From a bacterium (GTDB lineage: Bacteria; Verrucomicrobiota; Verrucomicrobiia; Limisphaerales; UBA11358), in the NCBI GenBank assembly GCA_021813325.1, contig JAKALA010000009.1, forward strand, positions 18,334 to 82,333: a DNA stretch of 64,000 nucleotides. Reading direction: 5' to 3'. Below are positions 1 to 64,000 of this stretch, piece by piece (positions within the stretch are counted from its first letter, which is position 1; every line of letters begins with the position of its first letter). Made by a program: the position numbers and the translations under genes. A model generated the notes under the pieces. The model saw only the letters and a program-made list of their open reading frames with translations, searched no databases and was not told the origin of the DNA.

Positions 1-1623
1 TCGCGAACCGGTGTCGTAGGACGAAAACAGGTTTTGCCCAAAATCCAGGTTGATGCGCAGGCTGAAAAATGCCGTCCACGTGTCATGACTGGCGTCGCCG
101 GAGTTGTTGTTGAGGGTCACATCCGCGTAAATGCGGCCCCAGTGGTAGCCGCTGATCAAGCTCCAGGTGGCCAGTTGGGTGGCGTTGCCACGGCGGGAGT
201 TGGAGTAGCTGATGCCGGCAAACCAGCGTTCGCCAAGGCTCTGGGAGTATTGCACCTGACTGGTCCAAAGCGTGCCGTGGTCCGCCGGTGTGACAAAGGG
301 CGTGGGCGCCGTGTAGTCCGAGCTTTGATATTGCGAGGACAACGTGAATTGACCGTCGGAAAGCCAGCTCTCGTGCGGCAGGTAATAATGATACTGAACT
401 TGATGGGCGGAGCCGCCGCCAATGGTCCGGTCATGGGAAACCACGGAATTAAAATCAAACGTTCCCACCGTCGTGCTAAAAACGATTTCAGGCCCGCCCA
501 TTTGCGTGTCCGAAGTGGCCTGGCCACTCAAGCCGGCGGTGATCCGATCGGTGAGGCCGAGCCGGTGATAGGCACTCACAGCGGGTTTTGAATCGTATTC
601 GTAATAGGGATTTTGAGAATCGGTCCGGCTGGGAAATCCGACGGCGTAGTTGAAAGCGGACTCCCCGGCCTTGAGCAATCCGGGATCATAAAACAATCGG
701 GCATTGATGTATTGCACCCGGCCCACGGGATCGGTGATGCGGAGCACGACATTGTTGGCGCCGCCGGTCAGCGGGAAATTGCTGATCTGATGCGGCCCGG
801 CGCTCAATTGCAGGCTCTGCGTGACGTGCCCGTTGACGATGACATCCACTTTGGAGTCGGATTGGAGAAAGAAAGCGGATTGCCCGAGCGGACTGGTGAC
901 GCGATAGGGTTGCAGGCTGTCCTGACGGTTGAGGGAAAAGCCAAGCAGGGGCAGGAAATTTTGAAAACCGGTGACGGGATAATTCAAATCTCCAACGGTG
1001 GCCCGGACACGTTGTTCGGGAAAATCATAGATCAAGCTGGTGTCCCGCTTTTGCCAGCGCTGATCAGGCGACGGGTTGAGATCAATTTCATTGTTCAGCA
1101 CCAGTCGGTGATAATTGAAGACATTTTGAACGGCGACCTGCGGATCACTGAAGCCCGTTTTGGCGTTGGCGCCCGTTTCCACGTAGTTCACGCCGCCGAG
1201 CAGATTCATGTAAGCCGAAAAGTCCGCTGGTTCGTAGGTGTTCACGGCGCGGACGTTGGAGGAGCCAAGCAGGTTGATGTTCTGAACTTGGCGCATTTCC
1301 GGCGGGACGTTCAAAGTTACTTGCAGGTTTTGAAAATCAAACTTTGTTTTGACACCCGCAGCTTCGAGCGTGTCCACCGTGACATACGTGGTTTTATTTG
1401 TCGCAAGTTTCTGGAAATTTTCCGGGGCCAGCAAATTTTTCAACTGGCTGCGAATCGGGGAGATGTCCAACGCCCTGAGCTGGTTTCCTTCCATCTGGCA
1501 ATTGAGGTCGCCAACCGTTTGCTGGTTCAGCGTCGAAGCCAAGGGCACGACCTGATCAGCCGCCCGGACCCAGGTGGCGGCAAGCATGAGGCTGGAGACA
1601 ATGACCCTGATGATTTTACTCAT
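1..1623 (-). CDS. Fimbrial outer-membrane usher protein (PapC/FimD-like), C-terminus cut by window edge
   Basis: Own minus-strand translation (absent from ORF track because it runs off the edge): MSKIIRVIVSSLMLAATWVRA...; contains usher-like beta-barrel text (RVTSPLGQSAFFLQSDSKVDVIVNGHVTQSLQLSAGPHQISNFPLTGGANNVVLRITDPVGRVQ). Start overlaps the chaperone stop (ATGAGTAA). Confidence 0.8.
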   Translation of the reverse strand, partial: MSKIIRVIVSSLMLAATWVRAADQVVPLASTLNQQTVGDLNCQMEGNQLRALDISPIRSQLKNLLAPENFQKLATNKTTYVTVDTLEAAGVKTKFDFQNLQVTLNVPPEMRQVQNINLLGSSNVRAVNTYEPADFSAYMNLLGGVNYVETGANAKTGFSDPQVAVQNVFNYHRLVLNNEIDLNPSPDQRWQKRDTSLIYDFPEQRVRATVGDLNYPVTGFQNFLPLLGFSLNRQDSLQPYRVTSPLGQSAFFLQSDSKVDVIVNGHVTQSLQLSAGPHQISNFPLTGGANNVVLRITDPVGRVQYINARLFYDPGLLKAGESAFNYAVGFPSRTDSQNPYYEYDSKPAVSAYHRLGLTDRITAGLSGQATSDTQMGGPEIVFSTTVGTFDFNSVVSHDRTIGGGSAHQVQYHYYLPHESWLSDGQFTLSSQYQSSDYTAPTPFVTPADHGTLWTSQVQYSQSLGERWFAGISYSNSRRGNATQLATWSLISGYHWGRIYADVTLNNNSGDASHDTWTAFFSLRINLDFGQNLFSSYDTGSR

Positions 1624-2362
1624 CCACTTGAATTTCCGCGTGGTAATCCTCTGCCGATAGATCGGCAGGCAATGTTACCGGGAAACGCCGCCGGTGATTG
1701 GCCAGAATGTTCTGGCCTTCAATCTTGTCGAGTTGACTGGATTTTAGGACGGTTTTTTGGCCGTTGGCGTCCGTGACCGTGAGCACGCAGTTTTCAAGCC
1801 CTTGATGAGCATTGCCGGCGTTGTTGAGCGTCAGTTCGTAAAGGTTGTTGGTGGCTGAATTGTCCGGTGATTTGGTCAAGGCCACGGTTTCCAGCTTGGG
1901 TTTGGCATTCTTGGGGCGGATGTAAACGGTGCCCAAATAGCGGACCAACAGCTTGATTTGGGATTCTTTGGTTTGCGGTTCGAAGTTGACCGGTAACTGC
2001 TCGGCCACAATGCGAAACGCCAGTTCGTTGGTCGGATTCTGCGGGCCTTTCCAGGCAACCCGGATGTTTTGCCGCTGACCGGGGCCGACAACACCCTGCG
2101 GGGGAAAGACGGTGAACAAATCCCCGGCCGGTTTTTGCGTTTCTTCGCCTTGCTCGTTCATATCGCGCGTGACCATGCTGATCTGAAAGGCAATGCGATT
2201 GGAACTTTCGTTTTCCACGCGGAAGGTGGTGCCGACACCATAACCTTTGGGAGCCAGCGTTGCGGAAATGGGAATCAACGTGAACGCCTGTCCCAGCAGG
2301 CTGCTGGACAAGACGGCCAAAAGCGCCAACAGCCGGTTGAATTTCGTGAATCGCATGGCCAA
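1616..2362 (-). CDS. Periplasmic fimbrial chaperone (PapD-like)
   Basis: 248 aa, signal peptide, PapD-like text (FRVENESSNRIAFQISMVTRDM..., VFPPQGVVGPGQRQNIRVAWKG), adjacent to the usher. Confidence 0.8.
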   Translation of the reverse strand: MAMRFTKFNRLLALLAVLSSSLLGQAFTLIPISATLAPKGYGVGTTFRVENESSNRIAFQISMVTRDMNEQGEETQKPAGDLFTVFPPQGVVGPGQRQNIRVAWKGPQNPTNELAFRIVAEQLPVNFEPQTKESQIKLLVRYLGTVYIRPKNAKPKLETVALTKSPDNSATNNLYELTLNNAGNAHQGLENCVLTVTDANGQKTVLKSSQLDKIEGQNILANHRRRFPVTLPADLSAEDYHAEIQVDE

Positions 2363-2390
2363 ATATCGAAATTACCGCTGGATGTGTCTA

Positions 2391-2417
2391 TAAAAAAGCC
2401 GCCCGAATTGGGCGGCT
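2391..2417 (-). terminator. Intrinsic terminator/attenuator between pilin and chaperone genes
   Basis: Minus strand AGCCGCCCAATTCGGGCGGCTTTTTT: GC-rich hairpin followed by a T run. Confidence 0.75.
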
Positions 2418-2440
2418 GGCGAAATTTAGAAACCCGAATA

Positions 2441-2929
2441 TTAGTTGGGCGCGATGGTCAGTGTCAGCGTATCGCTATAAGTATCGGCCGCATACCAACC
2501 GCCACTAAATGTGATTGCGACATTTTTATCGATGCCGGTTTTATCGGTTCTGCCAGTTGCCGTGGTGACAGTGGCTGAACCACTGGACAGTGCGACTAGC
2601 GTTCCCCCGTATGTAATGGAGTAATTGACTGTGTCAGAATTGCCAGTAAGCGCACCTTTCAAGAAAGCTTGCGTGCCGGTGCCGGCGTTGGCGCTCTTTA
2701 ACGTAACTGAATACCCCAGTTTGTCATTGGACGTTTCGGTGGCAATGCCCACAACTTTGAGCGTTTCCCCGTTCACCAGATCCAACGCATTATAACCGCT
2801 TTGAGCGGCAACCATAATCGTGTTGATCGGAACGACTTTCCCGCTGATGGTTAGGGTTGCCGATGATTGAGCGTAGCTTGCTGTGGCTAGTAACAAGGTT
2901 GCGCAAATTGCTGCCAGAGTTTTTTTCAT
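2441..2929 (-). CDS. Secreted fimbrial subunit-like protein
   Basis: 162 aa, clear signal peptide (MKKTLAAICATLLLATASYAQ), beta-rich Ser/Thr/Gly body, first gene of the chaperone-usher locus. Confidence 0.65.
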   Translation of the reverse strand: MKKTLAAICATLLLATASYAQSSATLTISGKVVPINTIMVAAQSGYNALDLVNGETLKVVGIATETSNDKLGYSVTLKSANAGTGTQAFLKGALTGNSDTVNYSITYGGTLVALSSGSATVTTATGRTDKTGIDKNVAITFSGGWYAADTYSDTLTLTIAPN

Positions 2930-3324
2930 ATGCTGATTGGGATGACTTTATTTTTATGATTACATTTTCCGGCCGCTTATTAATTTGCGGCCCAAAGAAC
3001 ATGTTTGTGTTCGGAAATTCATTTAGCACCCGCGATGCCGGGTGTTTGGCAACTGCTTGTTTTTAAAGTATTTCCAACAACCGATGGTGGCTTCCGTGTG
3101 GCTTTACCGCTAGGAATGGTGTTTTTTTAATTAAAGAAAAATCTTTCATCAGCCGATAAATGAAGTTTAAGCATTCTGAGTGTCGTAAAACGGTGCAAAC
3201 AAATTTGAAAAATGTCCTAAAGTGCAAGTGGCTTTTCGCCGATGAAGTGTGTCATCGTTTGGATGGGCAAGTTCGCGGCGATGAAGGCTAAAGCGACCCG
3301 TTTGAACTGCCGATAACCGTCAAA

Positions 3325-3831
3325 ATGACACAGCGCTCCTTTGGGTTTGAGAGCCAGAAACGTTCGAGACGAAATTCCGGCTCGCAATCATTGTATATCG
3401 GCATGCCGCGCGGCGTTTCCGGGGGAATCTTTTTCTTGGTGTTGATCCTGTTGGTGATTTGGTCTCCAGCCCAAAGTCAAAACAAGGCGGATTTGACTAT
3501 TCAAGGCACCATGCCCGCCGTCCAACGGGTGAACATTGCTTCGGTTCGTGCTGTGGAAAACACCAATCTGATCGAGGTCACGTTGCAGGGCGAAAGCAAT
3601 ATCGGTGAAAGCTATCTGGTGACCTTGCAATCGGCAATATTGACTGCCAGCCCAAATTCAGCGCCGGGAAAAATTTCCCTTTTACAAAAGACCAAGCCGT
3701 TAAGTCTGGTTGCAGGCCAAGGTGTGTTTCACTCAAAACTCACTGCTGAGATGGCTGGCCACCTTTTTCGGCAAATTCCCGAAGCCGATATGCACAGCAA
3801 CACACTCATTTTGACCATTACTGGTCAGTGA
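3325..3831 (+). CDS. Secreted protein, distant paralogue of the fimbrial subunit
   Basis: 168 aa; hydrophobic export segment (GGIFFLVLILLVIWSPAQSQ); ADLTIQGTMPAVQRVNI and TLILTITGQ resemble ATLTISGKVVPINTIMV and TLTLTIAPN of the pilin. Start may be 3403. Confidence 0.55.
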   Translation: MTQRSFGFESQKRSRRNSGSQSLYIGMPRGVSGGIFFLVLILLVIWSPAQSQNKADLTIQGTMPAVQRVNIASVRAVENTNLIEVTLQGESNIGESYLVTLQSAILTASPNSAPGKISLLQKTKPLSLVAGQGVFHSKLTAEMAGHLFRQIPEADMHSNTLILTITGQ

Positions 3832-3873
3832 TGGGTTCAATTGGCGACGCCTGTCCCGCGCCGGGTGGCGGTG

Positions 3874-5904
3874 TTATCGAGTCACATAAAAGCCACGGAC
3901 GGTGGCTTTCAACTGCGGCGTAAGCGGGGGCAGCTTGGTGGAGTCCTGAAAATTCGGATCGAAACCCCATTGCCGGGAAGGCGCGTTGTAATAATTACCG
4001 GTCGTTTTCCATGGACTGGTGGCGTATTGGCTCGGGAACATGACCACAATGGAGCCATTATAAGTGACCGTGTAACCCGACCAGTTTTCCAGCAGCCGCA
4101 GAAAGTTTTCCACGCCGCCGCTGTAATGAGAGCCATCGGAGGGCACAATGCCTTCCAAGGTGGCTGCGTTAAGGCAGATATTCGCCGGAGTGCGGCTGCT
4201 TAAACTGGTGCTGGCGTTATAATTGTCTTTCCAATTGGCGGAGAGAAGGCTGATGGCGTCACCTAACAAGGCCGCCGGCCGGGTATAAGTGGTATCCCCC
4301 AGCGCTTTTGAATAATGCGATCCATCCGTGGTGGTGTTGTAATCGCCTTTGACGTAAATGGGCAGGGCCGTGGCCACCGTCAAACCTGATGAAGGTAATT
4401 GCTGGCCGTTGACCAGGCGGACGGCGGGCAAAGTCGAGCTATCCAAACTCACATCATTTTGCACGTAGATCGAATTGATCCCGTGGCCCTTGTAAGTGGA
4501 GCCGGAGGTGTTCATCTGGTCATATTGCAGGCCGCCAACGGTGGGGTCGGAATTGGCCAGCCAAGTATTCAAGTTTGCAACGTCCACTTGGACGGCTTGC
4601 ACCGTTTTGCTTTCGCGGTAATCGCGATAAGTAACATTCGTGACAAATGAATAGAAATAGTTGGTAACCGTGATATTGTAAGTCGTTACGTTGGTAATGT
4701 TCACCTCATTTATTTCCGGCGTGTAAGCGGTGTTGGTGATGACGGTGATGCTTTGAATCTTCCCCTTATTTTTGCCACTGATGTAGTAAACGATGTTGGT
4801 GGTATAGCTGTAAGAAGGAATCATATTCGTCACATAACCGCTGGTCACCGAATACGAATTGGTGGGGACGGTTTGAACGGAACTGACATCAGGCGACACC
4901 CGCACCAAAGGCGACGCATTGTTTTGATTTTGATAATAGACCGTCATGACATTCGTGGAACTGTAACTGTTAATCCCGCTCGGCGAATTGGAGACGATGA
5001 GATCCGCCTCATTATAAAGATAGACCTGGCCGTTGGTGGAGTAAGCGGAGGCTTGGGGCGCCGCCAGACCATTGGGCGGCAGCCGCAGAATACTGGTGAC
5101 ATGGGCGGGATTGTTGTCGGAATCGGTGCCAATGGGCAACACCAGCGTGTCCGAATTGGAAATCGGACTGTTGGTGTCGCTATAAACCCCGTTGCCGCTG
5201 CGGTGGCCAAAGTTCTGCGGATCCAACGGACTGGGCGTATTGGTGACAAAGCCGCTGGCATCGACACTGGTGGTGAAGATCAACGGTGAACTCGAACTGC
5301 TGCCGGTGGCCCAGATATTATAGTTGGAGTGAACCCGGCCATTGACCCGCATCGAAGCGCCGGGATTGATTTCCATGTCCTGATTGTAAAAAATGGCGAA
5401 TTGAAACAAGGGAATGTTGCCAAACCACACGCTTTGAGAAACCGTGCTGGAAACCGCGTAGCGCGTGTTGCTGGTGGTCGCCGTTGAAGCCACGGTGCAA
5501 TCCTGACCGTAGCCATACAAGCCTTTGAATTGCGAGGGCAATTGCGTCCAATAACCGCCGCCGATGGCCACGGAAGTTTGTTGCGCCACGCCGTTGGTGC
5601 TTTTGAAGATAAATTGGATGGGCCAAGCGCTTGTATCGGGCACCAGAGCGCTATAATCACTGGCGCTTTTGAGCGTGCTATATGTGAAATCACGCATCAT
5701 CCGGGTGATCACACCTTCCGTGGCGGATTCCGCGGCGGCCTGGGCGGAGACGTAGAGATTGTTTCGTTCGGAGACGATGTTGCTGGAAGCAACCCAGTGC
5801 ATGATGCTGCTTAACGCCGCCAACGCAATGACCACGAAAGTCAACGTCAGAGCCAGGGCGTAGCCCGCCCGGGCTTTCAATTTTGGAACCAGAACGATTT
5901 TCAT
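3874..5904 (-). CDS. Large PilX/GspK-like pilus assembly membrane protein
   Basis: N-terminal TM segment (ARAGYALALTLTFVVIALAALSSIMHWV) and AAESATEGVITRM, downstream of two prepilin-like genes; ORF track start 5937 trimmed to MKIVLVPKL. Confidence 0.55.
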   Translation of the reverse strand: MKIVLVPKLKARAGYALALTLTFVVIALAALSSIMHWVASSNIVSERNNLYVSAQAAAESATEGVITRMMRDFTYSTLKSASDYSALVPDTSAWPIQFIFKSTNGVAQQTSVAIGGGYWTQLPSQFKGLYGYGQDCTVASTATTSNTRYAVSSTVSQSVWFGNIPLFQFAIFYNQDMEINPGASMRVNGRVHSNYNIWATGSSSSSPLIFTTSVDASGFVTNTPSPLDPQNFGHRSGNGVYSDTNSPISNSDTLVLPIGTDSDNNPAHVTSILRLPPNGLAAPQASAYSTNGQVYLYNEADLIVSNSPSGINSYSSTNVMTVYYQNQNNASPLVRVSPDVSSVQTVPTNSYSVTSGYVTNMIPSYSYTTNIVYYISGKNKGKIQSITVITNTAYTPEINEVNITNVTTYNITVTNYFYSFVTNVTYRDYRESKTVQAVQVDVANLNTWLANSDPTVGGLQYDQMNTSGSTYKGHGINSIYVQNDVSLDSSTLPAVRLVNGQQLPSSGLTVATALPIYVKGDYNTTTDGSHYSKALGDTTYTRPAALLGDAISLLSANWKDNYNASTSLSSRTPANICLNAATLEGIVPSDGSHYSGGVENFLRLLENWSGYTVTYNGSIVVMFPSQYATSPWKTTGNYYNAPSRQWGFDPNFQDSTKLPPLTPQLKATVRGFYVTR

Positions 5905-5914
5905 AACTACCTCA

Positions 5915-6553
5915 CTATTCTTTGGCGCGGCGGCCAATCCGGGTTTGCAGCCGGTAATGATTGAAGGCGTTCAGCGCATTGGTGCTCACCACGCCAATGG
6001 GATATTCCCATTGATAAAATTGCAGGGTGATGCGGATGACCGGATTGTTGTCATAATTAATCAGCGTCGTCCCCTGGTAATCTTCAGCCGTGAAGACGTA
6101 GTAATTCGTCACGTAATTCGCCAGCATGGTTTCCACATTGTTGGTCACGCTATAAAGCTTGTTCTCCGAGTCCGACGAGACCTGGTAATAAATGGTCGGG
6201 CTGAGGCCCGGCTCGTTGTTGGTGTCGGGGAAAAACAGTTCCAACGCGTTGCCGGTTTGTGGCTGGCCGTTGGCAATCCGTGAAAACTGGCCGCCGCTGT
6301 AATTGCCGACATACACGGTCTTGGCGCTGCGGATGTCTTCGCGCAACGCGTTCAGGGATTTCCGGGCGTCGGCGGTGGCGCTCAACTTGGTGGCCGCCAG
6401 CGTGTAATCCCGCAATCCAAAAATTTGCAAACCAATCAGGACACCGACAAAAATCCCCAGAAAAATGCCCGTGGCCATCATCATTTCCACCAGGGTAAAG
6501 CCGGCGGCGCGGCCGCCGCGACGGGAAACATTGGAGTTGGGCGCGGGCTTCAT
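5915..6553 (-). CDS. Prepilin-type N-terminal methylation domain protein (PilW/GspJ-like)
   Basis: RAAGFTLVEMMMATGIFLGIFVGVLIGLQIFGL prepilin motif. Confidence 0.75.
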   Translation of the reverse strand: MKPAPNSNVSRRGGRAAGFTLVEMMMATGIFLGIFVGVLIGLQIFGLRDYTLAATKLSATADARKSLNALREDIRSAKTVYVGNYSGGQFSRIANGQPQTGNALELFFPDTNNEPGLSPTIYYQVSSDSENKLYSVTNNVETMLANYVTNYYVFTAEDYQGTTLINYDNNPVIRITLQFYQWEYPIGVVSTNALNAFNHYRLQTRIGRRAKE

Positions 6554-7059
6554 TGGTCAGGAGCGCGTAAGAGCATGATGGTGTTGGTATAGACATTTCC
6601 GGTAAACGGAAACTTCCACACGGCGTCAGAACGAATCAACCGCAACGGCGGATTCGTCGAGAGATTGGTGATCCAGACGAAATTCGTCACCCACGAATCA
6701 AAATCAGAACTGGACGGATCGCCTTTCGACGGAATATCGAAATAATCCACATTGACGATGACCGGCTCGCCGTTCGTTCCCGGCGGTAATTCATCCATGG
6801 TGCCGGGACCGGTATTGGGCGGATAATCGCGCGGACGCCAATTCGCCGTGCGGGCGCGCTCCGCGCCTTGCGACGCGGAAGATTGGGCCGCCATGGACAT
6901 GGAACTCCATTCCGCCATGCGATTGGCCTGAACGTAGCCAAAAACGACGCCTGCCGTCGCAATGGACAGCACCAAAAACGAAATCAACACCTCCAGGAGC
7001 GTAAAACCTGGGCATCCTGTCTTTTTTTGTGACTGTATGGGGCGCACTATCATGGCCAT
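6550..7059 (-). CDS. Prepilin-type N-terminal methylation domain protein (PilV/GspI-like)
   Basis: CPGFTLLEVLISFLVLSIATAGVVFGYVQA prepilin motif; 4-nt overlap with the next gene. Confidence 0.75.
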   Translation of the reverse strand: MAMIVRPIQSQKKTGCPGFTLLEVLISFLVLSIATAGVVFGYVQANRMAEWSSMSMAAQSSASQGAERARTANWRPRDYPPNTGPGTMDELPPGTNGEPVIVNVDYFDIPSKGDPSSSDFDSWVTNFVWITNLSTNPPLRLIRSDAVWKFPFTGNVYTNTIMLLRAPDQ

Positions 7060-7339
7060 TTTCCAAAAAACACCATTTTCGATGTGTTTTCTTGGCAACT
7101 TGTTTTGAAATATGTGCTACGGGTTTAAAGTAGCAAGATTGATTCCAGCCTTGGCGTAAAATCTTGGTTGTAATTTGGCAGCGGCCGGACAAGCTTTTAA
7201 AAGTAATTGGTAATGTCTGCTTGGTGTTGTTTTTCGCCTGCCAGTTGGATGCTAATTCACGATTTAAAACATAAATGGGTGGTTTGGCAGTGGCGCCGGC
7301 TTGACTTGGTTTGGCGGGTCGGAAAAAATTGGCTGTTGT

Positions 7340-7759
7340 ATGTCGGAGAAGTCGAATTCCTCAAAACAGATCAGTCGCGCGGAATTGCGCGATTTGGATA
7401 CCAAGATCGAGTTTATGGAAGGACTCGTTCGGCGTGACCCGGATTACGTCGATGCGCTCCAACTTCTGGGCGATCACTACACCGCCCGCGGACGCTTTGC
7501 CGAGGGTTTGACGGTGGATGAACGGCTGGCCCGGTTGGACCCTGAAAATGCGCTGGTTTTCTACAACTTGGCGTGCAGCTATTCCCTGACCAATCAGTAT
7601 GACCGCGCGGCTTTCGCCCTGGACCGGGCCTTGGATTTGGGCTACCGCGACTTTAAATGGCTCGCCAGGGATCCGGATTTGAAGAAGCTGCGGGCGCAGC
7701 CGGTTTACCAGGAATTAAAGGCCAAAATTCGCGAATTAAAGTCCAAGGAACGCGATTGA
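7340..7759 (+). CDS. TPR-repeat protein
   Basis: TPR-like repeats (DALQLLGDHYTARGRFAEGLTVDERLARLDPENALVFYNLACSYSLTNQYDRAAFALDRAL). Confidence 0.65.
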   Translation: MSEKSNSSKQISRAELRDLDTKIEFMEGLVRRDPDYVDALQLLGDHYTARGRFAEGLTVDERLARLDPENALVFYNLACSYSLTNQYDRAAFALDRALDLGYRDFKWLARDPDLKKLRAQPVYQELKAKIRELKSKERD

Positions 7760-7895
7760 TTGCCGCCGGTTTTTTCAAAAATTTCCAGCAGGCGCGCTTT
7801 TCGCGGGTGGGTTTACACCCTTTCCCGGCCGGCATTTGAAATGGACTTTTAAATCCGCACCGGCACATTGGCGGCGGCAAAAATTGCATTGTTCA

Positions 7896-9029
7896 ATGAA
7901 CGTCACCATCGGCCACCGCGCGGAACACTTTCGCACCGTCACATTCAACGCCGGAACAAACTCGGTCCAACTGATCGAACAAAGGCTGTTGCCGCACGAA
8001 TTTCAAATCGTCGCCACGAAAGATTACCGGGCCACGGCTCGCGCCATTACCGAAATGGTGGTGCGGGGAGCGGGCGCCATCGGTGCCACCGCCGCTTACG
8101 GCCTGGCGCAAGGTGCCCGGGCGTTTCGCGGCACAAACCTCGACCGGTTCACGCGCCATCTCGATTCCGTTTTCAACACTCTGGCGTCGGCGCGTCCCAC
8201 GGCGGTTGATTTGGTGAATGCCATGCAAGACGTCCGCCGGCAAATGCTGACCGGCGTCACCGTAGCCGAACAACAGGCGTTGGCTTTGGCCGCCGCCGAA
8301 GACTTTGCCAACGAAGACGTGCGTCACTGCGAAGCCATTGGCCGGCACGGTGCCCGGCTCATTCGCACCGGTATGCGGGTGCTGACGCATTGCAATGCGG
8401 GCTGGCTGGCATTTGTGGATGTGGGCACCGCCACCGCGCCGATGTATGCGGCGCAGGCCCAAGGCAAAAAATTTCATGTCTTCTGCGACGAGACCCGTCC
8501 CCGGTCCCAGGGCGCCAGTTTGACAGCCTGGGAACTGGCCCAGCAGAAAATTCCGCACCACGTCATCGCCGACAACGCCGCCGGCCATCTGATGCAGCGC
8601 GGCGAAATTGACCTGGTGATCGTGGGCAGCGATCGCACGCTGGGGCGGACCGGCGAAGTGGCCAATAAAATCGGCACTTACACCAAGGCCGTTTTGGCCG
8701 CGCGCCACCGGATTCCATTTTATGTGGCCATTCCGCTTTCCACGATTGATTGGAATTTGAAACGTGGCTTTGACATTCCCATTGAAGAGCGGCATGAAGA
8801 CGAGGTTTTGGGCGCGTGGGGCGTAGCCGGGAAAAATCCTTTGCGAAAGTCGGCTGCAACCTCGGGGAAACGAACCTACGTGCGGGTGGCCAATCCAGAA
8901 AGCCACGCCCGCAATCCCGGATTTGATGTGACCCCGCCGGAACTGATCACCGGGATCATCACACCGGCGGGTGTTTTTAAACCCAACGCCCTCTGGAAAA
9001 ATCGGTTGAAACTGGGGTTTTCCGTCTGA
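7896..9029 (+). CDS. mtnA: S-methyl-5-thioribose-1-phosphate isomerase
   Basis: VVRGAGAIGATAAYGLA, CNAGWLAFVDVGTATAPMYAA, ETRPRSQGASLTAWEL, GSDRTLGRTGEVANKIGTYTKAV are MtnA motifs. Confidence 0.9.
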   Translation: MNVTIGHRAEHFRTVTFNAGTNSVQLIEQRLLPHEFQIVATKDYRATARAITEMVVRGAGAIGATAAYGLAQGARAFRGTNLDRFTRHLDSVFNTLASARPTAVDLVNAMQDVRRQMLTGVTVAEQQALALAAAEDFANEDVRHCEAIGRHGARLIRTGMRVLTHCNAGWLAFVDVGTATAPMYAAQAQGKKFHVFCDETRPRSQGASLTAWELAQQKIPHHVIADNAAGHLMQRGEIDLVIVGSDRTLGRTGEVANKIGTYTKAVLAARHRIPFYVAIPLSTIDWNLKRGFDIPIEERHEDEVLGAWGVAGKNPLRKSAATSGKRTYVRVANPESHARNPGFDVTPPELITGIITPAGVFKPNALWKNRLKLGFSV

Positions 9030-9030
9030 G

Positions 9031-9056
9031 CTGCGGGCCGGAATCGCCGGCCCCGC
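9031..9056. terminator. Putative hairpin terminator after mtnA
   Basis: gcgggccgg-aatcg-ccggccccgc inverted repeat with one bulge; no strong T run. Confidence 0.35.
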
Positions 9057-9681
9057 AAATCCTCCAAACGCTCGGTGAAATGGCGGACATGTCGATGTGG
9101 CGTATGCGTCACCCGGTGCGGTTTTTGGGTCAGCCCGCTTTCGTCGATAAATACAATGGTCCGGCCTTCCGTCAGGGCTTTTTTTTAAGGCGCGGGCAGT
9201 CTGTTCGCTTCCACTGCGCGATGGCTGGTTCGTTCCGTTCCATGGCCCGGCCGGGCGGGCGTTGGGAACTCCAGCCAAAGCGGCGTAATAATCGCCAGAC
9301 ATGCCCGACATGAAACTCCCACCCGGTCAATTGGCCGATGAGAGCCCGCACGCGCGGGATGGTCCACAAGGCCGTGGCATAATCATGCGCTTCGGGTCCT
9401 TGGAGCAGAGCCGCTTTGATCTCCTCAACTTGGGCGGGGGAAAGGCGCGGCATCCTTCCGGCCCGGCCTGCCTTCAATAAGCCGGCCCGGCCCTTGGCTT
9501 TGGCTTCCTTGGCCCAACGGCTGACCGATTGGCGATGCACCCCCACCCGGCGGGCCACTTCGGCTTGCGGCACGCCCGCTGAGAGCAGTTTAAAAGCTTT
9601 GAGCCGGCGCTTTTCCAGCGCCACAAAGTCACGTTTGACACCAGCAGGATTTCCCATGCCCGAATCCGACAGTAAATCCAA
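9040..9681 (-). pseudogene. IS630-family transposase remnant (N-terminal HTH part plus start of catalytic domain, frameshifted and truncated)
   Basis: ORF 9172-9681 has an HTH (AGVPQAEVARRVGVHRQSVSRWAKEAKAKGRAGL...); after an A8 run another frame reads LTEGRTIVFIDESGLTQKPHRV (first catalytic Asp region) and ends near the mtnA 3' end. Confidence 0.7.
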
Positions 9682-9743
9682 ACAGTTGTCACTATATTAT
9701 ACGCTTCTCAATAGAGAGCCTCCGGCTGACGCATACGGTGAGC

Positions 9744-10355
9744 CTACGTTTGGGAGAGAATTCCCAAAGCCGTGAGGGCTTGCCGGGTTTTTTTGGCGGA
9801 AACATGCTGGATACCGCGCCATCCCCGCGCCACGCCGGCGGCCACATTTTCAGGGCGGTCATCGATATAGATCATGCCGGCACCACCACAGCCACACAGC
9901 TTTTCCATGGCTTCGTAAATGGCCGGCAAAGGTTTCATGGCGCCCACTTCGTGGGAAAAGATGTAGCCGTCAAAGTGGGCGAAGAAGGGAAAGTTGCCCC
10001 GGACATGTTCAATGGCGAGGTCGTTTGTATTTGAGAAAATATACGTTTTGAATCCGCAACGACGCAGTTCGGCGTGCATGGCAATCATCTCGGGAATCTC
10101 CGAAAAAATGGCGGCAAAATAACCGCTAAATTCAGCCAGATCGCCTCGGAAGCCAATGGCCTGGCAAATTTCCTCATAGAACGCCTGGCGGGTCAGCCGC
10201 CCGGATTCGTATTCCACCAAGAGATGAGAATTGGTGAGAAAGGCGTGAAGCTCCTTGGGTGACTGATGACTGCGCGCGGCAATTTTTTGCTCGGCGATGG
10301 TGTAGTCAAAATCAACCAGCACTTTGCCAAGGTCAAAAATGATAACGGGCGACAT
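9744..10355 (-). CDS. HAD-like hydrolase
   Basis: IIFDLGKVLVDFD, IFSNTNDLA, MKPLPAIYEAM, YIDDRPENVAAG HAD motifs. Confidence 0.8.
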   Translation of the reverse strand: MSPVIIFDLGKVLVDFDYTIAEQKIAARSHQSPKELHAFLTNSHLLVEYESGRLTRQAFYEEICQAIGFRGDLAEFSGYFAAIFSEIPEMIAMHAELRRCGFKTYIFSNTNDLAIEHVRGNFPFFAHFDGYIFSHEVGAMKPLPAIYEAMEKLCGCGGAGMIYIDDRPENVAAGVARGWRGIQHVSAKKTRQALTALGILSQT

Positions 10356-10378
10356 GAGGCAATCAGCTTGGTTTGCAG

Positions 10379-10981
10379 TTAGTGTTGGGACATTTCCCGG
10401 CGGCCTTCGAGCGCGCGGTTGAGCGTCAGATCATCGGCGTATTCCAGTCCGCTCCCCGCCGGCAGGCCAAAACCGATTCGCGAGATTTTCAAACCCTCCC
10501 GCGCCAAACGCTTCGCCAGATAATTGCTGGTGGCATCGCCTTCCACATCGGTGCCCAGCGCGATGATGATTTCCCTGATGGGTTCGGTTTGCAGGCGCTT
10601 TTCCAGTGCGCCGATCCGCAAGTCATCCGGTTCCACGCCATCCAGCGGCGAAATTTTTCCGCCGAGCACATGAAATTTGCCGCGGTAGGCGCCGGAACGA
10701 TCGATGTTCAATGTGTCCACGGCTTTCTCCACGACGCAAACCAAAGCGGCGTCGCGGCGGGAGTCGGAGCAGACGCTGCAAGGTGATTGCTCCGTGAGCG
10801 CCCCACAAGTGTCGCAGAAGTGAATGCGTTTCCGTGCGTTGACAATCACGTCAGCCAGATGATTCACAACGGCGGTATCGGTCTGGACCAGGTGCAGGGC
10901 GATCCGTTCAGCCGAACGGGGACCGACGCCCGGCAGTTTGCTCAGGCCGGCAATCAGGGCGGTGATGGGTTCTGGCAGCAT
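10379..10981 (-). CDS. recR: Recombination mediator RecR
   Basis: LSKLPGVGPRSAERIALHL, Cys4 zinc motif (CDTCGALTEQSPCSVCSD), TOPRIM (GKFHVLGGKISPLDGVEPDDL). Confidence 0.92.
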   Translation of the reverse strand: MLPEPITALIAGLSKLPGVGPRSAERIALHLVQTDTAVVNHLADVIVNARKRIHFCDTCGALTEQSPCSVCSDSRRDAALVCVVEKAVDTLNIDRSGAYRGKFHVLGGKISPLDGVEPDDLRIGALEKRLQTEPIREIIIALGTDVEGDATSNYLAKRLAREGLKISRIGFGLPAGSGLEYADDLTLNRALEGRREMSQH

Positions 10982-11050
10982 GAATACTGTGAAACATGAA
11001 GTGGCTCGGGCACAGGCCAAAGCCATTGGGCTTGGTGGCAACCGGACAAG

Positions 11051-11362
11051 TCACATCAGGCCCGGCAGGTTGAACCCGGCCGTGGCTTTGCCCATTTCCG
11101 CGTTGGAAATGTCTTTGGCCTGGGAAAGCGCCTGGTTCACCGCCGAGAGCACCATGTCCTCCACAATGGCGGGGTCCGCCGGATTCAGGGCTTGCGGGTC
11201 AATCTTGATGGAGGCAAGGGTGCCGTCGCATTTGGCCACCGCTTTGACGGCGCCACCGCCGCTGGTGGCTTCCACCGTGCGCGCGGCGAGTTGGGCTTGA
11301 ATTTGTTCCATCTGTTGCTGCATTTTTGCAGCCTGTTTCATGAGTTTGCCAATACTGGACAT
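11051..11362 (-). CDS. YbaB/EbfC family nucleoid-associated protein
   Basis: 103 aa, MSSIGKLMKQAAKMQQQMEQIQAQL..., located between dnaX and recR. Confidence 0.88.
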   Translation of the reverse strand: MSSIGKLMKQAAKMQQQMEQIQAQLAARTVEATSGGGAVKAVAKCDGTLASIKIDPQALNPADPAIVEDMVLSAVNQALSQAKDISNAEMGKATAGFNLPGLM

Positions 11363-11396
11363 GGTGGGTGACAGTTAAATGGTTGCTTGTGGTTGA

Positions 11397-13196
11397 TTAT
11401 GCCCGAACTTCAACAATGGTGCCTTTAAAAACTTCCAAGGCTTTTTTGATCAGCGGATCATTTTTAAACTCTTCTTTGTTAAAGGCGACTGGCGCGGACT
11501 TTTTTTCCTGGGCTGGGGGCGATGAAATTTCGGGATTCTTGGGGGCGGTGCTGGCGGCTGCCGGCTTGGTGGCGGTTGGAGCCGGTGCCGGGGTGGAAGC
11601 CGCCAGCACCGGACGTTCCCAGTCCGCCGGAGCCTCGGCTTTGACAAACTTGATCATCGCATTTGGCTGGCCGAGTTCAGCCAGTTTGGTGGCGAGCAAG
11701 GTGTGGTTTCGCGAATTATCCACCAGCCCCAGGTAATCGGCAAATTCCGGGTCAAAGCCGATGACAAGAACATTTTTCTCAAATGAAACCGGATGCGCAT
11801 TCAGCAGGTAACTGCGCGTAAATGAACTAACCCGGCCCACCGCCTCCACCAATTGATTCCATAATTCCGCCAAATTATTGGAGGCGGCCGGTTGAGATAC
11901 AACGGCTGCGGCGGCGGGTTGAACTGGAGTGACCGGCACCGTGGCCGCCACGGGCTTTTGGACTGGTGGTGGCGCGGACACCGGTTTAACCGGCGCCGAA
12001 GCCCGGGGAATTGGCGTGGATGAGGAAATGGCTTGAGAGTTGGTGGCCCCGCCCGCTTCACTGCGAAGCTGGTTAAGCTGTTTCAGCACGGAATCAATGG
12101 GCAGGGCGTTGCGCGCCTGGATGGCCCGGAGCAGCGTTACTTCGAGCAAGATTTTCTTGGAGGCCGCATCGCGCAGCCGCAACTCGGCATCGGCCAGGGA
12201 TTCAAGGATCCGCGTGAGCGCATCAATGTTTGCCAACGAGGACTGCCCCTTGAGCGCAGTGATTTCAGCCTCGGAAGCTTCGAGCAAATTCAGGTCGCCT
12301 CGTGAGACCTGGTAGATGAGCAGATTGCGGAAATGGTTCAAGAGGTCGCCCAGCAAGCGTCCCAGATCTTTGCCGCCCCGCGCCAGTTCATCCAATTGGG
12401 TCAGCGCCCCGGAAATTTCGCCCGCCAGAATCGCCCCGGCCAGCTTGAGGATCTGGTTTTGGGCCGCCAGACCAAACATGGACAAAACATCTGACTCTTC
12501 GATTTTGTCGCCGCAAAAACTGATCAACTGATCCAATGTGGATTCGGCATCGCGCATGCCGCCGTCGGCCCCGCGGGCAATGGCGTGAAGCGCGGCGTCA
12601 TTGATGGTCACGCTTTCCTTGCCGGCGATTTCAGCCAGATGTTGGGTGATCAAGGCTGCCGGGATTCGGCGCAAGTCAAAGCGTTGGCAGCGCGAGAGAA
12701 TGGTGGGAAGCACTTTTTCCGGGTCCGTGGTGGCGAACATGAATTTCACGTGCGCCGGCGGCTCTTCCAACGTCTTGAGCAAGGCGTTAAAAGCGGCCGT
12801 CGAGAGCATGTGAACTTCATCAATGATGTAAATTTTGAACGGCGCGCTGGCGGGGGCGTATTTGCAGGTTTCACGGAGTTCGCGAACCTGTTCCACTCCG
12901 TTGTTGCTGGCACCGTCAATTTCCAGCACATCCAACGACCGGCCTTCGGTGATTTCCTGCACGCGCAGGTCGTTGTCGTCGAAGGCAACGCTGGGTCCGC
13001 CGGTGCAGTTGAGGGCCTTGGCAAAGATGCGGGCAATGGTGGTTTTGCCGGTGCCGCGCGGTCCGCAAAACAGATAGGCATGGGCAATCCGCTTTTGGGC
13101 AATGGCATTGGCCAGCGTCTGGGTGACGTGCTCCTGGCCGACGACGTCGGCAAAACGCTGGGGACGGTATTTAAGCGCGATGACCTGATAACTCAC
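11397..13196 (-). CDS. dnaX: DNA polymerase III subunit gamma/tau
   Basis: YRPQRFADVVGQEHV, AYLFCGPRGTGKTTIARIFAKALNC, IYIIDEVHMLSTAAFNALLKTLEEPP. Confidence 0.95.
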   Translation of the reverse strand: MSYQVIALKYRPQRFADVVGQEHVTQTLANAIAQKRIAHAYLFCGPRGTGKTTIARIFAKALNCTGGPSVAFDDNDLRVQEITEGRSLDVLEIDGASNNGVEQVRELRETCKYAPASAPFKIYIIDEVHMLSTAAFNALLKTLEEPPAHVKFMFATTDPEKVLPTILSRCQRFDLRRIPAALITQHLAEIAGKESVTINDAALHAIARGADGGMRDAESTLDQLISFCGDKIEESDVLSMFGLAAQNQILKLAGAILAGEISGALTQLDELARGGKDLGRLLGDLLNHFRNLLIYQVSRGDLNLLEASEAEITALKGQSSLANIDALTRILESLADAELRLRDAASKKILLEVTLLRAIQARNALPIDSVLKQLNQLRSEAGGATNSQAISSSTPIPRASAPVKPVSAPPPVQKPVAATVPVTPVQPAAAAVVSQPAASNNLAELWNQLVEAVGRVSSFTRSYLLNAHPVSFEKNVLVIGFDPEFADYLGLVDNSRNHTLLATKLAELGQPNAMIKFVKAEAPADWERPVLAASTPAPAPTATKPAAASTAPKNPEISSPPAQEKKSAPVAFNKEEFKNDPLIKKALEVFKGTIVEVRA

Positions 13197-13317
13197 AGCC
13201 CAATTTTGAATTAAAAATCAGAAATGCAAAATTAAAAATGCGGGGAAACCTGTCTGTTCCGGGAAAAATTCGGGCATTGGGGAAATGCTTACCTTGGCTG
13301 CACGAATCCAAATAAAA

Positions 13318-13411
13318 TGTCAGGGTGACCACGGCAGATACGGAGCAAACTACCGTTGCTGCCTTCCGGCCCTGGCGGGGTTCGTAAGTCCACATTCCAT
13401 GGGCCCTGACG
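13318..13411 (-). ncRNA. ffs: Bacterial small SRP RNA (4.5S type)
   Basis: Minus strand ...CCCCGCCAGGGCCGGAAGGCAGCAACGGTAGTTTGC... matches the SRP RNA apical core (GGAAGG-AGCAACGGTA); ends pair GTCAGGG/CCCTGAC; directly upstream of dnaX. Confidence 0.88.
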
Positions 13412-13450
13412 GCGGAGATGTTGCGTCAACTTGCCGTTGGTTACAAGCAG

Positions 13451-13483
13451 AAACGCCGACAGGAGACCCTGTCGGCGTTGTTT
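13451..13483 (-). terminator. Hairpin terminator between skp/ompH-like gene and ffs
   Basis: Perfect 12-bp stem AACGCCGACAGG-AGAC-CCTGTCGGCGTT. Confidence 0.6.
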
Positions 13484-13495
13484 GAAATTAAAAAA

Positions 13496-14122
13496 TTATG
13501 GATGATTGGTGCTGCCGCCGGTCGTCGCGTCGGTTGCGGGAGCGGTGATATCGATGGGGGCGCCGGCGTTCAACTGATCCAGCACGGTTCCAGTAATATC
13601 AGTCTCTGAACTTGCAAAAACCACCACTTCAACGGAAGCGGAGTTCAAGACCATGGCATAGCCTTCCGTCTTGGCTTTATCCGCGACTACTTTTTGAATT
13701 TCGCCGACCAGATTCGCGCTCATCCGCTGGCTTTGGTCTGCGAGTTGGCTTTCGGCCTGGCGTTGGAATTGTTCGATGTCGGAGCGGGCCTTGGCGATTT
13801 CCTTGCCCTTGTCATCGGCGGCCTGCTGGCGCTTTTCTTTTTCGTCGGTGGAGAGGGCCGGGTCGCTGGATTGATCGAGCAACTGCTTGTAATCGGTCTG
13901 GTCTTTTTCCAGCTTTGCAGCCATATCCTTGATTTCCTTGCGCAATTCGGTTTTGCGGCTTTCCAGGGAGGATTGGGCGAGCTTGGTTTTGTAGTAACCG
14001 TTGAACAGTTTTTTCATGTCCACGGTCGCCACTTTCGGGTCGGCATGGGCGCTGATCAGGGTGGCCAGCAGCAAGGCGGTTGTCAAAACGGTGTGTTTCA
14101 GATAGTTCATGTTTTTGGGCAA
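13496..14122 (-). CDS. OmpH/Skp family outer membrane chaperone-like protein
   Basis: Signal peptide then KVATVDMKKLFNGYYKTKLAQSSLESRKTELRKEIKDMAAKLEKDQTDYKQLLD coiled coil. Confidence 0.8.
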   Translation of the reverse strand: MPKNMNYLKHTVLTTALLLATLISAHADPKVATVDMKKLFNGYYKTKLAQSSLESRKTELRKEIKDMAAKLEKDQTDYKQLLDQSSDPALSTDEKEKRQQAADDKGKEIAKARSDIEQFQRQAESQLADQSQRMSANLVGEIQKVVADKAKTEGYAMVLNSASVEVVVFASSETDITGTVLDQLNAGAPIDITAPATDATTGGSTNHP

Positions 14123-14149
14123 AATAATACGGGTTGCGATTAAAATTGG

Positions 14150-16603
14150 TTAGCGTTTGTGGAGTCGGAAAAATTGGGCGGCATTGGTGGCGGGCACGTC
14201 CAGATCATACCAGCCATTCGTGTAAACGGGCGATTGCGGCAGGACTGCCCACGCGGCTGAATCGATGGCCGGCGCGGCTTCCACATCGTAGGCGGGCGGG
14301 AACATTTTCCATTTCAAGCTGATGCCGGGCGGATTCGCCATCGCGGCGGGCGGGACAATCGTCAGCCCCGGATCGTTGGTGGCTTGGGAAATTTTGGCGA
14401 TAAACATGTCGCTCGGGCCGTAACGCGCGGTCTGGTAGGCATTCAACGTCGGGAAATTGGTGGAAACCGTCTGGCCGGCGACATACACGTTGCCCAAGGG
14501 ATCCACCGCGATGGCATAGCCGGAGTCGTCATCCTTGCCGCCGAGATAGGTGGAATACAGCAGCGAACCGGCATTGGTGTTGAAGGCAATGACAAAGGCA
14601 TCCGTGTGAGGATTGACCAGATCATGGTTGGTGCTGCTCAAAAATCCATCGAGATTATTGGCGGTCACCGGAAAATTGGTGCAACTGGCCGAGCCGACGA
14701 TATAGGCATTGCCATCCGGGTCCACGGCAATTCCATTGGCGGCGTTGATGCCGATGCCGCCAAACACGGAGGAATAGCCAATGGCCGCCTGGCTGCCATT
14801 CCAAGTGATTTGCGTCAGAAAAGCGTTGGTGACCAGCGCATAATGATTGTTGAAATCGTTGGTATGAACAAATGCGGGCGGGAGATTCGCCACGTTTGTG
14901 GTGGTGTCGGGAAAATTGGTGGAAAGGGTGTAACCGCAAACATAGGCGTTTCCTTGGGCGTCGGCCGCGATGCCGGTGGCGTAGTCGTAATTCGTGCCTC
15001 CGAGCAAGGTCGAATAGAGCAGGGCGAGATTGGTCGTCGAAGCATCAAACGCGGCGACAAACGCGTCAGCTTGATTGTTAATTTGGGCGGTGTTGGTATT
15101 CCCGTTCAGATATCCAAAACGCGGGGAATCATTGGTGATGCAATGGACCGCCGGGAAATTGGTGGAATCGGTGAAACCCGCGATAAAAACGCGATGGTGG
15201 TTGAACGCAATGCACCGGGCCTGGTCCATGTTGGTTCCGCCCAGGTAGGTCGAATAGGTAAGGTTGCTGCCGCCGGAACCGATGACGGAGAGGAAGGCGT
15301 TGGCGTTCAGGTAAACGGTGTTAATGCAGGCTAAATTGGTTTGCACCGCGTTGGGCGTGACCGGGAAATTGGTGGAATAGGAGTAGCCGGTCACATAGGC
15401 GTTGTCCGCGGCATCCAAGGCAATGCCAAAGGCCGCGTCCATGCTGTTGCCGCCGAGATAAGTGGAGTAAACCAACGCATCGCCGGTGGGATTTAATTTG
15501 GTGACGAACGCATCCACGGGATAAGCCTGCAGGTCGGTGTCATAGCGACTGCGGATCGTGCGATAAATGGCATTAGTTGTTGGAAAATCCGCCGAATCGG
15601 TATAGCCCGCAACATAGGCGTTGCCGGCAGCATCCACTGCCAGGCTTAAGGCTCCGTCATTCCCGTTGCCACCCAAATACGTGGCGTAAATCAGATTCGA
15701 ACCGGTGCTGTCAAATCTGGCCACAAAAGCGTCGCCGGTGAGCTGGCCTCCATGGTAGTTGGTTTGAAAGGCGCCGGGTGTCCCCAATGGAATGCCATTG
15801 GTTGCTTGAGTCGAAAACGTCTGCCCGGCGATATAAATCGAACCGTCGGTCGGGTTCACGGCAATGGCGTAAGCCGCTTCCCCGTAGTTGCCGCCAAAAT
15901 AAGTTCCGTAGCTCAAAACCGGGTCGATCACCAAAGCCTCATCGTGATTATAATTTCCCAGGGCAAAGGCGACGGAGTTGTCGCCCAGAAGACGGTAACC
16001 AACGCTGACCGGCTGGCGCGATCCGTCAACCATCTGATAGGCCACTGGGGTGCGCTGCACAATCTCGCCCGCCTTGACTTTGATGGTCAGTTGCCCCTGG
16101 GCATCCAGCGAAATGTGGTCGGCCCCAGCGAAATGCAAGGTGATCGCGCTGGGATCAATATTGGGGCTGACATTAAAGTCGTATTCCAATTCCTGCTGGT
16201 TGCCGTAGTAAACGACGTTGATGCCGGGGTAAACATTGTTCACCTGCACTTGCGCGTAAGTCGGCTGTCCGGCCTGCCATTGATCCGGCTGGTTGCCGTT
16301 GAAATGACTGATTTTGCCGGACAAAAGCTGTTGCCCAAATATTCCCGGGTTGGGGTTGGCGCCGGCAAATTGCAGGCTGCATGCGGCCGTCGCGCCGTTT
16401 TGCTTTTGGAGTGCGAAACGAGCGCCGGTGGATGAAATGACAAATTCCGAAGCGCGGCTGCGGGAGACGAACTGGGCGTTTTGTGTGGCTTCAAAACACA
16501 AGGGAAGCTTGCCGAACGCCGTTGCGTTTTTTGCCCGCAATCCACCGGCCACGAAAGCCAGAACCAGGCTGGCGCCCAGTATTTTTTTTGCGCAGGTGTT
16601 CAT
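14150..16603 (-). CDS. SBBP-repeat (beta-propeller) secreted protein
   Basis: Many repeats of the type LxYSTYLGGxxxDxAxxIAVDxxGNAYVAGxTxSTNFP. Confidence 0.85.
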   Translation of the reverse strand: MNTCAKKILGASLVLAFVAGGLRAKNATAFGKLPLCFEATQNAQFVSRSRASEFVISSTGARFALQKQNGATAACSLQFAGANPNPGIFGQQLLSGKISHFNGNQPDQWQAGQPTYAQVQVNNVYPGINVVYYGNQQELEYDFNVSPNIDPSAITLHFAGADHISLDAQGQLTIKVKAGEIVQRTPVAYQMVDGSRQPVSVGYRLLGDNSVAFALGNYNHDEALVIDPVLSYGTYFGGNYGEAAYAIAVNPTDGSIYIAGQTFSTQATNGIPLGTPGAFQTNYHGGQLTGDAFVARFDSTGSNLIYATYLGGNGNDGALSLAVDAAGNAYVAGYTDSADFPTTNAIYRTIRSRYDTDLQAYPVDAFVTKLNPTGDALVYSTYLGGNSMDAAFGIALDAADNAYVTGYSYSTNFPVTPNAVQTNLACINTVYLNANAFLSVIGSGGSNLTYSTYLGGTNMDQARCIAFNHHRVFIAGFTDSTNFPAVHCITNDSPRFGYLNGNTNTAQINNQADAFVAAFDASTTNLALLYSTLLGGTNYDYATGIAADAQGNAYVCGYTLSTNFPDTTTNVANLPPAFVHTNDFNNHYALVTNAFLTQITWNGSQAAIGYSSVFGGIGINAANGIAVDPDGNAYIVGSASCTNFPVTANNLDGFLSSTNHDLVNPHTDAFVIAFNTNAGSLLYSTYLGGKDDDSGYAIAVDPLGNVYVAGQTVSTNFPTLNAYQTARYGPSDMFIAKISQATNDPGLTIVPPAAMANPPGISLKWKMFPPAYDVEAAPAIDSAAWAVLPQSPVYTNGWYDLDVPATNAAQFFRLHKR

Positions 16604-16604
16604 T

Positions 16605-19088
16605 TTAAAATTCACGCGTGTAACCCACGCCAAATTGGAAACGCCCGCTGCCGCTGTTGTATTGGTCCTTGCTGATCGGAATGCCATAGTCAAGTCGCAG
16701 GGGGCCGAGATGCGGAATGTTCAGGCGGATCCCCATGCCCCAGTCATCCAGATAATTCAGGGAGTAGGAATAGGATTTCGCGTCCACACTGCCGATGTCA
16801 TAGAACAAAGCATAGCGCAGGCTGACGCCGCCATCCTTTTCAAAGATGGGCAGGCTGTATTCCAGCGAGCCAAACCAGTAGGTGTCGCCACCGATCGGTT
16901 CCCAAGTGGTAATGCCCGGAGTGAGACCCTGGCGCGGAGCGATGTTTCTGAATTCAAAGCCGCGTAACGAGTAAAGCCCGCCGAGATAATAACGGTCATA
17001 GAACGGCACGTCGCCCCCTTGAAGACTGTCGGCCACCCCCGTCCGCCCGACCGCTTCGATCACATGGCCTTTAAACAATCCGGGGAAATACCAGGCCGTG
17101 CGCGCTTCCAGTTTGTAAAATTCCGTGCTGCCCGCGCTCAGTTCGGCGGAAATTTCCGTGCGTTGACCGTGATTGGGCAATTGGGTGCTGTTGCGCGTGT
17201 CATACGCCAGTGACAGCCCCACGCGCTGGTAAAAATTCATCCCGACCTGCTGGAGGATGGCATCCGGAACATTCGGGGGGGTGATCGTTGGAGGGTCTCC
17301 GGGAAGCGGACCTCCCGTTGATGCCTGCGTCTGTTTGCCGTGCCAGCCATTGTTGAGCGAAATGCCGATGCTTTCCGCCGTGTAGCTGACGCTGCCGATC
17401 AGAAAGTCGCTGCCGAGCGCCCGGGTGAGACTGACTTTGCCGCCGGTGCGGGTCTCGTCAAAAATGTTGTTCGGGCTTTCGTAGTTCAGTTGATGACGAT
17501 AGAGATCGATGCCCAGCGATAGCTTGCGCCCCATGAACCATGGCTCGATGAAGGACAGCACGTAGTCTTGCCGCTGGGTTCCGAGTTGGACGCGCAGGCG
17601 TATCTTCTGGCCGCCGCCGGTGAAGTAAGGCGGATGGAACAGGTCGAAGTTGCCCTGGGAAATTTCCGCGTAGCCCACAATCGCATCCACGGAACTGAAA
17701 CCCGCGCCCAAGGTGAAATTGCCGGTGTTTTGTTCCTGCACACTGATGACCAGATTTTTGCGGCCGGCGATCGGCGGGTCGGTCGGCTCCGGGTTGGCAT
17801 CCACCTTTTCAAAATATTGCAGGCCTTCCAGCCGCTTTTTGCTGATTTTCACGCGCACCATGTCAAAAACATCGCCGGGCGAAATGGCGAGTTCGCGGCG
17901 GATGACCACATCCTTGGTCTTGAGGTTGCCGTGGATTTCAATCCGTTGCACTTGGGATTTTTGACACTCATCCATTTGGAAGTCCAAATCCATGGTTCCC
18001 TTCTCGACATTGGGAATGGTTTTGACGTGCAACGCCTGGCCTTGGGCGATTTCGATGTAGCCTTTGCTGCCGTAAAAATCCTGAATCGCTTCCGAATTTG
18101 TGCGCAGCCCGTCCGGCGTAAAAATGGTTCCCACATCCATGGGAAGTCCGTTTGGACCCAGCTTATACCGGGAACCTTGGTAGCCTTGAATATATCGCAA
18201 CCCGTCAATGATTTCTTTGTCGGTGAAAATTTTCTGGCCGCTGAATTTGACGGCTCCGACTTTGTATTGCTGGCCTTCGAATAGGTAATACTTGATGACC
18301 ATGGTATTGGTCGTGGGGTGCTCCAGCTTGACATCCTTGATTTCGAAATCGAGGTAGCCGTGGGTGTGATAGAAATCGGTGAGCCGGTCCGCATCGCCGT
18401 CAAAGTCATCCTGCTGGAAGTAACCGCTGCCCGTCAGCCAGGACCACATCCAATGCGCCCGGGTTTTGCACTCCTTGCGGAGCTGCTTCTGGGTGAAGGC
18501 TTCCGCGCCCAAAAAATCCACGCGGATGATTTTAACCTTGGGGCTTTCTTCAATGTGAAAAGTGACCGTGCCGCGCCCGGTGGCTTCATCAATGCCCAGA
18601 ACATATTTCACCTTCGTGTCATACTGCCCGGACTTTTCATAGAGTTTTTTCATCTCCTGCACGTCCGAAAAAAGCTTCTGCTCATCCAGGGCGTCGCCCA
18701 CCTTGACCGTGACCTTCTTTCTGAGCTTCGAGGTTTTCATCCTCACGTTGCCCTCGATTTGAATGTCCGTGATGCGCGGACGGGCTTGGACGATGTAGGT
18801 CAGAATGACGCCGCCGTCGTCCGCCTGATCCACGGAAACGCGGATGTTGTAAAACTGGCCGGTCGCATACAGCGAATGCACGTCATCCTGGGTGCCGCCG
18901 GGAAAGTAGGTGCCGCCGGCTTTGAGCTTGATGTTGTCCCGGATGAGCGCCTGGCTCACGGAGGCGGGGCCGACAAATTTGATGTCCACGCGGGAGATTT
19001 TCAGTCCCGGGGTTTGCGCCAGCGCGGTCAGGGCGCAACCGCACAAGAGGAGGATGCAGATGCCGATGGGCCGTAGAAAATAGTTCAT
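16605..19088 (-). CDS. bamA: Outer membrane protein assembly factor BamA
   Basis: Signal peptide, POTRA-like repeats, C-terminal barrel with YYLGGLYSLRGFEFRNIAPRQG and terminal FQFGVGYTREF. Confidence 0.9.
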   Translation of the reverse strand: MNYFLRPIGICILLLCGCALTALAQTPGLKISRVDIKFVGPASVSQALIRDNIKLKAGGTYFPGGTQDDVHSLYATGQFYNIRVSVDQADDGGVILTYIVQARPRITDIQIEGNVRMKTSKLRKKVTVKVGDALDEQKLFSDVQEMKKLYEKSGQYDTKVKYVLGIDEATGRGTVTFHIEESPKVKIIRVDFLGAEAFTQKQLRKECKTRAHWMWSWLTGSGYFQQDDFDGDADRLTDFYHTHGYLDFEIKDVKLEHPTTNTMVIKYYLFEGQQYKVGAVKFSGQKIFTDKEIIDGLRYIQGYQGSRYKLGPNGLPMDVGTIFTPDGLRTNSEAIQDFYGSKGYIEIAQGQALHVKTIPNVEKGTMDLDFQMDECQKSQVQRIEIHGNLKTKDVVIRRELAISPGDVFDMVRVKISKKRLEGLQYFEKVDANPEPTDPPIAGRKNLVISVQEQNTGNFTLGAGFSSVDAIVGYAEISQGNFDLFHPPYFTGGGQKIRLRVQLGTQRQDYVLSFIEPWFMGRKLSLGIDLYRHQLNYESPNNIFDETRTGGKVSLTRALGSDFLIGSVSYTAESIGISLNNGWHGKQTQASTGGPLPGDPPTITPPNVPDAILQQVGMNFYQRVGLSLAYDTRNSTQLPNHGQRTEISAELSAGSTEFYKLEARTAWYFPGLFKGHVIEAVGRTGVADSLQGGDVPFYDRYYLGGLYSLRGFEFRNIAPRQGLTPGITTWEPIGGDTYWFGSLEYSLPIFEKDGGVSLRYALFYDIGSVDAKSYSYSLNYLDDWGMGIRLNIPHLGPLRLDYGIPISKDQYNSGSGRFQFGVGYTREF

Positions 19089-19091
19089 GAG

Positions 19092-20636
19092 TTACCCGCC
19101 TGATGGCACGTCGTCGTCGCTGAATTTGGCTGCGCTTTCAAATCGTGTATATGGTTTTAGGAACGTCAAAGGCACATCCCCGGTTGGCCCATTGCGCTGC
19201 TTGGCAATGACCAGGCTGACGGGCAGCCCATCGCTTTCCACCGGCGCGACTTCATCCTCGTCGCTGTCCGGCTTGTAGAGCAGACCGATCAGGTCGGCAT
19301 CCTGCTCAATCGAGCCGGACTCGCGCAGGTCGCTCATCCGCGGTTTGCGGTTCTTGTCCTTCTCAATTTCGCGGTTGAGCTGGGCCAGCACAATGACCGG
19401 CACATTCAACTCTTTGGCCAGCGCCTTGATGCCGCTGGAAATGTCCGCGATTTCCTGCTGGCGGTTCTCTTTTGCCCGCTGCGAAGTAGAGTTCAGAAGC
19501 TGCAAATAGTCAATGACAAACAGCTTGACGCCGTGCTGCTGCGCCAGGCGCCGGGCCCGCGCCCGGAGCTGCAAAATCGAGAGGCCGGCGGTGTCGTCGA
19601 TGTATAACTTGGCGGCACTCAACCGGCCGGCCGCATTGGTCAGTTTCGGAAAGTCGGATTCGCTCATGAAGCCCTCCCGGATGCTCCGCAAATTCACCCG
19701 CGCCAGGGAGCACATCATGCGCAGCACCAGGCTGGCGGAACTCATTTCCAGGCTGAACACGCCCACCGGCAATTTCAGTTCCAGGGCGACATGTTCGGCG
19801 ATATTCATGCCCAGCGAGGTTTTGCCCATGGAAGGGCGGGCGGCGATCACGATCATTTCGCCGCCATGCAAACCGTCCGTCATTTTGTCCAAATCCATGA
19901 AGCCCGTCGCCAGACCGCCCAGCTGGCCGTTCCGGCTGAAGTAATTCTCAATCGTAGCGATGGCCTCGTGCACCAGCGTGTTCACCGGGATCAGGTTCGT
20001 CTGCGAACGCGACTCATTGACCCGGAGAATTTCCTTTTCCACCTCGTCCAGCAGCGACTCGACTTCGCCTTCGTAGTCGAACACTTTGCCCACCACGCCC
20101 GAGCAGGTGGTGATGAGTTTGCGCAACAGATATTTTTCCCGGACAATTTCCAGGTAGTAGCTCAAGTTGGCGGCGCTCGGGACCGCGTCCTGAAGCTGAC
20201 TCAAATACGCAATGCCGCCCACTTGATCCAACAGTTGGCGGTTTTTCAAATTCTGCTGCACCGTGATGAGATCAACCGGCATCCGCGAGTTGAACATGCT
20301 CGCGAGCGTTTCATAAATCGTCTGATGCCGGAGATCGTAGAACGCCAGTTGGCCGTCATCCTTCAGCTTCTCGACGCATTCGCCCAGACTTTCGTTGGGC
20401 GAGAGCAAGGCGCAGCCCAGCACGCCCATTTCCGCCTCGATGGAATGCGGCGGCAGCCGGTCCAGAGTTGGCCGGTTTTCAGAGCGCGCCGCCTTCGGCC
20501 GGCGGGATTTTTTAAAATCATTTCCCGTGGCGGTGTTGGTTTCGCCGTGCATGGGATCAGAAACGGAATCAATCATCCCGATAGCATCTCCATTCGCATT
20601 CTTTCGCGGCAAGTTTTTCTTGTTATTCTTTTTCAC
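19092..20636 (-). CDS. dnaB: Replicative DNA helicase
   Basis: PPHSIEAEMGVLGCALL, MIVIAARPSMGKTSLGMNIAEHVA, LFVIDYLQLL, DLRESGSIEQDADLIGLLYKPD. Confidence 0.95.
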   Translation of the reverse strand: MKKNNKKNLPRKNANGDAIGMIDSVSDPMHGETNTATGNDFKKSRRPKAARSENRPTLDRLPPHSIEAEMGVLGCALLSPNESLGECVEKLKDDGQLAFYDLRHQTIYETLASMFNSRMPVDLITVQQNLKNRQLLDQVGGIAYLSQLQDAVPSAANLSYYLEIVREKYLLRKLITTCSGVVGKVFDYEGEVESLLDEVEKEILRVNESRSQTNLIPVNTLVHEAIATIENYFSRNGQLGGLATGFMDLDKMTDGLHGGEMIVIAARPSMGKTSLGMNIAEHVALELKLPVGVFSLEMSSASLVLRMMCSLARVNLRSIREGFMSESDFPKLTNAAGRLSAAKLYIDDTAGLSILQLRARARRLAQQHGVKLFVIDYLQLLNSTSQRAKENRQQEIADISSGIKALAKELNVPVIVLAQLNREIEKDKNRKPRMSDLRESGSIEQDADLIGLLYKPDSDEDEVAPVESDGLPVSLVIAKQRNGPTGDVPLTFLKPYTRFESAAKFSDDDVPSGG

Positions 20637-20779
20637 CGGTTATTCGCCATGCGGAAAGTTCGCCCTGTTTTGGTCGCATTCAACCACTTGCCTGGGAAAC
20701 GAATATTTGGGCGGGCCATTGGTATGACACTGGTGTTTCCCGCTTTCGGCTTGTTTGGTGAGCTGCCTGCCGTTTAGCT

Positions 20780-21766
20780 TTGGAGATGCAGAACTGCCCG
20801 CATCCGGCCGATGCCTGTGAAAATGCGTTTGACGCCAGCGATTACATCAGCGGCGAGACCTTTCAAATCGCGAGCTGCCGGCAATGCGGTCAGGTGGTGA
20901 CCGTGCCGGTGCCGGAGGATGTCGGCCGCTATTATCCAATTGGCTATTACGGCCAGGTGGGGGAGCGTCGTTTTCCCCCCCTCATCGAGTGGGTGCAGGC
21001 CAGGTTATACCAAAGCCGGGCCAGACGGGCTTTGAGCCTGGCGGCGCGAAAAAATCCCCGGGTGTTGGATGTGGGTTGCGGACGCGGATTGCTGCTCAAA
21101 GCATTTCAGCAACAAGGATGTGAAGTCATGGGGACGGAATTTTCGGATGACGCGTGTCGTTTTGCCCGTGAAAAATTGAAGCTCACGGTGCGGGTCGGCG
21201 CGCTCCATGAACTGAATTTTCCCGCCGCCAGTTTTGATGTGGTCGTCATGTGGCACGTGTTGGAGCATGTCTCCGATCCCCGGCCCACGGTGGCGGAAGT
21301 GTCCCGAATTTTGCGGCCCGGTGGCGTGTTTTTGGTCGGGGTGCCAAACTTTGGCAGCCCGGAGGCGCGGCTGACCAAAGCGGGCTGGTTTCATTTGGAC
21401 GTGCCCCGTCATCTTTCGCACCACACGCCCGCATCGCTTGAAGCGGTTCTGAATGCGGCCGGGTTGCAGCCGCGGTGGCGCAGTTTCCTGGCGCCCGAAT
21501 ATGACACCTTCAGTTTTGTGCAGTCGCTGCTGAACTGGCTCGGTGTGCGGCAGAACCTGCTTTATAACTGGCTGCGCGGTCACGGCGCAAAAGTGATGCC
21601 GGACGGCGCGTCGCTGGGTTCCCTTTTGACCACCCTTTTGCTGGCCCCGTTGCTGGGCTTGCTCAGTTTGCCGGCGACGTTGATTCTGGCGCTCGCCGGC
21701 CAAGGTTCCGCCCTGACGATTGGCGCCGTGAAGGCGCCGTCTGACGGCGATGGTAAATTGCCTTGA
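20780..21766 (+). CDS. Class I SAM-dependent methyltransferase
   Basis: VLDVGCGRGLLLKAF, FDVVVMWHVLEHVSDPRPTVAEVSRILRPGGVFLVGVPN. Confidence 0.85.
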   Translation: MEMQNCPHPADACENAFDASDYISGETFQIASCRQCGQVVTVPVPEDVGRYYPIGYYGQVGERRFPPLIEWVQARLYQSRARRALSLAARKNPRVLDVGCGRGLLLKAFQQQGCEVMGTEFSDDACRFAREKLKLTVRVGALHELNFPAASFDVVVMWHVLEHVSDPRPTVAEVSRILRPGGVFLVGVPNFGSPEARLTKAGWFHLDVPRHLSHHTPASLEAVLNAAGLQPRWRSFLAPEYDTFSFVQSLLNWLGVRQNLLYNWLRGHGAKVMPDGASLGSLLTTLLLAPLLGLLSLPATLILALAGQGSALTIGAVKAPSDGDGKLP

Positions 21767-21797
21767 CCGCGGCGCAGGATTTGCTCTGCTCAACCCT

Positions 21798-22250
21798 ATG
21801 ACGCTCGACGAAATTTGCGAAAAAATTAAAGCCTGCGCGCAACTGATGAACGCCCGCTACGGCGCGGTGGTTTTCGACGAATGGGTTTTGGTGTCCCTGG
21901 AACAAAACCGGGCGCGGATCTTGCATTACGTCGGCCCCCGAAACGACGAGTTCCTTAAAAATTTTGTCAACGACCTTGGACCGTTGCGGAACGCGTTGCA
22001 CGACGCGCAATATGGTCCGGGTGATTTTGAATTTGCCCGCCATGGTGTCGGCACCAAAATCGAAGCGTTTTTGGTGGCTGGGCCTGGTCTCTACATCATC
22101 TGCAACAACACGCAGAATTCCATGGATGTGATTGCGAAGAATCCGCGGTGGTTGGAGGCCCAGATTCCGTTCGCCGAACTGGCCGAGCACATTCGCGGCA
22201 ATCCGTTGCACATTTCCTGGGACACCAAAATTTTCAGCAAGCCCAATTAG
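21798..22250 (+). CDS. Hypothetical protein (possibly roadblock/LC7-like)
   Basis: 150-aa ORF starting MTLDEICEKIKACAQLMNARYGAVVFDEWVLVSLEQ; no decisive motif. Confidence 0.55.
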   Translation: MTLDEICEKIKACAQLMNARYGAVVFDEWVLVSLEQNRARILHYVGPRNDEFLKNFVNDLGPLRNALHDAQYGPGDFEFARHGVGTKIEAFLVAGPGLYIICNNTQNSMDVIAKNPRWLEAQIPFAELAEHIRGNPLHISWDTKIFSKPN

Positions 22251-22316
22251 CAAATTTCCGCGGTTTTCCTGAAAAAAAACTCGCGCTCACATCGCTGATT
22301 GCTGAGGATGCGGCGC

Positions 22317-24230
22317 ATGAATTCGGGCCAAGCTTCTCCGAAAAAAACAATTGATAAAGACTTTGTCCTGCCGGTGGACGGCTTTACCGGCACGCCGGAA
22401 GAAATCCAGCGCCAGTGGTTTGAGCAGATTTACCGGGGGCGTGGCGACTCCATGCGGCAGCTCACCTGGCGGGCGGTGATCATGGGCTCGGCGCTGGGCG
22501 GCATTCTCTCGCTTACGAATCTCTACATCGGCTTGAAATCCGGCTGGTCCATGGGCGTGGCGATCACGGCCTGCATTCTCTCCTACGCCATTTGGACCAC
22601 GTTGGTCAAAATTCGCGTGGCCCGCACGCCGATGAGCATCCTGGAAAACAACTGCATGCAGTCGTGCGCCAGTTCGGCGGGTTACTCCACGGGCGGGACT
22701 TTGGTGTCCGCTTTTTCCGCGTTCATCATGCTGAACGGCCATTCCCTGTCCGTCTCGCTGACGCTCGCCTGGGTGTTCTTTCTGGCCATTCTCGGAGTCA
22801 CGATGGCCGTGCCGATGAAGAAGCAAATGATCAACATTGAGCAACTCCGCTTTCCCAGCGGCGTGGCGGCGGCGGAAACCTTGCGCGCCTTGCACTCGCA
22901 CGGCGCCAAAGGCATGCGCGCCGCCAAGGCGCTGGGCATTGCGGGCGCGCTGGCGGCCATTGATAATTTTGTCCACGACGGATTTGCGGCCATTCCCAAG
23001 TTGGCGGCTTTTTCCAGCGATGCTTTGGTGATGCACTTGAACAAGCTGGTTTTCGGGGCCACTTGGATGGGGCGCACCGTGATGTTCAGTTGGGAGCCAA
23101 TTTTCATCGCGTCCGGCGCCATCATGGGCATGCGCGTGTGCGCGAGCATTCTGGTGGGCAGCATGATTTATTGGGTGGCGTATGTGCCGTGGTTGCAGCA
23201 TCAGGGCTGGTTGACGCATGATGGGTTTCGCGATTGTGTGCAATGGACGTTGTGGCCGGGCGTTTCCTGCATGGTTTTTGCGAGCTTGATGGATTTGATT
23301 TTGAAATGGCGCATTTCCCTCCGGGCGTTTGCCGACTTGGGAAAGATGTTTTCTCCCAAATCAAAATTGTCTGACGAGATGGAGGCCATTGAGACGCCCA
23401 TGTCCTGGTTTGCGCTGGGACAGTTGATTTCCTTGATCGCTCTGTCCATTCTTGCGCATGCGACATTTGGCATGCCTTACTGGCAAAGCGCCGTGGCGGT
23501 CATTTTGTCCTTTGCGCTGGCGCTGGTGGCCTGCCGCGTGACGGGCGAAACGGACACAACGCCGATGGGCCCGTTGGGCAAGGTCACCCAGCTCACGTTC
23601 GGCGCGTTGAATCCGGGAAACATGAACGTCAATTTGATGAGCGCCAACATCACCGCCGGGGCCGTGGGATCTTCGGCGGACCTGCTGACCGATTTGAAAA
23701 GCGGTTATCTGCTGGGCGCGAATCCGCGCAAACAATTTCTCGCGCAGTTTTCCGGGATTTTTATCGGCACCGTGGTCAGCGTGCTGGCTTTTCAATTGAT
23801 CGTGGATAAACCGGACGTGATCGGCTCGGACCAATTTCCGGCGCCGGCGGCGCAAACCTGGGCGGCCGTGGCGCAGGCGTTGAGCAAGGGTTTTGAAGCG
23901 CTGGGGGCGGTCAAAGTTTGGAGCATCGTGGCCGGCGGGGTGACTGGCGTGGGGCTGACGATTTTGCCGGTGCTATTTCCCAAACGGATCAATTTTCTGC
24001 CATCGGCTTCCGGCGTTGGCTTGGCCGGAATTTTTCAATGGTATTACGGCGTGCTGTTTTTCATGGGCGCGGCGATGGCCTGGGGCTTCCGGAAAAAATC
24101 ACCGGTCAAAGCCGAAGAGTTTACTTATCCCGTCGCTTCGGGCGTCATGGCGGGCGGCGCCTTGATGGGCGTGGCGATCATCTTCTGGCAAAATGGTCCT
24201 GATATTTTGAAGAAGCTGATGGGACACTGA
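22317..24230 (+). CDS. OPT family oligopeptide transporter
   Basis: Polytopic; LTWRAVIMGSALGGILSLTNLYIGLKSGWSMGVAITACILSYAIW, LRFPSGVAAAETLRALH. Confidence 0.85.
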   Translation: MNSGQASPKKTIDKDFVLPVDGFTGTPEEIQRQWFEQIYRGRGDSMRQLTWRAVIMGSALGGILSLTNLYIGLKSGWSMGVAITACILSYAIWTTLVKIRVARTPMSILENNCMQSCASSAGYSTGGTLVSAFSAFIMLNGHSLSVSLTLAWVFFLAILGVTMAVPMKKQMINIEQLRFPSGVAAAETLRALHSHGAKGMRAAKALGIAGALAAIDNFVHDGFAAIPKLAAFSSDALVMHLNKLVFGATWMGRTVMFSWEPIFIASGAIMGMRVCASILVGSMIYWVAYVPWLQHQGWLTHDGFRDCVQWTLWPGVSCMVFASLMDLILKWRISLRAFADLGKMFSPKSKLSDEMEAIETPMSWFALGQLISLIALSILAHATFGMPYWQSAVAVILSFALALVACRVTGETDTTPMGPLGKVTQLTFGALNPGNMNVNLMSANITAGAVGSSADLLTDLKSGYLLGANPRKQFLAQFSGIFIGTVVSVLAFQLIVDKPDVIGSDQFPAPAAQTWAAVAQALSKGFEALGAVKVWSIVAGGVTGVGLTILPVLFPKRINFLPSASGVGLAGIFQWYYGVLFFMGAAMAWGFRKKSPVKAEEFTYPVASGVMAGGALMGVAIIFWQNGPDILKKLMGH

Positions 24231-24244
24231 GGTGAATTTGAAAT

Positions 24245-25348
24245 TTAAAAAGGCCAGTTCAGTCCGGCTGAAAGATAGATCTGGCCGCCCAGATTCAAAG
24301 TGCCTTCCCGGCCGCCGCCGCCAAAGCCGGCGTTGCCCATGGGCATGTATTGCGCGCTGACATAAACATCGGCATTTCTGCCGCTGTCATTGAAGTGATA
24401 CATGACCGTGGCATTTACGTAGCCGCCATAAACCACATCGGCGCCGTCGATTTTACCGTAGCTGTGCGCGCTGGAGCCGCTGGTGGTGATGGTTTCGTTG
24501 TAGCTGTATTTGCCGGAGGCAACGCCGATGGCCGGCCCCGCGCCCAAGCTCACGCCGATTCGTTCCGTGACATCCCAATAAAATGACGGCCCGAGGCGAA
24601 TGGTGTAGAGCGACACATCCAGCGAATGGGAACCGGACACCGTGCCGCTGGTGGTGGTTGGACCTGGAAGTTTATTCCCCGTTGCAGAGATCAAAGTCCC
24701 TTGTCCGCTGGAGCCGCCCTGATACGGAGCGCCGGGCACATCAATGTTGCCCGTGTCAAAGGTGTAAACGCTTTGGGTGATCGTCCCATCGACGGTGCGG
24801 TTGTCGGAAATGTTGACCGACAGCAAACCAAAGCCCAATTCCCAGCCGACGCGCGCATGTTTCCAATACCAGAGATTGCCGCCGTAGGCCAATTCAAAGC
24901 CCGGAATGGCGTTCTTGTCATCGTGTCCGCCGCCGCTGGCGTTAAAGTCGGACAGCGCGGTCATTTTCAACGTGTGACTGACCGCGTCGTATTGCGAAGC
25001 GCTGTTGTATCCCCAGTAGCTCGTGTGACCGCGAGCATTCCCGGTCTGATCGGTGCGCACGTAGCCATCGGCAAAAATGCCATTGGCCGGGTCATTGCCG
25101 GAAATTCCAAAGCCGCCCTGCATTTTGAAATCGGCGCTGAGGTTGAAACCCACCAGCGCGCCGACGCGGAAATGCCGCGTCCAGTCATCCGCATCCGATG
25201 GAATGCGGACAAATTTGCTGGAGTCGGCGTCATTGTAGATGCCCGGTTGCGCTTTTGCCGATGGGACAAATCCGGCCAGGCAACAAACCGCCCCCCACGC
25301 ATACGGCCTGCGAAAACATTTTGCAAACTGGCGCTTCGGTTTCGGCAT
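24245..25348 (-). CDS. Outer-membrane beta-barrel-like protein
   Basis: Signal-like N-terminus, alternating beta-strand pattern, terminal QIYLSAGLNWPF. Confidence 0.6.
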   Translation of the reverse strand: MPKPKRQFAKCFRRPYAWGAVCCLAGFVPSAKAQPGIYNDADSSKFVRIPSDADDWTRHFRVGALVGFNLSADFKMQGGFGISGNDPANGIFADGYVRTDQTGNARGHTSYWGYNSASQYDAVSHTLKMTALSDFNASGGGHDDKNAIPGFELAYGGNLWYWKHARVGWELGFGLLSVNISDNRTVDGTITQSVYTFDTGNIDVPGAPYQGGSSGQGTLISATGNKLPGPTTTSGTVSGSHSLDVSLYTIRLGPSFYWDVTERIGVSLGAGPAIGVASGKYSYNETITTSGSSAHSYGKIDGADVVYGGYVNATVMYHFNDSGRNADVYVSAQYMPMGNAGFGGGGREGTLNLGGQIYLSAGLNWPF

Positions 25349-25351
25349 GGT

Positions 25352-26746
25352 TCAGGGATTTTGATAAACGCGGTAAAAACGCCGGGGGGAGTTTGTCACC
25401 GCACTGATCGTGGCCGGCGGCCCATAATCAATCCATTGCACCGCGTTGGCCGGAGCGACGACCGAGGGCGGCGCGATCCTGGCGTTCGTGAACGCGAGAT
25501 TGTCGCTGTAAACCACGGTGTAAGCACGTCCCGGAGTGGCGGGAAATTCAATCAACATGCGTTTATCGCTGAGTTGGATGATTCGCCTGAGGTTGACGTT
25601 GGTGCTGGTTTGACTGACGGCTGGCGGTGTCCAATCCGGAACGGTGACCGCAAAAGGATTCAACTGGCCATTCGTAAAGGGAAACGGTGTCCGGGAATTA
25701 TTGATGTATTGCAACAGCAGATCGAGCTTGGCACCCGCCGCCAACGTTGCGGGATAGACCACAAATGGATTGCCGTTGTTGGTGCCAACCGCGTTGACCA
25801 AGCGGTTCGTCAGTCCGGAGACAACCACGCGCACGGCGGGGACATCGTTGGCGCCGACGTTGACGACCTGAACAAGTTGTTCCATCAAGCCGTTCTGATA
25901 ATTGATGGTTTGCGCCGAGTTGGTAAAGGCGATCAACTGACTGGCGGGATAGGCGCTGATGAGCAGGTTCGTGCTGGCGGTGTTGTTGGCTAGGTTGGCA
26001 TCGAGAATTCCCGGCGCGCCAATGCCGGCGGTAAAGGCCAGAATGTTGGCGTTGGTCGGCTGGATGGAGATTTGCACCGTGATGGCATCGCCGCTGTGCA
26101 TGGCTCCCAGGTCGAAGAGCTGGCTGGAGCCGGAGGCGGTGTAACTTTTGCTGGCACTGATGAGCAGGACACTGGCCGGAAGCGTATTGGTCAACAAAAC
26201 ATCGGGCGCGGCATCGGGGCCGGAATTGGTAACGGTGATCGTGTAAGCGGTCAGATCACTCGCATAAATGTGTTGGATGGGGCCGGCCAGGCGAATTCCC
26301 AATTCGGCGTCCGCCGAGTAGATTTCCGTGACGACATTGGTGCCCGCAACGTTGGTCGCCTGCAACGCTCCCGCCACGACCGTGTTGGTCAAAACGCCGC
26401 TGGAAATAGGAATGACCGTCAAAGTCATGGTGGCGGTGCCGCCATTGGTCATCGGGCCTAGGCCGAAGATCAGGTTTCCCGAGGCGATGTAGTTGCTCCC
26501 CTGGCTGCTGGTGGCGCTCGCGAGTGTGACTTGGGCGGAAAAACTGTTGGTGACCGCCGGGCTGGGCAAAAAGTATCCCGCGAGATTGGTTAGATAAATA
26601 TTATAGGTAATGGAGTTGGTTCCGACGACCTGATTGGTGGAAGGCTGCACCGATAGTCCAAAGCTTTGCCCCTGCGCCTGCAAACCCTGCGTCAGCCAGG
26701 CGACAAGAACCAGCAACCAAAGTTGAGTTTTATGGGGAAACTTCAT
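25352..26746 (-). CDS. DUF11-like repeat secreted protein
   Basis: Signal peptide; repeats of TNSGPDAAPDVLLTNTLPASVLLISAS and LANNTASTNL type. Confidence 0.65.
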   Translation of the reverse strand: MKFPHKTQLWLLVLVAWLTQGLQAQGQSFGLSVQPSTNQVVGTNSITYNIYLTNLAGYFLPSPAVTNSFSAQVTLASATSSQGSNYIASGNLIFGLGPMTNGGTATMTLTVIPISSGVLTNTVVAGALQATNVAGTNVVTEIYSADAELGIRLAGPIQHIYASDLTAYTITVTNSGPDAAPDVLLTNTLPASVLLISASKSYTASGSSQLFDLGAMHSGDAITVQISIQPTNANILAFTAGIGAPGILDANLANNTASTNLLISAYPASQLIAFTNSAQTINYQNGLMEQLVQVVNVGANDVPAVRVVVSGLTNRLVNAVGTNNGNPFVVYPATLAAGAKLDLLLQYINNSRTPFPFTNGQLNPFAVTVPDWTPPAVSQTSTNVNLRRIIQLSDKRMLIEFPATPGRAYTVVYSDNLAFTNARIAPPSVVAPANAVQWIDYGPPATISAVTNSPRRFYRVYQNP

Positions 26747-26884
26747 GCCCAATGAAATTCCAAATTCTAACACCACCAGTTTGCGGAAGTTTCGCGGACG
26801 AAGCAAGCATCGCCCGTGACTTCAAGCCGGTTGTGATGGCCCCTTTCAGATCGAATTTTGGCCGGCGGGTGATATTCTGCGGAC

Positions 26885-27250
26885 ATGTTTTTGGCGACAT
26901 CCAATTTAAGCAGGCGATTGCTGGTCATCAGCTACATTGGACGGGTCGGTCCGAATGACCTCGTGCAAGGCGAGCGTGATCTGCGAGAATTGCTGGCCAG
27001 CCTGCCACCCGGTTTTGGCGTGCTGGCGGATCTCTCGCTTATGGAGTCCATGGATCCGGATTGCCTGCCGATACTCGGACGCATCATGGACCTGTGCCAG
27101 CAACGTGGCGTGGGGAAAATTGTGCGCGTGATTCCTGACCCGGAAAAAGACATCGGATTCAACATCATGACCATCTTTCATTACCCCGGACATCCGCAAA
27201 TCATCACTTGCTCCAGCCTGATCGAAGCGGGGCAGCATCTGTCCGTTTAG
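26885..27250 (+). CDS. Small STAS-like protein
   Basis: 121 aa; GVLADLSLMESMDPDCLPILGRIMDLCQQRGVGKIVRVI pattern. Confidence 0.5.
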   Translation: MFLATSNLSRRLLVISYIGRVGPNDLVQGERDLRELLASLPPGFGVLADLSLMESMDPDCLPILGRIMDLCQQRGVGKIVRVIPDPEKDIGFNIMTIFHYPGHPQIITCSSLIEAGQHLSV

Positions 27251-27996
27251 CTGCAAGACAGTTCGTAATTCAGAAAGGAGAGACAATAGATCGCGGCCGT
27301 TTCCACCCGCAAAGTCAGGTCGCCAAGTGTGATGGGATGAGCGCCTGTCGCCTCAATGGCGAGCAATTCTTCTCTGGTAAAATCCCCCTCCGGGCCGATC
27401 CACACGCCGGCATTTTTCGGGCGACGCCCGTTGGCCGATTGGAAATCCTTAAACACCTGATGCGGATGGCGGCGTTCGGTTTGCAATGAACCCACCAGCA
27501 TGAGTTCCGGAAGCGGTTTGCGGGATAAAAAGTCTTTCAGAGATATTGGGGCTTCGACTTTTGGCAGCCACGCGGCACCGCATTGTTTGATGGCTTCAAT
27601 GGCCACCTGCTGCCATTTGTCGCGTTTGTGCTCGGCTCCTTCGTTATCCAGTTGGGTTACGACGCGTTCGGTCAACAGCGGAACGATCCGGCCGGTTCCC
27701 AGCTCGACTGCTTTTTGAATGATGCTTTCGATGATTTTTCCCTTTGGAACCGCCACAAACAGACTGATCGGGCAGGGCGGGGCAGGCTTGGAAAGCTGTT
27801 CCCGCACCGCGAGAAAGGTGGAATCTTTTGCGGTGCTTTCCACGTCGCACAGGTATTCACAACCTTCGCCATCAAGCACCGTCACCCGTTCGCCCCGCTG
27901 CAAGCGCAAGACATGCAGGGCATGATGCGCTTCCCGGCCAACCAACTGCAAGGTCGGCCCATCGCAAGCTTGGGGTGGCAAATAAAACCGATGCAT
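27247..27996 (-). CDS. rsmE: 16S rRNA (uracil(1498)-N(3))-methyltransferase
   Basis: HHALHVLRLQRGERVTVLDGEG, WIGPEGDFTREELLAIEATGAHPITLGDLTLRVETAAIYCLS. Confidence 0.88.
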   Translation of the reverse strand: MHRFYLPPQACDGPTLQLVGREAHHALHVLRLQRGERVTVLDGEGCEYLCDVESTAKDSTFLAVREQLSKPAPPCPISLFVAVPKGKIIESIIQKAVELGTGRIVPLLTERVVTQLDNEGAEHKRDKWQQVAIEAIKQCGAAWLPKVEAPISLKDFLSRKPLPELMLVGSLQTERRHPHQVFKDFQSANGRRPKNAGVWIGPEGDFTREELLAIEATGAHPITLGDLTLRVETAAIYCLSFLNYELSCS

Positions 27997-28074
27997 GAAC
28001 CTACGATATTGAATCTGTCCTCAATTCCGCAAGCGCTGCCTGCGGACGTTTGAAATGGGTGCCGGTTCCGTTGG

Positions 28075-29220
28075 CTATTTGAAAAACTTCTTGGCCTTTT
28101 CAAAAAAGCCTTGAGCCAGCGGAGCCTCCTTGCCGTCGCAAAGGGCGGCAAACTCCTGGAGCTTTTGTTTTTGATCGGCATTCAGGCGTGTTGGCACTTC
28201 AACCTGCACGCGCACATGCAAATCGCCGTGTCCGTAACCTTGCAGATTTTTGACGCCGCGGCTTTTGAGCCGGAGAATGGTGCCGGGCTGCGTGCCGGCC
28301 GGGATTTTGACGGTGGCCCGGCCTTCCAGCGTGGGCACTTCAATTTCCGAACCCAGGGTGGCTTGGACAAAACTCACCGGCACTTCGCACAGCAAGTCGT
28401 CGCCTTCGCGTGAAAAAATTTCATGTGCTTTGACTTGAAGGAAAACGTAAAGGTCGCCCGCCGGACCGCCGCGCCCGCCGGCTTCGCCGTTGCCGGAAGA
28501 ACGCAGGCGGGTGCCGCCTTCCACACCGGCGGGAATACGCAGTTTGATTTTAGAGGTGCGTTCGTATTTGCCGTTGCCGGAGCACTTCTTGCAGGGCTTT
28601 TCCAGAATGCGCCCGGCGCCTTTGCAGTGCGGACATGTCTGGGCAATGCTGAAAATGCCACGCGAGGTGAGCACCTGGCCGCGTCCACCGCAAGTGCCGC
28701 ACTGCCGCATCTTGGAGCCGGGTTCGGCTCCGGAACCATCGCAACTGTCGCACTTGTCGGGCTTGGTGACGGAGATTTCCTTTTCGCAGCCCAAGGCCGC
28801 CTCTTCGAGCGTGATTTGCAGGTCGTAACGCAAATCATCGCCCCGCTGCGGCCCGCTGGGATCTTGTCCGCCGCCGAACAGGTTTTCAAAAATGCTGCCC
28901 CCGCCGCCCCCGCCGAACACTTCGCGGAAGATGTCAAACGGATCATGGAATCCGCCGCCACCACCGAATCCGCCGCCGCGGGCGCGGGCGCGCGGATCAA
29001 ATGCGTCGTGTCCGTATTGGTCATACGCCGACCGCTTTTGCGGGTCGCTCAAGATTTCATAGGCGTGGCCCAGTTCCTTGAAATTTTCTTCGGCCTGTTT
29101 GTCACCCGGATTTTTATCCGGATGAAATTTCACCGCCAATTTGCGGTAAGCCTTCTTGATTTCCTCGTCGCTTGCATTGCGCGCCACCCCAAGAACTTCG
29201 TAGTAATCGCGTTTGGTCAT
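28075..29220 (-). CDS. dnaJ: Molecular chaperone DnaJ
   Basis: J domain with HPD, Gly/Phe region, four CxxCxGxG zinc repeats. Confidence 0.96.
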
Positions 29221-29270
29221 GTGAAATAGTCAGTAAAAGATGAACACTCCGGCTAAAAAACATTCGACGT

Positions 29271-29834
29271 TCAATCCGCCTTGTCGGCGGGTTTTTTGGC
29301 GACAATGACCGTGGCGGGGCGCAGCAGGCGGTCCTTCAGTTTGTATCCTTTGCGGAGCTGCTGCAGCACGTTGCCTTCGGCGGTTTCGGCGGATTCCTGC
29401 TCCGAGACGGCTTCGTGAAAATTGGGATCAAACGGTTTGCCGGTGGAATCGATTTCCTCCAGTCCGGTCTCGGTCAAGACGGACCGCAACTGTTGCAGAA
29501 TCATGGCCACGCCGGATTGGAATGAGGCCAACTGGTCGCCGCCCTGCACATTTTTTTGCGCCGCGTTCAGCGCCATTTCAAAATTGTCCAGCACAGGCAG
29601 CAGTTTGTGGACGAGGGAAAAGTTGGCGTGATGGGCCGCCTCGATTTTTTCGCGCGCGGCCCGTTTTTTGAAGTTGTCAAAATCCGCCACGGTGCGCAGC
29701 AGGCGTTCCCAATGTTCATCGGCCTTGGCGGCCTTGGCCTTGAGTTCGGCCAACTGCTCGTCCGTCAGCGGGGTGGTCTCCGCCGGGGCGGCGGGTGTTT
29801 CCGGAGTTGGCGTTTCGTCTTTGGTTTTGCTCAT
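29271..29834 (-). CDS. grpE: Nucleotide exchange factor GrpE
   Basis: LRTVADFDNFKKRAAREKIEAAHHANFSLVHKLLPVLDNFEMAL; adjacent to dnaJ. Confidence 0.92.
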   Translation of the reverse strand: MSKTKDETPTPETPAAPAETTPLTDEQLAELKAKAAKADEHWERLLRTVADFDNFKKRAAREKIEAAHHANFSLVHKLLPVLDNFEMALNAAQKNVQGGDQLASFQSGVAMILQQLRSVLTETGLEEIDSTGKPFDPNFHEAVSEQESAETAEGNVLQQLRKGYKLKDRLLRPATVIVAKKPADKAD

Positions 29835-29931
29835 GAAAAATGGGTGCAAAAAATTCAGGCGTGCAATGTAGCAGATGCACGCCTGTCGGGCAACGGGCAA
29901 GACAGTTCCGCCCGAAAGTTTGCGGGGTCGA

Positions 29932-32900
29932 TTATTTGGGCGGAATCAGCTTCTGAAATTCCGGCAGCGGTCGCATCGAGTTGAAATGCGGATCTCGGCG
30001 GACTTCCGCCACCAGATCCCGCGCGGTCGGATTCGTTTTCAGCCGCTGGTTGCTGAGATCCACGGCGGCTTGGAGATTGGTCAAAGCGGCGGCGGTGTGT
30101 CCCAAATAGGCTTGCAGGGCGGCCAGGTCATAATGGGGATCGGCCTGGGCCGGGTCAAGATCGACGAGTTTTTGCAGCGCCACTTCGAGTTTTGGGAGGT
30201 TCTGGAACTGCGAGAAATAGCTGGCGATGATGGAGACTTCGGCAGTTTTTACCCCGGGGTTGGTCAGAGCCTGATCAAACATCTCAATCGCCCGGTTGGT
30301 TTCTTGCATTTGCGCGTAGGTGACGCCCAGCGCGATGAGGTTCTGGAAATTGCCGGGATTGGTCCGGGCGGTTTTTTCCATTTTATCAACCTGGCCAAAA
30401 GCCTTGGTGCGGTCGTCGTTTTCCTGCTTGAATTTCTTGAGGGTTTCAATCAAGTCAATGATCTGCTGGTTATACGGATCCAACTTTTGACAAGTCTGAG
30501 CCACGATGAGCGCGTCGTCGAAGCGTCCCAGCGGCAGCAGGAAGTTGATGTAACGGAACACGGCCTCGGGGCTGTAGGGACAGAACGCGAAGGCTTGCTT
30601 GAACGCAAAATCCGTTTCGCGGATCAGCGCCGCCTGGGCGGCCGGCGTTTTCTGGCGGTATTCCGGCGGGCATTGCGGCGAGAGGCGCCATGCATACATG
30701 CCGGCCTGGGAGCTGCGCAATTTGGAGAAGGCTTTTTGGGCGCTGTCGTCACGGATGAAGGCCCGGTCGCCGGTGTAACCCTTGTAATTGTTGCCGATGT
30801 AGGTGCGCTCGGCAAAGTCGGCGATTTGCTGCACGGTGGTGTCGTAGGTGATCCAGTTGCCGCAGAGCCGCGGGGCAAAATCCGTCCAGAACTTGTGATC
30901 CAGATCGAACATGTCCTGCGTCAATTCGGTGACCGGCTGGCGGTTGATCTTCATGATGACTCCGAACGGGGTTTCATGGGGATACATCCAATCCAACGGG
31001 AAGCTTTCCTCGACGTAGAATTCATTGGTCGGGTTCTGGTCAAAAATCACCTTGCACAGCAGTCCGTTGATTTTCATGACCGCCACCTGGCCGGACACCT
31101 GGACATGACCATTCTCCACATGCACTTCTTCGCCGGGCGAGAGCTGGTTGAGCTGGGCGCGGCGGGCGGCATCCTGGGTGTATTCTTCAAAGGATTTTTG
31201 GGAATCAGCCCCCGACGGGATGTAAATCTCATTTGGCGGATACACGCCCCGGGCGCGGCGGTAGCCTTCGACATACTTGCCCCAAGCGGTGAATGGACGG
31301 TCCAGAATTTCGTCCAACGTCCAGTTGACCAAGTGGAACAATCCCTGGTCGGAAGTTTGCCGGCAGATGTCATCTTCCTGGGCTTGGAGCATGCCCTGCT
31401 GCTGCTGGATATAGCCCCGCATCTGGGGATCCTGGATTTGTTGCAATTGCTCGTCCGTCTTGAAATTTTTCGTCAACGAACTGCCCACGACTTTTCGCCA
31501 GCCATGAACGCCGATGCTGAAAATGTATTTGGACAATTCACTGAAGAACGGCGGGTCAATCTGCTTGGAACGGTTGTATTGGGCGCGGAGATAATCCAAA
31601 TAGGTTCCATCGGCCAGGGCGTTTTGCGTGATGATGTAAACATCGCGCCGGTCAAAATGCTGGTCTTGCTTGGGCTGGCAGCGATGCGGAATGAAGCTTT
31701 CGCAGAAAATGATGTAGGTCGGGCAGAACCGGCCCGGATCGGTGCCGCCGAAGAGGATCGTGTTCCGCGCCATTTCCGGATAAATGAGCTTGGCATTTTT
31801 CGGATCTTTCAACAGTTCGGCGCGGCGGACATTGTCATAACTGAGCTGGCCGGTTTGCGGATCCTTGAACGGCGGCGTGAACATGTCATGGCCGAACCAG
31901 TAGCCAAACCAGTGGTTGCGCTGCTCGCTTTTATACCAGTGAGTCATGCCCGAATACACCGGCATCAACATGAACAAGCCGAGCAAAATCGCGACCGGCC
32001 CGCGCGTGCGGTAAAACGCCAGGGCGCCGATAAAAATCACCGGGACGGCCAGCAGCACCAGATTGGCGAAAATCGGCAGCGCATACTGGTCTTTATTGAA
32101 CGCCATGCCGATGTAATGCGGCAGTTTGAACCAATCGATTTCACCTGCCGGCCCGTAGTAAAGTTTGCCCGCGGCATCCACCAGGCAATAAAGCGCCAGC
32201 ATCACCCCCACAATTCCGCCAATGAAACCCCACAGCCGGAACTTCGCATAATGTGTGGCCATGTAGGCCGCCAAAATAGTGGTGCCGTAACCGATCATGA
32301 GGGTGAACAAGCCGTGGGAAGCGATGAAGAAGACTTCGTTCAGGTCGGAGGCGGAACGATCCGGGGTCACATCCAGCAACCGCACCAGAATGACCGACAA
32401 ACAGAAATAAACCGCCGTCAATCCAATGATCCAACCCCGTTCGCGTTTGTGCATTTTGTGCAGGAAAAAGAACGGCAGCAGGCCGATGAATATCAGCACC
32501 CAACTGAAGGAGTCTGACAAGCCTTCCACCAGATACCACAATTGAAAGGCAATCCGGCTGGGACTGGCAATCAACGTGGACGTGTTGGATTGATACTGGC
32601 CGCGGCTCAACGCATGGAAAAAGCCTTCGACCGTGCGCGGATAGCCCCATTGCATGGGCGGATCCGTCATGCAGGAAATGGGCATGTAAAGGTAGAACGA
32701 AACGCCCAGCATCCACGCCAGGCCCATGATCAGAACCACCTTCCATTCGGTGCCCAGTTTCCCGGTTTTGGTCGCCAGCCAGCCGGTGGCCAAAATGGAG
32801 CCGACCCCCACGATGTGGAAAATACCCACCTCAATCGGCGACATTGTATTGAGTGCCGGAATGGATTTGGCCTGCATAAGCAGCAGGCAGACCACATAAA

Positions 32901-33648
32901 TAATGCTGTTGCCCAGGAACAGATCGCGGCCCAGGCGCACCGAAGCCATGGCGACAATGATTTCCACGCCCATGGCGCTGAGCAGCAACGTTTGGTGAAT
33001 CGTCGCGCAAATGCCGTAGAGCAGCATGGCCAGATACAGGTAGCGTCGCTGCTGGGGCGCATACATCCAGCGCATCAAGCACAACATCACCGCAATCAAC
33101 CACGGCACGCCAAACACGGAAATGCGGTTGATCACCACCGATTCGCTCCACATGAAGCCATCCAACCCCAGCAACAGACCGGCAACCAAACCCGACACCA
33201 TGCAAATGGCGTTTTCCCAACGACCGGAAACGCCTTTCAATTCTTCAATGCCTTCGATCAGCATGCTGCTGCCGCGGGAAACCATCAGAGCCAACATGCC
33301 GCAGCCCATGGCACCGGCGAAGGACTGACCCACTTCCACGCGCCAGGCGACATTGCCGATGGGGAGAATGAACGTCCAAAACCAACTGTAAATGGCCCAA
33401 AACGGATAACCGGGAGGATGGGGAATGCCGGCATAAAATGAGCCGGTGCATAGTTCGCCGCTGTCTTCGAGCGTCAGTTGCGGCGCCAGGGTCCAGAGGT
33501 AAACGGCCCAAATGACCAGAAACGTGATGCCAAAAGTCAGCCAGTCAACCCGCCGGCACATGGGCGGCACTTTCACTGGTTCAGCCGGCGCGGCGGCTTT
33601 GGCGGCAGGTTTAACGTTGTTTTTCTTCGGTGTATCCATTTTTGACAT
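29932..33648 (-). CDS. DUF2723-type polytopic membrane protein with C-terminal TPR region
   Basis: VDWLTFGITFLVIWAVYLWTLAPQLTLEDSGELCTGSFYAGIPHPPGYPFWAI N-terminus typical of DUF2723; TPR-like tail. Confidence 0.8.
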   Translation of the reverse strand: MSKMDTPKKNNVKPAAKAAAPAEPVKVPPMCRRVDWLTFGITFLVIWAVYLWTLAPQLTLEDSGELCTGSFYAGIPHPPGYPFWAIYSWFWTFILPIGNVAWRVEVGQSFAGAMGCGMLALMVSRGSSMLIEGIEELKGVSGRWENAICMVSGLVAGLLLGLDGFMWSESVVINRISVFGVPWLIAVMLCLMRWMYAPQQRRYLYLAMLLYGICATIHQTLLLSAMGVEIIVAMASVRLGRDLFLGNSIIYVVCLLLMQAKSIPALNTMSPIEVGIFHIVGVGSILATGWLATKTGKLGTEWKVVLIMGLAWMLGVSFYLYMPISCMTDPPMQWGYPRTVEGFFHALSRGQYQSNTSTLIASPSRIAFQLWYLVEGLSDSFSWVLIFIGLLPFFFLHKMHKRERGWIIGLTAVYFCLSVILVRLLDVTPDRSASDLNEVFFIASHGLFTLMIGYGTTILAAYMATHYAKFRLWGFIGGIVGVMLALYCLVDAAGKLYYGPAGEIDWFKLPHYIGMAFNKDQYALPIFANLVLLAVPVIFIGALAFYRTRGPVAILLGLFMLMPVYSGMTHWYKSEQRNHWFGYWFGHDMFTPPFKDPQTGQLSYDNVRRAELLKDPKNAKLIYPEMARNTILFGGTDPGRFCPTYIIFCESFIPHRCQPKQDQHFDRRDVYIITQNALADGTYLDYLRAQYNRSKQIDPPFFSELSKYIFSIGVHGWRKVVGSSLTKNFKTDEQLQQIQDPQMRGYIQQQQGMLQAQEDDICRQTSDQGLFHLVNWTLDEILDRPFTAWGKYVEGYRRARGVYPPNEIYIPSGADSQKSFEEYTQDAARRAQLNQLSPGEEVHVENGHVQVSGQVAVMKINGLLCKVIFDQNPTNEFYVEESFPLDWMYPHETPFGVIMKINRQPVTELTQDMFDLDHKFWTDFAPRLCGNWITYDTTVQQIADFAERTYIGNNYKGYTGDRAFIRDDSAQKAFSKLRSSQAGMYAWRLSPQCPPEYRQKTPAAQAALIRETDFAFKQAFAFCPYSPEAVFRYINFLLPLGRFDDALIVAQTCQKLDPYNQQIIDLIETLKKFKQENDDRTKAFGQVDKMEKTARTNPGNFQNLIALGVTYAQMQETNRAIEMFDQALTNPGVKTAEVSIIASYFSQFQNLPKLEVALQKLVDLDPAQADPHYDLAALQAYLGHTAAALTNLQAAVDLSNQRLKTNPTARDLVAEVRRDPHFNSMRPLPEFQKLIPPK

Positions 33649-34019
33649 CAATTGCTCGAATTGGTTCTCGATGCGAAGGCGATACTAGACTGGAAATTAC
33701 CATGGTTTGTCCAATCAAAAGTGACGCAGTGCAGTTGGTTCTCCGATACTTGGCCGCCCGCTGGTTCCCAGTAAATAGCCCCTTGGTTGGTGCTGGTGGC
33801 CGTTAAAATTCGGGAATGCGACCAGAGATTGGCTCCGTTAAAATGCATGGCCATCAGCACGAATAGCAGGCAGACCATCGCCGGGGCCAAGCCCGACCAG
33901 TTCAAGGCGAGGGTCGAACGCTCGGTGGCCACGCGGAAAATACGCTGTTTAAGTCTGTCGGACGGACGGCGCGGACGCCAGCCATGCAATTGATTCTCCG
34001 GCAAGTTCAGTTCTTTCAT
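33648..34019 (-). CDS. Small single-TM protein, putative anti-sigma factor
   Basis: One TM helix (MVCLLFVLMAMHF); overlaps the sigma-factor ORF by 71 nt; stop/start TGATG junction with the DUF2723 gene. Confidence 0.5.
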   Translation of the reverse strand: MKELNLPENQLHGWRPRRPSDRLKQRIFRVATERSTLALNWSGLAPAMVCLLFVLMAMHFNGANLWSHSRILTATSTNQGAIYWEPAGGQVSENQLHCVTFDWTNHGNFQSSIAFASRTNSSN

Positions 34020-34500
34020 GTGCGACTCCTTCCAGTTTTGATTTTAATTTTTGCAGGCCATAACGGTAACGTCCGGCAGCCGTGTTGGGTGAAATTTCCA
34101 GCAACCCGCCAATTTCTTCAAAGGTGCAGCCGTGCCAGATTTTTAAAACAATGGTTTCCCGCTGGTCCATCGGCAATTGGGCCAGACACGCCATCGCCGC
34201 GCGTTCGGCCTCGGTTTCCCCGGGAGATTTTTCAAACCAACGGAGCGATTCCCATTCACGGGTCAGGCGACGCCACAAGCCGCGGCGATAATTTAACGCC
34301 CGGTTGCGGAAGCTGCGCATGCAATAATGTTCCGGCTTGCCGGGCGGAAAAGGCATTTGCATCAGCGCCAGAAAGGTTTCTTGAACCACATCTTCCGCCT
34401 CACCATGGCTCAAGCCCAGCGCCCGACCATACAAGATCAAGTCGCCCGCTTTGGCATCGTAAATGACTTCACACCAATGTGATTTTGCCCGGATGTTCAT
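33949..34500 (-). CDS. ECF-type RNA polymerase sigma factor
   Basis: GEAEDVVQETFLALMQM (region 2), LPMDQRETIVLKIWHGCTFEEIGGLLEISPNTAAGRYRYGLQKL (region 4). Confidence 0.85.
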   Translation of the reverse strand: MNIRAKSHWCEVIYDAKAGDLILYGRALGLSHGEAEDVVQETFLALMQMPFPPGKPEHYCMRSFRNRALNYRRGLWRRLTREWESLRWFEKSPGETEAERAAMACLAQLPMDQRETIVLKIWHGCTFEEIGGLLEISPNTAAGRYRYGLQKLKSKLEGVAHERTELAGESIAWLASAPSVRQT

Positions 34501-34600
34501 GTTTTCAATCCATAGACACCTGGGTTGCCGGATTTGTATAAAAAAAATTCGCTTTCTGGCAATCGGTGCTTTCGGCATTCTTTGCGCAAACGTAAACCCA

Positions 34601-35347
34601 ATGTATTGCGGTAAAAAAATCGTGGTGGTCATGCCCGCCTACAATGCAGCCAAAACCGTCACGCAAACCGTCGATGAGGTTTTTCAGCAGGGCATTGTTG
34701 ATGAGATTATTCTGGTGGACGACCGCAGCCGCGATGACACGGTGCAGGTGGCTTCGCAACTTTTGGGCGTCCGGGTGCATGTCCACGAGAAAAATACGGG
34801 TTATGGCGGCAACCAGAAAACCTGCTACCGGCTGGCGTTGGAGGCCGATGCGGACATCGTCATCATGGTCCACCCGGATTATCAATACACGCCCAAGCTG
34901 ATCCCGGCAATGGCTTCAATGATTGCCAATGGCTTGCATCCGTGCATTTTGGCGAGCCGCATTTTGGGCGGCTATTCCCTGAAGGGTGGCATGCCGCCGT
35001 GGAAATACGTTGCCAATCGCTTCCTTACCTTCGCGGAAAACGTCCTGATCGGCGCCAAGCTTTCCGAATATCATACGGGTTATCGCGCTTTCTCCAGAGA
35101 ATTGCTTCAGAAGATTGATCTGTCGCCGAACTCCGACGATTTCGTGTTCGATAACCAGATGCTAGCACAAATTTGCTGGCACGGATTTACCATTGGCGAA
35201 GTGAGCTGTCCCACCAAATATTTTACCGAGGCTTCCTCCATCAACTTCCGGCGCAGTGTGAAATACGGCTTTGGCTGCTTGAGCACGGGCCTGAAATTTC
35301 GTCTCGCCAAAATGGGGTTGGTCAACTCGCGGCTTTTTCCCCGCTGA
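34601..35347 (+). CDS. Family 2 glycosyltransferase
   Basis: KIVVVMPAYNAAKTVTQTVDEV, EIILVDDRSRDDT, ADADIVIMVHPDYQYTP. Confidence 0.88.
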   Translation: MYCGKKIVVVMPAYNAAKTVTQTVDEVFQQGIVDEIILVDDRSRDDTVQVASQLLGVRVHVHEKNTGYGGNQKTCYRLALEADADIVIMVHPDYQYTPKLIPAMASMIANGLHPCILASRILGGYSLKGGMPPWKYVANRFLTFAENVLIGAKLSEYHTGYRAFSRELLQKIDLSPNSDDFVFDNQMLAQICWHGFTIGEVSCPTKYFTEASSINFRRSVKYGFGCLSTGLKFRLAKMGLVNSRLFPR

Positions 35348-35356
35348 TTTTTAGGG

Positions 35357-36136
35357 CTACAAAGACTCGCTCACCCGCTGAATGCTCACCGCGCGGCCGG
35401 TATCATCATCCACGCGGATGACGGCGCCATGCAGCTTGATGTTGTTCCTCGCCACTTCGAAGCGTTGCGGCATGCCGGTGAGAAACCGTTTGATGACAGG
35501 TTCAATCTCACGGCCCAAACAGCCGTCGTGTGGTCCGGTAAAACCGGCATCACTCAAATATGCCGTGCCGTTCGGGAGAATCTGCTCGTCGGCGGTCTGC
35601 ACGTGTGTGTGTGTGCCCACCACGGCGCTGACGCGACCATCCAGAAAGCGGCCCAACGCGATTTTTTCCGAAGTGGCTTCCGCATGAAAATCCACGAAGA
35701 TAATTTTCGCCTGTTCTTTCAAGCGGTTCACTTCGGCTTCCGCCGATGAAAAAGGATTTTCCAAAGCCGACATGAACGTGCGGCCCTGCAAGTTCATCAC
35801 GGCAATCGGCGGCAGCGTGCGGAGTTGAAAAACATTTGAACCGCGTCCGGGAACACTGGCTGGGTAGTTGAGCGGACGCAAAAAGCGCGGCTCGCTGTAA
35901 AAAAGATCCAGAACCGATTTCTGATCCCACAGGTGGTCGCCAGTCGTAATCACGTCGATGCCCGCGGAAAAAAGTTCGCCGGCGATTTGGGGGGTGATGC
36001 CGTTTCCACCAGCGGAATTTTCCCCGTTGGCTATGACAAAATCCAAGGCTTGTTGCTCATGCAAACGCGGCAGAATTTGTTGAACTGCTTTGCGGCCCGG
36101 TTCGCCAACGATGTCACCAATAAAGAGTAGCTTCAC
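35357..36136 (-). CDS. YmdB-family metallophosphoesterase
   Basis: KLLFIGDIVGEPGRKAV, ANGENSAGGNGI, TTGDHLWDQK, DFHAEATSEK, GTHTHVQTADE. Confidence 0.88.
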   Translation of the reverse strand: MKLLFIGDIVGEPGRKAVQQILPRLHEQQALDFVIANGENSAGGNGITPQIAGELFSAGIDVITTGDHLWDQKSVLDLFYSEPRFLRPLNYPASVPGRGSNVFQLRTLPPIAVMNLQGRTFMSALENPFSSAEAEVNRLKEQAKIIFVDFHAEATSEKIALGRFLDGRVSAVVGTHTHVQTADEQILPNGTAYLSDAGFTGPHDGCLGREIEPVIKRFLTGMPQRFEVARNNIKLHGAVIRVDDDTGRAVSIQRVSESL

Positions 36137-36179
36137 TTAGCCGATTTAAACACGAACGCGGCGAAAAACACGAACGAAA

Positions 36180-36593
36180 TCACCGGGCCGCCGAATTTGT
36201 TTGCGCGTTGGACTGGTTTTGCAGGGCGCGCCAGAGCTGACGATTATTATGTTTTAACCGGTCATAGCGCTTGAGTTGTTGCGGATTGAGCAGCGGGGTG
36301 ATTTGGGCGTCAGCCTTGATCAGCAGGCTTTGGGCTTGCGGTTGGTATTCCTTGCGCAGCGCCTGAAGCTGAGTGCGGGTGTCGGTTAAAATCGCCCGGA
36401 TTTTGGTTTGTTGCTGTTTGTTCAGATGAAGCCTCTTGGCCAGGTCGCGCTCCACAAACCATTGGGCGCGTTCCGGGTGAATGATGGCCTGCTGCACGGA
36501 GCGTCGCACCACGAAACGCGTGCCGGCCACGCCGATGAAAATTCCCGCCAGAAAAACCGCGAGGAGCAACAGGATGGGTTTCCAGGTTTTCAT
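36180..36593 (-). CDS. Spy/CpxP-like or periplasmic metal-sensor-like protein
   Basis: N-terminal TM then helical LHLNKQQQTKIRAILTDTRTQLQALRKEYQPQAQSLLIKADAQITPLLNPQQLKRYDRL. Confidence 0.6.
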   Translation of the reverse strand: MKTWKPILLLLAVFLAGIFIGVAGTRFVVRRSVQQAIIHPERAQWFVERDLAKRLHLNKQQQTKIRAILTDTRTQLQALRKEYQPQAQSLLIKADAQITPLLNPQQLKRYDRLKHNNRQLWRALQNQSNAQTNSAAR

Positions 36594-36594
36594 G

Positions 36595-36903
36595 TCACAC
36601 GCCCTCCGGATCGAACAGATATTGGGACGATATTTGCGAAGCGCCGTCCGTCAATCCCGGATAACCCGCCGAGGACAGGGCGAAATCCGCGGCCACGCAC
36701 AATACCATGATGACAATGGCCGCCAGCGCGACCCGCGGAAATAGATGGTTTAACTGTTCAAAAAGGGAAGGCGTTATGTGCGCCCGACCGGCTGGTGCCT
36801 GTTTCACGGCGCGCAAAACGTCCCCGACAAATTCCGGACTTGGCAATGGCGACGGTTCCTTGCGGGCGGCCGCGAACAATCGTTTCAATCGGGTTTCATT
36901 CAT
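36595..36903 (-). CDS. Putative anti-sigma factor (single TM)
   Basis: 102 aa, one TM helix, 8-nt overlap with the upstream sigma gene. Confidence 0.5.
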   Translation of the reverse strand: MNETRLKRLFAAARKEPSPLPSPEFVGDVLRAVKQAPAGRAHITPSLFEQLNHLFPRVALAAIVIMVLCVAADFALSSAGYPGLTDGASQISSQYLFDPEGV

Positions 36904-37456
36904 GGTGCAGATATTTTTCCAAAATGTGTTTCAATTTTCCGCGCGCCCGGACGGCGCGCACTCTGACGGCAATGTTTGAAATGCCGGTGGCGGCGGCTAT
37001 TTCCTTGATGCTCCAGCCTTCCATTTCCAGCATGGTGATGATTACCCGGTCGGTTGGAGACAATTCATTCATGGCTCGATGCACAATCTCCGCCGCGCAA
37101 CGCGAATCAAGTTCGTCCTTAACGTCGGACTGCTGCAGCCATTCCAACGCATCGTCCCCCAATTCCGGCAGACCGACATTATTTTTATGCCGCTTTTCAC
37201 GCCGCAAGTGGTCAATGGCCGTGCGGGCGGCGATCCGCGAAATCCAGTGTTCAAACGGCGCCCGCCCGTCAAATTGGGCCAGCGCGTGCCACGCCTTTAC
37301 AAACGTTTCCTGGGCGAGATCCTCAAGCCGGTGATGATCGCGTTCGTAGCGATACAAGATGCCGAAAATCCGCGTCTGGTGCCGCCGGACAAGTTCGGCG
37401 AACTCGTCGCAAGCGCCGGCGCGGATGCGTTGCAGCAATTCAGCATCGTCGGTCAC
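36896..37456 (-). CDS. ECF-type RNA polymerase sigma factor
   Basis: DLAQETFVKAWHALAQFDGRAPFEHWISRIAARTAIDHLRR, LSPTDRVIITMLEMEGWSIKEIAAATGISNIAVRVRAVRARGKL. Confidence 0.9.
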   Translation of the reverse strand: MTDDAELLQRIRAGACDEFAELVRRHQTRIFGILYRYERDHHRLEDLAQETFVKAWHALAQFDGRAPFEHWISRIAARTAIDHLRREKRHKNNVGLPELGDDALEWLQQSDVKDELDSRCAAEIVHRAMNELSPTDRVIITMLEMEGWSIKEIAAATGISNIAVRVRAVRARGKLKHILEKYLHHE

Positions 37457-37459
37457 AGC

Positions 37460-37933
37460 CTAGTTATCCACGCTGGAGCCGATTTGATCAATGGCGCTTT
37501 CAGCAAAGGCATTCGCGCGTTTTTCCAGCTCGGAAATCTTTTTGAGCTGCTCTTCGGTCAGGAGCGGTTTGATTTTTTCAAACAGCTTCATCCGTTCCAC
37601 CGCCAGGTCGGCATCGACGGCAGAAACCTTGGCGGACGCGGCTCGCACGGAAGTTTCGGTGGCATCATTCGCCCGGATCGCCGCCCGCAAGTCAGCACGC
37701 GCTTCGTGCGACCGGCTGGCCAATGCTTTTAAAGTGTTCTTTTCGCCGGCCAGAATGCCCCGGATTTCTTTTCGTTGCTCCGCGGTCAAATCGAGCTTGC
37801 CGGCAATGCGCTCCATCACGCGGTTGCGCGCATGATGCGGCTTTTCGCGGGATGCGGCGCTGGCTTTGATTGCGGTCAATCCACCCACAGCAAGCACTGT
37901 GGCGGCGAGAACGATCAGAAACTTGTTTTTCAT
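37460..37933 (-). CDS. Spy/CpxP family (LTxxQ-like) periplasmic protein
   Basis: Signal peptide; KLDLTAEQRKEIRGILAGEKNTLKAL and KPLLTEEQLKKISELEKRA. Confidence 0.7.
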   Translation of the reverse strand: MKNKFLIVLAATVLAVGGLTAIKASAASREKPHHARNRVMERIAGKLDLTAEQRKEIRGILAGEKNTLKALASRSHEARADLRAAIRANDATETSVRAASAKVSAVDADLAVERMKLFEKIKPLLTEEQLKKISELEKRANAFAESAIDQIGSSVDN

Positions 37934-37992
37934 AACACCATTTCAAACGTGTTCGCCGGGTCAAATGTTTCAGCGCAATAATGAGATTATGG

Positions 37993-38970
37993 TCAGAGCC
38001 AGCACGCTGACGCGCCAATGAGAGCGGCCATCAGCCAGAGCACCAGGACGGCTTTGGTGCGATTTAATCCCATCCGGTTCAAGCGATGGGAAAGGTGGTT
38101 GGTATCGCCGATCCAAAATGGTTTCTTGTTCAAGGCGCGATATACGCTGACCTGGGCGAGATCCAGCAGCGGAACGGCCAGCACGAGCAAAGGGGTGAGC
38201 ACAGCGAGCCGGCGCGGTTCTTGTTTGGTGTAAAAATGGGGGAGAATGGCCATGACCGCCAGGAGGTAGCCGACGAGATGGCTGCCGGCATCGCCGAGGA
38301 AGGCGCGTGCGTTCGGAAAATTCCACGGGAGAAAACCCACCAAGGCTCCGCAGGTCAGGAACCCGGTGATGGCCACCAAATATTCGCCTTTGGCGGCGGC
38401 GATCAGTCCGAACAAAAAAGCGCCAATGGCGCCGATGCCGGAACACAGTCCGTTCATGTTATCCATGAAATTGAAGGCGTTGATCACGGTGAGAATCCAA
38501 AGGATGGTAATGGCATAACTGAAAAATTCGCTGTGAACGAACAAGGTGACCCGTTTGCACGCCGCCGCGACCGCAACGGCGATGAGGATTTGCCCGATAA
38601 ACTTGGGCAGCGCCCTGAGTTCGTGTTTGTCGTCCAGCCAGCCCAGCGCGGTGATGGCAACGGCCCCGCAGGCTAAAACGATCAGTTCAAGGGAACGCCG
38701 GTTAATTCCATGGATGATGGCGTCGGTTGACGAGATTTTGATTAATCCGAATTTCAAAAAGGCGGTGCCGGTGGCCAGCGGCAATAAAATGCCGGTCAGG
38801 ACCGCGAGCCCGCCGGCCAATGGGATGGGCGTGTGATGAATTTTTCGGTGGCCCGGATCATCCACATGATTGGTTTGCAGACACCATCGGCGCCAAAGTG
38901 GCAAGGCGAGCAGCGAGGTTGTGAAAGCTCCGAAAAAGGCGGCGGCGAAAAAATTAAAGGGAAAGCTCAT
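37993..38970 (-). CDS. MraY/WecA-family undecaprenyl-phosphate glycosyl-1-phosphate transferase
   Basis: HVDDPGHRKIHHTPIPLAGGLAV, NAFNFMDNMNGLCSGIGAIGA, FLGDAGSHLVGYLLA, DTNHLSHRLNRMG. Confidence 0.88.
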   Translation of the reverse strand: MSFPFNFFAAAFFGAFTTSLLALPLWRRWCLQTNHVDDPGHRKIHHTPIPLAGGLAVLTGILLPLATGTAFLKFGLIKISSTDAIIHGINRRSLELIVLACGAVAITALGWLDDKHELRALPKFIGQILIAVAVAAACKRVTLFVHSEFFSYAITILWILTVINAFNFMDNMNGLCSGIGAIGAFLFGLIAAAKGEYLVAITGFLTCGALVGFLPWNFPNARAFLGDAGSHLVGYLLAVMAILPHFYTKQEPRRLAVLTPLLVLAVPLLDLAQVSVYRALNKKPFWIGDTNHLSHRLNRMGLNRTKAVLVLWLMAALIGASACWL

Positions 38971-39070
38971 GATCAAATCGCCTTGGCCCAAACGAGCGGT
39001 TTAAGCGCATGGCGAAGGGCCGATATGAAACCAAACCGGCGACAGAGCGGTTGATTGGCGCTGGGATTGT

Positions 39071-40291
39071 TCAAAGGCCGCAGGCTTTAGCTTGACGAGT
39101 TTTCCAAAGGTTCACATAGACATCATATTGGTCCTGAACCATTTTTTCGATGGAGAAATTTTCAGTAACAAATTCACGTCCGCTTTGGCCAAATTGATGG
39201 CGCAGATCGGGGTTTTTCGCGAGGAAGACGAGTTTCTTAGCCGCCGCCGAAATGTCGCCGGTATGAACCACGAAACCGGTTTGATTTTCCAGGCAGACTT
39301 CATCCGCGCCGTCGAAGTCGTAGGCGATGACTGGCTTGCCGGCGGCGAGCGCCTGGGGCAGCGCCCGCGACAACGCTTCGCGGTAGGACAAATGAGCGAG
39401 GCAATCCATGATGCCAATGTAACGGGCAACTTCGGTTGGCGGAACCAGACCGGCGAAAATCACTTTGTCACGGATGCCCAGAGCGCTCGCTTGGTTTTCA
39501 ATTTCGGGTCGCAACGCGCCATCGCCCATAAACAACAATCGCGCCTGGGGCACGGGTTTGAGAACTTGAGCGAATGCCGTCAGCAAATCCGCATGCCCCT
39601 TGAGTTTGAAAATACGGGCAACTTTTCCAATAACGAAGTGTTCCTGGCGGAGTCCCAACTTTTGACGCAAGGCCAGATCGTTGGTTGCGCGAAGAAATGG
39701 AGCGAGGTCAAATCCGCTGAAGATGCGCTTGAATTGTTCCGGCGTGCCGATTCCAGCGTGGAGATAGAGCCGGGTCATCGCACTCGCGGAACAGAAGAAG
39801 AAGTCGGTGGCGCCCGCCGCATATTTTTCAGCCGTCTTAAAAACCAAATTTGGCAAAGAACCTTGAAACGGTCCGAAGGACGGGCCGTGGATGTGGTGGA
39901 TAATGACTGGCACGCCCGCCCGTTTGGCTGCCAGACGACCTAAAAGGCCCGCCTTGCCGCTGTGCGTATGCACAATTTCAGGTCGCTGTTGGCGAAGGAT
40001 CTTTGTGAGCCGGTTTAAAGCGATGAGATCTTTGAGCGGATGGACTGGACGGACCAGTTCCGGGATGATCGTAAAATCAGGGCAAGCTTCAGGTGGGCCT
40101 GCAACTTCGGCACAGGCTGGTTCAAACACCTTGCGGGCTTCTTTTTCCAGAGAACCTTCCGGACCGATTGTGGGACCGGCGATGAGCTTGACGGAGACGC
40201 CGGGCTTGGACATCAATCCGCAAATGGTGGCCAGCGTATTTTCCTGCGCCCCGCCAACGACCAGCCGGGTTATAATGTGAGTGACGCGCAT
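39071..40291 (-). CDS. Family 4 glycosyltransferase
   Basis: VVGGAQENTLATICGL, HTHSGKAGLLGRLAAK, FSYREALSRALPQALAAGKPVIAYDFDGADEV-type C-terminal domain. Confidence 0.88.
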   Translation of the reverse strand: MRVTHIITRLVVGGAQENTLATICGLMSKPGVSVKLIAGPTIGPEGSLEKEARKVFEPACAEVAGPPEACPDFTIIPELVRPVHPLKDLIALNRLTKILRQQRPEIVHTHSGKAGLLGRLAAKRAGVPVIIHHIHGPSFGPFQGSLPNLVFKTAEKYAAGATDFFFCSASAMTRLYLHAGIGTPEQFKRIFSGFDLAPFLRATNDLALRQKLGLRQEHFVIGKVARIFKLKGHADLLTAFAQVLKPVPQARLLFMGDGALRPEIENQASALGIRDKVIFAGLVPPTEVARYIGIMDCLAHLSYREALSRALPQALAAGKPVIAYDFDGADEVCLENQTGFVVHTGDISAAAKKLVFLAKNPDLRHQFGQSGREFVTENFSIEKMVQDQYDVYVNLWKTRQAKACGL

Positions 40292-40295
40292 GGCG

Positions 40296-43238
40296 TCATT
40301 TGGGCTTTAATTGAGTCAGCCGTTCATGGACCAGTTTGGCTTCTGCGGAATTGGTGGGGGCGTTGGCCAGGTAAAGCTCGTAATTATGAACGGCTTCGTT
40401 GGTGTTGTGTTGACGCCACGCCACTTCGGCCAGGCCGTAGGCGATTTGGAAGGAGTTGGTGTGATCGGCTTGAAGAAGGGCATAATCGGCTCGTGCTTCA
40501 TCCAGTTTTCCGGTCTGCAAATAGGCTAAGGCTCGATTAAAGCGGGCGGACGCGTCATTGGTGGAAATTTCCAAAACCTTGGTGAGCGTGCTGATGGCCT
40601 GTGGATAATTGCCCATTTGCAGGCAGGCATAGCCCTTGCCAAAAAGCCATTGCGGGTCGTTGGGTTGCTTTTCGAGTTCGTGTTCGACCAAATCCAGAGC
40701 GTTTGTGTAAAGCCCCCGCATGAAATAGGCCTGCGCGGCGGTGGTCGCCAAGGTGCGGTCTTCGGGGTGGCGGGATATTTCCGTTTGAAGCAGTTTTACC
40801 CCGTCGGCAATGTCGCCTTTTTGCAGGTAGCCCGCCGAGGCCAGAACGTTTAATTCGGTGGAGTTGGTTTGATTCAAACCGAATTGATTCGGCGAAATGA
40901 GCGGTTCGTGGAGCGCCTCCATGGCGGGGCCGGGCAGGTGGTTAAACAAATACAACTGCGCCACCCACAAACGTGCCGGCAGATTGTCGGGGGCCAGTTC
41001 CCGCACTCTGGCAAATTGCGCCAAAGCCTGCCGCATGTAGCCTCCTTGCGCCAATAAAGCGCCATCGGCAAACAGAAAACTGGGTTCGTCAAACGGGCCG
41101 TTCGCCAGCAGAACCGAGTTCCAGTCGCGGTATTTTCCGAATTGTTCCGGGGAAACTTTGTTGAGGTCGATGGCCGCAGTGTGGCCGGTTTGCAATAATT
41201 TGTTAAATTCCAGGTTGATGTTTGCGATAATGTTGTCGGGATTAATTTTACCGGCCGCTGCAAAACAAGCCGCCGCCGGTTTGAGATCATTTGCCCGTTG
41301 CAGTTCCACCCCCCAAAAGTTAAGCGCCCGGGAATACAGGTTGGCGGCCAACAAGGCGTTGGGGTTGGGATCGCGTTGCGCATGCAGGTGAACCAATAGC
41401 CAGTTCACCAGCTTCGAGCGCGGATGAATCTCATTCGCGACGAGGGATTTTTCAATTCGGGGGAATTCATCGGCTTCGATTTGCGACCAAAACTTCTGGT
41501 TCGCAGCCATCAAGGATGGGGCCAGCGCCGGTGGCAGCAGCGTGTCCTCCGGGATGGGCTTCAGGTTGTAGAGGAGTCCGTTGGGCTCATTGTAAAAAAC
41601 TTCAAAGTAATAGCCGATGCTGGGATTAAGGTAGCAAATATTGTTGCTTTTTGAGAGCAGGTTGAGCGCGCTCAAGATGCCGATGGGATTGATGCTCACG
41701 GCGGATTTGTCCTTGATTAAATCAGGCCAGAATTGCGGTGCCTTGCGATGAAGATAACGATGGTAAGGCGCCCAGTTCAGGGATTGGGTGTCCACTACGA
41801 GGTAATCCTTGGAGCGTCTGCTGCGGGCGAGTGCGACTTGCATCAACAGCGTGCGGGCCTGTTGAAAAGTGCTGCCCCCCTCGCTATCGCTTAACAAAAT
41901 GGCCTTGCCGGGAGGGAGCGACTGCTCAACCGCCTGGGCATAGCGCAACAGCGTGTTGTCGTTCAGCGAACGAATTTGAGGCAGGTTGATAAAAATCAAC
42001 ATGGCAACGGCCAGGCCGGCGGCGATGTAGGTGAGTCCGTAAATCACCGGGGAAAGGATATTTAAAGCGCCGGGAAGCGCCGTGACTGGACGGGGAAAAC
42101 GTTTGGAAACGACCGTGGCTTTGCCAAAGACCAGCAAAAAGTAACCGCAGTAGTAGCCGACACCTATTGCCGACAAATAGTAAAATGTCAAGGCCGGGGA
42201 ACCCATGGCCAATTGGCCCGGGCTGAATGGCGGATCAAACATCACCCAGACACAGGTGGTAAAGACTACCGCGTGGATTAAATAGAACATGTAGTTCGTC
42301 AAAATCGTCCCGGTCCGGCTTGAGTCGCCAAAGGTGGCGCTCCACCGGATGGCCATCACCAAAATGGGCATAAAAGTGGTTATGGCCATCAGCATCAGGT
42401 TGTGGCGCACCCCACTGTCGGAAATTTGATGGATCACCGACCAGTCCAATTGCAAAGCGGGTTTGAGCCGTTGCCAGAAGTTCAACGGAATGTCGTCCGT
42501 CATGCGTCCCACGAGGGGCAGCAGGAAAAGCAGAGAGAGTCCGGCGAGACCCGCGAGCAGCATCCGCGATAGAAAGCTAATTCGAAAAAATTCACCGCGC
42601 CGCAGCCAGATCAAGGCGGCGATAAAGATCGGGAAAAAGCCAATCATCGCCCAGTTTTCGGCCATGCCCGCTCCGTAGATGAGAGCTGCCAAGGTCAGGC
42701 GTCCGGCTCGCTCATCCAGCCGGTATTCCAGCAGCAGCCAGATGACGCAGGCAAACATCAGCAGACTGGGCATGTCGCCGGTAAAACTGGTCGCGTTTTC
42801 CCAGAAACCAAATTGCAGGCCCAGCATGAGAACCGCCAGCAATGGCGGAAACCAGGCCGACTTTATGGTCAAGAAAGCAAAGTCACTCTTTTCCCGAAGA
42901 CGCTGGGCTTGGGTGCGATCATGCGGAAGAATCGCCACAGAACGGGCCAGTAACATCAACGTGATCGCCGCGCAAACCGCCGAAAACAGGTTCAGCCCGA
43001 GCGGAATCGTCGCCACCGGCAGCAGCCTGAACGGCAGGGTGATTAAATACAAAACCGGATTGTAATTTTCCGGCTGCCACCCAAACCCGGAAATTTTTGC
43101 AACGGGCAACAAATTGGCGAGCGTTACCCAGTGGTTGAGCGTAATGAGATAAATCACCAGCATCAACACGCCCAAAACCCAGGGCATGAGGTGGGGAGCC
43201 GGCTGTTTTCTCGGATCGTTATGATTTTCGGTTGTCAT
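40296..43238 (-). CDS. DUF2723-like polytopic membrane protein with C-terminal TPR region
   Basis: Membrane N-terminal half and TPR tail resembling the 29932-33648 protein. Confidence 0.65.
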   Translation of the reverse strand: MTTENHNDPRKQPAPHLMPWVLGVLMLVIYLITLNHWVTLANLLPVAKISGFGWQPENYNPVLYLITLPFRLLPVATIPLGLNLFSAVCAAITLMLLARSVAILPHDRTQAQRLREKSDFAFLTIKSAWFPPLLAVLMLGLQFGFWENATSFTGDMPSLLMFACVIWLLLEYRLDERAGRLTLAALIYGAGMAENWAMIGFFPIFIAALIWLRRGEFFRISFLSRMLLAGLAGLSLLFLLPLVGRMTDDIPLNFWQRLKPALQLDWSVIHQISDSGVRHNLMLMAITTFMPILVMAIRWSATFGDSSRTGTILTNYMFYLIHAVVFTTCVWVMFDPPFSPGQLAMGSPALTFYYLSAIGVGYYCGYFLLVFGKATVVSKRFPRPVTALPGALNILSPVIYGLTYIAAGLAVAMLIFINLPQIRSLNDNTLLRYAQAVEQSLPPGKAILLSDSEGGSTFQQARTLLMQVALARSRRSKDYLVVDTQSLNWAPYHRYLHRKAPQFWPDLIKDKSAVSINPIGILSALNLLSKSNNICYLNPSIGYYFEVFYNEPNGLLYNLKPIPEDTLLPPALAPSLMAANQKFWSQIEADEFPRIEKSLVANEIHPRSKLVNWLLVHLHAQRDPNPNALLAANLYSRALNFWGVELQRANDLKPAAACFAAAGKINPDNIIANINLEFNKLLQTGHTAAIDLNKVSPEQFGKYRDWNSVLLANGPFDEPSFLFADGALLAQGGYMRQALAQFARVRELAPDNLPARLWVAQLYLFNHLPGPAMEALHEPLISPNQFGLNQTNSTELNVLASAGYLQKGDIADGVKLLQTEISRHPEDRTLATTAAQAYFMRGLYTNALDLVEHELEKQPNDPQWLFGKGYACLQMGNYPQAISTLTKVLEISTNDASARFNRALAYLQTGKLDEARADYALLQADHTNSFQIAYGLAEVAWRQHNTNEAVHNYELYLANAPTNSAEAKLVHERLTQLKPK

Positions 43239-43285
43239 CTGATTGAATGGAATCAGTTGAAAGCAAGAACCGCCCGTTGGCAAGT

Positions 43286-44488
43286 TCAGTTTCTTCGTCG
43301 CAGGTCAGCGACGCATTCCACGTGTTGCGTCTGGGGAAACATGTCCAAGGGCTGAACCCGCATCAGTTCAAAGACACCGTCGCCGCATAAAATGTTCAAA
43401 TCTCTCGCCATGGTGGCGGGATGGCACGACACATAAATAATCTGCGCGGGGCGGGTGGTTCGCAGCAAATCCAGGAGCGACGGCCAGCAACCCTTGCGCG
43501 GCGGGTCAAGCAGAACGGCGGTCTGGTCCACCGGATACTGTTGCAGCAGTTCTGGCATCACCTCTTCCGCTTTGCCGGCCACAAATTGTCCGTTGCTGAC
43601 CTGGCGCAGCGTGGCATTTTGCCGGGCGGCTTTGATGGCCAAGGCGTCATATTCCACGCCGACAAACGATTCGACCGCGTCGGCCGCCTCGATGCCAAAA
43701 AAGCCCACCCCGCAATAAAGATCAATCAGGTGCTTTACTTTACTCTCTGACAAAAAACATTTTACCGTGGATACCAGTTCCGGCAGCAGGAAAAAATTAT
43801 TCTGGAAGAACGAATCCTTGGGCACGTCCCAACCTTCCGGTTGCAATCTAAGCACCACCTTGATTCCGCCTTTCGGCGGTGGATTGGCGCGGACGGCTTT
43901 GATCTGCTCGTTCAACGCTGGTTCGGCAATTTTGCATTCGCTGATGTCTTCCACGAACTTGTTGTCGTTTCGGATAAAACCAATTTCCAATCGCTTGGCC
44001 CGCCCGTTCCATTGGCTGCGAATCATGATCCGATTGCGGTAACCGTATGGTTGCGGGCAGCCAATGACCGGCGTGATTGCGGCTCGTGGGATTTTTCCGA
44101 TGCGCTCAAACAAGTCAGCGATTTGCTTTTGCTTCAAGCGCAATTGTTCGGGGTAAGCAATGTGCTGATACTGACAACCGCCGCAATCGCCGAAGTATTG
44201 GCATTCCGGCTGCACACGTTCGGGGGAGGCGTGGATGATGCGCACCAGTTTCGCCCGCGCAAAATTGCTTTTCAATTCGGTAATTTCCGCCTCCACGGTT
44301 TCCCCGACGGCAACCAAGGGAACGAACACCACCAAAAACTTGCCGGGAACCGGTGGACTCACCGGCTCGTTGCCGGCGGAATCTTGAATGTTCAGGTCAT
44401 GATTAACTTCAATTCGGCCGACACCTTCGCCGCCAAAAGCGAGATCGTGAATAGACAGAATGATTTTATCACCGAGCTTGAGAGACAC
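43286..44488 (-). CDS. TRAM-domain 23S rRNA (uracil-5-)-methyltransferase (RumA/RlmD family)
   Basis: CQYFGDCGGCQYQHIAYPEQLRLKQ, LIDLYCGVGFFGIEAAD, LLDPPRKGC, IIYVSCHPATMARDL. Confidence 0.9.
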   Translation of the reverse strand: MSLKLGDKIILSIHDLAFGGEGVGRIEVNHDLNIQDSAGNEPVSPPVPGKFLVVFVPLVAVGETVEAEITELKSNFARAKLVRIIHASPERVQPECQYFGDCGGCQYQHIAYPEQLRLKQKQIADLFERIGKIPRAAITPVIGCPQPYGYRNRIMIRSQWNGRAKRLEIGFIRNDNKFVEDISECKIAEPALNEQIKAVRANPPPKGGIKVVLRLQPEGWDVPKDSFFQNNFFLLPELVSTVKCFLSESKVKHLIDLYCGVGFFGIEAADAVESFVGVEYDALAIKAARQNATLRQVSNGQFVAGKAEEVMPELLQQYPVDQTAVLLDPPRKGCWPSLLDLLRTTRPAQIIYVSCHPATMARDLNILCGDGVFELMRVQPLDMFPQTQHVECVADLRRRN

Positions 44489-44551
44489 GTCGTTAGTTTA
44501 AAGGATTTGCCTGGCCGGAAAAGATATTTTGCCGGTATGATAAAAAATGGT

Positions 44552-45448
44552 TCAGCTTAGTCTGGCCAAAAAAATTTCCGGAGCGATGACGCCTTCAGAC
44601 ACTCTGGTCACGCTGCCGGTCATGCGAATCGAAAAATTGCCGCCAATCTCGATCTTGATGAGGCCACCCGGGCAATGCACCGTGACGTCCCGGTCCACCA
44701 ATCCCAGCTTGTGCGCCACCGCCGCCGCCGCGCTGCTGCTGCTGCCGCTGGCCAGCGTGTAACCCGCGCCGCGCTCCCAGATTTCGATTTGGATATTGGC
44801 GCGGTCGAGCACTTTTAGGAATTGCACGTTGGTCTTGCGCGGGAAATTCGGATGCACTTCGAGCAGCGGCCCGAATTCATGCGCGAGTTTGGCGCTGATT
44901 TCAAGGTGGTTGCTGCGCCCCGCAGCAATGGGCGACGAGGGCGTCGCCGCCACCACCACGCAATGCGGGTTGCCGATGGTCGCGGCGCAGAAGGTGAATT
45001 CGCGTCCGCCGACGGTGATCTTTTCATTGATAACCTCGCGTTTCGGGCCAGTGACAGGAATTTTCTCGCTGTCAAAACTGACGTTGCCCATCTCCACGCG
45101 AACCATGGCGCCATTTTCAAATACGGTCGAACGCACCAATCCGCCATCGGTTTGAATGACGAATTCGTCGTTGCCGACAAATTTCGCATCCCACAAATAA
45201 CGTGAGAAAATCCGGAGTCCGTTGCCGCTCTTTTCGGCGATGCTGCCGTCGGGATTGTAAATCTTCAGCGCGCACTTCGCGGTTTGCGAAGGCAGGGGAC
45301 CAAGCAAAATACCGTCGGAACCCACGCCAAAATTGCGGTGGCAAATGGTTTTGACCTGGTCGGTGGTCAGTTCCGCCGGCAGGTCTTTCGGATTGATGAC
45401 GATGTAATCATTGCCAAGCGCGTGATATTTCGTGAACGCCAAATTCAT
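44552..45448 (-). CDS. dapF: Diaminopimelate epimerase
   Basis: FTKYHALGNDYIVI, EKSGNGLRIFSRYL, IGNPHCVVV, WERGAGYTLASGSSSSAAAAVA. Confidence 0.92.
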   Translation of the reverse strand: MNLAFTKYHALGNDYIVINPKDLPAELTTDQVKTICHRNFGVGSDGILLGPLPSQTAKCALKIYNPDGSIAEKSGNGLRIFSRYLWDAKFVGNDEFVIQTDGGLVRSTVFENGAMVRVEMGNVSFDSEKIPVTGPKREVINEKITVGGREFTFCAATIGNPHCVVVAATPSSPIAAGRSNHLEISAKLAHEFGPLLEVHPNFPRKTNVQFLKVLDRANIQIEIWERGAGYTLASGSSSSAAAAVAHKLGLVDRDVTVHCPGGLIKIEIGGNFSIRMTGSVTRVSEGVIAPEIFLARLS

Positions 45449-45496
45449 CTGGAAAGGATAAACGGAAGCGTCCGGGGAAAAAGGAGAATTGCGTGA

Positions 45497-45705
45497 TTAT
45501 TTGCCGCCGACCGCCGCGTCATGGCTGGCTTGATAAAAAAGTCCTTGATATTCGGCGGGCCTGTTGTCCGTGCCGCCGTGGAAAACGCTGACGGCTTTGC
45601 CGGCGGGAATTTTCGGCCTGGCGATGAATTCCAGAAACGGACCGTTGGTATGGTAGCTGTCGCCAAAACCGGCGCGGACATAAACTTTTTTGGCCGGTTG
45701 ATCAT
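45497..45705 (-). pseudogene. C-terminal remnant of an unidentified gene, apparently cut by an IS200-like remnant
   Basis: Minus frame reads KKVYVRAGFGDSYHTNGPFLEFIARPKIPAGKAVSVFHGGTDNRPAEYQGLFYQASHDAAVGGK*, open into the transposase remnant. Confidence 0.45.
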
Positions 45706-45990
45706 GTGCATATGCTTATCTTGATGCCGCCGAAGTATTCGGTGGGGCAGGTGATGGGCTTTCTGAAGTCGGCGATCCACATTGCGCGAGTTGATGCGGG
45801 CCGACGGCGGAACTTTATGGGGCAGCAGTTCTGGGCGCGGGGATACTGGGTATCAACGGCGGGGAGACAAAGTCGCAGCGCGCCGCTACTTCCAGGAACA
45901 AGAAAAGGAAGATCAGCGTCTGGATCAACTGACGCTAATGCCGCTTGCAGCGGTTCACGCCATCTCAAGCCTCCGGTTTCACCGGAGGTC
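45705..45990 (+). mobile_element. IS200/IS605-type TnpA (Y1 transposase) remnant with right-end hairpin
   Basis: HMLILMPPKYSVGQVMGFLKSAIHIARV...RRRNFMGQQFWARGYWVST then, after frameshift, YFQEQEKEDQRLDQL; hairpin CCTCCGGT-TTC-ACCGGAGG at 45970-45988. Confidence 0.8.
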
Positions 45991-46049
45991 GCTGGCTCCC
46001 CAATGTCAGCAGGCTGGTAACGCAGCTTTCGCGATTTGGCAGAACGCTT

Positions 46050-48314
46050 TCAAATCGTCAGGATGCCGCCCTGACTCGCGTTGGTGACGAGTTTTTGATA
46101 ACGCGCCAGCCAACCGGTTTTGTTCCGCTTCGCGGGCACAAAGCTCTGCTGCCGCTCCGCGAGTTCGGCTTCAGGAACAAGGATGTCCATTTTGCGATTG
46201 GGAAAATCAATCCGGATGCGGTCGCCCTGGTTCAGCAAACCAATCGGCCCCCCCTCCGCCGCCTCCGGTGAAACGTGGCCAATACACGCGCCGGCGGTGC
46301 CGCCGCTGAACCTTCCGTCGGTGATCAGCGCGACCTTGTCGCCGAGTCCCATGCCCACGATGTAACTCGTGGGCGAAAGCATTTCCTGCATGCCCGGACC
46401 GCCGCGCGGTCCTTCGTTGCGAATGACGACGACATCACCGGCCTTGACTTTGCCGGCAAGGATGCCGGCGCAAGCATCATCCTGGCTCTCAAAAATCACG
46501 CACGGGCCTTCAAAGACAAAACCCGGGCCGCAATTTTCCTTGAACGCTTGGCTGATGCCGGCGGTTTTGACCACACTGCCTTCCGGCGCAAGCTGGCCGT
46601 AAAGAATTGAAAGCCCGCCGTCGGGCGTGTAAGCCGTTTCTTTGGAGCGGATGCAATCCATCGCATCGAAGCGGAACGCCGGATCGTAAGGCAGCAGTCC
46701 GGCCGGTTGCGCCGTTTTCAGCGAGTCGGCGCGATAATCGTGATAGGCTTTGGTGATTTCCGTGCCGCGAAGGCGGCCGGTGCGGAGCAGGCAAAACATC
46801 TGTTTGTTGCCGGCTTGATATTTCCAAATGACGAGCACGGGCGAGCCTTTCAACGTGCCGAGTTCAGCGCGAACCAGGCCTTTAAACTCGCCAAACTTGC
46901 CTTTCAAGCCGGCTGCGATCTCCACACGACCTTTCCACGTTTGCGACTCGCTCAATTCCAGTTCGCCGTCTTCCGCAAACAGCACCGCCACCGCCGCCGC
47001 GTCGCTGGCGTTGAAGGCCGCCGCCAAACGCCACAACGCGATGGCGCGCGGATCGGCCGGGAAAAACAGCATCGGTTTGGGCGCGAGGTTGCCGCTGGCG
47101 GTGCGGGCCGCGCCACCCATCTTGTCGTTCGGATCCACCGCAATGGCCGAGGCTCCGGAGACGCGAACGGTTTTTGCCAGATCGGAAGCGGTTTCCGAGC
47201 GCACATCCCATTCGTCAATATTTTCGCCGAGGGTTTTGCCGGTGACGGTTTTCGCGTTCACGTTCAGGACGCCCTGGCGCTTCAATTCGCCGAGAATTGT
47301 GTGAATGCCGCCGGCGCGGTGAATGTCCTGGATGTGGTAATCCGACGACGGCGACACCTTGCAAAGGCAGGCGATGCGCCGCGAAATTTCATCAATGCGC
47401 TTGATGTTGTAAGGTATGCCGGCCTCACGGGCGACGGCGAGCGTGTGTAACACGGTGTTGGTCGAACCGCCCATCGCGACGTCCAGCATGAGCGCGTTGT
47501 CAAAGGCCTCGATCGTTGCGATGTCGCGTGGTTTCACGTCCTTTTTCACGAGCCGGATGATCGCTTCCGCCGCGCGTTGATAAAGCGCCTCGCGTTCCTT
47601 GGACACGGCGAGAATGGTGCCGTTGCCGGGCAGCGCCATGCCGAGCGCTTCGCACAGGCAATTCATTGAGTTGGCCGTGAACATGCCGGAGCACGAGCCG
47701 CACGTGGGACATGCCGTTTGCTCCAATTTCTTCAACTGATTCTCGGTGATCTTGCCCGTCTGCAATTCGCCCACGCCTTTAAACACGGAAATCAAATCCG
47801 ATTTGCCCGTCGCCGGCTGGAGATATTGCGCCATGTCATCGTGCGCCGCCTGTTGTTCGGCGATGCCAGCCGCCATTGGTCCGCCGCTGACGAACACCGT
47901 GGGAATATTGCAACGCATCGCGCCCATCAACATGCCCGGCACAATCTTGTCGCAGTTCGGTATGCATACCATGCCGTCGAACGCGTGGGCGTTGATCACC
48001 GTTTCCACACAGTCGGCGATCAGTTCGCGTGACGGCAGCGAATACAACATGCCGGAGTGGCCCATCGCAATGCCGTCGTCCACGCCAATGGTGTTGAAAA
48101 TGAACGGCACGCCGCCGGCTTCGCGGACGAGCCGCTTGACCAGCTGGCCAACCTCGTTCAGATGCGCGTGGCCGGGAATACAATCGGTGTAACTGTTGGC
48201 GATGGCGATGAATGGTTTGTCCCAATCGGCTTCGGATTCGATGGAGCCGGTGGCGCGCAGCAACGAGCGGTGCGGCGCACGTTCAAAACCTTGCTTGATG
48301 ATGTCGGAACGCAT
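46050..48314 (-). CDS. ilvD: Dihydroxy-acid dehydratase with an unusual internal insertion
   Basis: [79 protein letters not shown]; 754 aa with an extra segment at about aa 371-550. Confidence 0.92.
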
Positions 48315-48470
48315 ATTTAATTCACAGTTTACGGTTGGGTGACGAACAAGTTAATGACAATTAGTTTAGCCGAAAGCGCCAGACCTGTCATGCAATTGCC
48401 TGAGTTCTTTGTGTAAGCTTGCGGCGTGGCCGCGGTTCAAATCGCAGGTTTCGGCGCATTTCTTATCAAC

Positions 48471-48504
48471 AAAAAAGGCCGAACGACAGAAATCGCCCGG
48501 CCTT
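48471..48504 (-). terminator. Intrinsic terminator downstream of ilvB
   Basis: Minus strand CAAAGGCCGGGCGATTTCTGTCGTTCGGCCTTTTTTG: hairpin plus T run, 17 nt past the ilvB stop. Confidence 0.7.
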
Positions 48505-48520
48505 TGCGTGGAGCGATTGA

Positions 48521-50407
48521 TTACGCTTTCCAAATCATATCCGCGACTGTTTTGCCCGCTGGAATAAACGGTATGACGTGGGTGCTGTAAGGCACGATCA
48601 CATCCAGCACATAAGGTTCGTCGGCGTCCAACATGCGCTGCATCGCCGCGCGCAGATCTTTTTTAAACATGACCCGCTCGCATTTCACATTGAATGAATT
48701 GCAAACCCGCACGTAATCCGGATAGATTTGCGGACGATGCTCGGGATCGCCGAGATAAGTATGACCGCGGTTGCCGCCGTAGAAATTATCTTCCCACTGC
48801 ACCACCATGCCGAGGTGCTGGTTGTTAAGAATAATGGCCTTGGCGGCGATTTTCTCGATATGCGCCGTGGCCAGTTCCTGAATATTCATCAAGAAGGAGC
48901 CGTCGCCGTCGATGTCGATGACCTGCTTGTCCGGCAAAGCCACCTTGACTCCGAGCGCCGCCGGATAGCCGTAGCCCATTGATCCGAGACCGCCGCTGGT
49001 GACAAACTGGCGCGGATATTTATATTTATACCATTGGCCAGCCCACATCTGATGTTGGCCAACTCCAGTGGCAATGTAAGCTTCGCCCTTGGTCATTTCG
49101 AACAGCGTTTCAACCACCATTTGCTGCAGAATCACCTGGCTTTCCTGGCCCTCCATGTGATCCACCATGTGATCGCTGTTGGCAATTTCGGGGGTGATGC
49201 GGTAGGCAAACGGCCCTTTCTGTTTCCAAGCCTCAATTTGAGCAAGCCACGCCGAATGCTCCTTGTGGAGCGCACGCTTGGCGAGCAGCTTGTTCAATCG
49301 CGTCAACGCGTCTTTGATGTCGCCGATGACCGGAAGGTTGGCCTTGCGATTCTTATTGATCTCAGATGCGTCAATATCAATGTGAACAATCGTGCCATGC
49401 TTGCAAAACTCCTCGAACTTGCCGGTCACGCGATCGTCGAAGCGCACGCCAAACGCCAGCAGCAAGTCCGCGCCATCCTTGAGTTTCACCATCGGGTCGT
49501 TGAAGCTCTTGCGAAGTTCATATTCGCCATTCACCGCCCAGTTGGCCACGGCCGAGCCGTGCATGCCCAGCCAGCGCAACGAAAGCGGATGCGTTTCCGG
49601 AAAACCGCCGATGCCCATGAGCGTGGTCGTGACGGGAATGTTGGTCGTCTCGGCAAACTTTTTCAATTCCGCCGCCGCGCCGCTGGTGATGATCCCGCCG
49701 CCGGCATAAATCACCGGGCGCTCGGCCTTCTCGATCAGCCCGATAATTTCGTTCAACGCCACTTCATCGGCCTTCAGTTCGGGTTGATTGTAGCCGCGCA
49801 AACTGGCTTTGACTTCTTCCAGCGTGGGCCAGATGGGCTGGGCTTTTTCCTGTTGAATGTTTTTGGGAAAATCGATGACCACCGGACCGGGGCGGCCCGA
49901 TTGGGCGATATAAAACGCCTCTTTCACAATCCGCGGAATATCGTGGATGCTGGTGATCAAATAGCTGTGCTTCACAATCGGCAACGTGAGACCAATCATG
50001 TCCGTTTCCTGAAACGCGCCGCGTCCGATCATGGACTGCGTCACCTGTCCCGTGATGGCGATCAGCGGGCAGGAATCCATGAATGCGTCGGCAATAGCCG
50101 TCACCAGGTTGGTGGCACCGGGACCGCTGGTGCTCATGCAAACGCCAGCTTTGCCGGTCACGCGGGCATAGCCTTCGGCCGCGAAACTGCCGCCCTGCTC
50201 GTGGCGCGGGAGGATGGTGCGAATTTTGGATTTGGTCAGCGACTGGTGGATTTCCATGCTGGCGCCGCCGGGATAGGCAAAAATCACTTCCACCCCTTCG
50301 CGTTCCAGGGCCTCGACAAAAATGTCGCGGCCATACATGGCCTTGCCGACTTCGGCGCGTTTGGCGTTCGATTTCTTCTTGGCGGCGGATTCGGTTGCTT
50401 TGCTCAT
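48521..50407 (-). CDS. ilvB: Acetolactate synthase large subunit
   Basis: VEVIFAYPGGASMEIHQSL, RHEQGGSFAAEGYARVTGKAGVCMSTSGPGATNLVTAIADA, IDIDGDGSFLMNIQELATA. Confidence 0.93.
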   Translation of the reverse strand: MSKATESAAKKKSNAKRAEVGKAMYGRDIFVEALEREGVEVIFAYPGGASMEIHQSLTKSKIRTILPRHEQGGSFAAEGYARVTGKAGVCMSTSGPGATNLVTAIADAFMDSCPLIAITGQVTQSMIGRGAFQETDMIGLTLPIVKHSYLITSIHDIPRIVKEAFYIAQSGRPGPVVIDFPKNIQQEKAQPIWPTLEEVKASLRGYNQPELKADEVALNEIIGLIEKAERPVIYAGGGIITSGAAAELKKFAETTNIPVTTTLMGIGGFPETHPLSLRWLGMHGSAVANWAVNGEYELRKSFNDPMVKLKDGADLLLAFGVRFDDRVTGKFEEFCKHGTIVHIDIDASEINKNRKANLPVIGDIKDALTRLNKLLAKRALHKEHSAWLAQIEAWKQKGPFAYRITPEIANSDHMVDHMEGQESQVILQQMVVETLFEMTKGEAYIATGVGQHQMWAGQWYKYKYPRQFVTSGGLGSMGYGYPAALGVKVALPDKQVIDIDGDGSFLMNIQELATAHIEKIAAKAIILNNQHLGMVVQWEDNFYGGNRGHTYLGDPEHRPQIYPDYVRVCNSFNVKCERVMFKKDLRAAMQRMLDADEPYVLDVIVPYSTHVIPFIPAGKTVADMIWKA

Positions 50408-50447
50408 GTCTTTCTATTTTGGTTTTGGCCGGCTCGGCGGGGCGGAC

Positions 50448-50479
50448 AAAAAAACCCACAGCCGTTGCCAGCCGTGGGT
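50448..50479 (-). terminator. Attenuator-type intrinsic terminator upstream of ilvB
   Basis: Minus strand ACCCACGGCTG-GCAA-CGGCTGTGGGT followed by a T run; 11-bp stem (with G-T pairs), about 40 nt before the ilvB ATG. Confidence 0.8.
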
Positions 50480-50497
50480 TCTTGTTAAATCCAGAGT

Positions 50498-50566
50498 TCA
50501 ACAAGCGCCAGCGGCGGCGTCAATTACGACTACCAGCAGGACGACTTGTGAACGGTTCTTAAACAT
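50498..50566 (-). CDS. Putative ilv leader peptide MFKNRSQVVLLVVVIDAAAGAC
   Basis: 22-codon ORF ATG...TGA with consecutive Val/Val/Leu/Leu/Val/Val/Val/Ile codons, 18 nt upstream of the terminator hairpin and directly upstream of ilvB; below the ORF-track size cutoff. Confidence 0.75.
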   Translation of the reverse strand: MFKNRSQVVLLVVVIDAAAGAC

Positions 50567-50578
50567 CGGTGAGAAATC

Positions 50579-51010
50579 TTAATTCGCAGGCTCAGTGGCG
50601 TCAAGACGCTTTTGCTCGACTTCCTTGAGGTATTTCCGCGTGGCGTCCGGCAAATCATGCCAAATTTTGATCGCCACGGCCAGCCCAAGAATGGCAAACG
50701 GCACCATAAACAACGGCCACCAATGCCAGTTCCGCGCCAGGCCCAGGAAAGTGGCGCCTTCGCCGGGTTTGTCGGCCGGCACCAAGTGCCCGATGAAGAA
50801 TGATTGGATGCCACTGCCCAGATAGGTGCATCCGTCCACGATGCCGGAACAGATCGCCGTGGCTTTGCGCCCGCCAAAATCAGTGGCCGCCGTGCCGGCC
50901 ATGAGCGAAGTCAACCCCACGGCCGCCATGACCACCAGAACACACGCAATTAGGCCAGGCAAATGCTAACAACGATGATGCCCATAAGTTTTCCAGCCTT
51001 GGAAAGTGAG
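50579..51010 (-). pseudogene. C-terminal fragment of an MFS (GlpT/UhpC-like) transporter
   Basis: VLVVMAAVGLTSLMAGTAATDFGGRKATAICSGIVDGCTYLGSGIQSFFIGHLV...; upstream GKLMGIIVVSICLA is in another frame and preceded by stops. Confidence 0.6.
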
Positions 51011-51112
51011 CGTTAACTGGCAAGATTTATTGGCAACATTCCGCAGCAAAATCGTTTTCGCCGCGTTTGTTTTCCTTGGAACCGCCCGCAAAAATTGGCC
51101 GAACCCGCAACC

Positions 51113-51481
51113 TTACCGGGCAAACAACGGCACCGGCAATGGCTTGCCGCAGTAAATGCAGACCGATCGTTTGCCGGAATTGATTTTACCACAAGCCGGA
51201 CAAGGCATCGGTGGCGAAACGGTCCCCGATTTGCCATCCAAACGGCCGTCGCGCAGGTCGATTTCCTTCACCAGATTGGCGAGCACTTCGTCGGTGTAAC
51301 CATGCTGTTGTTTCAACAAAGTCCATAGCGCCTCCGTGAGCATCAGCAGCCGGTCGATGTCCTGACGGAGAAATTCAACCTCGGTCTTGGTCTCCCGCGC
51401 GCTCGCCTGCGCGAGATTGGCGTCCGTTTGCGCGGCAGAGACGGCCGCCTGCGAATACGGTGCGCCGAAGGAGTAAAACAT
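51113..51481 (-). CDS. Small zinc-ribbon protein
   Basis: Coiled-coil N-terminus and CPACGKINSGKRSVCIYCGKPL zinc ribbon. Confidence 0.6.
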   Translation of the reverse strand: MFYSFGAPYSQAAVSAAQTDANLAQASARETKTEVEFLRQDIDRLLMLTEALWTLLKQQHGYTDEVLANLVKEIDLRDGRLDGKSGTVSPPMPCPACGKINSGKRSVCIYCGKPLPVPLFAR

Positions 51482-51492
51482 GTTAATTGCCC

Positions 51493-53271
51493 TTAAGCGG
51501 CTTCTGTGGATTCCGGCTCCACCCACTTGTTGTGTTCCTTGATCAGGTCCACGAGCCGTTCAACCGCCTCAGCTTCCGGAATGTTGAATTTGATCGGGAT
51601 TTTGCCAACGTAAAGATTGATCTTGCCCGGCGCGCCGCCGACGTAGCCAAAATCCGCATCGGCCATTTCGCCCGGGCCGTTCACGATGCAGCCCATGATG
51701 GCGATTTTCACACCTTTCAAATGCGCGGTGCGGGTCTTGATGCGCGCGGTGACCGTTTGGAGATTGAACAAGGTTCGCCCACAGCTCGGACAGGCCACGT
51801 AATCCGTCTTGAAGCTGCGGCAGCCAGCAGCCTGCAGAACATTATAAGCCAAGCGCAGGGAAAGTCCGGCGCCGCTTTCGCCGCGGATCAAAATCGCATC
51901 GCCAATGCCGTCGGCCAGCAACGAACCGATCACCACGCCCGCCTGCAACAAGGCAAGGTTGGGGGCCATCGGCACAGGTTCGAAATTGATGCAATCCTTC
52001 AGCAAAATGGGATTGTCGCGTCCCAGCCGCTTGAGTTTGGCCGCCAGCAGCCGAAACGCCGTGATGGCCGGCAAATTGACGCCATCCTTCACCGTAACGA
52101 GCTGCGTTTCGCAGTTGATTTCAACTGCCTGCGTGGGATCCAGCTCCGCAATGTTTAGATCTTCGTAAATTGCTTCCGGTTTGACGTCGTCTTTCGGACG
52201 AATTTTGGGCGCGACTTTGTCAAAGGTGGCACGCGTGACCACCACGCGAATCAGTTGCTCGCCGCCACATTTGACATGGTCGTTCAGCCAAATTTCCGGT
52301 GTCGTCCGCTTTTCAAAATGGAACGGATCAAACGGGAACGCGTTGTTCGCAAAGGGCGTGACGGTGTTGGTTAACTTGGGAATCAGCGACAACAAATCCC
52401 GGCAGACGGGAATTTCATGCGGCGAATCCTCAGTCAAAGAAACGCGTATGGTATCGCCCAGCCCGTCGCCCAGCAGCGAGCCAATGCCGATGGCGGATTT
52501 GATGCGGCCGTCTTCACCTTCCCCCGCCTCAGTAACGCCAAGATGAATCGGATAATTCCAATCCGCGCCTTCCTTTTCCAACCTGGATACCAGGAGACGA
52601 TAGCATTCAATCATCACCTTGGGATTGGACGACTTCATCGAGAACTTGAAGTTGTGGAAATCGTGCTGGCGACAGATGCGGGCAAATTCCAGCGCGCTTT
52701 CCACCATGCCCAGCGGCGAATCACCAAAGCGGTTCATGATCCGGTCTGAGAGCGAACCGTGGTTGGTGCCGATGCGCATGCAACGCTTGAGCCGCTTGCA
52801 TTCCAGCACCAAAGGCGTGAATTTCTCCTCGATGCGCTTCAATTCTTCCGCGTATTGTTCATCGGTGTATTCCTTGACGGCAAACTTCTTGGAGTCGGCA
52901 TAGTTGCCCGGATTCACGCGGATCACTTCCACCCATTTGACCGCTTCCATCGCCGCTTCCGGCTTGAAATGAATGTCCGCCACGATGGGCACATGCACCT
53001 GGCGTTGGTGAAGTTCGGACACGATGTTTTCCAAATTCGCCGCGTCCTTGACGGTGGGAGCGGTGATGCGCACAATTTGGCAACCGGCGGCCACCAAATC
53101 GAGCGTCTGCTGCACGCAAGCCGCCGTATCCATGGTATCGCAAGTAATCATGGATTGCATCACCACCGGATGATCGCCGCCAATCACCACCCCGCCCATA
53201 GCCGGATCGCCGATGACAATTTCACGGGTTTTCCGGCGCTTCAAAAAATACGGCGACTCGCAATAGCTCAT
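51493..53271 (-). CDS. ispG: 4-hydroxy-3-methylbut-2-enyl diphosphate synthase (long form)
   Basis: GGDHPVVMQSMITCDTMD, RVNPGNYAD, RIGTNHGSLSDRIMNRFGDSPLGMVESALEF, CPSCGRTLFNLQ, MGCIVNGPGEMADADFGYVGG. Confidence 0.93.
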   Translation of the reverse strand: MSYCESPYFLKRRKTREIVIGDPAMGGVVIGGDHPVVMQSMITCDTMDTAACVQQTLDLVAAGCQIVRITAPTVKDAANLENIVSELHQRQVHVPIVADIHFKPEAAMEAVKWVEVIRVNPGNYADSKKFAVKEYTDEQYAEELKRIEEKFTPLVLECKRLKRCMRIGTNHGSLSDRIMNRFGDSPLGMVESALEFARICRQHDFHNFKFSMKSSNPKVMIECYRLLVSRLEKEGADWNYPIHLGVTEAGEGEDGRIKSAIGIGSLLGDGLGDTIRVSLTEDSPHEIPVCRDLLSLIPKLTNTVTPFANNAFPFDPFHFEKRTTPEIWLNDHVKCGGEQLIRVVVTRATFDKVAPKIRPKDDVKPEAIYEDLNIAELDPTQAVEINCETQLVTVKDGVNLPAITAFRLLAAKLKRLGRDNPILLKDCINFEPVPMAPNLALLQAGVVIGSLLADGIGDAILIRGESGAGLSLRLAYNVLQAAGCRSFKTDYVACPSCGRTLFNLQTVTARIKTRTAHLKGVKIAIMGCIVNGPGEMADADFGYVGGAPGKINLYVGKIPIKFNIPEAEAVERLVDLIKEHNKWVEPESTEAA

Positions 53272-53281
53272 AAAATCAAAA

Positions 53282-54706
53282 TTATTGATTGCTTTGTGGC
53301 GCGAATTTTACCGGCACATCGCGCTCGGCCCGGCTGCTGCGGAACCAGTCGCCGGCATCAAAAAAGGCAATGTAAATCATGAAGGTGATGAGCAGCACCG
53401 CGAAAGCCGATTGGATAAAATTCAGGAAACGGGCGCTGACCGGCCGGCGGCGAACCCATTCAATCAATGAAAGGGTGATATGCCCGCCATCGAGCACCGG
53501 CAACGGCAGCATGTTTAACAAGGCGAGGTTCACGTTAAGAATCACGCTGAACCACAACACCCGACGCCAGCCATCTTCATCCTGAAACAAAGTGCTGTAA
53601 ACGCGAATGATCATGACCGCGCCGCCCAATTGTTGCACCCCGATTTCGCCATGTCGCTCAAACAGGGCGCCGAAGGTATTGATGATCTGCCCGGCGCTCA
53701 CCTTGATCTGGTCCAGGGGACTCGGATGCACCAAGGTGACATTGGTGTCGCCCTGCCAGGCCATGATGCCGAGCAGCGGGATGGAATTGGTGGGCTGCAC
53801 CGGTTTGACCGGTGTAATCGTGCGCTCGAATTGTTCATCACCACGCCGCACCGTGAGGGTCAACGGTTTGATCACCGAATTGCTCATGGCGAGTTGCGCG
53901 TAATCAATGGCGTTCGGGTTGTAAATCGATTCGCCGTTTAACGCCACGATTTCATCGCCCGCTTTCAATCCGGCGAGAGCAGCGGGACTGTTCGAAGCGA
54001 TTTCATAAATGGACGCCTTGGATTGCGCCAAGATCATGATTTTGCGCAGCGACTTCCGCTCATACCATTTGGTTTCCGGATGAACCACGGAAGTATAAAT
54101 CGTCGCCTCTTTGCCATCGCGAAGATATTTGATGGCAACGTTGGTGCCGGTGCTGGTGACAATGCGCCAGGTGACACTGTCGGCGGTTGCCGCCGAAAAG
54201 TGATGCACCGGATAGCCGTCCACCTCCAGAATTTTGTCGCCGGCCTTGAGCCCGGCTTCGGCCGCCGGACCGGTCGGATCAACCCAGCCGATCACCGTCG
54301 AATTATCCGCATCGTTGGAGGGCTTGCCAACCTGCCAAACGACAACCGCAAAGAACACCGCCAGTAAAAAACTAAATAACGGCCCGGCGAAGGCCACGAT
54401 AATTTTGTCGATGGCAGCCACGGGCGGCAGTTTTTCGACGGTTTCATCCGTTTTGCCCTCAATCACTTCCATGGTTGCCATTTGCGGCAGCAAAACGTAA
54501 CCGCCGGCCGGAATCCACCCAAGGGCGTATTCCACATCGCCAACTTTCTTTTTCCAAACGGGTTTGCCAAACCAAATGGCAAAACGCTCGACTTTTAAGC
54601 CCCGCCACCGCGCGGCCAGAAAGTGTCCCAATTCATGGACGCCGATGAGCAGGTTGAAAAGCAACACCACTTCAAAGCCGATAAAACAATAGTGTAAAAA
54701 GGTCAT
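53282..54706 (-). CDS. rseP: RseP-type site-2 metalloprotease with PDZ domains
   Basis: GVHELGHFLAARWRGLKVERFAIWFG (HExxH), two PDZ-like segments, NLALLNMLPLPVLDGGHI. Confidence 0.9.
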   Translation of the reverse strand: MTFLHYCFIGFEVVLLFNLLIGVHELGHFLAARWRGLKVERFAIWFGKPVWKKKVGDVEYALGWIPAGGYVLLPQMATMEVIEGKTDETVEKLPPVAAIDKIIVAFAGPLFSFLLAVFFAVVVWQVGKPSNDADNSTVIGWVDPTGPAAEAGLKAGDKILEVDGYPVHHFSAATADSVTWRIVTSTGTNVAIKYLRDGKEATIYTSVVHPETKWYERKSLRKIMILAQSKASIYEIASNSPAALAGLKAGDEIVALNGESIYNPNAIDYAQLAMSNSVIKPLTLTVRRGDEQFERTITPVKPVQPTNSIPLLGIMAWQGDTNVTLVHPSPLDQIKVSAGQIINTFGALFERHGEIGVQQLGGAVMIIRVYSTLFQDEDGWRRVLWFSVILNVNLALLNMLPLPVLDGGHITLSLIEWVRRRPVSARFLNFIQSAFAVLLITFMIYIAFFDAGDWFRSSRAERDVPVKFAPQSNQ

Positions 54707-54881
54707 TTCGTTCTGCTTCCAAACGAAGCGCGTTGAATATAGCAGTCAATTGCGCCTTCGCAATCACGGAGCGCGGAGTCCCCCAGATTGGTCCGAAGGC
54801 GCAATTCCTGCCAACAACCTTCACGAACCAGCTCCCACGCGGCGCCTGGAACATTCCTCAAGCGGGCAAACCGGTTTCCGC

Positions 54882-55697
54882 TTATTCTCCAAACGGCCCA
54901 CCGCGATAATCAGCCTGGCGCTCGATTTTGATTTCGCTCTGGGCACCGGCGATCTTTTGTCCAAACTGGTCGATTTGATTGCTCAGGCTTGCCACCAGGT
55001 TGGTGGCCGCTTGATCCAGGCATTTCACACTGTCCACCCGCAGTTGTTCGCTTAAATTCACGGGCGTGGCTGAACCTTTGAATTCGCCGCTGCCGGAAGC
55101 CCGAAATAGCAATTTGCGGCTGGGAATATCGTAAACCGCCGCCTCCAAAACCGTCTTGGTCTCATTCTTCTCAGCCGGAACCACATACATGCCAATCACC
55201 GTCCAATAGGAAAGCGTCAAGGCGCCCTCATCCGTGAATTGCGACTGGTCGTAGGAAAGCAGCAGGATGACATCCACCCCGCGCAAAGTGCGAATGCGGT
55301 CCAAGTCCGCAAAACCACCGTGTGGCGTCATGAAATCGTTCGGAATCAAATCCGCCGATGCAATCGACGGATATTGGCTCAACTGGTTTCGGATGGACTT
55401 CATCAAATCCAGTTTTTGCTTCTCCGTCAGCGAGGATTCTGCCGCGTTGGCGTTGAAAACGGCATTGCCCGAACTGCTGGTCGCGGCGTCGCCCGGCACA
55501 AAAGCAATGCCCACGCGCAAGGGCAACGATAACCGGGTCAAAGCGGATGGCTCCGCCGCCCCGGTCTGGGCCGGATACAAGTATGCTGAAAGATTAGCCG
55601 TGCGATGACGCTGATTGCCCCCCAGCCCGCCACAGCCCCACGCCAAGCAGGCGATTGTGGAGATGATCGTGAGATTCAGCCAGGTATTTGATTTCAT
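54882..55697 (-). CDS. Lipoprotein, likely rhombotail-lipoprotein-like
   Basis: Lipobox-like ACLAWGCGG; LRVGIAFVPGD, IRTLRGVDVILLLSYDQSQF, LEAAVYDIPSRKLLFRASGSGEFKG. Confidence 0.6.
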   Translation of the reverse strand: MKSNTWLNLTIISTIACLAWGCGGLGGNQRHRTANLSAYLYPAQTGAAEPSALTRLSLPLRVGIAFVPGDAATSSSGNAVFNANAAESSLTEKQKLDLMKSIRNQLSQYPSIASADLIPNDFMTPHGGFADLDRIRTLRGVDVILLLSYDQSQFTDEGALTLSYWTVIGMYVVPAEKNETKTVLEAAVYDIPSRKLLFRASGSGEFKGSATPVNLSEQLRVDSVKCLDQAATNLVASLSNQIDQFGQKIAGAQSEIKIERQADYRGGPFGE

Positions 55698-55896
55698 AGA
55701 ATTTTTGTTGTTGAATTGGGTTTCGGTCGTTGCCATTTAAGCAGGTTTCGATTGGCGGGGTTAATTGATAAAAAAAGCCGCCCATTGATTTTGGCAATAA
55801 CGGTCCAGGTCAAATGCGCCGTCCTGGCAAGGGTGAATACCCGCCGCACAACAGGGTTGCGCATCCCGGCCAAACGCATAAAGATTGGCCGCGTTC

Positions 55897-56715
55897 ATGT
55901 ATCAACTTCGGCTCATTCAATCGCTCGATCTGCCCGAGCTGGCGCCCTATCGCACGCTCAAGCGTTCGGCAACCCATGCGGCCCAGGGCATTTTTGTCGT
56001 GGAAGGCGATAAAGTCTTGGACCGGCTTTTGGAAAGCCAGTTTACGGTTGTGTCCGTGCTGCTGGTGGAAGAACGCCTCGTGGAATATGAACCCCGTTTG
56101 CGGGCGCGCCTGGAATCGGACATTCAACTCTTCATTTGCTCCAAACAAGTGCTGGAAAAAATGGTGGGCTTTGAAATTTACCAGGGCGTGCTGGCCATCG
56201 CCAAAATGCCGCCGCCGCCCCGCTTGGAAGAAATTTTGTCAACGGCGGTGCCGCCCCGCTTGTTGGTGGCGATGGACGGTCTTTCCAATGCCGAAAATGT
56301 CGGTCTGCTCATGCGCAACTGCGCCGCTTTCGGGGTCAACGCGCTCATTGCCGGCGAAACGTGCTGCAGCCCTTATCTCCGCCGCACCGTGCGAAATTCC
56401 ATGGGAACCATCTTCAAATTGCCGGTGCTCGAATCGTCGAATCTGACCGCCGCTTTGCAGCAATTGCAAACGCACGGAATTCGCTGCGTCGCCGCGCATC
56501 CGCATGCCGACAAAAAAGTTTTATCACAGACGGATTTCCGTCAGGATTGCTGCATCGTCGTGGGCAGCGAAGGCCAGGGCATTTCCCCCAATGTTTTGGC
56601 GGCCTGCAACGAAGCTGCGGCCATTCCCATGGCCAACGGCGTGGATTCGCTCAATGTCAGCCTTGCGACCGCTGTCTTCCTTTACGAAGCCCGCCGCCAA
56701 CGGGGCATTCGCTGA
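55897..56715 (+). CDS. SpoU/TrmH-family RNA 2'-O-ribose methyltransferase
   Basis: MDGLSNAENVGLLMRNCAAFGVNALIAG, RRTVRNSMGTIFKLPV, VVGSEGQGISPNVLAACNEAAAIPMANGVDSLNVSLATAVFLYE. Confidence 0.88.
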   Translation: MYQLRLIQSLDLPELAPYRTLKRSATHAAQGIFVVEGDKVLDRLLESQFTVVSVLLVEERLVEYEPRLRARLESDIQLFICSKQVLEKMVGFEIYQGVLAIAKMPPPPRLEEILSTAVPPRLLVAMDGLSNAENVGLLMRNCAAFGVNALIAGETCCSPYLRRTVRNSMGTIFKLPVLESSNLTAALQQLQTHGIRCVAAHPHADKKVLSQTDFRQDCCIVVGSEGQGISPNVLAACNEAAAIPMANGVDSLNVSLATAVFLYEARRQRGIR

Positions 56716-57027
56716 AGCCAAACGCAAAAACCAGCCATTATCGTTTGAACCTAAACTCCGCGGTGGGGATAAACCGCGAACCCCGCCAACCCCGCGAAAA
56801 CCAAGGTCAAAGCGAGTTTGTGAGACCGCCAAACCCCTTCATCCACCCGGGGAAGGGGGGAATGGTTCCGAAATCCTGGCCGGTTCGCGTATTCCGCGTA
56901 TTTCGCGGTTTCCATTGCGGAATCTAGGTTAAATAGACTTATCGTCGGCAAAAAGTTCCTTATTTGGCAATTCAAGTTGCTGACAAGGCCAACGAGTGCT
57001 AGTTTCCCGCGCAGGAATCACCAGCAC

Positions 57028-58278
57028 ATGGTCAAAATCATTATGAGCAAAAAAAACTTTGATTCGTCCCGTCGTTCCTTCCTGAAAACCACCCTTGCTT
57101 CGTTGCCCATCGCCATCGCCGGCGCGCCCGCCCTGCTCTCACCAAAGGCGCTGGCGGAAGACGCGGCAGCGCCAGAAACCGACGCCGTCTTGCCCAAACG
57201 GCAGCTTGGCAAAAACGGGCCAAAGGTCACCATGCTCTGCTTGGGCGGAATGATGGAAGCGTTGAGTCCGGATTATCTCGACATCGCCTGGTCCATGGGC
57301 ATCCGCTATTTCGACACTGCGGATTGTTATATTCATGGCCGTTCAGAAAAAATCATTGCCCAATGGCTGGCCAAATATCCCGAGCGCCGGAAGGAGATTT
57401 TCCTGGTTTCCAAAGATCATCCGCGCAAAGGACCGGAACAATTGCTGGAAATGATCGATCGCCGGCTGGAAGCCTGCGGCACGAGTTATTTGGATGCATT
57501 CTATATTCACGGCCTCGGCAAAGGCGAATATGGTGCGGATGCCGTCAACTGGCCCAAGAGTGACGTTTACAAAAGCGTGGCAGAGAAATTGAAAAGTTCG
57601 GGCAAAGTCAAAATGGTGGGCTTTTCCTGCCATGACGGCCAGCTCACCGATTATTTGAATTCGGCGGCAGCAGGCGGATTCATCGACATCATCATGCTGG
57701 CCTACAATCCGTTTTATGAAAAAGGCGGAAGTTTTGACCAGGCTCTGGACGCCTGCCACAAGGCCGGCATTGGATTGGTGGCCATGAAGACCATGCGCAA
57801 CACCAAGGACATTCCGAAACGGCTGCCCGAATTTGACAAGCTCGGTCTGACCACGCATCAGGCGGTGCTGCAATCCGCCTGGAGCGACCCGCGCATTTCC
57901 GCCGTGTGCAATATGATTGATAACGTGGATCAAATGCAGAGCAGCGTCACCGCCGCGCGGAATTACAAAGAACCGCTCAAAACCGCGCACGTGGACCTGC
58001 TCAAGGACACCATCCTCGCGGGCCGGCGCACCATGTGCACGGGCTGCCCGTCTTGCGCCGAATTCAGCAAACAGACGGATTTTGCCTTTCACGACATCTC
58101 GCGTTTCGTCACTTATTACGAACAGGACGGCAACACGGAAGCGCGTGAATATTTTCAGGCGCTGCCCGCCGGCGTCCGAAACTTTGCCTCGGTTGACCTC
58201 AACGCCTTGCGCGACGGCTGCCATTTCAAAACCGATTACCCGGAAATCATGCGCCGCGCCCAACGCTACTTCGTTTGA
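57028..58278 (+). CDS. Tat-exported aldo/keto reductase with C-terminal Cys-rich (putative 4Fe-4S) segment
   Basis: SSRRSFLKTTLASLPIAIAGAPALL; AKR core RYFDTADCY, LVSKDHP, AFYIHGLG; CTGCPSC motif plus later Cys. Confidence 0.85.
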   Translation: MVKIIMSKKNFDSSRRSFLKTTLASLPIAIAGAPALLSPKALAEDAAAPETDAVLPKRQLGKNGPKVTMLCLGGMMEALSPDYLDIAWSMGIRYFDTADCYIHGRSEKIIAQWLAKYPERRKEIFLVSKDHPRKGPEQLLEMIDRRLEACGTSYLDAFYIHGLGKGEYGADAVNWPKSDVYKSVAEKLKSSGKVKMVGFSCHDGQLTDYLNSAAAGGFIDIIMLAYNPFYEKGGSFDQALDACHKAGIGLVAMKTMRNTKDIPKRLPEFDKLGLTTHQAVLQSAWSDPRISAVCNMIDNVDQMQSSVTAARNYKEPLKTAHVDLLKDTILAGRRTMCTGCPSCAEFSKQTDFAFHDISRFVTYYEQDGNTEAREYFQALPAGVRNFASVDLNALRDGCHFKTDYPEIMRRAQRYFV

Positions 58279-58280
58279 AC

Positions 58281-59510
58281 ATGCCAACGCCAAAATCCGC
58301 GTTCACGCGCCGCAATTTCCTGCGCCACGCCGTCATCGCACCGGTGGGCGTGGCCTTGGCGCCAACCTTGGTGGCGCGGGCGGATGATGCGGCATCCGCT
58401 TCGGATGCGACTACGGTGCCCGTGCCGACCCGCAAGCTCGGCCGGAATGGGCCGCCGGTGAGCATGTTGATTTTTGGCGGCGACATGCCGGCCTACAGCC
58501 CTGACTTTCTCGACATCGGCTGGTCCATGGGCATCCGCTATTTTGATACCGCCTCGCGTTATGGGAACGGGAATGACGAAACCAAAGTTGCCCAATGGCT
58601 GACCAAATATCCCGAGCGTCGCAAAGAATTATTCCTCGTTTCCAAAGATCATCCGCGAGAAGGCCCGGAGCAATTGCTGGAGATGATCGACCAGCGATTG
58701 GAACGCTGCAAAACCAGTTACCTCGACCTTTATTTCATTCACGGCATCAATCCGCGCGAATACGGCGAGGCTTCGTTGGATTGGCCGAAGAGCGACGCCT
58801 TTAAAAAGGTGGCCGAAAAATTGAAAAGTTCCGGCAAGGTCAAGCTGGTGGGTTTTTCCTGCCACGATGACCAGTGCGTCAAATACATGAATGCCGCGGC
58901 GGAAGGCGGTTTTCTCGATGCCATCATGATCAAATACACGCCATTCTTTGAAAAGGGCGGCGACTTTGACCAGGCACTCGATGCCTGTCATAAAGCCGGC
59001 CTGGGCATTGTGGCCATGAAAACGTTGCGCAACGCTGGCGATGCGCCCAAACGCCTGCCTGAATTTGAAAAGCTGGGTCTCACCACGCATCAGGCATTGT
59101 TGCAGGCAAACTGGAGCGACCCCCGAATTTCCGCAGTCTGCAACCGCATGGAAAATGTGGACCAGATCCAGTCCAGTGTGGCGGCGATTCGCAGCTATAA
59201 AGGACCGCTGAAATTGGCCCATTTGGAACTGCTGAAGGAAACCCTCATGACCGGCCGCCGCGCCATGTGCCCCGGTTGTCCGGCCTGCAATCAAAGCGGA
59301 ACCGAAGTCGAGCTTGCCTTTTCCGACATCTCCCGTTACGTGATGTATTACGAACAAGACGGCAACCCACAGGCGCGAGACTTGTATCACCAACTGCCCC
59401 CGGCGCATCGCCACGCGTCGTCTGTTGATCTGGAAGCCCTCCGCAAGGCGTGCCATTTCAAAACAGATTATCCGGAAATCTTCCGCCGCGCCCAACGCTA
59501 CTTTGCCTGA
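58281..59510 (+). CDS. Tat-exported aldo/keto reductase, tandem paralogue
   Basis: FTRRNFLRHAVIAPVGVALAP; strongly similar to the preceding protein throughout; CPGCPAC motif. Confidence 0.85.
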   Translation: MPTPKSAFTRRNFLRHAVIAPVGVALAPTLVARADDAASASDATTVPVPTRKLGRNGPPVSMLIFGGDMPAYSPDFLDIGWSMGIRYFDTASRYGNGNDETKVAQWLTKYPERRKELFLVSKDHPREGPEQLLEMIDQRLERCKTSYLDLYFIHGINPREYGEASLDWPKSDAFKKVAEKLKSSGKVKLVGFSCHDDQCVKYMNAAAEGGFLDAIMIKYTPFFEKGGDFDQALDACHKAGLGIVAMKTLRNAGDAPKRLPEFEKLGLTTHQALLQANWSDPRISAVCNRMENVDQIQSSVAAIRSYKGPLKLAHLELLKETLMTGRRAMCPGCPACNQSGTEVELAFSDISRYVMYYEQDGNPQARDLYHQLPPAHRHASSVDLEALRKACHFKTDYPEIFRRAQRYFA

Positions 59511-59555
59511 ACCCGATGAAACCGGCTCCGCGTCCCGCGCGTCTTTTTGTGTAAA

Positions 59556-60734
59556 ATGCCGACCAACCAGAAATACGGAGCCGGTGGCCGCAAAGTTTTC
59601 GTTCGCACCCGCGTGCCCAACGCGGAGCGTGTCGCCAGCGTCATCATTCTGCTTCTGGTTGCGGTTATTGGCTGGGCCATTTATCACAAAGGAAAGAGAT
59701 TTGATCCCAACCGCTACGCCGTCCGCACCGATGCGCTCAAATCCACCATCGCCGCCGTGGCTGGCAAAGCGGGAACGGTTCCGACCGAAGTTGGCGTTGC
59801 CTCAACCATCCCGGCCAAAACCGCGACCGCCGAAGCCGCACCCTCCGGCGCGTTGAACGAGGACAGTTCGGCAGAAAGCAGTTCGGACGGTCACGATGCC
59901 GCGCCAAAGCCGGCGACGAAAGGCCAGCCGTTGGAACTCACGCTGGCGGGAACCAAGCCGATGGGCGACACCGAATTTTACAATTCCGACAACCTCTACG
60001 AAAAAATTGACGGGCGCGCTCCGGCCTACCAAAACTTCAACGTCCAGATGTTGCGTTGCCGGTCGTTTGCGGTGAACGCCGCACCGGGAAGTTACGTGGA
60101 TGTTTACGAATATCAATTCGACAGTCCGGTGGACGCCTTCGGCATGTTTTCCATGGAGCGTGATCCCAATGGCAAGCCGCTCACGAACGTGCCCGACGGT
60201 TATTCCGGAGAAATGGGCTACTTCTTCCGGCAAGGCGCCGTTTACGTTCAAATCATCGCCTCCGACACCAAGCCCGCGACACTCGCCATTGCCAAAAGCA
60301 TCGCTGACATTCGCGCCAAAGATTTGCCCGTCAACGATGCCGGCCTGGCCGGACGCCGCAAGTTGCCTGCGGACGGATTAATCAGCGACAGCGTGTCATT
60401 CGTTCCGGAAAATGCCCAGGGGCAGTCCACCTTCAAAGACGTCTTCCAGGCAAAATATAAATTTGAAGGCAGTGAACTGCCGTTCTTTATCATGGTGGCT
60501 GCGACTGAAGAATCCGAAAAAGCATGGTCAGCCTATCAAGCGTTTTGCAGTCGTTTTGGCAAGCTGGAAAATCTGGCCGATGTCAACGGCGGCAAAATGT
60601 TCACCGCCCAGGTGTTTGGCAAATGGAAGGTGGCTTATCTGCGCGACGGCGAACTGGGCGGCGTCTTCGATGCCGCCGATGCGGTCAAAGCCCGGTCATT
60701 CGTGGAAAAGTATTTGCGCGGCGAGATAAAGTGA
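59556..60734 (+). CDS. Membrane-anchored DUF6599-like protein
   Basis: N-terminal TM; NLYEKIDGRAPAYQNFNVQMLRCRSF..., YEYQFDSPVDAFGMFSMERDP typical of this family as I recall it. Confidence 0.6.
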   Translation: MPTNQKYGAGGRKVFVRTRVPNAERVASVIILLLVAVIGWAIYHKGKRFDPNRYAVRTDALKSTIAAVAGKAGTVPTEVGVASTIPAKTATAEAAPSGALNEDSSAESSSDGHDAAPKPATKGQPLELTLAGTKPMGDTEFYNSDNLYEKIDGRAPAYQNFNVQMLRCRSFAVNAAPGSYVDVYEYQFDSPVDAFGMFSMERDPNGKPLTNVPDGYSGEMGYFFRQGAVYVQIIASDTKPATLAIAKSIADIRAKDLPVNDAGLAGRRKLPADGLISDSVSFVPENAQGQSTFKDVFQAKYKFEGSELPFFIMVAATEESEKAWSAYQAFCSRFGKLENLADVNGGKMFTAQVFGKWKVAYLRDGELGGVFDAADAVKARSFVEKYLRGEIK

Positions 60735-60755
60735 ATAGGTTTGCTTACAACAAAT

Positions 60756-61757
60756 ATGAGCGCCACAAATCCAAATGAACCTTCGGTCAGCCGCCGCGAA
60801 TTTCTGATGCGCCTGGGCATCACGGGCGCGCTCGTGGCCGGAGCCGGAGCCGCTGGCTACAAACTTTGGCAGCCAAAACATTTTGTCCCCGGCTTTGAAA
60901 AAGAAAAAGGGCTTCAGCTCAAAAGCTATGCGCCGGATCCGAGCAAGCTGCTGCCGTCGCTGTCCATCGCCCACGGCACGGAACACGAGAAGACCATCCG
61001 TGCCGCGCTGGGCGCCCTCGGCGGCATGGAACGCTTCGTCAAGCATGGCGACGTGGTGATGATCAAGCCGAACGTTGCCTTTGACCGCCCGCCGGCACTT
61101 GCCGCCACGACGCATCCTGACGCGCTGCGCACCGTGGCCAAGTTATGTTTTGAGGCCGGAGCAAGCAAAGTCATCGTGGCCGATAATCCGATCAATTCGC
61201 CGACCGGCTGTTTTTTCAAAAGCGGGCTTACCGCCGTCGCGTCCGACATGAATCTGGATTTGATGTATCCGGAGACGAATTCATTTTCGCCGCTGTCCAT
61301 GGACGGCGAGGTTCTAAAGGAATGGACCTTCTTCAGCACGCCCTTCAAGAAGGCCACCAAAGTGATTGGTCTGGCTCCCTGCAAAGATCACAACCTCTGC
61401 CACGCTTCCATGACCACCAAGAATTGGTATGGTTTGCTGGGCGGACGCCGCAATCAATTTCATCAATATATTCACAGCATTGTCTCCGACTTTGCATTGA
61501 TGATGAAGCCAACCCTCGTCATTCTCGACGGCATAAACGTTTTGAAGAGTAACGGGCCTACGGGTGGTCGCCTCTCCGATGTGAAGACGATGAACACGAT
61601 TGTCGCCGGCACCGATATGATTTCCGTGGATGCCTACGGCTATGAGCATTTGCTGGAACGCGATCTCGCCGAGCTGACCTATCTCCACAAGGCGCAGGAG
61701 CGCGGCTTGGGCAACATCAATTGGAAAGACACGAATTACAAAGAGGTGACAGCGTGA
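60756..61757 (+). CDS. Tat-exported DUF362 domain protein
   Basis: SRREFLMRLGITGALVAGAGAAGY; MIKPNVAFDRPPALAATTHPDALRTVAKLCFEAGASKVIVADNP. Confidence 0.8.
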   Translation: MSATNPNEPSVSRREFLMRLGITGALVAGAGAAGYKLWQPKHFVPGFEKEKGLQLKSYAPDPSKLLPSLSIAHGTEHEKTIRAALGALGGMERFVKHGDVVMIKPNVAFDRPPALAATTHPDALRTVAKLCFEAGASKVIVADNPINSPTGCFFKSGLTAVASDMNLDLMYPETNSFSPLSMDGEVLKEWTFFSTPFKKATKVIGLAPCKDHNLCHASMTTKNWYGLLGGRRNQFHQYIHSIVSDFALMMKPTLVILDGINVLKSNGPTGGRLSDVKTMNTIVAGTDMISVDAYGYEHLLERDLAELTYLHKAQERGLGNINWKDTNYKEVTA

Positions 61758-61809
61758 GCACTGGCCGCTTGCGAGTCATAAGTCACCGGCGTAATTTTTA
61801 TTGAATTTT

Positions 61810-62013
61810 ATGTTGCGAGACGAACAAGCCAGCCCGGAACAATTGGCGATATTTCGGTCAATGACGCCCCAGCAGCGCTGGCACGCCGCGCGTCGGCTGT
61901 ATTGGACTGTGCGCCGGCACAAGGCGGCTTTTGTTCGGAGCCAACATCCTGGTTGGCCGGAAGAACAGGTCGCCGCCGCCGTTCTGGAAATCTTCTCTCA
62001 TGTCCGAACCTGA
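61810..62013 (+). CDS. Small conserved-looking protein upstream of nucleotidyltransferase
   Basis: 67-70 aa ORF (FRSMTPQQRWHAARRLYWTVRRHKAAFVRSQHPGWPEEQVAAAVLEIFSH) overlapping the next gene by 14 nt. Confidence 0.6.
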   Translation: MLRDEQASPEQLAIFRSMTPQQRWHAARRLYWTVRRHKAAFVRSQHPGWPEEQVAAAVLEIFSHVRT

Positions 62014-62560
62014 TCTCATTGAATTGTTCGTTCAGCCGCTGAATCAGGCGGGCATCCGCTATCTCGTCAGCGGCAGCGTGGCGGCGACGCTTTACGGCGA
62101 ACCGCGTGTAACTCACGATATTGATTTTGTGATTTTCCCGCGCGCGGATGACGCATCGCGCTTGGCGGCGATTTTTCCTCCGTCGCAATTCTATGTTCCG
62201 CCAACCGCCGTCCTTCTTCAGGAAGTGGCGCGGGAAAGTCGCGGTCACTTTAATGTCGTCCATTCGGGCTCTGGATTAAAAGCCGATTTCTACGCCGCGG
62301 GTCGCGAGGATTTGCACGCGTGGGCGTTTCGCAATGCCCGCAAATATGCTGTTGACGAAACCTCCGTCAGCCTTGCGCCGCCGGAATATGTCATGATCCG
62401 AAAGTTGGAATACTACCGGGAAGGCCATTCTGAAAAACATTTACGCGACATTCGGGCAATGTTGGCTGTGTCCAACGAACTGATTGATCGCGCCATTTTA
62501 CAAGATTGGATCGCGCGACTGAATTTAAAAACTGAATGGGATTTATGCCAGACGCCATGA
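62000..62560 (+). CDS. Nucleotidyltransferase-fold protein
   Basis: IRYLVSGSVAATLYGEPRVTHDIDFVIFPRADD (GS...DxD motif); stop overlaps the next start (ATGA). Confidence 0.7.
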   Translation: MSEPDLIELFVQPLNQAGIRYLVSGSVAATLYGEPRVTHDIDFVIFPRADDASRLAAIFPPSQFYVPPTAVLLQEVARESRGHFNVVHSGSGLKADFYAAGREDLHAWAFRNARKYAVDETSVSLAPPEYVMIRKLEYYREGHSEKHLRDIRAMLAVSNELIDRAILQDWIARLNLKTEWDLCQTP

Positions 62561-64000
62561 AAAACCTTCTCAAGCTCCGCAACGTCCGGCGCGTGGCGCA
62601 GGTGTTTTTCTTCACGCTGTTTCTGTTCTTTGTCTTCGTCACCGACTTGCGCTATCTCAAGGGCTATCCGGTGTCGCTGTTTCTCGAACTCGATCCGCTC
62701 GTCGCGTTCGCCACGGCCATCACCACGCACACGGTCTATATGGGGCTGCTGTGGAGTCTGCTGCTGATCATCCCGACGCTGCTGTTCGGGCGGATTTTCT
62801 GCAACTGGATTTGTCCCTACGGCATCTTGCATCACTTCACCGGCTGGCTGCTCGGCAAACGCCGCGCGGAGGAACGCGAGCGCATCGAGGCCAACCGCTA
62901 CAAAAAAATGTATTCGCTGAAATACGTCATCCTCATCGCGATGATTGTCGGCGCGCTTTGCCACACGCTGCAAATCGGCTGGCTCGATCCCATTTGTCTG
63001 TTTCACCGCTCCATGAGCGTGGTGATTTTGCCGATGATCAACCTTTTTTTCCCGTCGTCGGTTTATGTGCGGCAATACTTCCACGTCGGCGCATGGGTCA
63101 TCGGTTTCATGCTGCTGTTTCTTGTCGGCATGAACGTCGTCATTCCGCGCTTTTTCTGCCGCGTGCTGTGTCCGCTCGGCGCGTTTCTCGGCACGCTGTC
63201 CACGGCGGCGCTCTGGCGCATTGACCGCGACCCCACGAAATGCGTGGACTGCGATCTCTGTCTGAAAAGCTGCGAAGGCGCGTCCGACCCGCACACGCAA
63301 CTCCGCAAGAGCGAATGTTTCGTCTGCTTCAACTGCATCGAGGACTGCCCGGAGGACGCGATTTCGTTCAAGTTTTTGCCGAAGCTGGAGCGCGAGATCA
63401 GCGCCCCGGTCGTGCCCGCGCGGCGCGCGTTTCTTGGCACACTGATTGGACTGGGATTTTACGCTTTTGCCCGCACTTCCGGCGCCAGCGACCGCAACTA
63501 CAGCAAAAAAGTCATCCGCCCGCCCGGCTCCGTGGAGGAAAAGGATTTTCTCGACCGCTGCATCAAATGCGACCAGTGCATCCGCACTTGCCCCACCAAC
63601 GTGTTGCAGCCCGCAGTGCTCGAAGCCGGCCTTGAAGGCATCTGGACCCCGATCCTCAATATGAAGCTCGGGTCGTGCGACGTGAACTGCACGTTGTGCG
63701 GACAGGTTTGTCCCACCGGCGCGATTCAACGCATTTCCATCGAAGAAAAGACCGGCACCGGCCCGTTTGCAAAAGAAGGACCGATCAAGCTGGGCACCGC
63801 GTTTTACGATCGCGGCCGCTGCCTGCCCTGGGCCATGGAAACACCGTGCGTGGTCTGCGAGGAAGTTTGCCCTGTGTCGCCCAAGGCGATTTACTCGCGC
63901 GAAGTGACCATCACCAAGCGCGACGGCAATCCCATCACGCTGCGGCGGCCGTATGTGGACCCGGCGTTGTGCATCGGCTGCGGCATCTGCGAACACGAAT
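62557..64000 (+). CDS. NapH/NapG-like membrane polyferredoxin, C-terminus cut by window edge
   Basis: Own translation (absent from ORF track): TM segments with CNWICPYG and CRVLCPLG, CVDCDLCLKSC, CFNCIEDCPEDAI, then RRAFLGTLIGLGFYAFA and several more ferredoxin motifs (CIKCDQCIRTCP, CTLCGQVCP, CVVCEEVCP, CIGCGIC). Confidence 0.88.
   Translation, partial: MKNLLKLRNVRRVAQVFFFTLFLFFVFVTDLRYLKGYPVSLFLELDPLVAFATAITTHTVYMGLLWSLLLIIPTLLFGRIFCNWICPYGILHHFTGWLLGKRRAEERERIEANRYKKMYSLKYVILIAMIVGALCHTLQIGWLDPICLFHRSMSVVILPMINLFFPSSVYVRQYFHVGAWVIGFMLLFLVGMNVVIPRFFCRVLCPLGAFLGTLSTAALWRIDRDPTKCVDCDLCLKSCEGASDPHTQLRKSECFVCFNCIEDCPEDAISFKFLPKLEREISAPVVPARRAFLGTLIGLGFYAFARTSGASDRNYSKKVIRPPGSVEEKDFLDRCIKCDQCIRTCPTNVLQPAVLEAGLEGIWTPILNMKLGSCDVNCTLCGQVCPTGAIQRISIEEKTGTGPFAKEGPIKLGTAFYDRGRCLPWAMETPCVVCEEVCPVSPKAIYSREVTITKRDGNPITLRRPYVDPALCIGCGICEHE

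Follow-up and report, generated by a model that had tools for sequence, protein, structure and literature searches.

A putative valine-coded, ribosome-mediated attenuator upstream of ilvB and its leucine-coded sister at leuA in Verrucomicrobia subdivision 3

Organization of the ilvB locus

The window, that is, the whole 64,000-nucleotide stretch analysed here, derives from a draft genome of 4.28 Mb. It carries on its minus strand ilvB (48521-50407, ATG at 50407), which encodes the 628-aa catalytic subunit of acetohydroxyacid synthase with TPP_enzyme N, M and C domains, and, about 200 nt past it, ilvD (46050-48314), the gene for dihydroxy-acid dehydratase. Upstream of ilvB, the gene that would be regulated, lies a short open reading frame (ORF) of 22 codons, MFKNRSQVVLLVVVIDAAAGAC*, at 50498-50566 on the minus strand, with its ATG at 50566 and its TGA at 50500-50498. 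The codons GTC GTC CTG CTG GTA GTC GTA ATT (VVLLVVVI) occupy 50522-50545, and an intrinsic terminator, AACCCACGGCTG-GCAA-CGGCTGTGGGTT with a T-tract, follows at 50448-50480. The original prediction had placed the leader ORF, the terminator and the ilvB start at these positions and had counted eight consecutive Val/Leu/Ile codons (50545-50522, minus strand); direct reading and the ORF listing bear out both statements. A sigma-70-like promoter at 50576-50604 (minus strand) combines a -35 element TTGACG (50604-50599), a 17-nt spacer and a -10 element TAAGAT (50581-50576); its -10 box ends 9 nt 5' of the leader ATG, and the promoter overlaps the end of an upstream ORF. Within the 64 kb window, the leader is the sole ATG-initiated ORF of 14-40 codons with a run of at least eight Val/Leu/Ile codons, and no comparable Val/Leu/Ile-run ORF occurred in 20 block-shuffled windows.

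Several neighbouring features are recorded for completeness. The upstream ORF (50579-50962, minus strand, 127 aa) resembles the C-terminal piece of an MFS-type transporter, without a Pfam match, and its stop codon overlaps the -10 box of the leader promoter; stops interrupt the frame 5' of it, suggesting a possible gene remnant. The N and C domains of IlvD (754 aa) are separated by an inserted domain of ~125 aa (window 46659-47042, minus strand) that bears a weak resemblance to SnoaL (Pfam SnoaL_4, E 1e-4, a sub-threshold match). Sequences similar to this insert were present in 23 of the 97 genomes searched, the source genome included, with 34-66% identity and a patchy distribution, mostly inside frames of about 750-790 aa. 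The only RNA that Rfam recognised across the window is a bacterial small SRP RNA at 13315-13411 on the minus strand (RF00169, 72 bits).

Conservation of the leader among relatives

The DNA upstream of ilvB was compared within the same genus, across other families of the order and in the rest of the class. The named near relatives of the source genome are metagenome assemblies that carry the labels Verrucomicrobia subdivision 3, Limisphaerales, Limisphaera or Pedosphaera, with Limisphaerales belonging to the class Verrucomicrobiia of the Verrucomicrobiota; a few relatives are evidently mislabelled, for example as Akkermansia or Klebsiella. For the order itself (Limisphaerales-type, Verrucomicrobia subdivision 3), 134 loci were scanned, a redundant set in which some genomes are counted twice. 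A strict automatic scan, which required a Val/Leu/Ile run of at least 3, a total of at least 6, and a hairpin with a T-tract, recovered the leader-terminator unit before ilvB at 110 of them. Sixteen of the 24 misses were inspected: 13 carry both leader and terminator but have weaker Val runs, and three are contig ends. Outside the order, the same scan found the unit at 0 of 22 ilvB loci, and in other orders of the class no Val-run ORF with a terminator was seen upstream of ilvB. A covariance model of the region, run against 388 genomes of the phylum, gave strong matches only in the two sampled members of the order; the weak matches elsewhere that were inspected (L080-L084) look like ordinary gene-end terminators.

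Wherever the genus- and order-level sequences extend sufficiently far 5' of ilvB, the elements follow one shared order, namely promoter, start codon, Val-rich leader, stop, terminator and ilvB. A TTGAC-(16-17)-TANNNT arrangement precedes most of the leaders, which are 21-28 codons long and end in D-A-V/A-G-A-C or a similar sequence. Comparison of the leaders, which had been proposed as a check together with an alternative-structure analysis of the region, revealed conserved Val codons between diverging flanks, and a leader rich in branched-chain amino acid (BCAA) codons stands before ilvB across the order, as the original prediction implied. In several freshwater lineages the Val run is short or broken, as in VVPVLVGG. 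The distance from the terminator to the ilvB ATG ranges from about 65 to 180 nt among relatives, and insertions of palindromic repeats are tolerated there. These repeats, ~90-110 nt long, of the GATTAAGATTAAGA or TGGATTATTGGAT type and REP/MITE-like, lie just past the attenuator terminator in some relatives (between terminator and ilvB at L008, L026, L027, L031, L035, L068 and L070), and similar ones precede leuA in others (e.g., L127 and L136).

Translation and codon content of the leader

The spacing between the start codon and arm 2, a pairing segment at the end of the leader described below, preserves the reading frame. Among the 51 leaders whose arm 2 could be recognised, this distance was 59, 62, 65, 68, 71, 74, 77 or 80 nt, with steps of 3 in 51/51, whereas the stop-to-terminator distance varied from 16 to 22 with every remainder modulo 3 represented. 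This frame constraint indicates that the ilvB leader ORF is translated. Wobble positions within arm 2 (GCC, GCT, TGT) are nearly invariant while neighbouring wobbles vary, the pattern expected of sequence that serves RNA pairing and coding at once.

Over 57 ilvB leaders, Val accounts for 30% of residues, Leu for 10% and Ile for 2%. Judged by this composition, the signal of the predicted ilvB attenuator, originally described as sensing BCAAs in general, is mainly valine and not Val, Leu and Ile in equal measure. The leader Val codons comprise 31% GTA, 38% GTC, 26% GTT and 5% GTG, as against 3% GTA and 54% GTG among the Val codons of six window genes. The rare codon GTA is thus enriched in the leaders, to which RNA constraints could contribute.

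The start codons lie close to the promoters. From the end of the -10 box to the start codon there are 7-9 nt in 43 of 56 ilvB leaders and 6-9 nt in 25 of 27 leaders of a second element found before leuA (see below), and Shine-Dalgarno-like 4-mers occur in only one of 57 and two of 27, respectively. Such proximity places the transcription start at, or a few bases from, the start codon, and on this promoter geometry both sets of leaders are probably leaderless.

Four RNA arms forming mutually exclusive stems

Four pairing segments can be assigned on the minus strand. Arm 1, the protector (GTTCACAAG, 50545-50553), contains the Ser-Gln codons (UUCACAAG) just 5' of the Val run and pairs with the portion of arm 2 at the stop codon (CUUGUUGAA). 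Arm 2 (GCCGCTGGCGCTTGTTGAAC, 50496-50515) spans the last codons of the leader and its stop, the TGA lying inside the arm, and can pair with arm 1 or arm 3. Arm 3 (TTAACAAGAACCCACGGC, 50471-50488) pairs with arm 2 to form the antiterminator, in consensus GCCGYYGG..CUUGUYGA with UYRACAAGAACCCACGGC, or with arm 4 (50464-50453) to form the terminator, its 3' half doubling as the 5' side of the terminator stem. The competing stem CTTGTT...AACAAG noted in the original prediction is real and constitutes the antiterminator core; the antiterminator pairing, which had been left unsettled, is now assigned to arms 2 and 3.

Comparative evidence for these pairings came from exchanging arms among the 57 leaders. 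The native 1:2 stem averaged -20.4 kcal/mol against -16.9 kcal/mol after swapping, and the 2:3 stem -21.9 against -20.4 kcal/mol, with 0 of 10,000 permutations as good in either case. Among 19 mostly family-level representatives, 0 of 10,000 (1:2) and 1 of 10,000 (2:3) were as good. In distant families CUUGUUGA/UUAACAAG is replaced by CUUGUCGA/UCGACAAG, where a single pair shows 12 double changes, and six of eight protector pairs also show double changes, these being column counts from an alignment that ignores register shifts. Arm 1 also shifts along with arm 2 in distant families, for example to CGACAAG, or to GGCCCUGCAAG with CUUGUCGGGCC. The pattern indicates that arms 1:2 and 2:3 covary as mutually exclusive stems. 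The terminator is present in the minimum-energy fold, and over 35 relatives 99% of its stem cells are paired, with compensatory A-U to G-C changes. The region holds a short translated ORF with a run of codons for the pathway product, an intrinsic terminator, an exclusive antiterminator, a protector stem 1:2 and a stop codon within arm 2, where a terminating ribosome would cover that arm.

Ensemble folding before the emergence of arm 4 was then considered for different ribosome positions. Over 57 leaders, a ribosome placed in the first half or middle of the run gave an antiterminator probability of 0.86-0.87; the value was 0.63 once the ribosome stood at the end of the run and 0.00 once it had reached the last sense codon or the stop. 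For the window sequence it was 0.79 mid-run, 0.00 at the stop and 0.08 without a ribosome, so that in this model antiterminator formation is confined to ribosome positions within or 5' of the Val run. The antiterminator also forms without a ribosome in 72% of leaders (mean 0.65), hence arm 1 does not protect strongly in all of them, and for many relatives the protector stem is weak in the folding model. When the sequence upstream of the terminator was shuffled, the probability was still 0.41; folding alone is therefore weak evidence, and the case rests mainly on the swap and covariation tests. The minimum-energy fold of the whole leader departs only slightly from expectation (z -1.9), and no weight was placed on it. 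With arm 4 present, the terminator had an equilibrium probability of 1.0 at every ribosome position in the two sequences examined, implying that the switch must be kinetic, as is usual for such attenuators, and leaving the co-transcriptional stage as the informative one for folding.

A leucine-coded sister element before leuA

The next match of the covariance model in the source genome (30.6 bits) lies before leuA, on contig C85 at 15419-15535 (L072/L110), and has the same architecture and promoter geometry; the model thus recovers both the ilvB element and its sister genome-wide. The leuA leader of this genome reads MIANLNLLLTNARLTSAADGF* and has an intrinsic terminator downstream. Across 27 leuA leaders from the source genome and relatives (MNRNLNLLLTNALLTSAAVGF-like), Leu makes up 30.5% and Val 4.5% of residues. 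The corresponding codon counts are 170 Leu and 25 Val at leuA against 396 Val and 129 Leu at ilvB (Fisher p about 1e-54, relatedness ignored). The antiterminator probability was 0.93 in the middle of the Leu run and 0.00 at the stop, and in the arm-swap test 0 of 10,000 permutations were as good. These counts indicate that leader codons follow the product of the pathway, Val at ilvB and Leu at leuA, and the pair, sharing an architecture and differing in codons, offers a clean natural experiment and control on codon-specific sensing. Inspection by eye of the source genome showed no further attenuators before two trpE-like genes or homoserine dehydrogenase; runs of four His codons are too common in this genome to be informative.

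Proposed mechanism and alternative explanations

We interpret the ilvB element as a classical four-arm, ribosome-mediated transcription attenuator through which ilvB expression would follow the level of charged valyl-tRNA, with some Leu input, and assign this reading a probability of roughly 90%. Every comparative test available here supports the ribosome-mediated attenuation originally proposed. The parts, their conservation and covariation, the frame constraint and the switch to Leu codons at leuA are observed, and from them we infer the physiological response. Transcription would start at or just 5' of the leader AUG, with leaderless initiation. When Val-tRNA is plentiful, the ribosome would reach the stop codon in arm 2 and cover this arm, allowing the 3:4 terminator to form and transcription to stop. 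When Val-tRNA is scarce, the ribosome would stall on the GTC/GTA run and cover arm 1, leaving arm 2 free to pair with the emerging arm 3; on the presumed kinetics, the terminator would then form too late and ilvB would be transcribed. For the window sequence, pairing of arms 1 and 2 in the absence of translation would favour termination. The cell could in this way gauge its valine supply through translation of the leader that precedes the first gene of Val/Leu/Ile biosynthesis.

Among the alternatives, an action of the leader on translation, through access to the ribosome-binding site or re-initiation at ilvB rather than through termination, has a precedent in Actinobacteria, where leader peptides are proposed to act in this manner (leuA LEU element; PMC1262725). 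We regard it as very improbable here, given the conserved intrinsic terminator with its T-tract and paired stem, and given that the variable, repeat-interrupted distance from the terminator to the ilvB ATG would be poorly tolerated by re-initiation.

T-boxes control ilvB genes in some bacteria, and others are under ppGpp riboswitches (PMC10272879); accordingly, a metabolite-binding riboswitch or T-box might govern the terminator, with the ORF incidental. Yet no Rfam family reaches its threshold at the site, the best sub-threshold scores being His_leader at 18.6 bits (cut-off 49) and NsiR1 at 21.7 bits (cut-off 39), and at ilvB no T-box, ppGpp aptamer or specifier loop was detectable with Rfam, nor did any amino-acid leader family score above its gathering cut-off. 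The interval from promoter to T-tract, about 125 nt and nearly all coding or switch arms, leaves scant room for an aptamer, and the change of codon identity to Leu at leuA also speaks against an incidental ORF, making this explanation less probable still. Hardly credible is the view that the hairpin merely terminates the upstream transporter gene and that the Val-rich ORF arose by chance: the upstream ORF does end at 50579 on the same strand, 12 nt before the leader ATG, but the transporter gene is found in only 7 of 70 loci while ilvB keeps its promoter, leader and terminator, the leader frame, codons and arms are conserved, and a promoter lies where the upstream ORF ends, immediately 5' of the leader.

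Beyond the attenuator itself, a broader scenario is that an order of Verrucomicrobiota evolved its own leaderless four-arm pair, Val-coded at ilvB and Leu-coded at leuA, independently of Proteobacteria and Actinobacteria, as an unnamed RNA family in which ribosomes would load directly on a 5' AUG or GUG. We consider this to have a little better than an even chance of being correct. The probable leaderless start raises the testable question of how fast a 70S ribosome can load and still keep up its coupling to RNA polymerase.

Comparison with known attenuators

Proteobacteria and Actinobacteria are well-known hosts of leader-peptide attenuators at ilvB, and such attenuators have been proposed for Leptospira and the ilvB-OMG motif (PMC1262725, PMC10272879, PMC11857589, PMC13236596). 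In 2010, none was stated to be known outside Proteobacteria and Actinobacteria before the Firmicutes case newly described in that work (PMC2965389). Within the open-access full texts searched, no report of amino-acid attenuation in Verrucomicrobia was found. The mechanism is ordinary, of the trp/ilv type, and is apparently new for the Verrucomicrobia subdivision 3 lineage and absent from Rfam. It would extend amino-acid attenuation to a phylum without a report in the literature searched, in a group of little-studied soil and freshwater bacteria.

The Escherichia coli ilvBN leader is a ribosome-mediated attenuator with a Val/Leu-rich peptide, exclusive stems and an intrinsic terminator before an acetohydroxyacid synthase gene, and a conventional leader has its own ribosome-binding site. 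The window element shares the Val/Leu-rich peptide, the mutually exclusive stems and the intrinsic terminator with this system, and the ilv-operon architecture of the original prediction stands; the host, however, is a member of Verrucomicrobia subdivision 3 and not a proteobacterium. The element differs from ilvBN in showing no similarity that Rfam models detect and, in most leaders, a start codon 7-9 nt past the -10 box with no Shine-Dalgarno sequence seen.

In Corynebacterium, the ilvB-II motif, or ilvBNC upstream ORF (uORF), likewise combines a short BCAA-rich uORF, a terminator and an antiterminator before ilvB (PMC10272879, PMC11857589), and the Mycobacterium tuberculosis ilvB1 attenuator has these parts too and uses regulatory Val codons that include GUA (PMC13236596), an arrangement resembling the present one. 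Both belong to another phylum, and the corynebacterial uORF usually has 15-17 codons, in contrast to 21-28 here, where a parallel Leu-coded attenuator also precedes leuA. The ilvB-OMG and Leptospira ilvB RNA motifs, reinterpreted as BCAA-codon-rich uORFs that are also Thr-rich (PMC10272879), are similarly structured RNAs with such a uORF before ilvB; their peptides differ in the additional Thr, and the sequences described here match no such Rfam family. Finally, the Actinobacteria LEU element carries a Leu-codon run before leuA and a pseudoknot onto the leuA Shine-Dalgarno sequence (PMC1262725); the Verrucomicrobia leuA element shares the Leu-codon run, with an intrinsic terminator in place of the pseudoknot design.
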